A DNA stretch of 43,717 nucleotides. It comes from Campylobacteraceae bacterium (GTDB lineage: Bacteria > Campylobacterota > Campylobacteria > Campylobacterales > Sulfurovaceae). A program made the translations under genes and the position numbers. The notes beneath the pieces are model-generated. The model saw only the letters and a program-made list of their open reading frames with translations. It was not told the DNA's origin and did not search any database. The DNA lies in the NCBI GenBank assembly GCA_027068975.1, contig JALXFN010000120.1, positions 647-44,363 on the forward strand. Reading direction: 5' to 3'. How positions within the stretch are numbered: the first letter of the stretch is position 1; every line of letters begins with the position of its first letter. Of this stretch, positions 1-43,717 are shown one piece after another.

Positions 1-2
1 GT

Positions 3-737
3 CAAAAAAATTCTAAAATTTGTAGTGTTTTTCAACCATTAGATAAAGGAACAACTTTTAGAGGAAAAATAAGGTTTCATAATCTTAAAAGAGCAGAGTT
101 AGGTCTTTTACTTGCATCATTAAATTTTATAAATCAAAATGAAGAAGAGAAGTATTTTCATAAGATAGGAATGGCTAGAGCTTATGGTTTTGGAACTGTA
201 TCTATAAAGATAACTTCTTTGAAAACAAGAGAAAATCAAACTGTAGATACCTATATAGATGAATTTAAAAACTTGTTAAACAAAGAGCTAGATATTGATT
301 TATTAAAACAACCTAGAGTTGAATCCTTGTTAAAACTCTCTTCTTATACTTTTAAGGATAGTGAGTTAAGAATTATGGACTTAAAAGAGTTTGTAAAAGC
401 TAAAAAACCTAATAATAAATTTTGCTTAATAGATGTTACTGATGATGAGTTTGAGAAAACTCCAAATAGCATCTCAAGAAATAAAATGAAACAAGCCATA
501 AAACAATATTGGGATAAAAATTTTAATATCTTTTATCACCCTAATCAGATTAAAGAGTTTTTTTCAGAAAATGGTTTTGAAACTACACCAGAAGAACAGA
601 GGAATGTATATATACATAATAAGGAAGATAAAAAATTTGTTAAATTATTACAACTAATTTATTTGTTTAATGAAAAAAAACTAGATACTGAGAAATCTAA
701 AGTACTGTATGAATATTTAACTAGAGAAGATAGGTAA
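3..737 (+). CDS. Type III CRISPR RAMP protein (Cas7-like, TIGR03986 type), 5'-truncated by window edge
   Basis: The reading frame is open from base 3, before the first in-window ATG at 171, so this is the C-terminal part of a longer gene. The fragment reads QPLDKGTTFRGKIRFHNL, then a KIGMARAYGFGTV segment. This is the typical C-terminal part of RAMP (Cas7/Csm3-like) proteins, where a conserved hydrophobic core precedes a G-x-G-x-V glycine loop. Such subunits form the crRNA-binding backbone of type III effector complexes. The roughly 190 residues after the glycine loop are Lys-rich and I do not recognise them. The stop is 1 nt before the next gene, so the two are surely co-transcribed. Assignment to the III-D-like TIGR03986 family is from memory of that family, not a search. 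Cas10 and the other subunits should lie left of the window. Confidence 0.72.
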   Translation, partial: QKNSKICSVFQPLDKGTTFRGKIRFHNLKRAELGLLLASLNFINQNEEEKYFHKIGMARAYGFGTVSIKITSLKTRENQTVDTYIDEFKNLLNKELDIDLLKQPRVESLLKLSSYTFKDSELRIMDLKEFVKAKKPNNKFCLIDVTDDEFEKTPNSISRNKMKQAIKQYWDKNFNIFYHPNQIKEFFSENGFETTPEEQRNVYIHNKEDKKFVKLLQLIYLFNEKKLDTEKSKVLYEYLTREDR

Positions 738-738
738 A

Positions 739-1416
739 ATGAAAATAAAAAAAGACCTCTTAGGAGCCATAGGACTTAATGAACATGTACCATTACGGTC
801 ACTGTTTATTGTAGTTATCTTTTTGGCTTCTATTGGAATATTTGCCGATAGCATTGTTGATATTATTGAACAGCAGAGCTTTACCAAGCTTTTTATAGCC
901 TTTGGAATGTTTCTGCTGGTCTATATGTCGTACCGATACTTAGGTGAGCAGGAGTTGAAGATAGTTAAAGAACTAGCTTTAGGTAAAGAGGTGATGATAC
1001 TGGTAACCCCTTCTAATGTAAACCATTTAAAAAAGATAGTTCGTGGGCATAATTTGCATACGATTTATATTTTAAAAGAGAAAGGGTTTCCTGTTGAAGA
1101 GAGTTACGCTGAGATAAAAGAGTTTTTAAAAAGAGAGAATATAAAGCTTAAAGAGTATGTTTTAAAAAGCTTAGAGAACCCAAATGAACTACAAGAGAAC
1201 TTTAGTGCCATAGTAGAGGAGGTTAATGAAAAGAAGCATCTGTCTTTAAATATCTCTACAGGTAAAGCCTCGACCTCTATTATACTTTTTGAACTGGCAA
1301 AGTTTCATGGCATTATGGTTGAGTATCTCTCTTCTGCTTACGATAATGAAAACCACCCCATAGAGGGAACAGAACAGAACTATAACATAGACTTTTATAA
1401 GGAGTTTGCGAGATGA
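739..1416 (+). CDS. Membrane-anchored CARF-like protein (Cam1-like candidate CRISPR effector)
   Basis: This 225-residue protein has two hydrophobic helices near the N terminus (about residues 21-40 and 49-66), followed by a soluble domain. The soluble part opens with a strand VMILVTPSN (85-93) and contains LNISTGKAS (170-178). That arrangement, a first beta strand and later an N-x-[ST]-[GT]-G-K-like loop before a helix, is characteristic of CARF domains, which bind cyclic oligoadenylate. CARF proteins with N-terminal membrane helices (Cam1 family) are type III effectors that perturb the membrane; Cam1 has one membrane helix, whereas two are predicted here. The gene sits 1 nt after the RAMP gene, and its stop overlaps the start of the CARF-HEPN gene (ATGA). 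The ATG has a weak AGG ribosome site. Function is inferred; the domain call needs profile or structure confirmation. Confidence 0.65.
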   Translation: MKIKKDLLGAIGLNEHVPLRSLFIVVIFLASIGIFADSIVDIIEQQSFTKLFIAFGMFLLVYMSYRYLGEQELKIVKELALGKEVMILVTPSNVNHLKKIVRGHNLHTIYILKEKGFPVEESYAEIKEFLKRENIKLKEYVLKSLENPNELQENFSAIVEEVNEKKHLSLNISTGKASTSIILFELAKFHGIMVEYLSSAYDNENHPIEGTEQNYNIDFYKEFAR

Positions 1417-2603
1417 TAATAACAATATTAGGAACATCAGGAGCAGGTTTTAATCATAAAGATTGTACACCTAGAAAAGATGAAGAGGGAAATATACTTT
1501 TTCACGATGCAGAGTATAACAGTGATATTTTTAACATAGAAAGAAAGCGTTATAAAAATTCAACCCATTTTTTACTTGAAAATTTTGATGATGAGTTTGT
1601 TTTTATTGGTACAGTTTGTGCTATCTCTTTTCAAAAGACTATTTTAGCAGAGAGTTTAAAAGGTAAAAATGTTCAGTTTAGAACTATAGGAGACAATAGT
1701 TTAGATGATATCTTTGAAACTATTTTAGAGTTAATTCAGCATAATGATAATATTGTTTTAGATATTACTCATGGTTTTCGGCACCAGCCTATTATGGCAA
1801 TTTTTGCTTCGACACTTTCACAGTTTTTAGAGAGACGAGATTTAAAAATAATTTTTGCAAAAGAGGTTGAGAGTCATGAAAAATATGAGTATATTTATCT
1901 GAATTCATATATTGAGATAACTCAAATATCACTTTTACTTACTGGTTTTATACGAACTTTAAACTTTATACCTGTAAAAAACATGAAACTTTTAAACAAT
2001 AAAGTGTTTGAAGACTTTTCAAAGTCTCTACTTTCTAATGACCTTAAAGGGGTAGAGAGAAATTACGGTTTATTAAAAGAAGAGTTGGTAAAGTTAAAGA
2101 GTAATGAAGACTTGAAGCATATTTCTAATCTTATTGATAAAGTAAAAAATGAGTTAATTCCTTTAGAGAGATTATCTGTTTTTGAACCTTATCAGAAGTA
2201 TATTGAACTTTCTAAAGTAACAGTTGAAAAAAACTATCTTATTATCTCTTTGGCATATATTTTTGAGTCATTGAGGGAGTATTGCTCTTATCGTTTTAAA
2301 GACATCTGTGCAACCTTTGAGTTTGAAAATGATTATGTGAAAAATGATAATGTAATGAAAACTATTGGAAATTTTAGAAAAGACAATTTGATTTTAAATA
2401 GATATCGTGGACTGTATCATGCCAATAAAGAGGAGTTTAAAAAGGTTAATAAGCTTTATAATAAACTTAGAAAACGTCGTAATGCTTTGGCTCATATTAA
2501 TACTACTAGTAATTTTGAAGATATAAAACAAGATTTGAGTAGAATTATTATTCAGGTGGAGACGCTTTATGGAGATAAGGTTTTGGAGAATATTAGACGA
2601 TAG
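1413..2603 (+). CDS. CARF-HEPN ribonuclease, Csx2/TM1812 family (DxTHG motif)
   Basis: The 396-residue protein begins with a CARF-type strand MIITILGTSG and carries the diagnostic D-I-T-H-G at 117-121 of Csx2/DxTHG proteins. The C-terminal helical part ends with RNALAH (R356 to H361), the R-x4-H active site of HEPN ribonucleases. Known relatives (Csm6/Csx1/Csx2) are type III accessory RNases switched on when cyclic oligoadenylate binds the CARF domain, cleaving RNA non-specifically. The start overlaps the stop of the membrane CARF gene by four bases, implying translational coupling of two signal-responsive effectors. Both the nucleotide-binding motif and the HEPN catalytic pair look intact. 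Which cyclic oligoadenylate it recognises cannot be told from sequence. Confidence 0.85.
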   Translation: MIITILGTSGAGFNHKDCTPRKDEEGNILFHDAEYNSDIFNIERKRYKNSTHFLLENFDDEFVFIGTVCAISFQKTILAESLKGKNVQFRTIGDNSLDDIFETILELIQHNDNIVLDITHGFRHQPIMAIFASTLSQFLERRDLKIIFAKEVESHEKYEYIYLNSYIEITQISLLLTGFIRTLNFIPVKNMKLLNNKVFEDFSKSLLSNDLKGVERNYGLLKEELVKLKSNEDLKHISNLIDKVKNELIPLERLSVFEPYQKYIELSKVTVEKNYLIISLAYIFESLREYCSYRFKDICATFEFENDYVKNDNVMKTIGNFRKDNLILNRYRGLYHANKEEFKKVNKLYNKLRKRRNALAHINTTSNFEDIKQDLSRIIIQVETLYGDKVLENIRR

Positions 2604-2643
2604 GTTTTTAAGTTATTGATATTTATTTATGCGAAGGAATAAA

Positions 2644-2922
2644 ATGAAACTCCTACTAACCTACGACATCAGCGACACAAAAAGTAGAACCAAAGTAGCC
2701 ACCCTTTTAGAGGGGTATGGCTACCGAGTAAACTTCTCTGTTTTTGAGCTAGATATTAAAAAGTATAAACTAGAAGAGCTTTTAAAAAGCATAGAGGAGT
2801 TTTGTGATAAAGAGGATTCTATTCGTGTTTATGCTTTTTCTGCTGATACTATTGAAAAGTCTTATGATTTGAACTCTAAACGACCTAAGCCATTTGAAAA
2901 AAAGAGTAGCTATGTTAACTAA
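2644..2922 (+). CDS. cas2: CRISPR-associated endoribonuclease/integration factor Cas2
   Basis: The protein is 92 residues when started at ATG 2644, the usual Cas2 size. It opens with MKLLLTYDIS, the ferredoxin-fold first strand whose Asp is conserved in Cas2, followed by the typical G-Y-R-V-N-F-S-V-F-E segment (here G-Y-G-Y-R-V-N-F-S-V-F-E). I chose ATG 2644 over the in-frame ATG at 2629 because AAGGA lies at a good distance before it and the upstream codons add non-family residues. Cas2 forms the adaptation complex with Cas1 that integrates spacers. The gene is 40 nt after the CARF-HEPN gene, and its end overlaps the RT-Cas1 start by 11 nt, so the two adaptation proteins are translationally coupled. 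Confidence 0.92.
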   Translation: MKLLLTYDISDTKSRTKVATLLEGYGYRVNFSVFELDIKKYKLEELLKSIEEFCDKEDSIRVYAFSADTIEKSYDLNSKRPKPFEKKSSYVN

Positions 2923-5116
2923 AAAGTTTGACAAACTATTTTCGACTAAAAACTTGTTAATGACTCTTGAACTCTATAAAAAGACAAAAGGTTACCATGA
3001 AGCTAAAGAGCTTATGGCTTCTGGAGAGTTTTTAAAAAGTCTGCAGCAAGGTTATGTTCCTGACCCTATGAGTGGCTTTGAGATGCCTAAAAATAATGGA
3101 GAGATGCGTAAACTAGCTCAAGCATCTATTACGAGTAAAGTTGTTCAAAAAATTATTGCTGAGGCGTTGCTTGATAGTGTAAAATTGAATGATAAATCTT
3201 ATGCCTTTCGTAAAGGGAAAGGGGTGCTTAAAGCTGTCAACAGAACAAAAGATTTTTTAAAACGCTATTCATATATTGCTAAAGCTGATGTAGATGATTT
3301 TTTTGACTCTATTAACCAAAAGAAGCTGTTGATTATTTTACAAAAAGTCATAGAAGATAAAAAGATAATTATGCTTATTTCTCTCTTTTTAAAAAATGGA
3401 ATGATGAAGCAGAATGAATGGATAGACAAAAGCCAAGGAGTCTACCAAGGTGATGTGCTTTCACCTGTACTCTCTAACTTGTATCTGCATAGTTTTGATG
3501 AAGCTTTAGAGTCAAAAGGGATAGACTTTGTACGGTTTGCTGATGATATGCTCTTTTTTGCAAAGAGTGAGAAAGAGGCAAAAAAGAACTTAGCCATAGC
3601 TACAGCGTACCTAAAAGCTCTTGACTTAAATTTTGGAGAAGACAAATCTTACATAGCTTCGGTACATGATGGTTTTGAGTTTTTGGGTCTGCGTTTTAAA
3701 AGTAAAACCATTCAGATGGATAATGAACGGTTTCAAAAAAAGCTCTCGACCATATCTAAAAAAACAAAGAAAAAAGACCTTTATAAATCCATAACTTTTT
3801 TAAATGAGTACTTAGTAGGTATTCGTAACTACTACTTTAAAGTTCTAAGTGACAAACATCAACTCATACTTATAGCTGAACATATCGATGAGATTTTAGT
3901 TAAAAAAATTGCTTTAGCGAAGAAGAGTAAAGTCATCAACAAAAAATCGAAGTTTATTCAGATATTGGTAGAGTTGGAAGATTTGGAACACAACACAAAA
4001 GAGGAGAAACTGCGTCATGCTCACAATTTGGTAGCACGTGCTTATGAGGCATTGACTTTAGAAAAACCACTAGAGAATGCCGAAAAGAAGATGGCAAAAA
4101 AGAAGAGTAGTTTTTTACAAGAGCAGATAAGGAGTTCAGAGATTATCTTAAACCGTTTTGGGCTTTATATTAGTATGAGCAAGGGTAAGATAGTGGTTAA
4201 AGAGTATGGTAAGGTTATTCAGACTAGCCCTGTAAATTGGGTGACACGGATTATTGTCATGACCAAAGGTGTCTCTATATCTTCCAATCTTATTTTGGAG
4301 TGTTCTAAACGTAAAATAGATATAGATTTTATAGAAAAAAGCAAACCCTACGCTCAAATAACCTACTATGAAAATGTCTCTAATGAGTTGCATTTGAAAC
4401 AGTTAGATTTGAAAAACTCTAAAAAAGGTTTTAAAACAGCTCTTGCCATTATAAAAGCTAAGATGAAAAATCAGATAAATCTTCTGAAGTACAACAGTAG
4501 ATATAGAGAAACAGCTGATAAAAAAGAGTTTGAACGGTTAGATAAAATCATAGAACAGATGGAAAGCATAGCAAAGAGTGCAACCAAAGCGAAAGATGTT
4601 CCTGCTCTTATGGGTTATGAGGGTAGTCTTTCTGTTTTGTATTGGAAAGCATTTGGAATTCTTATAGATGAAAAAGATTTTAAAAGAGAGACTCAAAATG
4701 CTCCTGATGCGATTAATCAAGCGTTAAATTATGGTTATGCTTTTTTGTATCACAGACTTCAATCGGCACTACTTAAAACTGGTGTTAACATCTACCACTC
4801 TTTTTTACATACTGCTCAAGCAAACAAACCAACTCTAGTCTTTGATATGATAGAACCTTTTCGTCAACCTGTTGTAGACAGAGAGATAATCTCTATTTTA
4901 AATCGAGGAACAAAGATTAGCTCAAAGAAAGGACGTTTGACAAAAAAGAGTATAAAAGTCATTACTGAAAATGTACAAGAGAGATTAGCTACTCCTACTA
5001 AGTGGAGAAAAGGGAAGTATAAAATAGTGACTATCATAGATGAACAGGCGTTAGAGATGGCTCATGTAATTAAAGGTATAAAGTCCAATTTTAAGGGCTT
5101 TGTAGGAAAATATTAA
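2912..5116 (+). CDS. cas1: Reverse transcriptase-Cas1 fusion protein
   Basis: A 734-residue fusion. The N-terminal half is a group II intron-like reverse transcriptase: ADVDDFFDSI (about 125-134) is the first catalytic Asp region, VYQGDVLSP (177-185) the motif 4 region and RFADD (208-212) the catalytic box. A maturase-like helical linker follows (about 280-400). From about 410 to the end is Cas1, with the N-terminal beta domain and the catalytic set E570 (GYEGS), H633 (SFLHT) and D645/E648 (VFDMIEPFR). All catalytic residues look intact. I prefer ATG 2912, with a GAG upstream, over TTG 2894 six codons earlier. No Cas6 domain is fused. Characterised RT-Cas1/Cas2 complexes can acquire spacers from RNA; that activity here is inference. 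Confidence 0.95.
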   Translation: MLTKKFDKLFSTKNLLMTLELYKKTKGYHEAKELMASGEFLKSLQQGYVPDPMSGFEMPKNNGEMRKLAQASITSKVVQKIIAEALLDSVKLNDKSYAFRKGKGVLKAVNRTKDFLKRYSYIAKADVDDFFDSINQKKLLIILQKVIEDKKIIMLISLFLKNGMMKQNEWIDKSQGVYQGDVLSPVLSNLYLHSFDEALESKGIDFVRFADDMLFFAKSEKEAKKNLAIATAYLKALDLNFGEDKSYIASVHDGFEFLGLRFKSKTIQMDNERFQKKLSTISKKTKKKDLYKSITFLNEYLVGIRNYYFKVLSDKHQLILIAEHIDEILVKKIALAKKSKVINKKSKFIQILVELEDLEHNTKEEKLRHAHNLVARAYEALTLEKPLENAEKKMAKKKSSFLQEQIRSSEIILNRFGLYISMSKGKIVVKEYGKVIQTSPVNWVTRIIVMTKGVSISSNLILECSKRKIDIDFIEKSKPYAQITYYENVSNELHLKQLDLKNSKKGFKTALAIIKAKMKNQINLLKYNSRYRETADKKEFERLDKIIEQMESIAKSATKAKDVPALMGYEGSLSVLYWKAFGILIDEKDFKRETQNAPDAINQALNYGYAFLYHRLQSALLKTGVNIYHSFLHTAQANKPTLVFDMIEPFRQPVVDREIISILNRGTKISSKKGRLTKKSIKVITENVQERLATPTKWRKGKYKIVTIIDEQALEMAHVIKGIKSNFKGFVGKY

Positions 5117-5124
5117 ACCATTTT

Positions 5125-5471
5125 AGTTTGCGAACTTTTTAGCTAAGTTTAGATTAAGCTAAAACTCATGGAAAGTCCGATATTTCGGACTCTCCTATTT
5201 TTTTACCCCTATTACAAAAAGTTCGCAAACCTCAATTTTTTTCAGAAATAAAATCAGTTTGCGAACTTTTATTTTCGTTTAAGTTTCAAATGCCTATTTT
5301 ATGGGCTTTAAAAAAGTGCAAAAATGCTAAAAGTTCGTAAACTCCTAGTTTTCACTACAACACAAAAGAGTTTGCGAACTTTTTTTGATGGCTAAAGCCC
5401 TAAAGTTAGGCACTTTAAGAAAAAAACAAGCCAAGTTGGTGTATCATAAACCTTGAGTTTGCGAACTTTTT
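5125..5471. repeat. Six copies of AGTTTGCGAACTTTT in the CRISPR leader (four direct, two inverted)
   Basis: Direct copies start at 5125, 5256, 5369 and 5456. Inverted copies (AAAAAGTTCGCAAAC and AAAAGTTCGTAAACT) are at 5216-5230 and 5329-5343. The inverted-direct pairs 5216/5256 and 5329/5369 have the same internal 40-nt offset and are 113 nt apart, so they look like a duplicated long stem-loop with 14-16 bp arms. The core GTTTGCGAAC is itself nearly palindromic. Possible roles are protein binding in the leader, RNA structure, or a small mobile repeat. None is established. Confidence 0.85.
5170..5204 (+). terminator. Rho-independent terminator of the cas operon
   Basis: GGAAAGTCCGA (5170-5180) pairs with TCGGACTCTCC (5185-5195) around a TATT loop, with one mismatch in 11 pairs, followed by a T run (5198-5204). 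It lies 53 nt after the RT-Cas1 stop and would separate cas mRNA from the pre-crRNA transcript. Confidence 0.75.
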
Positions 5472-5548
5472 CGTAAAGTTCCATAAATTGGTACTGTTAA
5501 GTGGTTTGAAAGTATGAGATACTTTAGATGTTTCCCACAATATAAGCT

Positions 5549-7134
5549 ATGACCCGACTGTAGAGATACGATAGGGGATTGAAACACCGTGCGCAATTTT
5601 TTCCTGTCTCAGTGTCATTTATGACCCGACTGTAGAGATACGATAGGGGATTGAAACCTACCAACACAGAACCAGAATCACCAGGCTCTGTAATGACCCG
5701 ACTGTAGAGATACGATAGGGGATTGAAACAAAGACACCAATAAAGGCGCCGATGCAGAAGAAAACTATGACCCGACTGTAGAGATACGATAGGGGATTGA
5801 AACATAATTTTCTCAGTGCATTCATCACTATTAGTTGTCATTATGACCCGACTGTAGAGATACGATAGGGGATTGAAACGTTTTTTCATAACAGGAAAGA
5901 ATCCCTTATGTTTTGGGTAATGACCCGACTGTAGAGATACGATAGGGGATTGAAACAGGCTCTAGAGAGCTCCAATTTCTTACAAATAATTCATGACCCG
6001 ACTGTAGAGATACGATAGGGGATTGAAACAATTCATTTTTTCTCCTTTTTTATTTTTTTTATAAATCATGACCCGACTGTAGAGATACGATAGGGGATTG
6101 AAACACCTGTGGGTTTGTTTTTTAATCAAGTTTTTCAATGACCCGACTGTAGAGATACGATAGGGGATTGAAACAAACACAAATTTATTATTTTCAAGAT
6201 AATTACTATATGACCCGACTGTAGAGATACGATAGGGGATTGAAACAGAACATACCAATAACTTCCAAAAAAATTCTTACTTCATGACCCGACTGTAGAG
6301 ATACGATAGGGGATTGAAACACTATGGCTGCACTTCCAGCCGATACCTCTTTCATTTATGACCCGACTGTAGAGATACGATAGGGGATTGAAACGCTACA
6401 ACTGCTAAAAATAATATTTTTTTCATTTATGACCCGACTGTAGAGATACGATAGGGGATTGAAACATTATAATATTCTCCTATTCCAAACTCTGTTTGCT
6501 GGCAATGACCCGACTGTAGAGATACGATAGGGGATTGAAACGCCAAACCCAATTGCGAAGTCACCTGTAAAAGTCTGACTATGACCCGACTGTAGAGATA
6601 CGATAGGGGATTGAAACTTTCGGTTGATTTCATAGCTAATTCAATGACTCTATCCTCATGACCCGACTGTAGAGATACGATAGGGGATTGAAACATATTC
6701 TGTAATATCGGCCGAAGCCGGATTTGCTGCCAAATGACCCGACTGTAGAGATACGATAGGGGATTGAAACTGTTTTTTCTCCTCCTTTCCGACCTTCTAG
6801 ATATATGACCCGACTGTAGAGATACGATAGGGGATTGAAACTTAAACAAATGAGGTTTAAGGTACCCATCCCTGTATGACCCGACTGTAGAGATACGATA
6901 GGGGATTGAAACGCTACTGTTAAAATACATTTGATGGTTGGGAAACCATCATATGACCCGACTGTAGAGATACGATAGGGGATTGAAACTTCTGGATTAA
7001 TGAAAGTTTTAAAAACTTTCACACTGCATGACCCGACTGTAGAGATACGATAGGGGATTGAAACATCACAAGACCTTCACCAAGGTTCACTAGCGAACCC
7101 AACAAATGACCCGACTGTAGAGATACGATAGGGG
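5549..7134 (+). CRISPR. CRISPR array: 22 repeats of 37 nt, 21 spacers of 33-41 nt
   Basis: The repeat begins ATGACCCGACTG and ends GGGGATTGAAAC. Copies start at 5549, 5621, 5693, 5767, 5843, 5920, 5993, 6068, 6138, 6210, 6284, 6358, 6429, 6505, 6581, 6658, 6734, 6805, 6876, 6953, 7028 and 7106. The first 21 appear identical. The last keeps 29 nt and then diverges from GATTGAAAC. ATTGAAAC is the classic 8-nt type III crRNA 5' handle, so transcription is rightward and the leader is on the left. Variable spacer lengths centred near 37 are usual for type III. Palindromy in the repeat is weak (CCC...GGGG, GTA-gaga-TAC). Several spacers read, on the opposite strand, as gene starts (see findings). 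No spacer was seen to match the rest of the window by eye. Confidence 0.98.
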
Positions 7135-7142
7135 GGGTTATT
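7106..7142 (+). repeat. Degenerate terminal CRISPR repeat
   Basis: The first 29 nt match the consensus through AGGGG, then GGTTATTA replaces GATTGAAAC. Loss of the 3' part at the leader-distal end is typical of the oldest repeat and confirms array polarity. A crRNA handle would not form here. Confidence 0.85.
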
Positions 7143-7177
7143 ATTTGAATATATTATCATTTATTTATGCGAATAAA

Positions 7178-7318
7178 GGGCAGACACGGAGGTCGCCCCT
7201 ACATGGTCGCTAAGATTAAAGTAACATGGTTTTGTGAAGGGGTTTTTTATTTACAATGGAAAGAATTAAATGCTCTTTCAACCCAAACGGCACGTAGGGG
7301 CGACCTCCGTGTCTGCCC
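7178..7318. repeat. REP-like inverted pair (REPIN-like element 1)
   Basis: The 25-nt sequence at 7178-7202 (GGGCAGACACGG through CGCCCCTAC) is the exact reverse complement of 7294-7318 (GTAGGGGCGACC through GTCTGCCC). Each copy has a GTAG head and an imperfect internal palindrome (GGGC-GAC...GTC-GCCC), the layout of REP sequences mobilised by RAYT transposases. The 91 nt between the arms has no supported gene. No transposase is in the window. Confidence 0.8.
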
Positions 7319-7383
7319 AATGCCCAAAATGCCAATAAATTTCAAATGTTTTTGAATGGGTAATTTTTTAATATTTATATATA

Positions 7384-7452
7384 CGTAGGGTCGATTTATC
7401 GACCATAGAATAAGCATTCATTTAAATCATTGGTCGGTAAACCGACCCTACG
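7384..7452. repeat. REP-like inverted pair (REPIN-like element 2)
   Basis: GTAGGGTCGATTTATCGACC (from 7385) and, inverted, GGTCGGTAAACCGACCCTAC (7432-7451) form a pair matching at 20 of 22 positions including the flanks. Each half is itself a hairpin (GGTCGAT/ATCGACC and GGTCGGT/ACCGACC), and the differences between halves preserve pairing within each hairpin. This suggests selection on structure or independent replication as REP units. Confidence 0.8.
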
Positions 7453-7493
7453 CGAAAAGTTTTATAGAGACAAAACTTGTCATATCTTTACGT

Positions 7494-7499
7494 TATAAT
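7494..7499 (+). promoter_or_regulatory. Putative -10 box upstream of the 111-residue orphan gene
   Basis: TATAAT lies 18 nt before the ATG at 7518, just right of the REP cluster. No convincing -35 hexamer at normal spacing is present, as is common in Campylobacterota promoters. Confidence 0.45.
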
Positions 7500-7517
7500 A
7501 TGTAAAAAAGAAAAAAT

Positions 7518-7853
7518 ATGACCACTCAACCTACCTATACAGCTATTTTTTTTCAAAACAATCTTCATGTAACTTGGCATTTTGATGCAGAAAATATACC
7601 GACGTTTCCCGATGGCATAAGAGAGGGGATGTCTGCTATTGTTAAAGTGGTAGGAGAGTATGAAGACGCTGAAGTAGCTTGTTTGGTTGTGGAGTGGGAA
7701 GGTCATAAGTTTAGTAGGTCTGATGTATATTTACACATAACCACCAAAGCACTTATAGCACCTTACTATAGTGGTGTTCGTGCTACTCAAAATGGTTGGG
7801 AAGCTTTGGAGCGACCTTACTATTTACTTGGACATTGGAAATATGGTTTTTAA
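7518..7853 (+). CDS. Hypothetical protein between CRISPR array and csx20
   Basis: A soluble protein of 111 residues that I do not recognise. It has no signal peptide or membrane helix. It is rich in aromatic residues, and the C-terminal third contains VYLHITTKALIAPYYSGVRA (about residues 70-89) and ends in GHWKYGF. The H-I-T vaguely recalls one half of two-histidine phosphoesterases, but a second H-x-T motif is missing, so I make no functional call. The ribosome site is weak (AAAGAAAAAAT). It is 59 nt before the csx20-like gene in the same direction, so it could share regulation with the CRISPR accessory genes. Confidence 0.7.
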   Translation: MTTQPTYTAIFFQNNLHVTWHFDAENIPTFPDGIREGMSAIVKVVGEYEDAEVACLVVEWEGHKFSRSDVYLHITTKALIAPYYSGVRATQNGWEALERPYYLLGHWKYGF

Positions 7854-7912
7854 AGACAGTAATTGACTATTACAGATAGTAAAATAATATAAATATTATA
7901 CAAGGAATAAAA

Positions 7913-8299
7913 ATGAAAAAAATTTGTCTACTCTTCTCTCATAATCTTACAGCTGAACAGAAGTTTGATATAGAGAATAAGTTAGAGGTAAAAGAGGTAT
8001 ATAGTCTACCTGAGAAACTTCAAGATTTATGGTCGCAAGTACCAACCGATAGAGATTTGAAGTTTGGTAAATATTTAGCAGAAATAGAACTATTTTTAAA
8101 CACAACACTTAGCAAAGGAGACTATGTTTTAATACAAGGAGACTTTGGTGCTAGTTACCATATGATTAACTTCTGTAAAGAGCATGGGTTTGTACCTGTT
8201 TACTCTGTCAACAGTCGTCTATCACGTGAGGTTATAGAGAATGGAATAGTTAAAAAGTATTCAGAGTTCAAGCATGAATGTTTTAGGGAGTATGAGTAA
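7913..8299 (+). CDS. csx20: Csx20-like CRISPR accessory protein (putative ring nuclease)
   Basis: 128 residues. It starts KKICLLFSHNLTAEQ, has LPEKLQDLWSQVP near 33-45, a central GDYVLIQGDFGASY (about 69-82), and then FVPVYSVNSR. This combination resembles the Csx20 family as I remember it. Csx20 is grouped with small CARF-related proteins predicted to cleave cyclic oligoadenylate and so switch off type III signalling. AAGGA precedes the ATG at good spacing. Its stop overlaps the start of the WYL regulator (TAATG). A ring nuclease fits well with the two CARF effectors on the other side of the array. Family assignment is from memory; enzymatic activity is inference. Confidence 0.65.
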   Translation: MKKICLLFSHNLTAEQKFDIENKLEVKEVYSLPEKLQDLWSQVPTDRDLKFGKYLAEIELFLNTTLSKGDYVLIQGDFGASYHMINFCKEHGFVPVYSVNSRLSREVIENGIVKKYSEFKHECFREYE

Positions 8300-9255
8300 T
8301 GACAAAGCATGAAGCATTAAATATTTTAGGTAAGCGTCTTATGGCTGGTGAGAGAATTTCTAGTGCTAATACAGAGCTATTAGAACAAGAAGGTAAGCCT
8401 TGTTCTTCAAAAACACTTAAGCGTTATTTGCAGGAGTTGAGTGACAGATATGGACTAAGAGAGGTTAAAGAGGGTAGAACGGTATATTATAGTTTGGAGA
8501 GAGAGATTTCAAATATTGTACATGAGTATCTCTCTACTACAGAGGATATGTCGTGGCTTGTGCAGATGATTAACAGTTCAGACAAAACACTTTGGGCAAA
8601 GTTGGAGGAGGATACTAAAAAGAGATTAGAAAATATTTTATCTAGTGAGAAAGATATTTTTCTTTATCAAAACTCACCATTTGAGGTTTTTGAAGATGAT
8701 ACACATAAGCAGATTTTTAGGTCATTAAAATCTGCAGTAAAAAACAATGAGTACAGAGATATCGATTATGAATATAATAATACAACACTATTGGAAGAGT
8801 TGCAGTGTTTAAAACTTATATTTATGGAGAACAACTGGTATGTTGCTGTTGCTACCAAAGAGAAGAGGGTTCTTTTTTTACGTTTATCTTTTATTAAAAA
8901 GGTTACATATTCATCTAAAAGCACATATAAGGCATCTCAACTTAATAGATATATTGATTTTTTTAAAACATACCAAAATGCAATGACACGCTATGGAGTT
9001 GAGAAGCAAAAAGCCCATATTGTAGCAAGTTCAAAAGTAGCAAAATATTTTAAACCAAATATGAAAAAGTTTCTTTCCTCTCAAACATACATTAGAGAAA
9101 ATGAAGATGGCAGTGTAGAGTTTACACTTGAGTATACACAACCTTTAGAAATTTTACCTCTCATTAAAAAATGGATGCCTGATTTAAAAATAGTCTCTCC
9201 AAAATCTTTAGACGATACATTACGAGCGGACCTACAGAGCTATTTAGATAACTAA
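8299..9255 (+). CDS. WYL-domain transcriptional regulator
   Basis: 318 residues. The N-terminal region (about 1-70) reads as a winged helix-turn-helix (KTLKRYLQELSDRYGL). The middle holds the WYL domain core MENNWYVAVATKEKRVLFLR (about 175-194), and a C-terminal WCX-like extension follows (about 245-318). WYL proteins often sit in or beside CRISPR and other defence loci, where they sense nucleic acid or nucleotide ligands and regulate expression. The start overlaps the csx20 stop (TAATG), so they are translationally coupled, and a strong terminator follows. Target promoters are unknown; the cas operon, the leader or csx20 itself are the obvious candidates. Confidence 0.85.
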   Translation: MTKHEALNILGKRLMAGERISSANTELLEQEGKPCSSKTLKRYLQELSDRYGLREVKEGRTVYYSLEREISNIVHEYLSTTEDMSWLVQMINSSDKTLWAKLEEDTKKRLENILSSEKDIFLYQNSPFEVFEDDTHKQIFRSLKSAVKNNEYRDIDYEYNNTTLLEELQCLKLIFMENNWYVAVATKEKRVLFLRLSFIKKVTYSSKSTYKASQLNRYIDFFKTYQNAMTRYGVEKQKAHIVASSKVAKYFKPNMKKFLSSQTYIRENEDGSVEFTLEYTQPLEILPLIKKWMPDLKIVSPKSLDDTLRADLQSYLDN

Positions 9256-9276
9256 TACCTTTTCTTCTTTTATAAT

Positions 9277-9299
9277 CCAAGCAAATAGCTTGGGTTTTT
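9277..9299 (+). terminator. Rho-independent terminator after the WYL gene
   Basis: CCAAGC (9277-9282), loop AAATA, GCTTGG (9288-9293), then GTTTTT. It marks the right end of the CRISPR accessory operon. Confidence 0.85.
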
Positions 9300-9395
9300 C
9301 CAAATCTTTTTTTTAACGACAAGAATTGTCCATTGTTTTTTGTATCATTATTTATCTACTTGCTAAAAGTAGAAATTTTTTTTAAAGGGTCAATT

Positions 9396-9737
9396 ATGAC
9401 AAAAAGTAAATTAGGTTTGGGAATGGCAATGATGATGGTAGCGACTAGCTTTACGTATGCAGATATACAACCTATAGTTGTTAATGCAGTTGTAGATGTT
9501 GCAAAAGAAGCTATAGATAAAGGAGCAGAGGTTGCAATAAAAAATAACACTAAAACTACAATAAACCATAGTGATTTGATAGCAAAAATTGATACTCAAG
9601 ATACAGCTTTGTTGGCTGATGGTGGTGTTACAGTTAGAGGTGACACTGTTAATATAAGTGATTCTACTTTAAAAGCAAGTATAAAAACAAAAAGAACAAT
9701 AGTTGCAGGAAATATAGGTGTGAACGTAGGTAACTAA
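9396..9737 (+). CDS. Small secreted protein with NIGVNVG C-terminus
   Basis: 113 residues from ATG 9396, chosen because AAGGG precedes it and the protein then begins with a clean signal peptide (KSKLGLGMAMMMVATSFTYA, cleaved before D-I-Q). The mature protein is Ala/Val/Thr-rich in its first half. It then shows strand-like repeats, VTVRGDTVNISDSTLKASIK, and ends IVAGNIGVNVGN. The second half resembles the end of the next gene's product (S-x-x-K-A ... N-I-G-V-N-[VI]-G), so the two are likely distant paralogues. No cysteines are visible in the mature part. A surface fibre or adhesin-type component is possible but unproven. Confidence 0.7.
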   Translation: MTKSKLGLGMAMMMVATSFTYADIQPIVVNAVVDVAKEAIDKGAEVAIKNNTKTTINHSDLIAKIDTQDTALLADGGVTVRGDTVNISDSTLKASIKTKRTIVAGNIGVNVGN

Positions 9738-9740
9738 GAA

Positions 9741-9771
9741 AAAGCTTCTCAATTTTTAATTGAGAAGCTTT
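9741..9771 (+). terminator. Strong intergenic hairpin
   Basis: AAAGCTTCTCAATT (9741-9754) pairs perfectly with AATTGAGAAGCTTT (9758-9771) around a TTT loop, giving a 14-bp stem. No T run follows, so it may be a processing or attenuation structure between the two secreted-protein genes rather than a full terminator. Confidence 0.6.
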
Positions 9772-9797
9772 AAACCATGAATTAAGAGGGGATAACA

Positions 9798-10364
9798 ATG
9801 AAAAGGGTAAATTTAATTTTGAGTTTTTTTCTTTTGACTACAGCTCTTTTAGCAGATATTCAAAGTGGTACAAATGATGCTTATAAAAAAGTAATGGTCA
9901 AACAGAAAGCAAAAAAAGCTTCGGGGAAAGATAATGAGTGTTATAAGTATGTTGAAATAAACGGTAACAGTGAATGGGATGAGAAAAAAGATGAGCTAAA
10001 TATTACTGTTGATAAGTCTAATGACTGTCGAGAAGTGCTTATTTATAAGTCTATAAAAAATGTACATACTAGAAGTGGTAATGGTGATGATTCTAAGTAT
10101 GATATAGATATTGGTACGAAAATAGAAAAGAGTGATAAAGTTAATGTTAAGAGTATAATCAAAATAGAAAATTCATCTATAAAAGCTGGATATACTGGTT
10201 CTAATTCTAATATAGGTGTTAATATTGGTTCAGGAGATAGAAGAGTTATTCATCTAAATAATGTAAAGATAGAGAGTGATATTAAGATTGACAATAGTCA
10301 TATAGGTTCAGACCCTTTAGGTGAATTGGGTGTGAGTATGTTTCAAAGAGCTATAAAGGAGTAG
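9798..10364 (+). CDS. Secreted hypothetical protein, related to the preceding gene
   Basis: 188 residues with a signal peptide (MKRVNLILSFFLLTTALLAD). The ribosome site AGGGG is well placed. The mature protein is rich in Lys, Asp, Ser and Asn and has two Cys (in NECYK and NDCRE) that could form a disulfide. The C-terminal half alternates hydrophobic and polar residues, as in beta-strand repeats: SIIKIENSSIKAGYTG, SNIGVNIGSGDRR, then VKIESDIKIDNSHIGS. The N-I-G-V-N-I-G element matches the end of the upstream protein. It is 2 nt from the GTG of the following lipoprotein gene, so they form one operon. Function is unknown; a structural surface protein is an inference. Confidence 0.75.
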   Translation: MKRVNLILSFFLLTTALLADIQSGTNDAYKKVMVKQKAKKASGKDNECYKYVEINGNSEWDEKKDELNITVDKSNDCREVLIYKSIKNVHTRSGNGDDSKYDIDIGTKIEKSDKVNVKSIIKIENSSIKAGYTGSNSNIGVNIGSGDRRVIHLNNVKIESDIKIDNSHIGSDPLGELGVSMFQRAIKE

Positions 10365-10366
10365 TT

Positions 10367-11245
10367 GTGAAAAAGAGTCAATGTGTATGGTTATTTTCAA
10401 TGTTATTGTTTATAGGATGTTCAGGACATGTGGCTCCAGTACCTAATGTTACTCTAAAAAGGACATCTGTTTATGAAGCAACTTCTAAAGAGTTAAGGGA
10501 TGCAATAGCATTTGGAAAAAGTTTATCGAATAGTTCAAATGTAGAACCAATCTATCTTGTGGTTGAAAATGAGTTAATGCTACAAAGAAAGATAGATAAT
10601 CCCTCTCTCCCTAGAGATTTTAGGGTTGCAGCTATGTATGCAGCTACTGTTTTTGGAGACAAGGTTGTTGTCTTAACCGATAGAGGAATTGTTGCACAAT
10701 ACTTAAATGATAAAAGTAAAAAAGATAGAGTATTTCAAATAGAGGGTGCTATAACTGGGTTCAATGAAAATGGTCATATTGTTGATTCGGGTTTTGATGT
10801 AGGATTAGATTTTGGTAAAGGAAAGGGCAGTACCGATACTGATAGTGATTTTAGAAATACTGATAAAGTTTCTTCATTAACAGTCTCTATTTTTTTGAAA
10901 CAAAATAATAGAATTTGTGCTGCTAGAAAAAATAAGATTGATATACACTCATCTAATAGAGGTTATTATATGGGAGTATCTATAAATGGTAGTGGATTAG
11001 GATTTAATGCTCATAGAAGTAAAAAAGAGGATGTAGGAGAAGCGTTAGATAGAGTTTTATATTACTCTTTACATCAAATGATTAAGAAAGTTGTTGGACG
11101 ACAACTTATAGCTTCCAATAAAAAAGTGATGCCTGTAACAAAAAGGGCTGTAGCTTTAAAACAGAAGAAAGAGTATAGAGATGAACCTTCAGATTATATC
11201 TATTCAGTAGATTTTCAACCAAGTTACATAGGAAGGCGATATTAG
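10367..11245 (+). CDS. Lipoprotein, possibly CsgG/HfaB-like outer-membrane component
   Basis: 292 residues from GTG 10367, preceded by AAAGGAG. The signal peptide ends in a lipobox, LFIGC, so the mature N terminus is a lipidated Cys. The middle and end (residues about 120-245) have an order of features that faintly recalls CsgG-family secretion lipoproteins: QIEGAITGFNENG, a glycine-rich strand segment, DKVSSLTVSIFL, then GEALDRVLYYSLHQMIKKVVG. CsgG and HfaB export curli or holdfast-anchor proteins, which would suit the two small secreted proteins upstream. The resemblance is by eye only; an unrelated lipoprotein is quite possible. Confidence 0.6.
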   Translation: MKKSQCVWLFSMLLFIGCSGHVAPVPNVTLKRTSVYEATSKELRDAIAFGKSLSNSSNVEPIYLVVENELMLQRKIDNPSLPRDFRVAAMYAATVFGDKVVVLTDRGIVAQYLNDKSKKDRVFQIEGAITGFNENGHIVDSGFDVGLDFGKGKGSTDTDSDFRNTDKVSSLTVSIFLKQNNRICAARKNKIDIHSSNRGYYMGVSINGSGLGFNAHRSKKEDVGEALDRVLYYSLHQMIKKVVGRQLIASNKKVMPVTKRAVALKQKKEYRDEPSDYIYSVDFQPSYIGRRY

Positions 11246-11281
11246 TAAAATATCTGGTAAATAACTATAAAAGGATGAGAT

Positions 11282-11563
11282 ATGAAAAAAGTAAAACTAT
11301 GGTTAATGGTAGTAGGATTTATGTTTTTAACACAGGGATGTGTTTCAAACATGCTTGATATGAATGCAAAAAGTATAGAAGCCAAACATGGTACGCAAGA
11401 TTATAATCAAATAAGTAAGGAGCAACGTATTACAGCAAATGAGATAAATATAGAACGAGGAAGTAATGATGTTTTTTTTGGGTACTTACTATTACTTAGA
11501 GAAATACCCTCAACAGCAAAGAGCATTGTTAAAGATGTTAAGGAGATAAGAGATGAACTATAA
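11282..11563 (+). CDS. Small lipoprotein of unknown function
   Basis: 93 residues. The signal peptide MKKVKLWLMVVGFMFLTQGC ends in a lipobox (LTQGC). The mature part is polar and probably helical, with one short hydrophobic stretch FFGYLLLL and a charged C terminus KDVKEIRDEL. AAGGATGAGAT precedes the ATG. It lies 36 nt after the previous lipoprotein gene and overlaps the next one by 11 nt, so it belongs to the same operon. No family recognised. Confidence 0.75.
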   Translation: MKKVKLWLMVVGFMFLTQGCVSNMLDMNAKSIEAKHGTQDYNQISKEQRITANEINIERGSNDVFFGYLLLLREIPSTAKSIVKDVKEIRDEL

Positions 11564-13070
11564 AAAAATATTAATTTCACTGCTAATCTCTATGTTTATG
11601 GTTGGTTGTGGGAAAAGTAATGACTCAGTTGGCTTGAGTAGTCCATTAGAGAGAACTATAGCAGATAGTAGTAAATATAGTGACTCTTTAAAAACAGATG
11701 AAGAGGGTAGAGTTGATATGTCTGCAGTTCTTGCTTCTCATTCAATTGTCAAATCACCTAAAATAAAAAGCATTATAGAGGTTAAAGACAGTATGGGTGA
11801 ACCTCTTTCTAACATAGAGGTTGCCTATGTTATAGATAAAGAAAAAGAGAGTATAGACCTGCGTTATAGTGACCCAAGTGAGAACTTGACCACACTCTAT
11901 CAACATTTATCACTTAAGGAGAATAATGTTACGCAAAACAAAGTTCAATATGACTCTCCATTACTTCTAAGGTTTCTAAGTCGTGCTGTTTTACGCTCTG
12001 TGCTTGTGTATGATACAGCCAGTACCATAAAGGCAAGTTATGACCTTTTTAATGTGGAGATAGAGTATGAGAAGAGTGAAGATGAAGTAGTTTTTGAGGG
12101 TACAGTTTCTGAATTTTATACTTTCTTTGATGGTTTAAGTAATTTAAAGCATCTTCCTTTTGCTCTTAGTCATAATGTTGTAAAACTAGCAAAAGTAAGT
12201 TCTGCAAAAGGAGCTATTAAGTTTAACAGTAAAGTAGTAAGACATCTATTTTTAGAATTTTTAAAAGAGTTGGGTGGTTATGCTTTGGTTAACAATGAGA
12301 GTAAAGTTAGAATCACTCTACACAAGTTTGACAAAGAGAGTGGATTTTTTAGTATTGATTTAGTTGAAGAGAAGATTGATGATGGGATAGAGCGAGAGTT
12401 ATATGACATAATCATTACACAAAATGGAGATATTGACCATAAGTTTGACTATCCCGTTTTAGATAATGTTGAACCTGAGTTTAAAGGTAGGGTTGTAGTA
12501 AGAGATATCTCTTATGAGATATTTAAGGCAGAGAGTAGTTATAGAGCTGTAGAAGTTTTAAAAAATGTTCCTTTGAGTCAAGGCGATATCCTAAAAGTAA
12601 TGGTTGTAGACAAAGATATGGCATATGATGATGATATTAGTTCTGTTGAAGTAATTTTTGATGGTGTTGGCGAGGAGTTATATGAAGATGAATTTAGTAC
12701 AACTAAGATAGAGTTTTTAAAAGCAGGTAGTACTCCTGTAAAGAGAGCAAAAAAGTATGACCTTAATATAAGTATTAACGCGATAGAAGATGTAAAATAT
12801 GATGCTTTTGGGAATGCTCCAGATTTTACTGGTACAATAATACTCTCTAGTGGACATTTTCACATAGAAGAGGAGGTTGATAGTTTTGTCAATAAGAAAA
12901 TTATTAAAGACGTCCCTATAGAGATGGGAGAGGATATTACTGTTAAGATTATTGATAAAGATATATGGTTTGATGATGACATTATTGAGTTTAATTTTAT
13001 ATTTGATGGAAAGGCTTATCATGAAGAGAATAGACTTGCTAAGGTAGATATTGGATTTAAGCCCCAATAA
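11553..13070 (+). CDS. Large lipoprotein with two tandem acidic (C2-like?) repeats
   Basis: 505 residues with signal peptide and lipobox MVGC near residue 19. The C-terminal third contains two related units. The first has FKGRVVVRDIS, later VPLSQGDILKVMVVDKDM and DDDISSVEVIFDG. The second has FTGTIILSSGH, later VPIEMGEDITVKIIDKDI and DDDIIEFNFIFDG. The shared V-x-D-K-D-x3-D-D-D-I signature puts clustered Asp residues in loops, as in calcium-binding C2-type beta sandwiches, but this is a resemblance only. The start overlaps the preceding lipoprotein gene by 11 nt. The last 14 bp overlap the convergent lpxB gene. I recognise no full-length family. Confidence 0.75.
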   Translation: MNYKKILISLLISMFMVGCGKSNDSVGLSSPLERTIADSSKYSDSLKTDEEGRVDMSAVLASHSIVKSPKIKSIIEVKDSMGEPLSNIEVAYVIDKEKESIDLRYSDPSENLTTLYQHLSLKENNVTQNKVQYDSPLLLRFLSRAVLRSVLVYDTASTIKASYDLFNVEIEYEKSEDEVVFEGTVSEFYTFFDGLSNLKHLPFALSHNVVKLAKVSSAKGAIKFNSKVVRHLFLEFLKELGGYALVNNESKVRITLHKFDKESGFFSIDLVEEKIDDGIERELYDIIITQNGDIDHKFDYPVLDNVEPEFKGRVVVRDISYEIFKAESSYRAVEVLKNVPLSQGDILKVMVVDKDMAYDDDISSVEVIFDGVGEELYEDEFSTTKIEFLKAGSTPVKRAKKYDLNISINAIEDVKYDAFGNAPDFTGTIILSSGHFHIEEEVDSFVNKKIIKDVPIEMGEDITVKIIDKDIWFDDDIIEFNFIFDGKAYHEENRLAKVDIGFKPQ

Positions 13071-14088
13071 CCCCAGCAACACCCTCAGAACTACCATGTC
13101 CAAGGTAAGCCCTTAACTCTTCGGCTTTCTTGGCAAATATGCTTCTGTCTGTCTCATGGTACTCTTTTAGTAAGTTCTCAACAGTAACCTCTTCTTGTAG
13201 TAACTCTTTGTGCAAGGTTGTGTTGTTGTAGTGGGTTAAGATGATGTTTGCTAAGCCTACTTGGGTGATGCCTAAAAGTTTTGTTCCTATGAAAAAGTCA
13301 ATTTTTTTGGCAATATAGCTTAGGGTAAATGGTGTACCTATGAGGGCTGCTTCAAGGGTGGCTGTACCTGAACAGATGAAGGCGAACTCTGACTTGGCAA
13401 GGGCAGGGTGGGTCTCTTTTTCTACCTCAAATTCTGAAACGTCACCATAAAGGTTTTTTATCTTTTCATCTGAAAAGCTTTTTGGAATAATCAAAATGGC
13501 TTTTTTGTTTGAAAGTTTTTTTCGTACCTCTTTAAAAATAGGAAGAAGTTTGGTTATTTCACTTTTTCTACTTCCTGGCATAAAGGCTATGGTGTTTTTT
13601 TCTTTCTTCTTTTTATCTATATGAATTTCATCTAAAAGAGGGTGACCAATGTACTCTGCTTTGGAGTCGTAGTAGTCTACTTCAAAGGGTAAAATTCCTA
13701 AAAGCCTGTCACAATACTTCTCTAGTTTTATGGCACGTTTAGGACGACTTGCCCAGATTTGGGGGAGGATGTAGTAGATAATCTCTTTTTGGGGGTAGGC
13801 AGTTTTAAGTTTTTTAGCTAAGGGTAGGTTAAAGCCTGAGGAGTCCATAAGTAAGATTTTGTCAGCATCTTTGGCAAGTTCTACCATTTCGTCTGCTACT
13901 TTGAAGAACCAACGTAGTTTTTTAATGGCATCGACCACACCTATGATAGCCATTTCAGAAATGTCATAGAGTGGAGAGCCTAACTCTTTGTCAAAGATAC
14001 CTAAAAGTTCTACATTATTAGAATGTTTTAGAACCTCTTTTAGGTGAAGGTTTGAAGAGGGTTCGAGGGCTGAGACGAGTAGTTTCAT
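13057..14088 (-). CDS. lpxB: Lipid-A-disaccharide synthase
   Basis: 343 residues, near the usual length for Campylobacterota LpxB. It joins UDP-2,3-diacylglucosamine and lipid X to form the lipid A disaccharide at the inner membrane. Visible family segments are MKLLVSALEPSSNLHLKEV at the N terminus (the family usually reads S-G-E-x-S-x-D), YYILPQIWASRPKRA, LPFEVDYY, YIGHPLLDE, FMPGSRKSEI and FICSGTATLEAALIG with the sugar-nucleotide binding region. It is last in a metF, FUN14, lpxB run on the - strand, separated from FUN14 by a REP pair. Its 3' end overlaps the convergent lipoprotein gene by 14 bp. Confidence 0.95.
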   Translation of the reverse strand: MKLLVSALEPSSNLHLKEVLKHSNNVELLGIFDKELGSPLYDISEMAIIGVVDAIKKLRWFFKVADEMVELAKDADKILLMDSSGFNLPLAKKLKTAYPQKEIIYYILPQIWASRPKRAIKLEKYCDRLLGILPFEVDYYDSKAEYIGHPLLDEIHIDKKKKEKNTIAFMPGSRKSEITKLLPIFKEVRKKLSNKKAILIIPKSFSDEKIKNLYGDVSEFEVEKETHPALAKSEFAFICSGTATLEAALIGTPFTLSYIAKKIDFFIGTKLLGITQVGLANIILTHYNNTTLHKELLQEEVTVENLLKEYHETDRSIFAKKAEELRAYLGHGSSEGVAGVIGA

Positions 14089-14089
14089 T

Positions 14090-14164
14090 GTAGGGGCATG
14101 GACTTTAGTCCATGAATTTCATAATAAAAGGATACTTTTATGGGACTAAAATCCCTGCTCCTGC
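14090..14164. repeat. REP-like inverted pair upstream of lpxB (REPIN-like element 3)
   Basis: GTAGGGGCATGGACTTTAGT onward (14090-14114) contains the palindrome CATGGAC-TTTA-GTCCATG. The inverted partner at 14140-14164 has GGGAC-TAAAA-TCCC and a GCAG head. It fills almost all of the space between the FUN14 and lpxB genes, starting 2 nt before the lpxB start codon. Confidence 0.75.
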
Positions 14165-14172
14165 TATATTTG

Positions 14173-14562
14173 TTACCCAAATTTAAGTCCTACAAAGAAA
14201 CCAGCTACAGCACCAGCTCCACCACTAATAGTCATATTTGAGAGTCTATCTTTAAGCATTGCGGCTAATCCTTGAAATGAGTCTATACCACTTGATACCC
14301 CTGCTTCTAGTGCTTGTTCGTCTACCGTTGAGATACCTTGTGACTCCATTACAAAAAGAGCCACAAGTGCAAAACCTAAAAGTAGTAATAGAATTTTAAA
14401 AAACTTTTTCATAAAGAATCCAACAGCTAAGCCTATTACAAAGCTTGTTCCCATCTCTAAAAATGGAAATCCTGTTCCTGATGTGTCAATATTTCCTCCA
14501 GTGACTTCTCGTGCTATACTTTCTTGTCCGTAAGGGTTTCCATATGGTTGATTGTCGTTCAT
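14173..14562 (-). CDS. FUN14 family membrane protein
   Basis: 129 residues with two or three membrane segments: FVIGLAVGFFMKKFFKILLL (about 41-60) continuing into ALVALFVM, and a C-terminal AGAVAGFFVGLKFG. The G-F-x-x-G-x-x-x-K-K-x-x-K-I pattern and the glycine-rich C-terminal helix are characteristic of the FUN14 family, small membrane proteins of unclear bacterial function. The N-terminal 35 residues are polar, with Asn, Tyr and Pro. It follows metF by 47 nt on the same strand. Confidence 0.75.
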   Translation of the reverse strand: MNDNQPYGNPYGQESIAREVTGGNIDTSGTGFPFLEMGTSFVIGLAVGFFMKKFFKILLLLLGFALVALFVMESQGISTVDEQALEAGVSSGIDSFQGLAAMLKDRLSNMTISGGAGAVAGFFVGLKFG

Positions 14563-14609
14563 TGTTTTACCTTTTAATTTTATTTCGTATTATAACTTAA
14601 TCTTGTGGA

Positions 14610-15533
14610 TTAATTGTCACCAATTAAATCAGAACAGAGGTCAAATCTGTTATGTGTCATTAAGTGTACTTTAGGGTGAATTTTTAATATCTCATCAAAT
14701 AGAGATTTTGAGATGTTAAATCCAACCTCTTGCTCTTTGTTAGCTCCATCCATGGCAGCTAAGTTCATCTCATCAATTATATCTTTTGGTACCGTAATTC
14801 CTGGTACCTTATCTGATATAAAGTTGGCTGTTCTAGCACGAACAACAGGAAATTGTCCTAAAATTAACTCAGCCTCTTTGGCTGTGTCTCTGACACTTAA
14901 GGACTTTGCCTCTTCAAAAAGTTCTATTAGCTCTTTGGCATTTTCTACATCATAGACAGGTTGGGTAATAATAGCTCTTGCACCATAGTCTAACTTTTTT
15001 ATCATCTTCTTTTGGATACGTCGCATATCTTTAGCATAAGCATTGGTTACAGCAAAAGGGTAGATAGGCTTTGGTTTTGGTATTAACTCTTTGTTAGAGT
15101 AGTCGATGCCATTATTTAAATGATAAATAATACTCAAAAGTAGGGTAGAGTCACGCTCTAAAACCCCTTTTACCTCAGGTTGGTCAGAATATTTAGCAGG
15201 GTCACCTGTAAGTGCTAAAATACAACGCAGGTTAAAATCATTGGCACCAAGTAGAGTTGATTGTAGTGATAGTTTATTTTTGTCTCTCATGCTCATGGTG
15301 GCTATAACAGGTTTTTCAAAAGCTTGTTGTACCTGTATAGCAGAGAGTACTCCTGACATTTTAAGTTTTGCTAAGGGGTTGTCAGTTACTGAAAAACCAG
15401 CAACCTTTTTATAAAGCTTAAGGGCTTTTATCTTCTCTATAGTTGGTTTTATAGATGCACCATGGGGTGGTGTGATTTCAACGGTAATAAAAGGTTTATC
15501 ACTGTGAAGTGTTTTACAAAATTGTTCAAACAT
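14610..15533 (-). CDS. metF: Methylenetetrahydrofolate reductase
   Basis: 307 residues, TIM-barrel FAD enzyme family that reduces 5,10-methylene-THF to 5-methyl-THF for methionine synthesis. Seen are FITVEITPPHG with the catalytic Glu, FSVTDNPLAKLKMS, NLRCILALTGDP, and ARAIITQPVYD. The length is typical. It reads divergently from serB with only about 70 bp between the starts, so the promoters overlap. In autotrophic Campylobacterota it serves one-carbon metabolism generally. Confidence 0.92.
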   Translation of the reverse strand: MFEQFCKTLHSDKPFITVEITPPHGASIKPTIEKIKALKLYKKVAGFSVTDNPLAKLKMSGVLSAIQVQQAFEKPVIATMSMRDKNKLSLQSTLLGANDFNLRCILALTGDPAKYSDQPEVKGVLERDSTLLLSIIYHLNNGIDYSNKELIPKPKPIYPFAVTNAYAKDMRRIQKKMIKKLDYGARAIITQPVYDVENAKELIELFEEAKSLSVRDTAKEAELILGQFPVVRARTANFISDKVPGITVPKDIIDEMNLAAMDGANKEQEVGFNISKSLFDEILKIHPKVHLMTHNRFDLCSDLIGDN

Positions 15534-15565
15534 ATATTCTTTTAATTCCTCTTATTTAAATAGGC

Positions 15566-15571
15566 TATAAT
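15566..15571 (+). promoter_or_regulatory. Putative -10 box for serB
   Basis: TATAAT in the metF-serB divergent spacer, 33 nt before the chosen serB ATG. No clear -35 is visible. Confidence 0.45.
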
Positions 15572-15604
15572 TCTATCAAAAAATTGCAAAATATAAGGAT
15601 AAAA

Positions 15605-16225
15605 ATGAAATTAGCTGTATTTGACTTTGATTCAACGCTAATGGATGGTGAAACAATCGACTTTTTTGCTGAAGAGTTGGGCTTTAAAAATAAAGTAGTA
15701 GCCATTACAGAACGTGCTATGGCAGGAGAGTTAGATTTTTATACCTCTTTAGTAGAACGTGTAGCACTTCTTAAGGGCTTACCTCAATCTAAAGTTGAAG
15801 AGATTTGTCAATCATTACCTATGATGAATGGAGCTAAGGAGGTTGTTGCAGGGCTTAAGGAAAAAGGTTATAAAATAGTCTGCTTTTCTGGAGGATTTAG
15901 AGATGCAACCAAACCAGCTTGTGAAAAACTAGGCATTGATGCTGATTTTTCTAACTTTTTGCATAGTGAAAATGGTGTTTTAACAGGTACTGTTGGTGGC
16001 GAGATGATGTATTCAGAAGCAAAAGGTGATATGATTATACGTATTCAAAATTTATTAGATATAGATAGAAAAAATACTTTAGTTGTAGGTGATGGTGCAA
16101 ATGATTTAAGTATGTTTGCTCATGCTGATATAAGAGTAGCATTTTGTGGAAAACCTATACTCAAAGAAGCAGCCACACACTGCGTTAATGTAAAAGATTT
16201 AAGAGAAATTTTAAAGATAATATAA
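15605..16225 (+). CDS. serB: Phosphoserine phosphatase
   Basis: 206 residues of HAD hydrolase. ATG 15605 is chosen over 15584 because AAGGAT precedes it and the protein then starts directly at the first HAD strand. MKLAVFDFDSTLMDGET holds the D7-x-D9-x-T nucleophile motif, CFSGGFRD the second motif, and VVGDGANDLSMFAHADIRVAF the D-D metal site. The substrate-specifying S-G-G-F/D-x-x-x-P order and final GKPILKEAA are SerB-like. It dephosphorylates phosphoserine, the last step of serine synthesis. It lacks the N-terminal ACT domain of longer versions. Confidence 0.9.
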   Translation: MKLAVFDFDSTLMDGETIDFFAEELGFKNKVVAITERAMAGELDFYTSLVERVALLKGLPQSKVEEICQSLPMMNGAKEVVAGLKEKGYKIVCFSGGFRDATKPACEKLGIDADFSNFLHSENGVLTGTVGGEMMYSEAKGDMIIRIQNLLDIDRKNTLVVGDGANDLSMFAHADIRVAFCGKPILKEAATHCVNVKDLREILKII

Positions 16226-16234
16226 GAAAATACG

Positions 16235-16294
16235 TGTGACATAGTCACATCTCAAATGTTTGAGCTAATAATATGCTTATTTTGGGCATATTTT
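16235..16294. repeat. Three consecutive hairpins between serB and uppP
   Basis: TGTGAC-ATA-GTCACA (16235-16249), CTCAAA-TG-TTTGAG (16251-16264), and AATATGC (16270-16276) with GCATATT (16286-16292) followed by TTTT. The last could terminate serB. The first is nearly identical to the palindrome after mtnN at 38860. Confidence 0.7.
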
Positions 16295-16323
16295 AAAAAT
16301 AAATAATATAGGATAAGAGAGTC

Positions 16324-17088
16324 ATGGACATATTACAAGCCATTATTATAGGAATTATAGAAGGATTTACAGAGTTTTTACCTATCTCATCGACAGGTCA
16401 TATGATTGTTGCGAGTGAGTTTTTGGGTGTAGAACAGAGTGCAGTGGTTAAAGCTTATGAAGTGATTATCCAGTTAGCAGCTATTTTAGCAGTAATATTG
16501 CTATATAGAGATAAAATCAATCTAAAAGAGATTGAGCTTTGGAAAAAGATTGTAGCTGCCTTTTTCCCTTTGGCAATAGTGGGATTTTTACTGAAAGATT
16601 GGATTAAAGAGTTTTTTACAGTCTCTACTGTTGCCTGGATGTTTATCATCGGTGGTATTATATTTATTATTGTAGAACAGTTTCATAAAGATAAAGAAAA
16701 ACCTTCTCAAGATATAGAAGAGATAACCTGGAAACAAGCTATGATTATAGGATTTGGACAGGTTTTTTCTTTGATTCCAGGAACAAGTCGAGCAGGTTCA
16801 ACCATTATTTCTGGTATGCTATCTGGTGTAAGTAGAAAAGCTTCTACAGAGTTCTCTTTTCTTTTGGCAATTCCTGTTATGATGGCAGTGAGTGGCTACG
16901 ATTTGTTAAAGCATTACCAAGATTTTATTGGTGCTGATTTGACAGCATTTGTTATTGGTTTTGTAGTAGCTTTTGTTGTGGCATATTTAACTATAAAGCT
17001 TTTTATTGTTTTTTTGCAACGATTTACTTTTGTTGCATTTGGTATCTATAGAATAATTTTTGGAATTATTCTGTTGATGTTACTATAA
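16324..17088 (+). CDS. uppP: Undecaprenyl-diphosphatase (BacA type)
   Basis: 254 residues of multi-pass membrane protein. It contains both BacA signatures, EGFTEFLPISSTGHM near residue 14 and the active-site loop LIPGTSRAGSTI near 152. It recycles the undecaprenyl carrier by dephosphorylating undecaprenyl pyrophosphate at the periplasmic face. AGGATAAGAG precedes the ATG. It acts downstream of the UppS reaction encoded elsewhere in the window (26301-26990). Confidence 0.96.
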   Translation: MDILQAIIIGIIEGFTEFLPISSTGHMIVASEFLGVEQSAVVKAYEVIIQLAAILAVILLYRDKINLKEIELWKKIVAAFFPLAIVGFLLKDWIKEFFTVSTVAWMFIIGGIIFIIVEQFHKDKEKPSQDIEEITWKQAMIIGFGQVFSLIPGTSRAGSTIISGMLSGVSRKASTEFSFLLAIPVMMAVSGYDLLKHYQDFIGADLTAFVIGFVVAFVVAYLTIKLFIVFLQRFTFVAFGIYRIIFGIILLMLL

Positions 17089-17091
17089 AAA

Positions 17092-17105
17092 TGTGATTAA
17101 TCGCA
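17092..17105. repeat. Small palindrome between uppP and helicase gene
   Basis: TGTGAT-TA-ATCGCA with one G-T pair, 4 nt after the uppP stop. It resembles the other TGTGA-type palindromes in the window. Confidence 0.4.
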
Positions 17106-17133
17106 TATTAATATTTTTGCAAGGTAAATAAAT

Positions 17134-18519
17134 TTGACATTTAATGAATTTAAATTTCACAAAGACCTCTTAAAAGGGGTAAAAATAGCAGGTTTTAGAG
17201 AGCCTAGTCCTATTCAAAAGATGGTTGTTCCTATTATTAAAAAGGGTGAAGATTTGGTGGGACAAGCCCACACAGGAACTGGAAAAACAGCAGCATTTGG
17301 TCTACCCTTAATGGATAAAATTGCCAAAAAAGAGATAGAACGTGCATTAGTAATTACCCCAACAAGAGAGTTGGCAACACAGGTAAGTGATGAACTTTAT
17401 CATTTGGGGCGTTTTTGTGGCATACGAACCATTACAGTTTATGGTGGTGTAGGGTATGGACGGCAAATTGCTTTGATTAATAAAGGAGTGCAAGTGGTTG
17501 TGGCAACCCCTGGGCGACTTAAAGACCTTTATAAAAAAGGAAAAATAGACTCTTTTAACCCTGAAATAGTGGTGTTGGATGAAGCAGATGAGATGCTAGA
17601 CATGGGATTTTTAGAAGAGATAAAAGAGATATTTGAATATATCCCTCAAAATAGACAAACACTACTTTTTTCTGCAACCATGCCAGAGCCTATTAAAGAG
17701 TTGGCAAATGAAATTTTGACAGACCCTCAATTTGTTTCTGTTGTTGGAGATGATGATAGTACAACCAACAATACCATAGAGCAGTCCTACTATGTGATAG
17801 AAGAAGCACAACGCGATGAAGCCATAGTTAAATTACTAGAGACAGAAAAAACCAATAAGTGTATTATCTTTTGTCGTATGAAACGTGAAGTTGATAGATT
17901 AACAGAACATCTAAAAGCCATGGGCTTTAATGCTGAAGGCTTACATGGTGATTTGGAGCAGATGGATAGAGACAGAATTGTTAAAAGCTATCGGCGTGGC
18001 GAAAGTAAAATTATGGTTGCTACAGATGTTGCTTCAAGAGGATTAGATGTCAAAAATGTGTCGCATGTTTTTAACTTTCATATTCCCTTTGACCCTCAAT
18101 CGTATGTGCATAGAATTGGACGAACTGGACGTGCAGGTAAAGCTGGAAAAGCTATTACTTTAGTCTCTACAACAGAATTTAAAGAGCTTCAACGTATTCA
18201 AAAAGAGGTTGGTGCTGATATGAAACTAGAGACTATTCACCTAGATGGTAGTAGTAATTCTACTATTGATTTTATATCTTTAGAAGCAGATGTTCGAGCT
18301 GTGACCATTGATGAAAATGCTGCTGAGTTTATAGACAGTATGGAAGATATGGATTATCATGAGTTTGTGGAGCGTGTGGTCTCTCTCTTATTGCAAGATG
18401 AAAAATCGAATTCTAATCTCCTTGGATATGACCAAAACACCGTAAATATGATGCTTAATGAGTATCAGAGTGAACAAAAAGTAGCACGTAAGAATAACCG
18501 TAAAAAAAAGCGTCGTTAA
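17134..18519 (+). CDS. DEAD-box ATP-dependent RNA helicase
   Basis: 461 residues from TTG 17134; the nearby ATG at 17144 is out of frame, and AAGG sits at a suitable distance. All core motifs are intact: Q motif FREPSPIQ, Walker A AHTGTGKTAAF, PTRELA, TPGRL, DEAD, SAT, ATDVASRGLD and HRIGRTGRAG. The C-terminal region after about residue 375 is a DeaD/CshA-like extension ending in a basic RKKKRR tail suited to RNA binding. Likely roles are ribosome assembly, mRNA turnover and cold adaptation. Confidence 0.95.
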   Translation: MTFNEFKFHKDLLKGVKIAGFREPSPIQKMVVPIIKKGEDLVGQAHTGTGKTAAFGLPLMDKIAKKEIERALVITPTRELATQVSDELYHLGRFCGIRTITVYGGVGYGRQIALINKGVQVVVATPGRLKDLYKKGKIDSFNPEIVVLDEADEMLDMGFLEEIKEIFEYIPQNRQTLLFSATMPEPIKELANEILTDPQFVSVVGDDDSTTNNTIEQSYYVIEEAQRDEAIVKLLETEKTNKCIIFCRMKREVDRLTEHLKAMGFNAEGLHGDLEQMDRDRIVKSYRRGESKIMVATDVASRGLDVKNVSHVFNFHIPFDPQSYVHRIGRTGRAGKAGKAITLVSTTEFKELQRIQKEVGADMKLETIHLDGSSNSTIDFISLEADVRAVTIDENAAEFIDSMEDMDYHEFVERVVSLLLQDEKSNSNLLGYDQNTVNMMLNEYQSEQKVARKNNRKKKRR

Positions 18520-18581
18520 ATTAAGCTTTTTCAAGAATTTATCGTTAGAATATTGCATAAATTTCGTATGGAAGGTTTTTT

Positions 18582-18836
18582 ATGGCTGACGTAAATGACG
18601 TAAACAATGTAGTCGAAGCATTGAAGTTTATGGTACTTGGAATGGGAGTTGTATTTTTATTTCTCTTTGTTCTTGTAAAAGTAGTTGAGCTTCAAGCAAA
18701 ATTAATAGCAAAGTATTTTCCAGAAAATGCTCCCCAAACACCTGCTGTTCCAGCAGTAAATGTAACAGAAGATGAAAATCGCAGAGTTGCTGCTATTATC
18801 GCTGCTGTAACAGAATTCCGTAACAAAAAATCATAA
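18582..18836 (+). CDS. oadG: Oxaloacetate decarboxylase gamma subunit (OadG family)
   Basis: 84 residues with one N-terminal membrane helix (about 12-38, FMVLGMGVVFLFLFVLVKVV). A Pro-rich linker (APQTPAVPAV) and a short cytoplasmic helix VAAIIAAVTEFRNKK follow. This is the standard OadG/MMCD-delta layout that anchors the alpha and beta subunits. It is 14 nt before oadA, and the order oadG-oadA-oadB supports a complete sodium-pumping decarboxylase. Confidence 0.9.
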   Translation: MADVNDVNNVVEALKFMVLGMGVVFLFLFVLVKVVELQAKLIAKYFPENAPQTPAVPAVNVTEDENRRVAAIIAAVTEFRNKKS

Positions 18837-18850
18837 CATGAAGGTATAAG

Positions 18851-20650
18851 ATGGCAAAAAAATATATTGATGTGATGGATACAACTTTTAGAGATGGATT
18901 CCAATCTGTCTTTGGTGGTCGTGTTCTCATGGATGACTTTTTCCCAGCAGTAGAAGCTGCAAAAAGTGCAGGAATAAATCACTTTGAATTTGGTGGAGGA
19001 GCTAGATTTCAAAGTCTTTTCTTCTATTTGCAAGAGAATGCTTTTGATATGATGGATAAGTTCAGAGAGATAGTCGGACCAGAAGCAAATCTACAGACTC
19101 TTTCTCGTGGTATTAATACGGTAATGCTTGATACAGGTAGTAGAGAATTAATTGATTTACATGCAAAACTTTTTAAGAAGCATGGGGCAACAACAATAAG
19201 AAACTTTGATGCTTTAAATGATGTAGATAACTTAGCATATTCTGCTGAGTGTATTAAGCGTCATGGTCTTAACCATGAAGCAGTAATTACCATGATGGAC
19301 TTACCCCCAGGGTGTAAAGGTGCTCATGATGTAGCTTTTTATGAAAAAACTTTAAGAAATATGTTAGATGCAGGAATTACATTTGATTCTTTATGTTTTA
19401 AAGATGCATCAGGTACAGCAAATCCAAATAAGGTTTATGAAACCATCTCTATGGCTAGAAAACTTTTAGGTGAAGAGGTTCATTTAAGACTTCATACCCA
19501 TGAAACAGCAGGTGTTTCAGTTGCCTCTTACTTGGCAGCTCTTGAAGCAGGTGCAAATGGAATTGATATGGCGGCATCACCAGTTTCAGGTGGTACATCA
19601 CAACCAGATATCTTAACCAGGCTTCATGCTGTTAAAGGTACAAACTATAACCTTGGTGATTTAGAACTTGTTAAAATATTAAAATATGAAGAGCGTCTTC
19701 AAGAGTGTTTGGCAGAATACATGATTCCACCAGAAGCAACTCAAGTATCACCTCTTATTCCTTTCTCTCCAATGCCAGGTGGTGCATTGACAGCAAATAC
19801 ACAGATGATGAGAGATGCTGATACTTTAGATAAATTTGATGAAGTGATTTTAGCCATGAAAGAGGTTGTTGAGCGTGGTGGTTATGGAACATCTGTAACA
19901 CCTGTTTCTCAGTTTTACTGGCAACAAGCTTATGCAAATGTTATGTTTGGTGATTGGAAACAGATAGCTCCTGGTTATGGACGTATGGTATTGGGTTACT
20001 TTGGTAAAACACCAGTTGAACCAGATCCAGAGATTGTTAAATTAGCATCTGAAAAGTTAAAACTTGAGCCTACAACAGAAAATCCATTGGATTTTGCAGA
20101 CAAAGAAGTGACAAAGTCAATTGCTTATTGGACAAAAGTTCTTGAAGATGAAGAGCTAGAAGCAACAGAAGAGAATATCTTTATTGCAGCCTCATGTGAT
20201 CAAAAAGGTATTGCGTTTTTAAAGGGTGATGCTCCTTTAATGGTAAGAAAAGGTAAAAATAATCAAAATTGTGGAGATGAAGAGATGAGTGGAAGTTATA
20301 CAGTAGTAGTAGATGGTAAGAGTTATAGTGTTCAAGTTGCAGAGGGAGATGCAGAGATTTCTGTTGCACCTGTTGCTGAAGCAGCAACTACAACAGCAGC
20401 TCCAGCAGCAGCACCAGCAGCTACTGGGGGAAAAGGTTCTATTGAGATTAAATCTCAAACTCCAGGTAATGTTTGGAAAATTTTAAAAGCAGCAGGAGAT
20501 TCTGTAAATGAAGGTGAACAGATTATGATTCTTGAGGCTATGAAAATGGAGATTGATATTGTTGCTGAAAAAGCAGGTGTGATTAAATCTATTGAAGTTA
20601 ATACAAATGATGCTGTAGTAGACGGACAGCTTCTTGCAACAATGGAGTAA
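18851..20650 (+). CDS. oadA: Oxaloacetate decarboxylase alpha subunit (carboxyltransferase + biotinyl domain)
   Basis: 599 residues. The N-terminal TIM barrel reads DTTFRDGFQSVFGGRV with metal-binding and catalytic segments CFKDASGTANP and HTHETAGVSVASYLAA. A PYC-type helical domain follows. An Ala/Pro/Thr linker (about 500-525) leads to a biotinyl domain with EAMKMEID, biotin on Lys565. It transfers CO2 from oxaloacetate to biotin. A PycB role is possible by homology, but the adjacent oadG and oadB favour the sodium-pump complex. The linker and gene order are normal. Confidence 0.94.
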   Translation: MAKKYIDVMDTTFRDGFQSVFGGRVLMDDFFPAVEAAKSAGINHFEFGGGARFQSLFFYLQENAFDMMDKFREIVGPEANLQTLSRGINTVMLDTGSRELIDLHAKLFKKHGATTIRNFDALNDVDNLAYSAECIKRHGLNHEAVITMMDLPPGCKGAHDVAFYEKTLRNMLDAGITFDSLCFKDASGTANPNKVYETISMARKLLGEEVHLRLHTHETAGVSVASYLAALEAGANGIDMAASPVSGGTSQPDILTRLHAVKGTNYNLGDLELVKILKYEERLQECLAEYMIPPEATQVSPLIPFSPMPGGALTANTQMMRDADTLDKFDEVILAMKEVVERGGYGTSVTPVSQFYWQQAYANVMFGDWKQIAPGYGRMVLGYFGKTPVEPDPEIVKLASEKLKLEPTTENPLDFADKEVTKSIAYWTKVLEDEELEATEENIFIAASCDQKGIAFLKGDAPLMVRKGKNNQNCGDEEMSGSYTVVVDGKSYSVQVAEGDAEISVAPVAEAATTTAAPAAAPAATGGKGSIEIKSQTPGNVWKILKAAGDSVNEGEQIMILEAMKMEIDIVAEKAGVIKSIEVNTNDAVVDGQLLATME

Positions 20651-20653
20651 TCC

Positions 20654-21982
20654 ATGAGATTAAAACAGATATTTATTGCTCTTCTGTTTGCCTTAGTTGC
20701 TTTGAGTTCTTCTGCTTATGCAGAAGGGCATGAAGCGACTACGCATCAAGAAGAGAGTGCAGAAAAAAAAGCATATCAACCAAAATCCATTTCTGAATTA
20801 GCGAGTAGTTTTTGGGAGACCACAGGTATTAAAGCCATAATAGATACAGATGATGGAGAGATGAGTGCAGACCCAGCAGGGGAGTCAAAAGAGCATGTCA
20901 TGAGTGCTTTTGAGTCATCTCTTGGTCGTATTATTATGATTTTAATTGTTTTTACACTCTTCTATTTAGCCATTGCCAAAGGGTTTGAACCACTACTTCT
21001 TATCCCTATTGCTTTTGGTGGATTACTTGCTAATATTCCTCTTGCACATATGGCAGGACCGGAGGGAATGTTAGGGGTTATCTACAACATGGGTATTGCC
21101 AATGAGTTTTTCCCACTGCTTATTTTTATGGGTGTTGGGGCTATGACAGATTTTGGACCACTCTTAGCCAACCCTAAAACAGCACTGCTTGGTGGTGCTG
21201 CTCAATTTGGTATCTTCGGCTCATTGGTAGGGGCTGCTGCTCTTGGATTTGACCTTCAAGATGCTTCAGCAATTTCAATTATTGGTGGGGCTGATGGACC
21301 TACTTCTATCTTTATTGCCAATAGATTGGCTCCAGATATGTTGGGGGCTATTGCTGTTGCTGCCTACTCTTATATGGCGTTGGTTCCTGTTATTCAACCA
21401 CCAATCATGAGAGCGTTGACAACAAAAGAAGAGCGACAAATTAAGATGGGTGTTCAGCGTCCTGTACATAGATTGGAAAAATTAATTTTTCCAATTATTG
21501 TTTTGATGTTATCTATTATGGTACTTCCTGAGTCTACACCATTGATTGGTGCATTTGCTTTTGGTAACTTTGCAAAAGAGTCAGGTGTGGTTGACAGACT
21601 CTCTGATACCATGCAGAACTCATTAATTAACACTGTTACTATTTTTTTAGGTCTTGGTGTTGGTTCTAAACTGGCAGCTGATAAGTTTTTGGTTCTTGAG
21701 AGTTTAGGGATTATGGTTATTGGTCTTTTAGCATTCTCAGCTGGTACGGCTATGGGTGTTCTTATGGCTAAGCTAATGAATAAGTTCTCAAAAGAACCGA
21801 TTAACCCACTTATTGGAGCAGCAGGGGTTTCTGCTGTACCAATGTCAGCACGGGTTGTTTCTAAAGTTGGTTCAGAAGAGAAACCAGGAAATATACTGCT
21901 AATGCATGCAATGGGTCCAAATGTTGCAGGAGTTATTGGTTCAGCTGTTGCAGCTGGGGTACTACTTTCTATTTTTAAATAG
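20654..21982 (+). CDS. oadB: Oxaloacetate decarboxylase beta subunit (sodium pump)
   Basis: 442 residues, polytopic. It starts with a signal-like helix ([19 protein letters not shown]) and a polar stretch of about 60 residues that standard OadB lacks, then the conserved pump: [30 protein letters not shown] and [10 protein letters not shown]-type helix (here [14 protein letters not shown]). Decarboxylation of carboxybiotin is coupled to Na+ export. It is 3 nt after oadA. The extra N-terminal segment is similar to beta subunits that have a periplasmic extension. Confidence 0.94.
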
Positions 21983-22010
21983 AGAGTGATGGTTGAATGT
22001 TATCTTCGAT

Positions 22011-22041
22011 AAAACAATGTTGCTTTTTGCAATGTTGTTTT
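22011..22041 (+). terminator. Hairpin after oadB
   Basis: AAAACAATGTTGC (22011-22023) and GCAATGTTGTTTT (22029-22041) pair at 11 of 13 positions around TTTTT. It is a likely operon terminator. Confidence 0.55.
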
Positions 22042-22083
22042 AAAATCTTTCATTAAGTAAGTTTATTAAAATCTTTTCAATTG

Positions 22084-22105
22084 TATAATCATACGACTTT
22101 ATAAT
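22084..22105 (+). promoter_or_regulatory. Two candidate -10 boxes upstream of pckA
   Basis: TATAAT occurs at 22084-22089 and 22100-22105, about 130-150 nt before the pckA start, leaving a long 5' leader that contains a large inverted repeat. Confidence 0.35.
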
Positions 22106-22133
22106 AGAATATTTAGAAGGCTATTTCGGACTC

Positions 22134-22189
22134 TTAAATATAATAAATTAAAGATGACTTTGTCATTTTTAATTTGTTATATTATTTAA
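22134..22189. repeat. Long AT-rich inverted repeat in the pckA leader
   Basis: TTAAATATAATAAATTAAAG..ATGAC pairs imperfectly with GTCAT..TTTAATTTGTTATATT..TTTAA around a TTT loop, giving arms of about 26 nt. It could be a terminator read in both directions or an mRNA leader structure; 44 nt separate it from the start codon. Confidence 0.6.
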
Positions 22190-22233
22190 GAATAAAATAG
22201 CAAAAAATAACATATAAAACTAAAGGTACACAA

Positions 22234-23814
22234 ATGAGCAGCCGTACACCAAATGGTTTCGACAAACTAGGACTTGAAAATATTGGAAATGTTTACTACA
22301 ATCTTAGCTATGATGAACTTCAGGCACACGAAATTAACAACAACGAATGTAAAATGTCATCTACAGGTGCAGCAATGTGTGATACGGGTATTTTTACAGG
22401 TAGAAGTCCTAAAGACAAATACTTTGTAGATCAAGCACCATCAAATAAACATATTTCATGGGGAAAAATTAATAAAAAAATTGATAAAGAAAAATTTGAA
22501 ATACTTTATGATTTAACTAAAAAACAGTTGTCTAATTCAGATATTTATATTATGGATGTTTACGCAGGTTCTAGTGCAGAGAGTAAACGCTCAATTAGAT
22601 TTATTTCTCAGGTTGCATGGCAAGCACACTTTGTAAAAAATATGTTTATTCGACCTACAGAAGAGGAGTTAGAAACATTTGAGCCAGATTTTGTAGTATA
22701 TAATGCCTGTAAAACAGTTAATGAAAACTATAAAGCCATGGGTTTAAATTCAGATGTTTATGTATGTTTTAATATAGAGGAGAATATCTCTATTATTGGT
22801 GGTACTTGGTATGGTGGAGAGATGAAAAAAGGTATTTTTTCTATGATGAACTACTGGTTACCACTTGAAGGTAAACTCTCTATGCACTGTTCTGCAAATG
22901 TTGGAGATGAGGGCGATGTGGCTTTATTCTTTGGTCTTTCAGGAACAGGTAAAACAACACTTTCAACAGACCCTAAAAGAGCCTTAATTGGTGATGATGA
23001 GCATGGTTGGGATGATAATGGTGTTTTTAACTTCGAGGGTGGATGTTATGCAAAAGTAATTAATCTTGATCCAAAATCAGAACCTGAAATTTTTGCTGCT
23101 ATTAGTAAAGATGCACTTCTGGAAAATGTTGTCGCTACAAATGATGGTAAAGTAAACTATGAAGATGTCTCTAAAACAGAAAATACAAGGGTCTCCTATC
23201 CTATCGAGCATATAGAAAATCATAAAGAAGATTTACAGGCTGGTCATCCAACTAATATTATCTTCTTATCTTATGATGCCTTTGGTATTTTACCTCCTGT
23301 ATCTAAGTTAAATAAAGAACAAGCAATGTACTATTTCTTAAGTGGATATACAGCAAAAGTTGCGGGAACAGAGCGTGGTATTACAGAGCCAGTGACAACA
23401 TTCTCTGCTTGTTTTGGTGAAGCCTTTTTACCACTGCATCCTACTGAGTATGCAAAGTTACTTGGTAAGAAAATTGACGAGCATAATGTAAATGTTTACC
23501 TTGTTAATACAGGACTCAATGGTGCAGGAAAAAGAATGAGTATTAAAGATACAAGAGCTTGTATTAATAGTATTTTAAATGGTTCTATTAATGATGCTGA
23601 GTTTGATACGCTTCCAATCTTTAACTTGAAATTCCCAAAAACACTTGAAGGCATAGTAGATAACTCTATATTAGACCCTAAAGCAACATGGGAAGATAAA
23701 GAAAAATTAGATGAAACCATGAAAAATCTTGCTGGAGAGTTTATTAAAAACTTTGACCGTTATAATGATAATGGTTCAGAGTTTGATTACTCAGCTGCAG
23801 GTCCTCAACTTTAA
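22234..23814 (+). CDS. pckA: Phosphoenolpyruvate carboxykinase (ATP)
   Basis: 526 residues, the normal ATP-type length. It contains the substrate loop [15 protein letters not shown], the kinase P-loop [24 protein letters not shown] with metal-binding Asp residues, and a C-terminal region [16 protein letters not shown]. It interconverts oxaloacetate plus ATP with PEP, CO2 and ADP. Its position after oadGAB groups enzymes of the oxaloacetate node, although the long spacer with its own -10 boxes suggests separate transcription. Its 3' end overlaps the convergent truA by four bases. Confidence 0.97.
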
Positions 23815-24536
23815 TAGAGAATTCGAGCCAAATATAAGCCCTCAGCAGGGGCTAATTTGGTTAGGTAACGCTTCTTAAGCTCTAGTTGCTCTTTTAACTC
23901 TTCTATTTTTAACTTATTCATTGCCACTTGCATAGAACTCTCTACCATCATACGTACTTGTGAACGTAAAAATCCATTGGCTTCAAAATATAGTATATGA
24001 TAGTTTCTATATGATTTATAGTACGCTTTATAGATATGTCTAATGTTAGTGTGAGTAATGGAGCCTGTTTTTATAAAATTAGAAAAATCATGTTTCCCTT
24101 CAAATACTTTTAGTGCGTTAGTTAATAAATTTTGATTAAATGTAGGATAGTAAGCTATATGGTTTTGTTCAAAAATAGAAGGTATAGTGGTTTTAAAAAT
24201 ATAACGATAGACTCTTTTTTTTGCAGAAAATCTGGAGTGAAAATCATCGGAGACAAAAGAGATATGTTTAAAAGAGATATATTTTAGTTTTCTATTGAGC
24301 TCAAACTCTAATCTTTTTAAATCTTTCCAAAACTCTGGAACTTTAAAGTCTATAACTTGTCCTGTGGCATGAACACCAGCATCGGTTCGTCCACTTCCCC
24401 TAATGTCATCTTGGATACCAAGTGAACGTAATGCTATTTCTATCTGGCTTGTAATGGTTTGCTTTGTACTTTTTTGTTTCTGAAAACCCTTAAAATAAGT
24501 ACCATCATAGGCTATAACAGCTTTTACTCTTTGCAT
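23811..24536 (-). CDS. truA: tRNA pseudouridine(38-40) synthase
   Basis: 241 residues. [13 protein letters not shown] at the N terminus and the catalytic [16 protein letters not shown] (about 55-70, with the nucleophilic Asp in RTDAGVHA) are decisive, and [12 protein letters not shown] is the C-terminal family motif. It modifies uridines 38-40 in the anticodon arm. The gene directly abuts the permease gene upstream (no gap) and is last in the glmU-to-truA operon. Confidence 0.95.
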
Positions 24537-25571
24537 TTAGAAATATCTTTGAACATAACGATGGAAGAGAAATTGACCTAGAAAAATACTAAGCATAATA
24601 GCTACAAGTAATGCTATATAGTTACCTTGATTTTCTAGTAAAGTGGCAATGGAATAGAGTCCTATTGCAGTAATACCCAATATATGATACGCATAATTTT
24701 TTTGATATCTTGGATTTATAATAGAGAAAGCAGCAATAATATAGAGTGCCATAACAGGAATTAAACTTGTATATATGAAAAAGAGAATCCTACGTTTTTT
24801 ATTAGGGTCTAAAGAGAGTTTTGTCCAGTAGGCTAAAATATTATGATAGGTAAACTCCTCTGTATTTAAGTTTTGAAAAACTTGCATTTTTTTATAATGT
24901 ATCTCTTTTAATGAATCTTTGTTAAAGGTATAGCCAGAACCATCATTTAGTGTTAGGGTAACAACAGCATCTTTGTTTTTTATATGTGCACTTTTTGCCA
25001 TAAAGAGTTGGTCACTGTGTGTCTTGTCTTTGTTGTAAATGACCACATCATGCAGAGATTTTTCATCTTTACTTTTAACATAAACAAAAAGATTTCCAAA
25101 TTTTTGACCCAGTTTAGAAGGGTTAATATTGACTTGTGCTTCTGAACTCTTTTTATATTTAAAGGCTTTAAACTGCTGTTTCGTTTTTGGCATAAGTCCT
25201 AAAGATAAAATGAGTAAAACAGTCGAAAATAGAAAGGCGATAAAAAGAAAACGATTCATTATAGATTTAGAGTTTTTACCTAAAGCAAAAAGAGCCATGA
25301 GTTCATTGTCATTTGACAAACGAAGTAGGGTCATCACCACAGCCACTAAAAAAGAGATAGGAAGTGTATAGAAGAGAATGGCTGGTAAGTTGTAGCTAAA
25401 GAGTTGTATCATCTCCCAAAATGAGATTTGAATGGAGGCTGTTAGTGCTGATATTTTAATAATAAAAACCAATGCCCCAATAAAAAATAGGGGTAGAAAA
25501 ATAGTCAGAAAAGAGGAGGTAAAGTTATAAGATAAATATCTTGAAATATTCATCTTTCTTCTTTTAGCCAT
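24537..25571 (-). CDS. LptF/LptG-family (YjgP/YjgQ) lipopolysaccharide export permease
   Basis: 344 residues. It has membrane helices near 20-40, 53-80 and 100-125, a soluble periplasmic beta-rich region about 130-250 (GNLFVYVKSKDE, VVIYNKDKT), and helices again from about 262 to the end. This 3+3 helices-with-jellyroll layout defines LptF/LptG. They form the ABC transporter membrane part that pulls LPS from the inner membrane. I keep ATG 25571, which overlaps pilD by 8 nt; the internal start MNISRYL (25553) is equally good. I cannot tell F from G by eye. A lipid A gene (lpxB) is elsewhere in the window. Confidence 0.85.
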   Translation of the reverse strand: MAKRRKMNISRYLSYNFTSSFLTIFLPLFFIGALVFIIKISALTASIQISFWEMIQLFSYNLPAILFYTLPISFLVAVVMTLLRLSNDNELMALFALGKNSKSIMNRFLFIAFLFSTVLLILSLGLMPKTKQQFKAFKYKKSSEAQVNINPSKLGQKFGNLFVYVKSKDEKSLHDVVIYNKDKTHSDQLFMAKSAHIKNKDAVVTLTLNDGSGYTFNKDSLKEIHYKKMQVFQNLNTEEFTYHNILAYWTKLSLDPNKKRRILFFIYTSLIPVMALYIIAAFSIINPRYQKNYAYHILGITAIGLYSIATLLENQGNYIALLVAIMLSIFLGQFLFHRYVQRYF

Positions 25572-26301
25572 AGATAATCAACTCTACCAAAGCATCTACT
25601 TGGGTATCAAAAATGTAGACTATAAATGTTCCCATCGCTAAGAAAGGGACAAATGGAACAGCTCTATCTTTGGCTAGAAGTGAGGGAATCATTGCTAAAA
25701 TAGCTGCGATAAATAGTGCGTAGAAAAAGAGAGGAAAACCAAGCAATGCTCCCATGGTTCCTGCTACTATAATATCTCCTTCTCCCATTGCCTCTTTGTT
25801 TAAAAAAAAGCTTAGATAGTAGCGAAGTAGAGCCAATCCACCAGCAGCCATGAGTGCATTTTGAATTGACTCTATAGCCCAAGGGTTTATAATAGCTAAA
25901 GCCAATGCTAAAAGATTTAAATTATCAGGTACTGCCATATATTTAAAATCTATCATCATCAAGGCTAACAGTAGCGTAAAGACTACAAAGACTACAGGCA
26001 TATACCAAACAAGCCCGAGTTTATAGAAGAGTGAAACAGCAATAAGACCAGTTGTTAACTCTATGAGTGGATATTGTACCGATATTTTTTCAGAACAGAA
26101 ACCACATTTACCTCTTAAAAATAGCCACGAAAATATAGGGATATTATGGTACCACTTCAAGGGTGTTTGACATGATTGACATTTTGATGAGGGAAAGACA
26201 ATGCTTTCCCCTTTTGGTATACGATAAATCACTACGTTTAAAAAAGAACCTATAAGGATTCCAAAAATAAATATAAAAATTGTAATGGTTAATTCAGCCA
26301 T
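25564..26301 (-). CDS. pilD: Prepilin peptidase/N-methyltransferase
   Basis: 245 residues, polytopic. GSFLNVVIYRIPKGES (about 17-32) is the family start. The cytoplasmic domain has the two zinc-binding pairs CQSC and CGFC. Catalytic Asp segments are DFKYMAVPDNLN and GEGDIIVAGTMGALLG. It cleaves and methylates type IV prepilin-like pseudopilins. No pilin gene is nearby; the surrounding operon is cell-envelope and cofactor genes. Its start shares one base with the uppS stop. Confidence 0.94.
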   Translation of the reverse strand: MAELTITIFIFIFGILIGSFLNVVIYRIPKGESIVFPSSKCQSCQTPLKWYHNIPIFSWLFLRGKCGFCSEKISVQYPLIELTTGLIAVSLFYKLGLVWYMPVVFVVFTLLLALMMIDFKYMAVPDNLNLLALALAIINPWAIESIQNALMAAGGLALLRYYLSFFLNKEAMGEGDIIVAGTMGALLGFPLFFYALFIAAILAMIPSLLAKDRAVPFVPFLAMGTFIVYIFDTQVDALVELIIYG

Positions 26302-26990
26302 TAAACCCCTCCAAATCGACGGTTTCTGTTAATATACTGGTTGATAATATCTTCCAGTTCTGTTGGTGTAAAGTCAGGCCAAAGTGTCTCAGTAAAGAAA
26401 AACTCCGTATAACTTAACTGCCATAGTAAAAAGTTTGAAAGCCTTACCTCTCCACTTGTACGTACCATAAGGTCTACATCGGTATAAGGTGTATTTAGTT
26501 CATTGCCCAAACTCTCTTCTGTTATGGCTTCTTTTCTATTTGCCAATCTTGTTGCAGCTTTGGCTATCTCTTCTCTTGAGCCATAGTTAAGTGCAAGAAT
26601 TTGTGTTACGTTGGTATGGTGAGCTGTTTGTTCCTTTATAGAAGCGATGGTTTCTTGAAGTTTAGGAGAGAAACCTTCTATGTTTCCTACTGTCTCAAAT
26701 CTTGCACCAAATTTATGATAGGTCTCCAGTTCACCTTTTAGCCACTTATCAAGCAGTTTCATTAAGAAATCTACTTCATATTTAGGGCGTTTCCAGTTTT
26801 CTGTACTAAAGGCATAAAGTGTTACTGTCTCAATGGTCTCATGTTCGGCACAATACTGAGTAATGTCACGAATAACATCAGCACCTTTCTCATGCCCTTT
26901 AGTTCTGATGTAACCACGCTCTTTTGCCCAGCGTCCGTTGCCATCCATAATGATGGCTAAATGTCTTAAATAATTTTTATTTTTGCTCAT
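26301..26990 (-). CDS. uppS: Isoprenyl transferase (undecaprenyl diphosphate synthase)
   Basis: 229 residues. IIMDGNGRWAKERG holds the catalytic Asp and pyrophosphate-binding Arg, ETVTLYAFSTENWKRP the second conserved block, and DLMVRTSGEVRLSNFLLWQLSYTEF the C-terminal signature. It makes the C55 carrier lipid for cell-wall and surface polysaccharide. It overlaps the coaBC end by 14 nt and touches pilD. Confidence 0.96.
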   Translation of the reverse strand: MSKNKNYLRHLAIIMDGNGRWAKERGYIRTKGHEKGADVIRDITQYCAEHETIETVTLYAFSTENWKRPKYEVDFLMKLLDKWLKGELETYHKFGARFETVGNIEGFSPKLQETIASIKEQTAHHTNVTQILALNYGSREEIAKAATRLANRKEAITEESLGNELNTPYTDVDLMVRTSGEVRLSNFLLWQLSYTEFFFTETLWPDFTPTELEDIINQYINRNRRFGGV

Positions 26991-28251
26991 TTTCTAATTT
27001 TTGACTTTCATCTAATATTTTAAATGATAGGTCAAGTTTTGAAGCTGTTCCTAAATCTACAGAGTTATCTGCTGTTATAAAGTTTATACTATTTTCACTG
27101 GTTCCAAAACTTTGGCTATCTTGTAACAGATTATAGCATACTCCATCTATGTTTTTATTTTCAATTAAGCTTTTGGCATTAGAAAAGCCTTTTTCTCTGT
27201 CCATTTCAGCTTTAAATCCAACAGTTATGAGTCCTAGTTTGTTTACCTCTGTTAAGATATCAGAAGTTTGTTTCATTTCAATGTTCCATTCATTTCCAAT
27301 ATCTGCTTTTTTCATTTTTCCAACTTGTGGGTACTTGGGAGTGAAGTCAGCTACAGCTGCAGCCATAAAGAGGTAAGGCTTTTTCTGAATCAGGTGAATC
27401 GGTTCAGAACTATTCATGGTGGCTTTAGACATTTTACCTTTTTTTGAAACACGTACAGCATCGACTGTATACTCTAGTAACTCTTGGGCTGACTCAACAT
27501 CTATGGTATAAATCTCTTTGGGGATGTGAGCATGTCCCATAGTTGTAATGAGGCAAACATCGGCACCTCTTAAATAAAGAGCCGTTGCTAAAGCATTTGC
27601 CATTTTACCTGAAGAAAAGTTTGAGATGTAACGTACTTCATCTATCTTCTCTCTCGTACCTCCACCTGTTACAACTACTTTTCTGTCTATCCAAAACTCC
27701 TCTTCAAGTAGGGCTTTTGCCACCTGATGAAAAATTGCAGATGGCTCTGCTAAAGCACCATTACCTTTATCTCCACATGCTAAAAGTTTTGATTGAGGAT
27801 TAATGATACGTACTTCATTGACACCTAACATTTTAAGAGAACCTACTGTGTAGTGATGCTCTATCATATTTGTGTTAGCAGCAGGGGCTATGAGTAGGGT
27901 TTTGTTAAATGCCAAAGCAGTTTGAGTCAAAATATTGTCTGCAATTCCTTTGGAGATTTTGTTGATGGTATTTGCAGTCGCTGGAGCAATAACAAATACA
28001 TCGCACTTTTTACCTATATCAATATGGTTTAGCTCAGATGCCCAGCTTTCAGAACTCTCTGTTAGTACTGCATTGCGTGTTAAGGCTTCAAAAGTAAGCG
28101 CTGATACAAAACGTTCTGCTGAGGGAGTCATCACTACATGAACAGAAGCTCCTGATTTTATAAAAAGACGAGCCAAATCACAAGCTTTGTAGGCTGAGAT
28201 GCTTCCTGTAATGCCTAAGAGAATGGTTTTGTTTGTTAAATTTATTTGCAT
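26977..28251 (-). CDS. coaBC: Bifunctional phosphopantothenoylcysteine decarboxylase / ligase
   Basis: 424 residues. The N-terminal flavin-binding CoaC half reads LLGITGSISAYKACDLAR, then VFVIAPATANTINKISKGIADN with LLIAPAANTNM. The CoaB half starts VVVTGGGTREKIDEVRYISN and FSSGKMANALA. It performs two coenzyme A synthesis steps. Residues about 268-285 carry a polar insert (KKGKMSKATMNSS) of no known role. It sits 47 nt after glmU across a REP-like hairpin and overlaps uppS by 14 nt. Confidence 0.95.
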   Translation of the reverse strand: MQINLTNKTILLGITGSISAYKACDLARLFIKSGASVHVVMTPSAERFVSALTFEALTRNAVLTESSESWASELNHIDIGKKCDVFVIAPATANTINKISKGIADNILTQTALAFNKTLLIAPAANTNMIEHHYTVGSLKMLGVNEVRIINPQSKLLACGDKGNGALAEPSAIFHQVAKALLEEEFWIDRKVVVTGGGTREKIDEVRYISNFSSGKMANALATALYLRGADVCLITTMGHAHIPKEIYTIDVESAQELLEYTVDAVRVSKKGKMSKATMNSSEPIHLIQKKPYLFMAAAVADFTPKYPQVGKMKKADIGNEWNIEMKQTSDILTEVNKLGLITVGFKAEMDREKGFSNAKSLIENKNIDGVCYNLLQDSQSFGTSENSINFITADNSVDLGTASKLDLSFKILDESQKLENEQK

Positions 28252-28270
28252 GGTTTATTGCCTTATTATT

Positions 28271-28295
28271 GGTGTAGTTGGGGACTACACTCTAC
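28271..28295 (-). repeat. Single REP-like element between glmU and coaBC
   Basis: On the - strand it reads GTAG then AGTGTAGTCCCC and AACTACACC: a GTAG head and a 7-bp hairpin (GTGTAGT/ACTACAC). It lies inside an operon, so it may act on mRNA stability. Confidence 0.6.
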
Positions 28296-28298
28296 GGT

Positions 28299-29588
28299 TT
28301 ATTTTCCAAAAAACTTATAAAAAAAGTCAGGAATTGTTTTTAAAGCTGAACGAGTAATGGCAAGTGAGCCTTTTGTTACATCTTTATTAAGGGTTGTACC
28401 TGCAGCGACGATAACATCGTCTTCTATGGTTAAAGGAGCAACCAACTGACAGTCTGACCCTACAAATACATTTTTACCTATAGTTGTCTTATGTTTCGCT
28501 TTTCCATCGTAATTACAGGTAATAACACCAGCACCAATGTTTGAACCTTCGTCAATAGTTGCATCGCCAATATATGCCAAGTGACCAGCTTTTACTCCTG
28601 TTAGTGTAGATTTCTTAACCTCTACAAAGTTTCCTATATGGGTATTTTTTAGGTGAGAAAGAGGGCGTACTCTTCCCATAGGTCCAACGTCTGAATCTTC
28701 TATAATAGAATCTTCTATAACAGAGTTGGTTTTAATATGAGAAGAGATAATTTTAGAAGCTCCTAAGATAGTTACACCATTTTCTAAAATGCTCTCTCCT
28801 TCAAAGGTAGCACGACAATCAATATAGATGCTATCAGGAAAACGCATGGTCACACCCTGTGCCATAAGCTCTTTTTTGATTCTATTTTGCATGATAACCT
28901 CAGCCATTGCTAGGTCATACTTAGAGTTTACCCCTTTAAACTCCTCCTCTTCTACATAGATAGGAGTTACGGTTCTGTTTTCATCTACAGCCATTTTTAC
29001 AATGTCGGTTAAGTAGTACTCTTTTTGTGCATTCTCATTTGAGAGTAGGGGAATGTAACGGTTAAGAAGCTCTGTATTAACACAGTAAATTCCTGCATTA
29101 ACAGTTTTTGTTTCTAGTTGTGTTTTGTTACAATCTTTCTGCTCAACTATCTCTTGAACTTTTTCATCATCTATTAAAACACGACCATATCCATCGGGAT
29201 TGTCCAGTTTTATAACAGACATATTTATATCAGCATCGCCACCAGTTAGTGCTTCAAGAGAGCTTTGAGTAATAAGAGGCATATCACCATTTAAAATAAG
29301 AGTTTTTTCATATTTTGTATTAACCCCTTTCATCGCTCCACCAGTTCCAGGGAATTGTTCTGCATCTTGCATATGAAAGTTTATGTTTTTGTACTCAGCT
29401 TCTATGGCTTCTTGTACTCGCTTGGCTTGGTGTGCTAAAACAACAGTAATGTCATCAGAGATTGCAAGACCAGCATCAATAGCATGAGAGAGCATAGATT
29501 TACCAGATATGGTATGAAGAACTTTTGGAGTAGTAGATTTCATTCGGCTACCTTTACCAGCAGCTAGGATGACGATACTTATAGACAT
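28299..29588 (-). CDS. glmU: Bifunctional UDP-N-acetylglucosamine pyrophosphorylase / GlcN-1-P acetyltransferase
   Basis: 429 residues. The uridyltransferase domain starts with VILAAGKGSRMKSTTPKVLH and includes LILNGDMPLI. The C-terminal left-handed beta helix (from about 250) shows hexapeptide repeats such as GAGVITCNYDGKAKH and IGKNVFVGSDCQLVAPL. It makes UDP-GlcNAc for peptidoglycan and LPS. It is first of the six-gene - strand run (glmU, coaBC, uppS, pilD, permease, truA), divergent from trmA with about 130 bp between starts. Confidence 0.96.
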   Translation of the reverse strand: MSISIVILAAGKGSRMKSTTPKVLHTISGKSMLSHAIDAGLAISDDITVVLAHQAKRVQEAIEAEYKNINFHMQDAEQFPGTGGAMKGVNTKYEKTLILNGDMPLITQSSLEALTGGDADINMSVIKLDNPDGYGRVLIDDEKVQEIVEQKDCNKTQLETKTVNAGIYCVNTELLNRYIPLLSNENAQKEYYLTDIVKMAVDENRTVTPIYVEEEEFKGVNSKYDLAMAEVIMQNRIKKELMAQGVTMRFPDSIYIDCRATFEGESILENGVTILGASKIISSHIKTNSVIEDSIIEDSDVGPMGRVRPLSHLKNTHIGNFVEVKKSTLTGVKAGHLAYIGDATIDEGSNIGAGVITCNYDGKAKHKTTIGKNVFVGSDCQLVAPLTIEDDVIVAAGTTLNKDVTKGSLAITRSALKTIPDFFYKFFGK

Positions 29589-29717
29589 ATAATAGACCTT
29601 TAGATATTAAGATGATTTTTTAAAGTAGTATTATATCTAAGGGAGTTTAAATAGCAGTTTTATACCTTTTATATACTTTTTAGATAAAATACGCCAATTA
29701 TTATTTAAGGCAAAATA

Positions 29718-30836
29718 TTGAAGTGTGAACATTTTGGAACTTGTGGCTCTTGTACGATTTATGAGTTGAGTTATGAGCAAGAGTTGGCAGATAAGAAAGA
29801 GCGTGTTTTGGGGCTTTTGTCTCCATTTGAAGTTAAAGATTTAGAGGTTTTTTCTGCTTTGGAGTCTCATTACCGTGCAAGGTCAGAGTTTAAAATTTGG
29901 CACGATGGTGATGTTTGCTCTTATGCCATGGGACGTTTAGATAAAAAGGGTGCTGTAAATATTTCTGAGTGTCCTAAAGTTATAAAGCCTATTGAAAAAC
30001 GTATGAAGCCACTTTTAGAGAAAATTAATGCTTCAGAGCTTTTGAAACATCGTCTTTTTTCTGTGGAGTTTTTGGCGACGACTACCGATGAGTGTCTAAT
30101 TACCATGATTTATCATAGAAAGCTTGATGAGGTTTGGGAAACAGAAGCTCGTGAGTTAGAAAAACTTTTAAGTGCTAAAATAATGGGTCGAAGTCGTAAG
30201 CAAAAAGTTATATTGTCCGATGAGTTTGTAACAGAGAAGCTTTTCATAGATGGGCAAGATTATCTGTATCGTTACTACGAGAGTGGTTTTACACAACCTA
30301 ACCCTGCTGTGAACATTCACATGGTAGAGTGGGCTATAAAACAGGCTAAAAAAGTACAAAGTGGAGATTTTTTAGAGAGCTATTGTGGTTTAGGGAATTT
30401 TACAATTCCTCTCTCTAAATATTTTGACAAAGTTTTGGCAACAGAGATTTCTAAGCGTTCTATCTATGCAGCTAAAGAGAATTGTGAACTTAATAGTGTG
30501 ACAAATATAGAGTTTATTCGTCTTGCCTCAGAAGAGATGACCCAAGCTTTAAACAAAGAACGAGAGTTTACACGACTAAAAGGTGTAGATTTAGATTCTT
30601 ATAACTTTTCTACTGTTCTGGTTGACCCACCAAGGGCAGGGCTAGATATGGACACCATTAATCTTATTTCTAACATAGAAAATATCATCTATATCTCTTG
30701 CAATCCTGAAACATTGGCTAGAGATTTGTTAGAGTTAACCAAGACACATGAGATAAACGATAGTGCTATTTATGACCAATTTCCTCATACCCATCATGTA
30801 GAATCTGGTGTTTTTTTGGTGAAAAAAAATAGTTAA
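29718..30836 (+). CDS. trmA: tRNA (uracil-5-)-methyltransferase
   Basis: 372 residues starting at TTG 29718, preceded by AAGG at good spacing. The N terminus KCEHFGTCGSC is a Cys cluster of the type that binds Fe-S in RumA-like members. The SAM region is FLESYCGLGNFTIPLS, the motif VDPPRAGLD and the catalytic YISCNPETLARDL follow. The overall length and FTQPNPAVN segment fit TrmA (m5U54 in tRNA). Transcription is divergent from glmU. Confidence 0.9.
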   Translation: MKCEHFGTCGSCTIYELSYEQELADKKERVLGLLSPFEVKDLEVFSALESHYRARSEFKIWHDGDVCSYAMGRLDKKGAVNISECPKVIKPIEKRMKPLLEKINASELLKHRLFSVEFLATTTDECLITMIYHRKLDEVWETEARELEKLLSAKIMGRSRKQKVILSDEFVTEKLFIDGQDYLYRYYESGFTQPNPAVNIHMVEWAIKQAKKVQSGDFLESYCGLGNFTIPLSKYFDKVLATEISKRSIYAAKENCELNSVTNIEFIRLASEEMTQALNKEREFTRLKGVDLDSYNFSTVLVDPPRAGLDMDTINLISNIENIIYISCNPETLARDLLELTKTHEINDSAIYDQFPHTHHVESGVFLVKKNS

Positions 30837-30892
30837 TGTTTTGTTAATACTACTTGGTTATACTCAAAAAAATCTTTAAAATAGGACAATAT

Positions 30893-33800
30893 GTGATAAA
30901 AAAATTACTCTCCATGAAGGTAGCAGCTTTGCTACTCTTTTTATTTGGTGCTATTATTGGAATAGCAACCTTTATTGAAAATGACTATGGAACTCAGACG
31001 GCTAAGGCACTGGTATACAATGCTAAATGGTTTGAGTTTTTTCTTTTCTATTTTATAGTGATACTTATATACAATATCGTAAAGTATAAAAGTTATAAAA
31101 CAAAAATGTCTGTTTTTGTATTTCACATGGCTTTTCTTATTATAGCTATTGGTGCAGTTGTGACACGTTATGTTGGTTATGAAGGTATTATGCACATTCG
31201 TGAAGGTCAGAGTTCTAGTACGATGGTTTCAGATAAAAAAGTACTACAACTTGATGTTAAAAGAGGAGAAGAGACAGCTCATTTTGAGCAACCGATGCTT
31301 CTTTCATCTATGACAAAAAACAGTTTCAATAAAACATTAAGTGTTGATGGAAAAGAGGTCAAGTTTGAGTTGCTTGACTACCTTCCATCTGCCCAAAAGC
31401 AATTGGTAGATGATGAGAATGGTAAAACGGTTCTCTCTTTGATGGTCTCTGCTGGAGGGAAAGGAAATCCTACTACCATAAGTGAGGGGGAGGCTATGGA
31501 TGTTGGTAGTTTTGTTATAGCGTTTAATCCTCCAGCTGAGGATAAATATAGAAAGCCATCCTTTATTATATATAATAGAGATGGAAAATTAGAAGTTGAG
31601 AGTAGTTTTCCTATACAGACACTATCTATGTTAACTAGAGAAGAGCAGAATTTAACTGCTGGTACAAATGTTTTTGAAAAGAAAAAACTCTATCAATTCA
31701 ATGGAAATGCAGTGGTGCTTAAAGAGATACATGATAAAGCTGTAGTAAAGTATGTCTCAACAGCACTAAAAAGCAAAGGTGCTAACCCAGAGATGGTAAA
31801 GATGAGAGTTACTGTTGATGGCAAGAGTAAGGATGTAAATCTGTTTTCCTATAGTGGAACTAGAGGAGAAGATGAAAGAATAACACTAAATGGGGTTGAT
31901 ATCATCTTAAATATGGGAGCCAAAGTGATTAATCTTCCTTTTTCTCTTAAACTGGTAGATTTTCAGTTAGAACGATACCCAGGTTCGATGAGTCCTTCAT
32001 CTTATGCCAGTGAAGTAACACTAACTGACCAAGAAGAGGGGATAGTGGAAAAGCCCTATAGAATTTATATGAACCATGTTCTTGACCATAGAAATTATCG
32101 CTTTTTCCAATCATCTTTTGACCCTGATGAAAAAGGAACGGTGTTGTCTGTAAATCATGACCCTGGAACGCTACCTACCTACCTTGGCTATCTGCTTTTA
32201 GCATTGGGAATGATATGGAATCTTTTTGATAAAAATGGTCGTTTTCAAAAGCTTCTTAGACGGGCTAAAAAGCTTCAAGGAGCATCGATTGCTGCTGCAC
32301 TATTTGTTCTTTTTAGTCAAACTGTAACCCTTCAGGCAGCATCATTACCAGAGCTGGATGCCAATCAATCTAAAATGGTTCATATTTATAGTGATGAGAG
32401 TGTTGAGAAATTTGGAAAAATAGTTCTACAAGACAGTCGTGGACGTATGAAGCCTATAGATACTTTTGCTCATGAGATTGTCTCAAAGCTCACAGGTAAA
32501 ACTTCTATTTATGGAGTGAATCCAACCTCTATTCTATTAGGTATGACGGTTAATCCTAACTTTTATCAAGAGTTAAATATGATAAAGGTAGACCATACTC
32601 GAATAGCAAAAGAGTTAGGTTTAAAAGAGGGGAGTAAGTATGCAAAGTTTAGTGATTTCTTTTCTAAAGAGGAAGGATATAAACTCTCTAAGCAGGTGGC
32701 TGAGTCAGTTCGTAAAAAACCACTCGATAAAAATCTTTATGATAAAGAGTTAGCCAAAGTAGATGAAAGACTAAATATCGCCTATATGGTCTATATGGGT
32801 TCTCTTTTACAGATTTATCCTATACCTCATGATGTTAACAATAAATGGGTTAGCCCACAAGAGGCAGTTAAAACTTTTCCTAAAGAGCTTTCGGGTATGG
32901 TACGTATGATGACACTCTATCTTTTTGAAGGAGCTACAGCGATTCAAACAGATGGAAATAGCAGTACCTTTGACCAGTCGATTCAATTGATAAATCTCTA
33001 CCAAAAGAAGTTTGGTTCAGAGGTACTACTCTCTGAAGATGCTGTTGATATGGAGATTTGGTATAATAAATTGGGACTGTTATCAAAAATAGTTCCTCTC
33101 TATCTTTTAGTAGGTATCTTACTTCTACTCGCTTCATTTGTAAATGTTGTTAAACCAAGCTTTTCTCTCAAAAGAATTATGCAAGTCTCATGGATAGTTA
33201 TGATTATAGGTTTTGGACTACACTTAATGGGTATGGGTATGCGTTGGTATATTGCAGGTCATGCTCCTTGGTCCAATGCTTATGAGTCCATAGTCTTTAT
33301 TGCTGCTGCAACAGTAGTCGCAGGTCTTGTTTTTGCTCGTAAATCACCATTTACCTTAGGTGCAACTGCACTACTTGCTGGTGTGACTATGGGTGTGGCA
33401 CATATGAATTTTGTCAATCCAGAGATTACAAACTTGGTTCCCGTACTAAAATCTTACTGGCTCATGATTCATGTTGCGACCATTATCTCGGGTGATGGTT
33501 TCTTAGGTCTTGGTTCTATTTTGTCTCTTTTGGTACTTATACTCTTTATTATGAAAAAAGAGAGCAACAGTGAAAACATTGATAGAGCGATTAAAGAGCT
33601 AACGAGTATTGCTGAAATGAGTCTTATCGTAGGTTTGTTCCTTATGACTGTAGGAAACTTCCTTGGTGGAGTTTGGGCAAATGAGTCTTGGGGACGTTAC
33701 TGGGGTTGGGACGCTAAAGAGACATGGGCTGCTGTAACCATTTTGGTCTATGCTACAGTGTTGCATCTACGTTTTATTCCAAAGTTTAACAATGCCTTTG

Positions 33801-34057
33801 CCTTTAATGTGGCTTCACTTTGGGCATACTCATCGGTTATTATGACCTACTTTGGAGTAAACTATTACTTATCTGGTCTTCACTCTTATGCTGCTGGTTC
33901 ACCTGTACCTATTCCGACATGGGTTCCATACTCTGTAGCAGCACTATTTGTTTTAACGATGGTGGCAGCAAAAAATCGAAAAAATATTAAATTGGCACTA
34001 CTTATATTGGCTCCATATTTAGCTTTTGGACTCTTTATTCGTTATGTGGTGATGTAG
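30893..34057 (+). CDS. ccsBA: Fused cytochrome c synthase CcsBA (ResB-CcsA, system II)
   Basis: About 1054 residues from GTG 30893, chosen for the AGGA six bases upstream; a TTG at 30854 would add 13 residues but lacks a ribosome site. The N-terminal ResB half has helices and a large extracytoplasmic domain. The C-terminal CcsA half carries the haem-handling WWD motif WGRYWGWDAKETWAAV (near residue 935) and flanking His in GVAHMNF and LMIHVAT. The protein exports haem and attaches it to apocytochrome c. The single-chain fusion is typical of Campylobacterota. It is 1 nt from the Nudix gene. Confidence 0.96.
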   Translation: MIKKLLSMKVAALLLFLFGAIIGIATFIENDYGTQTAKALVYNAKWFEFFLFYFIVILIYNIVKYKSYKTKMSVFVFHMAFLIIAIGAVVTRYVGYEGIMHIREGQSSSTMVSDKKVLQLDVKRGEETAHFEQPMLLSSMTKNSFNKTLSVDGKEVKFELLDYLPSAQKQLVDDENGKTVLSLMVSAGGKGNPTTISEGEAMDVGSFVIAFNPPAEDKYRKPSFIIYNRDGKLEVESSFPIQTLSMLTREEQNLTAGTNVFEKKKLYQFNGNAVVLKEIHDKAVVKYVSTALKSKGANPEMVKMRVTVDGKSKDVNLFSYSGTRGEDERITLNGVDIILNMGAKVINLPFSLKLVDFQLERYPGSMSPSSYASEVTLTDQEEGIVEKPYRIYMNHVLDHRNYRFFQSSFDPDEKGTVLSVNHDPGTLPTYLGYLLLALGMIWNLFDKNGRFQKLLRRAKKLQGASIAAALFVLFSQTVTLQAASLPELDANQSKMVHIYSDESVEKFGKIVLQDSRGRMKPIDTFAHEIVSKLTGKTSIYGVNPTSILLGMTVNPNFYQELNMIKVDHTRIAKELGLKEGSKYAKFSDFFSKEEGYKLSKQVAESVRKKPLDKNLYDKELAKVDERLNIAYMVYMGSLLQIYPIPHDVNNKWVSPQEAVKTFPKELSGMVRMMTLYLFEGATAIQTDGNSSTFDQSIQLINLYQKKFGSEVLLSEDAVDMEIWYNKLGLLSKIVPLYLLVGILLLLASFVNVVKPSFSLKRIMQVSWIVMIIGFGLHLMGMGMRWYIAGHAPWSNAYESIVFIAAATVVAGLVFARKSPFTLGATALLAGVTMGVAHMNFVNPEITNLVPVLKSYWLMIHVATIISGDGFLGLGSILSLLVLILFIMKKESNSENIDRAIKELTSIAEMSLIVGLFLMTVGNFLGGVWANESWGRYWGWDAKETWAAVTILVYATVLHLRFIPKFNNAFAFNVASLWAYSSVIMTYFGVNYYLSGLHSYAAGSPVPIPTWVPYSVAALFVLTMVAAKNRKNIKLALLILAPYLAFGLFIRYVVM

Positions 34058-34058
34058 T

Positions 34059-34799
34059 ATGTTAAAAGTAAAAGAAGACCTCTATAATGGTCTTATTATA
34101 GAAACAGACTCTATAGAAGATTCAATAAGTGAGTTTAAAAACTCACTTACCTCCTTGCAGAAACAAGCTCAAGAAGATAAAAAAAGTCTGATTTGGCTTG
34201 ACCTTACGACTAAACAAAATCAACATATTTCTATGGCTTTAGAGCTTGGTTTTGAGTTTCATAATTGTGAAGCTAGACGAACAACTTTGACCTATAGCGT
34301 AAAAAATGATGCTTATATCCCTGTTCCTCCTACGCATACCATTGGTGTTGGTGCTGTGGTTATTAACAAAAAAAATGAACTGCTTATGGTTCGTGACCGT
34401 ATTCATAATGAACACTCTATCTATAAACTTCCAGGGGGCATGGTAGAACATGCAGATAAACTCTCTAATGCAGTAGAGAGAGAAGTATGGGAAGAGACAG
34501 GTATAAAAGCAAAACTTATCAAAATGGTTTCACTTTTAAACTCTCACCCTTACCGATTTAACAAGTCAAACATCTACATGGTTTTTCAGTTAGAAGCCTT
34601 GACTACAGAAATAAATGTGATAGACACTTATGAGATAGAAGAGGCTATATGGATGCCTTTAGAGGAGTTTTTCTTGCATGAAAAGATGTCACAGTTTCAA
34701 AAAACTTTGGTCTATGCTGCTTTAGAGAATGAGGGGCTGACATTTTTAGAAGAAAATAAGTTTTTTCCAACTAAACAGCATGTTGAGGTTTATGGATAG
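34059..34799 (+). CDS. Nudix hydrolase with N-terminal Nudix_N-like domain
   Basis: 246 residues. The first 90 residues resemble the N-terminal domain seen in plant-type NUDT proteins (LGFEFHNCEARRTTLTYS, then PVPPTHTIGVGAVVIN). The Nudix box GGMVEHADKLSNAVEREVWE continuing EETGI has Asp in place of the first Glu of the consensus, while the REVWEETG metal-binding core is intact. The substrate is unknown; related enzymes hydrolyse ADP-ribose, NADH or CoA-type diphosphates. It probably shares an mRNA with ccsBA. Confidence 0.88.
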   Translation: MLKVKEDLYNGLIIETDSIEDSISEFKNSLTSLQKQAQEDKKSLIWLDLTTKQNQHISMALELGFEFHNCEARRTTLTYSVKNDAYIPVPPTHTIGVGAVVINKKNELLMVRDRIHNEHSIYKLPGGMVEHADKLSNAVEREVWEETGIKAKLIKMVSLLNSHPYRFNKSNIYMVFQLEALTTEINVIDTYEIEEAIWMPLEEFFLHEKMSQFQKTLVYAALENEGLTFLEENKFFPTKQHVEVYG

Positions 34800-34808
34800 A
34801 AAAGGGTT

Positions 34809-35144
34809 TTATTTTCTTTTAAAACTATAACCTAACTTTTCAAGTTGCATTTTCAAATTTTCTTGAATTTCACCTTGAAATTCAAGCATATTATCTTTAA
34901 TGGTTCCACCAGTTCCAAGCTTTTTCTTAAGTGTTTTCAAAAGGGCTTTTAAATCATTAGATGAAAGATAAAAAGGTTTAACAATAGTAACAACCTTACC
35001 TCCTCGTTTCTCTTTAGCAAAATGGAGTTGGTGCTTTTCTGGCTCTTTTACTTCGGTGTTTATTTTCTTTTTTGGCTTCTCTTTGTTGTCCGATGACCAC
35101 TCATCTGAAAAGTTAGCACCCATTTCAAACAGATTTTTTTTCAT
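34809..35144 (-). CDS. yciH: SUI1/YciH family translation factor
   Basis: 111 residues. The C-terminal 65 residues have the SUI1 fold: LLKTLKKKLGTGGTIKDNML followed by EFQGEIQENLKMQLEKLGY. The N-terminal 45 residues are charged and probably disordered. Bacterial YciH is an eIF1-like factor that affects initiation fidelity. It follows the AAA gene by 9 nt on the same strand. Confidence 0.9.
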   Translation of the reverse strand: MKKNLFEMGANFSDEWSSDNKEKPKKKINTEVKEPEKHQLHFAKEKRGGKVVTIVKPFYLSSNDLKALLKTLKKKLGTGGTIKDNMLEFQGEIQENLKMQLEKLGYSFKRK

Positions 35145-35153
35145 CTCTCGTCC

Positions 35154-37241
35154 TTAGTTCATAAATCCCATAATTTTACCATTTTCTAGCTTTTTGATGG
35201 TCATCTCATCTTTAAGTCTAGCTATAAACTCTTTTACATTATCTATCTTTTTAAACCGACTCTGTCGTGCTATGGTTGCAAAGTCTCCAGGGGTGATTTG
35301 TTTGAAGCTTTTTAGCTCTGATATTTCTTCTTTTGATGGTTCAGAAATTTTTAACGCTTTACAGTAAGATAAAAAGATTTTTTCAAGCTGTTCAGGCTTT
35401 AAAAATTTGAACTCCAACTTTAAATCAAAACGGCGTAAACTTGCACGGTCTAAATGTTCCATAAGGTTGGTGGTGGCTATGAAGATGCCATTAAGTTTTT
35501 CCATCTGTACGAGCATCTCATTTACTTGGGTTACTTCCCAGTTGACTTTGGCTTGTCCACGCTCTGCTAAGAAACCATCTACTTCATCAAATATAAGAAC
35601 AGCCTTCTCCTCTTCTGCCTCTTTAAATGCACGGGCAATATTTTTTTCAGTGTCACCAACCCATTTACTCATAAGAGAAGAGCCACTTTTAATGATAAAA
35701 GGTTTGTCTAAAACCTTTGCAATGTATTTTGCAAAAGCACTTTTTCCTGTACCTGAAGCACCATAGAGACAGATTCTAGCAGAGTTGTGTTCTTTTATGC
35801 CCTCTACAAGCTCTTCTAGGTTTGTATCAGCATGTATAAACTCTAAACTGTAGTTTTCAGGAAGGTTCTGTTCTCCATCTTTGTTGACCTCCTCATGTCC
35901 TTGTGCTTTGAGTGTATTGTTTATAAGTTTTAAAACGACTTTGTCTTTTTTTTCTGTGGGAACAATATTGGCAACTTTAACAGCAGATGAAACCAAAGCA
36001 GGGGCAATACCTTCATGTTCTGATAGATACTCTACCGTTTTTTCATCCAGTATATTATCACTATATTTTTTAATAATATCAGCACGTTTAGATTTTGCAG
36101 GTATGGGCATCTCAATGCTCATATCAAAACGACGTATGATAGCGTTGTCTATACTTTCTATATTATTAGTAATCCAGATGGTAGGTAAGATATTATTCTC
36201 TAAAATTTTGTTTATCCATGCTTTGTCAGACTGTCTTTTAGGAAGCATAAAAAAGCCACCCTCGTAACTCTCAAAGACATCTTCGGCTTCATCATACATA
36301 AGTATGGTTTTATGTTTTGACAAAAGAGCTTGAGCTGTTTTGTAAACACGCAGTCTTGCTGTTCCATCTATGGGGTCACCATCGTTGTCAGAGTAGCTTA
36401 CTTCATAGAGTTTAATACCAAGTATTTTAGCAATGGTTTTAGTAAGTTCAGTTTTACCAGTACCAGGAAGACCATAGAGTAGTATATTTACGCCTTTTTG
36501 TCTACTCTCAAGGGCTTTATTTAGGTAGGGAAGAAGTATCTCTAAGTCCCCTTTTATATAAGAGTAGTCATCTATCTCTAAAGTTCCTACAGATGCTGGT
36601 CTAATGGAATTTTTAACCATCTCCATAATCTCATTGTCATGGTTGAGCATATTGTCTGAAAATTCATAGTTTAGTAGTTGGAACTTTGAGCTAAAAGAGT
36701 AGGCATTGTCTCGGTCTAGTTGTAGTAGTCCTGAATGGTTAAAAGTAGCATGAGAAGCAAATACTTCATTAATATACTCAAGTGGAAAATCAAGTAGGGC
36801 AGAGAGTAATCTTTTAGCTCTGGAAGTGTTGATATTCTCACCAAGTAGGTTAATAGCATTGTCTAAAATGTCATAATGCTTGAGTAAAATAACAAACTCT
36901 AAAATTTCTCGTTCATACTCATTAAGTACAATGAGTTTAGAGATACGGTCGAGGTTCTTTTCAAGTAGTTTTGAAGATTTAAATGGTGCTTTTTTATTGA
37001 GCTTCTCATACTTTTTTTTAAGTATATTAAGTGGTTCACTTCTATGAAAATCATCATAATCAAATGCTATATATTTAGAAAGACCTAAAAATTTTGCCAT
37101 GGTCTCATGTGTGAAGTCGTTGTCAGAGTCTATGAACTCTTTATGTCCACCAAGTTCTAAAATAATTTTAAGTATCCAGTAGGTGATTTTATCGACCAGT
37201 TCAGGTTCTACTATCTCTTGTGCTATGGGGTTGTTCTTCAT
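35154..37241 (-). CDS. Tandem AAA+ ATPase
   Basis: 695 residues with two AAA modules and a helical N-terminal domain (1-230) of unknown fold. Module 1 has Walker A GLPGTGKTE (257-265) and Walker B ILMYDEAEDVFE (313-324). Module 2 has GASGTGKSA (494-502) and VLIFDEVDGFL (548-558), plus Arg fingers in RRFD (370-373 and 603-606). Module 2 has an SKWVGDTEKN pore/sensor region as in FtsH/Cdc48-like proteins, so remodelling of protein complexes is likely, but no substrate is evident. No protease or membrane segment is present. It sits with yciH. I know no characterised member. Confidence 0.85.
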   Translation of the reverse strand: MKNNPIAQEIVEPELVDKITYWILKIILELGGHKEFIDSDNDFTHETMAKFLGLSKYIAFDYDDFHRSEPLNILKKKYEKLNKKAPFKSSKLLEKNLDRISKLIVLNEYEREILEFVILLKHYDILDNAINLLGENINTSRAKRLLSALLDFPLEYINEVFASHATFNHSGLLQLDRDNAYSFSSKFQLLNYEFSDNMLNHDNEIMEMVKNSIRPASVGTLEIDDYSYIKGDLEILLPYLNKALESRQKGVNILLYGLPGTGKTELTKTIAKILGIKLYEVSYSDNDGDPIDGTARLRVYKTAQALLSKHKTILMYDEAEDVFESYEGGFFMLPKRQSDKAWINKILENNILPTIWITNNIESIDNAIIRRFDMSIEMPIPAKSKRADIIKKYSDNILDEKTVEYLSEHEGIAPALVSSAVKVANIVPTEKKDKVVLKLINNTLKAQGHEEVNKDGEQNLPENYSLEFIHADTNLEELVEGIKEHNSARICLYGASGTGKSAFAKYIAKVLDKPFIIKSGSSLMSKWVGDTEKNIARAFKEAEEEKAVLIFDEVDGFLAERGQAKVNWEVTQVNEMLVQMEKLNGIFIATTNLMEHLDRASLRRFDLKLEFKFLKPEQLEKIFLSYCKALKISEPSKEEISELKSFKQITPGDFATIARQSRFKKIDNVKEFIARLKDEMTIKKLENGKIMGFMN

Positions 37242-37358
37242 ATTTTTTTAGTTCTTTTATTATAAAATTTATTTTAATATTTCTTATCAAATAGGAATAA
37301 AAGTATAACAAAAGCAAACATAGCAAATACTAAAAAAATGTATAAAAACACTTTTTTG

Positions 37359-38000
37359 TCACTTTAAAATTTTTTTGATGGCTTCAGAGCAGAGAGTTAA
37401 GCCAAAAGCTCCAGTTACAGCGACACAAGAACCTTTCTCTTTGCACTTGTCTTCTTCTGGGGAAAATACTACGGTAAAGTTTCGGTCAAACTTAACTTTT
37501 TTTAGTTCATTTCTTATTTTTCTTGCCAGTCTATCACCTGAGGTTTTCCAGATGGATGCAACCTCTATTTTAGAGGTATCAAAACGTTTAGCTGAACCTG
37601 TAGACATAATAAGCTTTTTAAAACACTTTTTAGCAACTTCTATTTTCACTTTAGTGGTATCTGCACAGTCAAGCACCAAATCATAAGGCTCAAAGTCAAA
37701 CTCTGCTACCCATGCCATGTTCATTTGCTGGTTAATGGTAGTAATGCTAGGATAGAGTTTTTTAAGAGCTTCTGTTTTAAGTTCACCTACTGCCTCAGAA
37801 CCTATTTGACGGTTTTGGTTGCTCTCATCATAAACATCATAGTCTAAGATAGTTATGTCCAAAACCCCTGAACGATAAAGGCAATCTAGGGCATAAGAGC
37901 CAACACCACCAACCCCTAAAATAAGTATTTTTGCTTTTTGTAGTTTTTCAAAACCCTCTTCTCCAAAGAGGAGTCTACAGCGTTGGAATCTATCATTCAT
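37359..38000 (-). CDS. tcdA: ThiF/E1-like tRNA threonylcarbamoyladenosine dehydratase
   Basis: 213 residues. The ATP-binding site is ILGVGGVGSYALDCLYRSG (about 27-45), followed by DYDVYDESNQNRQIGS and the acidic DLVLDCADTTKVK. These define the TcdA branch of E1-like enzymes, which cyclise t6A37 of tRNA. It is shorter than the E. coli enzyme (about 268), having lost the C-terminal part, and this compact form recurs in the group. VAVTGAFGLTLCSEA at the end is conserved. Confidence 0.85.
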   Translation of the reverse strand: MNDRFQRCRLLFGEEGFEKLQKAKILILGVGGVGSYALDCLYRSGVLDITILDYDVYDESNQNRQIGSEAVGELKTEALKKLYPSITTINQQMNMAWVAEFDFEPYDLVLDCADTTKVKIEVAKKCFKKLIMSTGSAKRFDTSKIEVASIWKTSGDRLARKIRNELKKVKFDRNFTVVFSPEEDKCKEKGSCVAVTGAFGLTLCSEAIKKILK

Positions 38001-38165
38001 TGTATTGTGCCTTTTGTAACTTTGGAGGAATGGTATAGTTTTTTGGATTAAAATTAGCTATCATGATGATAAAATTGAATAGTAAAAAATGTATATCCTT
38101 GTTCAACCTTTCTCTTATAAGAGTTTTGATACCATCACGTTTTAAATAATATTTAGGAATATAAT

Positions 38166-38858
38166 ATGAGTAAAATAGCCATTATGGGTGCTATGCCTGA
38201 AGAGATAGAACCACTGTTGAAAAAAGTAGAAAATGTAAAAAAAATTGAATATGCAAATAATAGTTATTATGAAGCAACCTACAAAGGGAAAGAGCTTGTT
38301 ATTGCTTACTCTAAAATAGGTAAAGTTTTCTCTTCCTTGACAGCTTCTACACTTATAGAAAAATTTGGTTGCCAAAAGCTTCTTTTCTCTGGTGTGGCTG
38401 GAGCGATTAACCCTGAGCTTAAAATAGGCGATTTGATTATTGCAGATAAACTCTGTCAACATGATTTGGACATTAGCATATTTGGACATGACTTTGGTTA
38501 TGTTCCAGAGGGAGCCAAATTTGTAGAAACAGATAAAGCTCTGCGTGAAGTTGCAAAAGAGGTAGCTAAAAAAAATGACCTTACTTTAATAGAAGGAACC
38601 ATTGCTACAGGTGACCAATTTGTCGCTTCAAATGAGCGTAAAGAGTTTATAGCTACTAATTTTCAAGCTGATGCTTTAGAGATGGAAGGAGCTTCTGTAG
38701 CTGTTGTTTGTGATGCTCTTAATGTTCCGTTCTTTATACTTCGTGCTATCTCTGATACAGCCAATGATGATGCAGGAGTGGATTTTGATGAGTTTATGGT
38801 AGGGTCTGCGATAATCTCTGCAAATTTTATTTTGGATATAGTAGAGAGTATTGAGTAG
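38166..38858 (+). CDS. mtnN: 5'-methylthioadenosine/S-adenosylhomocysteine (and aminofutalosine) nucleosidase
   Basis: 230 residues. IAIMGAMPEEIEPLL is the family start, FSGVAGAIN the phosphate/ribose site, LEMEGASVAVVC the Met-Glu ribose binding motif, and RAISDTANDDA contains the catalytic Asp. In Campylobacterota the same enzyme cleaves 6-amino-6-deoxyfutalosine for menaquinone synthesis, so it may serve both pathways here. A short AGGAATATA ribosome site precedes the ATG. Confidence 0.95.
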   Translation: MSKIAIMGAMPEEIEPLLKKVENVKKIEYANNSYYEATYKGKELVIAYSKIGKVFSSLTASTLIEKFGCQKLLFSGVAGAINPELKIGDLIIADKLCQHDLDISIFGHDFGYVPEGAKFVETDKALREVAKEVAKKNDLTLIEGTIATGDQFVASNERKEFIATNFQADALEMEGASVAVVCDALNVPFFILRAISDTANDDAGVDFDEFMVGSAIISANFILDIVESIE

Positions 38859-38859
38859 G

Positions 38860-38874
38860 TGTGACCATGTCACA
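38860..38874. repeat. TGTGAC-CAT-GTCACA palindrome after mtnN
   Basis: A perfect 6-bp palindrome 2 nt after the stop codon. It matches the 16235 palindrome in sequence, spacing and position relative to a stop. The N5 spacing of TGTGA/TCACA differs from the N6 of CRP sites. Confidence 0.6.
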
Positions 38875-38926
38875 TGTCAAAACCAAATATAGTATAAATA
38901 AAAATCATAAATATTCAATCATATGT

Positions 38927-38997
38927 GTTCCCATCGAGGACGGATGGGAACAAGTTTAATATTGATTAATAGGTAGGGTGCTGTTTTCCAACGCACC
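38927..38997. repeat. Hairpin plus REP-like element upstream of ttcA
   Basis: GTTCCCATC (38927-38935) pairs with GATGGGAAC (38943-38951) across GAGGACG. Then GTAGGGTGCTGTTTTCCAAC continuing to GCACC (38973-38997) has a GTAG head and GGTGC-GTT / AAC-GCACC arms. The ribosome site of ttcA follows directly. Confidence 0.7.
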
Positions 38998-39011
38998 AAT
39001 AAGGAATTGAA

Positions 39012-39806
39012 TTGAGCAGAAAAACAGAACCTAAACTAAATATCTCGAAAAAGCTTCTACGTGTTGCAGGTAAAACAAATGCAACGTTTAAACTTATAGG
39101 TGAGGGTGATAAAGTTTTGGTAGGTTTGAGTGGTGGTAAAGATTCACTAGCACTCATACACATTATGAAACATATACAACGTCATGCACCGTTTAAGTTT
39201 GAGTTTGAGGCTTGTACCATAAATTATGGTATGCCAGGGGAACACTATAGTGATTTGATTGAGCATTGTAAAAAGTATGAGATAAAACATACGGTTTATG
39301 AAACCAATATTTATGAAATTTCTAACGATGCTATACGTGAAAACTCCTCTTTTTGTTCTTACTTTTCACGTATGAGACGAGGGGCTTTGTATACCTTTGC
39401 AGAAGAACATGGTTTTAACAAAGTTGCTTTAGGTCACCATTTTGATGATACAGTAGAGAGTTTTTTTATGAATATGTTTTACAATGGAAGCATGAGAGCC
39501 ATGGCACCTATTTATAAAACTAAGCGAGGATTTCACCTTATTCGTCCACTTATAGAAGCACGTGAAAAACAGTTAAGAGCCTTTGCAGATGAGAATAACT
39601 TACAACCCATAGGTGATGAAGCTTGTCCTGCAATGCTTAAAGAGGTAAAGATGCCTCATGCAAGAGCCAATACAAAAATATGGTTAGAAGAGTTAGAGAA
39701 AGAAAACTCGAAGATATTTAAGATGATACGTGCATCATTTAAACATATACACGATGAGACTTTTTTAGACCCTACCCGATGGGATAGGGATGATTTAACT
39801 ATTTAG
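39012..39806 (+). CDS. ttcA: TtcA-like PP-loop tRNA thiolation enzyme with altered Cys motif
   Basis: 264 residues from TTG 39012, preceded by AAGGA at good spacing. The PP-loop VGLSGGKDSLAL (about 37-48), RMRRGALY, ALGHHFDDTVESFF and the FAD..N...P.. region make it a TtcA family ATPase (2-thiocytidine 32 in tRNA). Known TtcA has Cys at three positions, CxxC plus a later Cys, for a [4Fe-4S] cluster. Here the first pair reads FCSYF, with Phe in place of the second Cys, and the later site is EACPAM. Only two cluster ligands remain, so either another residue serves or the substrate differs. The gene overlaps the next one convergently by 8 nt. Confidence 0.8.
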   Translation: MSRKTEPKLNISKKLLRVAGKTNATFKLIGEGDKVLVGLSGGKDSLALIHIMKHIQRHAPFKFEFEACTINYGMPGEHYSDLIEHCKKYEIKHTVYETNIYEISNDAIRENSSFCSYFSRMRRGALYTFAEEHGFNKVALGHHFDDTVESFFMNMFYNGSMRAMAPIYKTKRGFHLIRPLIEAREKQLRAFADENNLQPIGDEACPAMLKEVKMPHARANTKIWLEELEKENSKIFKMIRASFKHIHDETFLDPTRWDRDDLTI

Positions 39807-40017
39807 ATAAAATCTGTTTATCAAAAAGAAATGGACGTACATCAATCGAGAAGTGTTCAGCAAATTTTTTAATAAACATATCCACTTCACCTTTTGGTCC
39901 TATCCATTCAGGAAGATGCAAGTGAGCATAGTTTTTCTCAATTTGGGTAAACCCTTTGTATGATTGAAGGGCATTTCGCAGTAGTTCAATAAAGTTTGCT
40001 TTTTCTTGACGACTCAT
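39799..40017 (-). CDS. Small hypothetical protein
   Basis: 72 residues, soluble. The ATG has AAGGA at ideal distance on the - strand, supporting it as real. The sequence reads HLHLPEWIGPKGEVDMFIKK in the middle, and no motif is recognised. Its 3' end overlaps ttcA by 8 nt. Confidence 0.6.
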   Translation of the reverse strand: MSRQEKANFIELLRNALQSYKGFTQIEKNYAHLHLPEWIGPKGEVDMFIKKFAEHFSIDVRPFLFDKQILSK

Positions 40018-40153
40018 GTTCTGTTCCTTATTAGTATTATTTTTATAATGGAATATAGCTTATATAGACTTAATTTTAAAAATAAAAGCTAAAAAAAGAT
40101 GCTATAGAAAACAAAGGATAATAGATTAAAGTAGAGTTAGATTTATCCTCTGA

Positions 40154-40159
40154 TATAAT
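40154..40159 (+). promoter_or_regulatory. Putative -10 box for the AtpZ-like gene
   Basis: TATAAT 51 nt before the ATG at 40210 (AAGGA ribosome site). No -35 is evident. Confidence 0.4.
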
Positions 40160-40209
40160 GTGGAAAATGATTAAATAATGTAAATAATTTAAACTTAAAA
40201 AGGAAAAAA

Positions 40210-40506
40210 ATGTCAAATGAAGAAGAGCCAAAGTTAAAAAAAATAGTTGATGCTGCTGATGGATTAAGTTTAGGAATTTCCATGGTTGTTGCTGTACTTT
40301 TGGGTGTAGGGCTTGGACTACTTATGAAAAATTTGTTTAATACACCTTGGTTACTGTGGGTAGGTGTATTTTGGGGGGTGGCGGCAGCCATACTTAATGT
40401 TTATAAAGCTTATGACAAACAGAAAAAATCATTAGATGAGTTGGCTGATGACCCACGCTATCGACATAAAAAATATGAAGAAGATGATGAGGATGATAAA
40501 TATTAA
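40210..40506 (+). CDS. AtpZ/AtpI-like membrane protein
   Basis: 98 residues with two membrane helices (about 21-42 and 48-65) and a highly charged tail ending in EEDDEDDKY. GLSLGISMVVAVLLGVGLGL and the second helix followed by NVYKAYDKQKK match the AtpZ/AtpI type of small proteins linked to F-type ATP synthase assembly or ion uptake. No ATP synthase genes are in the window, so its role here is open. The stop shares bases with the next start (TAATG). Confidence 0.7.
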   Translation: MSNEEEPKLKKIVDAADGLSLGISMVVAVLLGVGLGLLMKNLFNTPWLLWVGVFWGVAAAILNVYKAYDKQKKSLDELADDPRYRHKKYEEDDEDDKY

Positions 40507-41018
40507 TGGATAAAGCTATTGTTGCACTGCTTATTACGGATATAGGAGTGATACTATTCTCTTATTTTTTAGGAGGAAGTTCAACTCTTCTTAATACACA
40601 GATAGGTTTTTTAACATCATCATTGGTACTATTGGGTTCTATGAAAAGTTATTACTCTATGGTAGAGGGTCGATTAAATGTAGGTTCTATACCTGATGAT
40701 GAACGTGACACCTTAGATAAATTAGAAGACCCATATGATTTGTACGATGATGAAAAACAAGAAGAGGATAAAGAGAAGAGTCTACAAGAGGTAGTAAAAG
40801 AGGAGCGTGAAAATTTAAAGAAAAATCGTAGAAGCTTTTTCGATACAGCAAAAGACTCTAAAGCAGCATTCTCTTTTTATAGATTAGGTGCTTATATTTT
40901 ACTTATTCTTGGATTTTTTTATCTTAACAATAATAAAATATTAGAGATACCCTTTTATCTTATATCTCTTTTTATTCCTACTGTAGTGGTTGTAATATCT
41001 CTAATGCGTAAAAGTTGA
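40506..41018 (+). CDS. Hypothetical membrane protein coupled to the AtpZ-like gene
   Basis: 170 residues. Two N-terminal helices (about 4-21 and 27-45) and two C-terminal ones (about 122-138 and 145-165) flank a very acidic-then-basic cytosolic middle (EDPYDLYDDEKQEEDKEKS, then EERENLKKNRRS). I recognise no family. Translation is coupled to the upstream gene by TAATG, so they probably form a complex or act together. Confidence 0.75.
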   Translation: MDKAIVALLITDIGVILFSYFLGGSSTLLNTQIGFLTSSLVLLGSMKSYYSMVEGRLNVGSIPDDERDTLDKLEDPYDLYDDEKQEEDKEKSLQEVVKEERENLKKNRRSFFDTAKDSKAAFSFYRLGAYILLILGFFYLNNNKILEIPFYLISLFIPTVVVVISLMRKS

Positions 41019-41041
41019 TAGTCTAAGACTAAGGTTTTTTT
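41019..41041 (+). terminator. Weak rho-independent terminator
   Basis: TAGTC-TAA-GACTA (41019-41031) directly after the stop, then AGG and a T run (41035-41041). Confidence 0.5.
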
Positions 41042-41043
41042 AG

Positions 41044-41049
41044 TATAAT
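41044..41049 (+). promoter_or_regulatory. Putative -10 box for cbpA-hspR
   Basis: TATAAT 33 nt before the ATG at 41083, preceded by a T-rich stretch as usual in Campylobacterota promoters. No HAIR (CTTGAGT..ACTCAAG) operator was seen around it. Confidence 0.5.
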
Positions 41050-41082
41050 TATGTATAGATAATTTTATTATAAGGTAAATAT

Positions 41083-41949
41083 ATGGCAAAGAGTTTATAT
41101 GAGACTTTAGGTATAAGTGAAAAAGCTAGTGCTGATGAGATAAAAAAAGCATATCGTAAATTGGCTAGAAAATATCATCCTGATGTAAACAAAGATAAAG
41201 AGGCTGTAGATAAGTTTAAAGAGATAAATGCAGCCTATGAAGTACTTTCAGATAAGAAGAAAAAAGATGAGTATGACATGTATGGTGACCAGATGTTTGG
41301 AGGTCAAAACTTTCATGACTTTGCTCAAAATCAAGGAAATGTTGATCTTGATGATCTGCTTAGAAGCATCTTTGGTGGAGGAGGCTTTGGTGGAGGTTTT
41401 GGTGGTGGACCACAATCGGCACCAGACCTAGACCAGCGTACTTCTATTATTGTTCCTTTTGATGTCTCTATTATTGGTGGTAAGCATAATATTACTGTTG
41501 GTAATGAGAGTTTTGATATTAAAATTCCTGCTGGTATAAAGAGTGGTGAGACCCTTAGAGTGCGAGGTAAAGGAAATCAAGGTATGGGGAAAAGAGGCGA
41601 TTTACTTATAAAAGTAGAGGTTGCCAACTCTCCAATATTTGAACGAAAAGAGAGTGATTTATATATGAATATGGATGTCCCTCTAAAATCAGCACTTTTT
41701 GGTGGTAAGGTTGTTGTAGAGACATCTATTCATGAACCTATAACACTGAAAGTTCCCAAAAATACAAAAAATGGGCAGAAGTTTAGAGTGAGAGGTAAAG
41801 GTGTAACCGATAGAAAATCATCATTGACAGGTAACCTCTATCTTACAGCCAACATAGTATTGCCAAATGTGGATGAGATGGATGAAGAGTTAAAAACTAT
41901 GTTAAAAGAGAGACTTGAACCTTTAGATACAGAGGGACGTGATGCATAG
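41083..41949 (+). CDS. cbpA: DnaJ-family co-chaperone, CbpA type
   Basis: 288 residues. The J domain (1-70) includes KYHPDVNKD with the essential His-Pro-Asp. A glycine/phenylalanine-rich stretch follows ([13 protein letters not shown], about 104-116), then two C-terminal beta domains ([38 protein letters not shown]). There is no zinc finger, which separates it from DnaJ. It stimulates DnaK. The pairing with hspR, overlapping by 8 nt, is the standard Campylobacterota heat-shock operon. Confidence 0.93.
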
Positions 41950-42313
41950 TTACGATGAACCTGTATATCTTATATCTGTTGTTGCCTCGATTTTAGACAT
42001 TCATCCACAGACACTAAGACAGTATGAGAAAGAGGGACTTATAGAGCCTTCTCGTACACAGGGGCGTATGCGTCTTTACTCTCAACGAGATATTGACAAA
42101 ATTAAATTTGTACTGCAATTAACCCGTAAAATGGGTATCAATCTTGCTGGTGTTGATGTAATTTTAAAACTTAAAAAGCAGATGGATAGCATGAATGCAG
42201 AGATTTTAGAGTTAAGAGAAGAGCTAAGTAAAACAAATCGTAATGGCTCAGTTCAACCTAGTAAAGCTGTTGTAACTACTGGCAATTACGATATTATTAT
42301 TTTTGGAGATTAA
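41942..42313 (+). CDS. hspR: Heat-shock repressor HspR (MerR family)
   Basis: 123 residues. I chose ATG 41942 over GTG 41939; AGAGGGA lies just before. The MerR helix-turn-helix reads [21 protein letters not shown] (about 12-32; split as [21 protein letters not shown]), then [17 protein letters not shown]-terminal coiled coil follows. HspR represses chaperone operons in this group, probably including its own. Its 3' end overlaps the convergent degQ gene by four bases. Confidence 0.93.
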
Positions 42314-43416
42314 TCTCTACTCATTAGAGTTAATCTCTTTTTAATACTATTTTTATCTCGCTCTATACTAAGAGTAATGGTCTCATTTGGGCTATAAGCG
42401 ATGATAATACGTCGTAAATCGTCATGGTCTACAACTTTTACTCCATTGACTTCATAAATTAAATCTCCAACTTGAAGTTCTGCTCTTTGTGCTGCAGAGT
42501 ATGGCTCAATACCTGTAACAATGGCTCCTTGCTTATGTCTATAAAAACGTTCATTTTTTTTGCTTATACTCTCTATTCCTACACCCATAAATCCACGATA
42601 GACTTTTCCATCTTTTATAAGTTTTTGAACAATATTTCTCATCATGTCCACAGGTATGGCAAAACCTATACCATTATTACCTCCACTCTCTGAGAGTATG
42701 GCAGAGTTTATTCCTATGAGTGCTCCACGAGAGTCAATCAACGCTCCCCCTGAGTTACCAGGGTTTATAGAGGCATCGGTTTGTATAAAGTTTTCATATT
42801 GATTAATGCCTACATGATTTTTATTGAGTGCAGATATAATTCCTTGAGTAACAGTCTCTCCTACACCAAAGGGGTTACCAATGGCAAAAACAACATCACC
42901 TAGTTGAATATCTTTAGCACGACTTAGTTTAATGGGTGTTAAATTTTGGGCATCTATTTTTATAACAGCCAAATCACTTCCTTTGTCCGTACCAATTACT
43001 TTGGCAATATACTCTTTTTTAGAATTGTTCATAGTAATGGTTATCTCATCGGCACCTTTTAGTACATGATTATTGGTAACGATGTATCCGTCTTTTGAGA
43101 TAATAACGCCAGAACCTAAGGAGAGGGCTTTTTTTCTTTGTGCGTTATTAAGTATAGGACCTCTCTGTTCAAAATACTGTCCTGTATAAGGGTCAAAAAA
43201 TAGACGACTTGGACCTCGTCTATTTTTCATTATGGTACTTGTTGAAATATTAACCACAGCATTCATAGACTCTTTAAGTATACTGCTAAAAGATAAAATC
43301 TCATTTTGACCATTGGGTAGTTTATGTTTCGGGTTAGGGGGTGCGTTTTCAAATGTGATTTCTCCCGAAAATAGAGAGACACTCAATAGGGTTGATAGTA
43401 AAAGAGTCTTTGTCAT
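42310..43416 (-). CDS. degQ: Periplasmic serine protease, DegQ/HtrA family
   Basis: 368 residues with a signal peptide (LLLSTLLSVSLFSG). The trypsin-like domain has H117 (VTNNHVLKGA), D148 (GSDLAVIKID) and S222 (NPGNSGGALI). A single PDZ domain (about 270-355, YRGFMGVGIESI to LSIERD) follows, whereas DegP/DegQ proteins of about 470 residues have two. It thus has a DegS-like domain count but no membrane anchor beyond the signal. Protein quality control beside the heat-shock repressor is fitting. Confidence 0.9.
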   Translation of the reverse strand: MTKTLLLSTLLSVSLFSGEITFENAPPNPKHKLPNGQNEILSFSSILKESMNAVVNISTSTIMKNRRGPSRLFFDPYTGQYFEQRGPILNNAQRKKALSLGSGVIISKDGYIVTNNHVLKGADEITITMNNSKKEYIAKVIGTDKGSDLAVIKIDAQNLTPIKLSRAKDIQLGDVVFAIGNPFGVGETVTQGIISALNKNHVGINQYENFIQTDASINPGNSGGALIDSRGALIGINSAILSESGGNNGIGFAIPVDMMRNIVQKLIKDGKVYRGFMGVGIESISKKNERFYRHKQGAIVTGIEPYSAAQRAELQVGDLIYEVNGVKVVDHDDLRRIIIAYSPNETITLSIERDKNSIKKRLTLMSRD

Positions 43417-43717
43417 GTAGCCTTCCTTTATAGTTATTCTGAAAGTGTTATTATAAAGTTTGTCAGGAAATAGGAGGAGTATAAGGGGGTATGTATTACT
43501 TTATAATAACTAAGTACATTAAGAGTTAAGGAGGATATCTTAATGTACATCTTTCATGTTTGTATTATAGGATGTTTATATAAACCGATTGCTAATTGAA
43601 TATTAACCTTTTATTAACATAATAAAAAACTAATTTAAACTAACCCAAACTGCTAGTTGAAAAGAGATAAAGGAAAAAAATAGTAGAGTTCCATAAAAGC
43701 TGTGAGAGGCAGATTAT
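43417..43717. other. Intergenic region at the right edge
   Basis: These 301 bp upstream of degQ are AT-rich. Apart from the hairpin/small ORF noted at 43512-43599, I see no gene, repeat or RNA. The promoter of degQ (- strand) should be near 43417-43500, but no clear box stands out. Confidence 0.5.
43512..43599 (+). other. Hairpin with exposed Shine-Dalgarno and a 18-codon ORF
   Basis: GTACATTAAGA (43514-43524) pairs with TCTTAATGTAC (43538-43548). The 13-nt loop contains AAGGAGG, and the ATG (43543) lies inside the 3' arm. The ORF runs 43543-43599 (MYIFHVCIIGCLYKPIAN). It may be a leader peptide or an RNA switch for a gene beyond the edge, or chance. Confidence 0.35.

Follow-up and report, generated by a model that had tools for sequence, protein, structure and literature searches.

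An RT-Cas1 module in a Campylobacterota type III-D CRISPR locus and the six-site element of its leader

RT-Cas1 proteins underlie transcript-recording tools, few of them have been tested, and to our knowledge no tested member comes from Campylobacterota. The locus described here, from a Campylobacteraceae bacterium, encodes such a fusion and raises two questions: whether its reverse transcriptase (RT) domain allows spacers to be taken from RNA, and how the integrase locates its array. We consider moderately probable, as a whole, a model in which a type III-D adaptation module carries an RT that copies RNA and a leader that serves as its platform. In this model RT-Cas1 and Cas2 would together act as the integrase, placing spacers of ~37 nt where the leader meets the first repeat, and the RT domain would copy RNA protospacers, such that transcripts and DNA would both be recorded. 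The crRNAs, made with a separate Cas6, would guide a Cas10 complex, which in turn would signal to the CARF effectors.

The locus and its type III-D context

The window, which is the whole stretch of DNA analysed (43,717 nt; G000:C120:647-44363), belongs to a contig that starts within a TIGR03986 RAMP gene. The features of the locus, all on the plus strand, are as follows:

3..737, +, C-terminal part of the TIGR03986 RAMP (III-D Cas7), with its N-terminus on contig C10
739..1416, +, CARF protein with transmembrane segments (PADLOC CARF models)
1413..2603, +, Csx1-type CARF-HEPN protein (PADLOC CARF_HEPN 1.5e-45, DxTHG motif)
2644..2922, +, cas2 (Pfam CRISPR_Cas2 8.4e-19, TIGR01573)
2912..5116, +, RT-Cas1 fusion of 734 aa without a Cas6 domain (RVT_1 9e-31, Cas_Cas1 2.5e-57)
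5117..5548, +, leader with the six-site element, between RT-Cas1 and the first repeat
5549..7142, +, CRISPR array with 21 identical 37-nt repeats and 21 spacers (33-41 nt), and a degenerate terminal repeat at 7106-7142
7913..8299, +, csx20 (NF040559 3e-40)
8299..9255, +, WYL-domain protein, a candidate regulator (Pfam WCX 1e-7, PADLOC WYL 1e-16)

The end of contig C10 carries Cas6, Cas10d (464 aa, with GGDD retained and no HD domain seen), III-D Cas5 and Cas7, Csx19, and then the N-terminal half of the TIGR03986 RAMP. Because a relative, G024, has the complete order from Cas6 to the array on a single contig, the C10 and C120 ends very probably join as one type III-D locus. An earlier note on this DNA had called it a Campylobacterota-like type III locus. 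Homologues with 86-88% identity come from Campylobacteraceae MAGs, in agreement with the first term, while the second can be sharpened to III-D by the presence of Cas10d, III-D Cas5/Cas7 and Csx19 in the same locus, with the C10/C120 junction read from the G024 gene order. What the note overlooked was the CRISPR array and the patterned leader ahead of it.

Even with up to 3 mismatches allowed, the repeat has no copy outside this array in the genome. Just 3′ of the array lie two inverted-repeat elements, at 7179-7320 and 7385-7455 (GGGCAGACACGGAGGTCGCCCCTAC and CGTAGGGTCGATTTATCGACC types), which look like small mobile elements; a sequence resembling them also follows the array in L078. Elsewhere the genome encodes another RT frame, of group II-like type, and a further Cas1 that is divided between two frames (G000:C101:27503-28279 and 48311-49143).

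The RT-Cas1 protein and the case for RNA-derived spacers

The RT-Cas1 gene starts at the ATG at 2912, from which its homologues align, while a longer TTG start at 2894 is a mechanical call. Translational coupling to cas2 had been claimed earlier; the two genes do overlap, by 11 nt, and coupling is plausible for that reason. With M1 at 2912, the RT (residues about 49-340) has its catalytic residues D126, QGDVLSP (179-185) and FADD (D211, D212), and the Cas1 domain, from about residue 411, has an active site of E570, H633, D645 and E648. The earlier note had thus described both catalytic sets correctly, with the right residue numbers for Cas1, and all of these residues are invariant across 28 Campylobacterota RT-Cas1 proteins. 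Between close relatives, pairwise dN/dS values are 0.04-0.09 for the RT domain and 0.06-0.13 for Cas1, such that constraint on the RT is no weaker than on Cas1; the RT domain is therefore maintained by strong purifying selection, as judged from these substitution rates.

An AlphaFold model of the protein (mean pLDDT 85; pTM 0.49, which leaves the domain placement uncertain) runs from ~45 helical N-terminal residues through the RT, thumb and a linker (residues 397-408) to Cas1. Its best structural match is the Cas6-RT-Cas1 complex 7kfu, and the matches also include RTs of group II introns as well as Cas1 proteins. Neither the model nor a profile search contains a Cas6 domain, and a separate cas6 lies among the effector genes, which bears out the earlier description of a two-domain form and places the protein outside the Cas6-RT-Cas1 group with its N-terminal Cas6 domain. 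The RT lies in a cas operon, joined to Cas1 rather than free-standing, with cas2 and a CRISPR array linked to it. As a member of the RT-Cas1 family, this compact two-domain enzyme is complete but unremarkable, and its architecture is already known.

Matches to RT-Cas1 below 1e-30 were found in 32 of 397 sampled Campylobacterota genomes, several of them to Cas1 only. In a Cas1-domain tree, all Campylobacterota RT-Cas1 proteins, this one included, fall in one clade (support 99/98), within which two Cas1 genes without an RT are also nested. By taxon and architecture the protein belongs to clade 2A (Toro et al. 2018, PMC6013744; Epsilonbacteraeota), an assignment that rests on those two characters; Caminibacter mediatlanticus TB-2 is an example of the clade. 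It shares with clade 2A the two-domain fusion without Cas6, the group II intron-like RT, the type III locus and the phylum, and a comparison by taxon and architecture found no clear protein difference. On two Arcobacter plasmids this module occurs beside III-B and III-A effectors, which agrees with the promiscuity already known for RT-Cas1 modules (PMC5513706). On one of them, pACLO (Arcobacter cloacae; L167 8944-11071), RT-Cas1 is in two annotated frames next to a III-A effector, and the plus-sites of the leader are intact.

Does this enzyme acquire spacers from RNA? The earlier note had proposed that the locus may record transcripts. In favour are machinery that is complete and conserved, an RT under selection and the III-D precedents, which together make RNA acquisition the best bet and, by analogy, likely. 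The RT-Cas1 proteins of Fusicatenibacter saccharivorans and Vibrio vulnificus, from other phyla, likewise work with a III-D effector and are reported to take RNA spacers in vivo (PMC11014452); function was measured there, whereas here the likeness is one of architecture and known from the genes. The Cas6-RT-Cas1 enzymes of Marinomonas mediterranea and Thiomicrospira (PMC11014452, PMC8102632) share the RT and Cas1 folds and active sites, but carry an N-terminal Cas6 domain that this protein lacks. That difference counts against RNA acquisition, since RT activity of the Marinomonas enzyme requires its Cas6 domain (PMC11014452), and the same dependence would fit an enzyme that acquires from DNA only, with the RT as a passenger or in another role. 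Two relatives, G314 and G230 (L082 and L083), fit such a reading as well: their Cas1 is nested in the RT-Cas1 clade, the RT has been lost, Cas1 is retained, and they have long arrays of 33 and 54 spacers along with a partial site pattern. Against acquisition from DNA alone stand the invariance of the RT catalytic residues in all 28 proteins and an RT-domain dN/dS far below 1, and we regard it as unlikely.

The spacers themselves carry no signal of an RNA origin, and here the proposal of transcript recording found no help. A query of 50,697 phage records with 19 of the 21 spacers (all but 7 and 9) gave no match. Candidate matches in related genomes were rejected: they were repeats, stretches resembling ribosome-binding sites or, for spacer 12, a weak match of 91%. 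The pyrimidine fraction of the crRNA strand, expected to be high if crRNAs are antisense to mRNA, is 0.575 in RT arrays (366 spacers), 0.565 in RT-less type III arrays (27 spacers; not different from RT arrays) and 0.497 in type I arrays (76 spacers), while the value of 0.529 in RT-lost arrays (87 spacers) is suggestive only. Strand bias as proof of RNA origin was rejected: being common to RT-less type III arrays, it marks type III targeting of transcripts and does not prove RNA-derived acquisition. In Marinomonas, spacer acquisition occurs in either orientation (PMC11014452). Spacers in the window have longer perfect stems than genomic segments (p 0.005), with the same folding energy and mixed results in other arrays. 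The old spacers 18-20 (6842-7027) contain perfect 6-9 bp hairpins, weakly above genomic expectation and without support from folding energy.

Six sites in the leader

The leader contains six 14-nt copies of GTTTGCGAACTTTT, of which one carries a substitution, in the order +,-,+,-,+,+:

5126..5139, +, site 1, GTTTGCGAACTTTT
5217..5230, -, site 2
5257..5270, +, site 3
5329..5342, -, site 4, with one substitution
5370..5383, +, site 5
5457..5470, +, site 6, nearest the array

In an unbiased motif search, most leaders of other RT-Cas1 loci had a motif particular to the locus in five to seven copies, compared with mostly 1-3 and occasionally 4 copies in shuffled-sequence controls. The same layout was found in 28 leaders of RT-Cas1 loci, drawn from many families and including two on Arcobacter plasmids, while the motif varies by lineage (GTTTGCGAACTTTT, GACTTACAAACTTTT, GATGTTAGAACTTTT, GATTCTCCAACTTTT, GATTTTCGAACTTTT and others; site types are also given as GTTTGCGAAC and GACTTACAAAC) around a mostly constant AACTTTT tail. 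Each locus has one motif: the sites share their sequence and change together. CC-N-GG palindromes between the sites were considered as a second motif and rejected as too variable.

The spacing is constrained. Site 2 lies 47-49 bp from site 3, as does site 4 from site 5 (one outlier). The distance between sites 3 and 5 is 113-115 bp, or 102-103 bp in one lineage, and that between sites 5 and 6 is 87-89 or 96-99 bp. These values come from a final site table hand-picked from scored hits, where the plus-site spacing rests on strong matches and minus sites are weak in several loci and absent from some. The variable distances shift in steps of ~10-12 bp (clustering score 0.72 vs a null of 0.33 +/- 0.05; per-interval periods 10.0 to 12.1), which suggests helical phasing of the sites.

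The inverted pairs could instead act in RNA, with site 2 pairing with site 3 and site 4 with site 5 within the leader transcript. Both sides of the pairs 5217/5257 and 5329/5370 are changed in G011 and G024, as pairing would predict. However, sites 1 and 6, which are single plus sites, vary in concert with the others; plus sites also stay closer to the locus consensus than minus sites do (0.89 vs 2.17 mismatches), and the pairing is broken in several loci, all of which make a role in RNA improbable.

Proposed roles of the element: docking platform or operator array

We favour the reading that the six-site element is a docking platform coupled to Cas1, and hold it tentatively in its full form: a dedicated landing platform for RT-Cas1/Cas2 or a partner, with a recognition sequence rewritten in several lineages as all sites and Cas1 changed together, giving each locus a private address. 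The six-site DNA would bind the RT-Cas1/Cas2 complex or a coupled partner and present the first repeat. Docking draws support from the 28 leaders and from the distribution of the element. The six-site pattern was not found in leaders of Cas1 genes outside the clade in the same phylum, which have 1-4 copies, residual CRISPR repeats aside. The exact site-pair pattern occurs in 15 of 397 genomes, compared with one hit for a reversed-pattern control; twelve of the 15 have RT-Cas1 or a Cas1 of this clade, and two others have RT-Cas1 fragments or III-D genes nearby. A viral contig bearing a site pair was set aside as an unrelated ~100 nt repeat. The two RT-less Cas1 genes within the clade still have three to four clear leader sites, and the element is also found at arrays in trans, away from cas genes (G021:C188, next to a 74-residue RT-Cas1 remnant, and G011:C139).

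A natural chimera bears on the coupling as well. Aligned to window positions 2600-5600, the G021 locus (L034) has cas2 and RT nearly identical to those of G011 (L033) up to a breakpoint near 4363, while the Cas1 C-terminus and leader come from another lineage, and the site type switched along with them. The switch fits Cas1-leader coupling, yet as a single event it is explicable by physical linkage.

The main rival is an operator role, in which a transcription factor, either the WYL protein or a host regulator, would bind the six sites to control leader and array transcription, with no relation to integration. Site 6 is closest to the array and in some relatives is followed by TATAAT, a WYL gene is present here and in the loci of G021, G024, G050 and Arcobacter cloacae, and binding of regulators to leaders has precedent, as with Csa3a (PMC9456107). 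The element nevertheless follows the Cas1 clade, the site type differs among loci within one genome (G021), and no WYL gene was found in the ~20 kb examined around each of three element carriers, G053, G009 and plasmid p82_LEO_62. The WYL protein as sole binder of the sites was rejected for its absence from such loci; operator function in general is a real possibility, though less likely than not.

The nearest parallel for docking is Sulfolobus islandicus, where a distal Csa3a motif and a proximal Cas1 motif occur in the leader, and the distal motifs help adaptation and are possible binding sites of a factor that meets Cas1 (PMC9456107). The present leader differs in having six sites over ~430 bp, with fixed spacing and a lineage-specific sequence that changes in concert. 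Literature searches found no comparable leader; one may be described in other papers, and the co-changing six-site element is apparently undescribed. A platform of 430 bp is no general requirement of RT-Cas1, since a leader of 20-49 bp suffices in vitro for integration by the enzymes of Marinomonas and Thiomicrospira (PMC11014452, PMC8102632). If confirmed, the element would show how a long leader with multiple sites lets an integrase locate its array, and matched enzyme-leader pairs, possibly without cross-reaction, could permit multi-channel recording. It also carries a warning that short-leader tests of these enzymes may fail.

Two further observations concern related arrays. The repeats in L033, L078 and L079 are variants (TGTAGAAATACG and TGCATTTTTGCG) that retain a short hairpin through a paired T-A to C-G change. 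At G011:C182 (L080, around 5650-5760), only two sites remain in the leader, apparently because sites 1 and 5 recombined with each other; the array that follows it is decayed, with a single spacer and a terminal repeat that has mutated.

Follow-up and report, generated by a model that had tools for sequence, protein, structure and literature searches.

The window, the whole 43,717-nt stretch of DNA analysed here and derived from a relative of Campylobacter, carries a CRISPR array preceded by a gene fusing a reverse transcriptase to Cas1 (RT-Cas1), by Cas2 and by CARF-domain and effector genes, and followed by a Csx20-like accessory gene and a regulator gene (Table 1). The fusion matches RVT_1 (E 9e-31) and Cas_Cas1 (E 2.5e-57) and adjoins Cas2 (E 8e-19), a gene content that belongs to RT-Cas1 type III systems. 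Cas6, an N-terminal domain in some RT-Cas1 proteins, is a separate gene in this system, and no fused Cas6 domain was found in the window RT-Cas1. The type III-D effector set (Cas10d, Cas5-IIID, multiple Cas7-IIID and Csx19) is present across the end of contig C10, which encodes Cas6, Cas10d, Cas7, Cas5, Csx19 and the start of another Cas7, and the start of contig C120; the III-D operon probably runs from one into the other, the two contigs being unjoined in the assembly. Just before and into the start of the window (L074, contig C120, 282-1383), the Cas7-IIID reading frame is broken into two that overlap, 282-662 and 634-1383, reflecting either a frameshift or an assembly error at the left edge of the window.

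The array comprises 21 spacers of 33-41 nt between 22 repeats, and its repeat has no second site in its own genome. It classes as a type III array by its repeat end (ATTGAAAC), by spacers centred near 36-38 nt and by crRNAs complementary to mRNA; a ATTGAAAC repeat end is the usual crRNA 5' handle of type I and type III systems. The leader ends in ..GGCT or AAGCT, bases that recur next to the first repeat in most of the related arrays; this sets the direction of the array, with the leader on the left. The crRNAs are therefore made rightward, and each base-pairs with the reverse complement of its spacer, translated in Table 1 where a start-site frame is present. The leader region (5117-5480) contains several direct copies of GTTTGCGAACTTTT together with inverted copies, AAAAGTTCGCAAAC. 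Just past the array end, at ~7177-7460, lie two long inverted repeats resembling small mobile elements, GGGCAGACACGGAGGTCGCCCCTAC with its complement and CGTAGGGTCG with CGACCCTACG. A single repeat with a leader end and no array occurs at L214 ~2034-2100 (G563 contig C182), in a genome that has a full array of the same kind elsewhere.

Among characterised systems, the RT-Cas1 type III-D system of Vibrio vulnificus has spacers of the same length class as the arrays here, as described in the review PMC9048733, and the RT-Cas1 type III-B system of Marinomonas mediterranea shares the RT-Cas1/Cas2 adaptation module but has another effector subtype (PMC11014452).

Table 1. Genes, array and spacers with start-site features, in window positions; spacer entries describe the reversed spacer
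Feature	Positions	Strand	Description
Type III-D Cas7-like effector subunit, C-terminal part	3..737	+	Truncated by the window's left edge
CARF-like protein	739..1416	+	CARF models, weak; best E 3.7e-7
Csx1/Csm6-like CARF-HEPN ribonuclease	1413..2603	+	E 1.5e-45
Cas2	2644..2922	+	Domain match
RT-Cas1 fusion	2894..5116	+	RT residues 65-267 (RFADD motif), Cas1 residues 418-695
Leader side of array	5117..5548	+	RT-Cas1 stop to first repeat; repeated GTTTGCGAAC motifs
CRISPR array	5549..7142	+	21 exact 37-nt repeats (ATGACCCGACTGTAGAGATACGATAGGGGATTGAAAC) and a degenerate last repeat; 21 spacers
Spacer 1	5586..5620	-	AAATG at start, then open frame MTLRQEKIAHG
Spacer 4	5804..5842	-	AATG at start, then open frame MTTNSDECTEKI
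Spacer 5	5880..5919	-	ATGAAAAAAC at end
Spacer 7	6030..6067	-	AAGGAG-AAAAA-ATG, full initiation site
Spacer 11	6321..6357	-	AAATG at start, then open frame MKEVSAGSAAI
Spacer 12	6395..6428	-	Codes MKKILFLAVV
Spacer 13	6466..6504	-	AGGAG near 3' end; start codon, if any, past the spacer
Spacer 17	6771..6804	-	AAAGGAGGAG near 3' end
Csx20-like type III accessory protein	7913..8299	+	E 2.4e-43
WYL/WCX-domain regulator	8299..9255	+	Domain match

Start sites in the window spacers and in related arrays

Reversed spacers, that is, the strand antisense to the rightward crRNA, had been proposed in a preliminary description to cover translation starts, as if captured from the 5' regions of mRNAs. The coordinates and reverse-strand peptides of spacers 1, 4, 11 and 12 are as that description had them, and re-inspection confirmed both the ribosome site AAGGAG-AAAAA-ATG of spacer 7 and the end of spacer 5 (ATGAAAAAAC). 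Spacer 19, on which it was silent, begins with ATGATGG when reversed. Strong Shine-Dalgarno cores (AGGAG/GGAGG) occur antisense in spacers 7, 13 and 17, the last two likewise unmentioned there, and sense in none.

An ATG at offsets 0-2 of the reversed spacer, the register stressed at first, is found in 5/21 window spacers (1, 4, 11, 12 and 19) against a mean of 1.65 in dinucleotide shuffles (P = 0.016 for five, 0.067 for four), with no rise in total ATG (14 versus 15.5 in shuffles). This borderline result disappears among relatives: 476 spacers of other RT-Cas1 arrays hold 23 such ATGs versus a mean of 35.6 at other offsets, so the register is not a general feature. It is chance or a quirk of the window array.

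The wider pattern was assessed in a pool of 34 Campylobacterota RT-Cas1 loci, which together hold 503 spacers once near-duplicates are removed. The pooled arrays adjoin RT-Cas1 genes related to that of the window, a few of them damaged or split between contigs (L070, L071, L072 and L073), and were oriented by repeat end and leader. With the start-site motif taken as a Shine-Dalgarno core 3-9 nt before ATG, a definition picked after the first arrays were inspected (two others gave the same direction), 43 motifs are antisense to the crRNA (reported rate 8.9%; 95% CI 5.5-11.2% by bootstrap over arrays) and 3 are sense. Dinucleotide shuffles of the reversed spacers yield 12.9 ± 3.5 motifs, with a maximum of 27 in 200 shuffles, placing the observed count ~8 standard deviations above composition-preserving expectation. 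DNA windows sampled at random from host loci and from two Campylobacter phages carry the motif at 2.0-2.7% on either strand, a 3.3-4.5 fold excess for the RT-Cas1 spacers, and antisense motifs outnumber sense motifs in 17 loci, with the reverse in none. Base composition or chance, by which purine-rich reversed spacers would yield AGGAG and ATG unaided, suits the register at offsets 0-2 (4/21, shuffle P 0.067, failing in the 476 spacers) but is refuted for the pooled signal by 43 versus 12.9 ± 3.5, and is hardly credible as a general account.

Within the pooled spacers, ATG positions show no peak of the kind expected of a ribosome-footprint register; placement is uniform (KS P = 0.13), and spacers therefore do not begin at ATG. 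Neither the start-site signal nor orientation shows a trend with spacer age. With random placement of spacers along genes, the start-site excess could arise only if genes averaged ~170-190 nt, which makes short genes alone a strained account. T-runs lie upstream of the Shine-Dalgarno in 6/22 cases (27%, versus 3-5% at random start sites), a post-hoc observation on a small sample. The 5' UTR was considered as spacer source and rejected, AT content upstream of the Shine-Dalgarno being equal to background.

Direct searches for protospacers gave no convincing match for the window array against phages, all distant (one 23-nt chance match), for six patterns of window spacers that allow for codon degeneracy, searched in viral contigs, or for the 40 spacers of the L063 array, searched in phages, plasmids and 153 genomes. 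Against 175 family genomes the window array likewise gave no convincing protospacer apart from a match of spacer 12 to a host gene: the spacer shares 91% identity across 35 nt with the beginning of a signal-peptide-like gene that occurs in its own genome and in three others of the same genus. This look-alike, at G000 contig C74:128316-128350 (L213 ~2816-2850), has a Shine-Dalgarno, a TTG start and a signal peptide. The likeness may have arisen by convergence between AT-rich signal-peptide sequences, or the spacer may come from self or near-self DNA. In L063 (12183-12450), spacers 1 and 3 derive from the same source site with a one-base shift, as if from two independent acquisitions. The spacer source of RT-Cas1 systems has been called enigmatic because protospacers are seldom found (PMC5513706).

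Arrays with and without RT-Cas1

RT-free type III arrays, taken from genomes that lack RT-Cas1, came from a Cas10 search, seven genomes of which have no RVT_1 at all, and from a repeat-pattern search, in which G117 and G053 have unfused RT-like matches; the spacers of G117, G395, G047, G336, G053, G014 and part of G013 were transcribed by hand from pattern matches. These arrays hold 13 antisense start-site motifs and 1 sense motif in 206 spacers, RT-Cas1 absence being less than certain because most of the genomes are draft assemblies. The rate exceeds both the 2.7% background (P 0.004) and that of other arrays (P 0.0006), and it is similar to the RT side (46/544; P = 0.37). The seven RVT_1-less genomes alone contribute 7 antisense and 0 sense motifs in 107 spacers. 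Other arrays, with repeats and surroundings unlike the type III GGGGATTGARAC kind and typed informally from repeat form, have 12 antisense and 6 sense motifs in 934 spacers, and were also counted on both strands because the orientation of some is uncertain.

Strand orientation was scored by codon usage, with a classifier trained on long ORFs of the retrieved loci that is 79-80% accurate on held-out host and phage ORF windows of spacer size. As an indirect estimate that presumes spacers of coding origin, it scores 80.5% of RT-Cas1 spacers as antisense, as expected of a fully antisense set (~100%); the window array alone reaches 71% of its 21 spacers. The earlier proposal that crRNAs made rightward pair with sense mRNA thus holds, on this estimate and on the 43 versus 3 motifs of the pooled spacers. 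RT-free type III spacers (123 of 206 scored) are 77% antisense, corresponding to ~95%, and non-type-III arrays 52%, corresponding to ~53%. By these array statistics, RT and RT-free type III are not told apart.

Among RT-free type III arrays, L111 and L112 stand apart; of the RT-less loci they are closest to the window in Cas1, and they have the same repeat type. Their 71 spacers hold 1 antisense and 1 sense motif, and 58% score antisense, corresponding to ~63%. The two loci form a natural comparison for RT loss in which orientation bias and start-site signal are both nearly gone.

These comparisons bear on whether RT-Cas1 takes 5' fragments of mRNA, for instance ribosome-shielded initiation regions, and inserts the cDNA one way, both signals then being set at acquisition. 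RT-Cas1 systems are known to acquire from RNA, as the review PMC9048733 states, and the fold excess and near-100% orientation of RT-Cas1 arrays would follow, as would the T-run surplus as a hint; the main point in favour is the loss of both signals in L111/L112. Against it, the same signals occur in type III arrays without RT-Cas1, including the seven RVT_1-less genomes, and ATG placement lacks a footprint-like peak. Characterised RT-Cas1 systems, that of M. mediterranea among them, integrate in either orientation (PMC11014452), and they lack strand bias for ordinary genes in the account given by PMC9048733: acquired spacers of V. vulnificus are there described as free of strand bias outside rRNA genes, whereas spacers of the natural arrays studied here lie almost entirely antisense to coding strands. 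We consider RNA capture unlikely. Of the original proposal, the excess of antisense starts therefore stands when arrays are pooled, but capture by the reverse transcriptase is not supported, since RT-free type III arrays behave alike; because relatives without a reverse transcriptase share the start-site pattern, it is no proof that spacers were copied from RNA.

Hairpins in the spacers

Of the RT-Cas1 spacers, 9.5% contain a perfect stem of 7 bp or longer, about threefold the rate of natural DNA (2.7-3.8% of windows drawn at random from hosts and phages); shuffles reach 1.7%. Loops of 3-5 nt account for 71%, versus 39-49% in natural DNA. Within the window, spacers 19 (6913-6952) and 20 (6990-7027) form perfect hairpins. 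Such stems occur in 5/71 (7%) spacers of L111/L112, in 4/123 (3.3%) of RT-free type III spacers (P 0.027 versus RT-Cas1) and in 2.1% of other arrays. The hairpin excess thus tracks the lineage of the window Cas1 and not type III as such, and its cause is unexplained. Two candidate sources were rejected: terminators, with a T-run on the mRNA side in only 2/85 stems, and snap-back priming, with a stem within 1 nt of the spacer end in 16/48 versus 24-33% in natural DNA.

A preference of the type III adaptation machinery for structured single-stranded nucleic acid near gene starts would produce both a start-site and a hairpin excess. A parallel is the type III-A system of Streptococcus thermophilus, whose spacers, according to PMC9048733, are over-represented at hairpins and 10-50 bp downstream of start codons; start sites and hairpins are enriched here too, and hairpins also occur in the RT-less sisters. 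The two signals part company across array groups, however: RT-free type III arrays have the start-site excess yet no hairpin excess, and only 5 spacers combine a hairpin with a start-site motif. That review describes an RT-free system with coding-strand spacers of no direct defence role, measured at acquisition, the opposite orientation to the standing arrays here. We consider a structure preference unlikely as the common cause.

A further possibility, also unlikely, is that the integrase of the RT-Cas1 clade draws on RNA itself, taking up initiation regions of mRNAs as well as small hairpins with one-way cDNA insertion, and that the RT-less sisters lost the trait along with the RT. Nearly every new spacer would then be born antisense, many of them over start sites.

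Probable selection and the source class of the spacers

The window holds an RT-Cas1 type III-D array with mRNA-complementary crRNAs, probably oriented by selection and probably sharing a pull towards start sites that is common to type III arrays of this phylum with and without RT-Cas1; start sites are covered some three to four times as often as a random sample of genes would yield. Selection best explains the orientation because RT-free type III arrays also have it and because, in a Thermus phage experiment in which the type III system was RT-free, strand bias arose by selection (PMC7515739). A type III complex is activated only by transcripts that its guide can pair with; spacers unable to pair would be lost, leaving a near-complete antisense orientation. 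The start-site pull may arise because guides are retained when directed at the 5' part of phage mRNAs, which is made first and is accessible, because short, dense early genes are targeted, or because type III systems prefer to acquire near starts, as PMC9048733 reports for S. thermophilus. Two observations count against orientation by selection with a shared start-site pull: L111/L112 have neither signal, as an RT effect would predict, and neither signal grows with spacer age, so that slow selection has left no direct trace.

Type III spacers in general favour mRNA by ~2:1, ~65% on average (Vink et al. 2021, PMC8482600). The arrays here share this mRNA-complementary preference, but reach near 100% by the indirect classifier and add a start-site enrichment; the term 'start codon' is absent from PMC8482600, and a search of one literature collection for papers on natural type III spacers over start sites found none.

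The class of spacer source can be read from the spacer sequences alone, without a protospacer: coding mRNA, in antisense, with start sites over-represented. Given the comparison with RT-free type III arrays, an antisense start-site signature in standing arrays must not count as evidence of RNA capture, and the contrast between RT and RT-free arrays offers a clean way to tell selection from acquisition bias.
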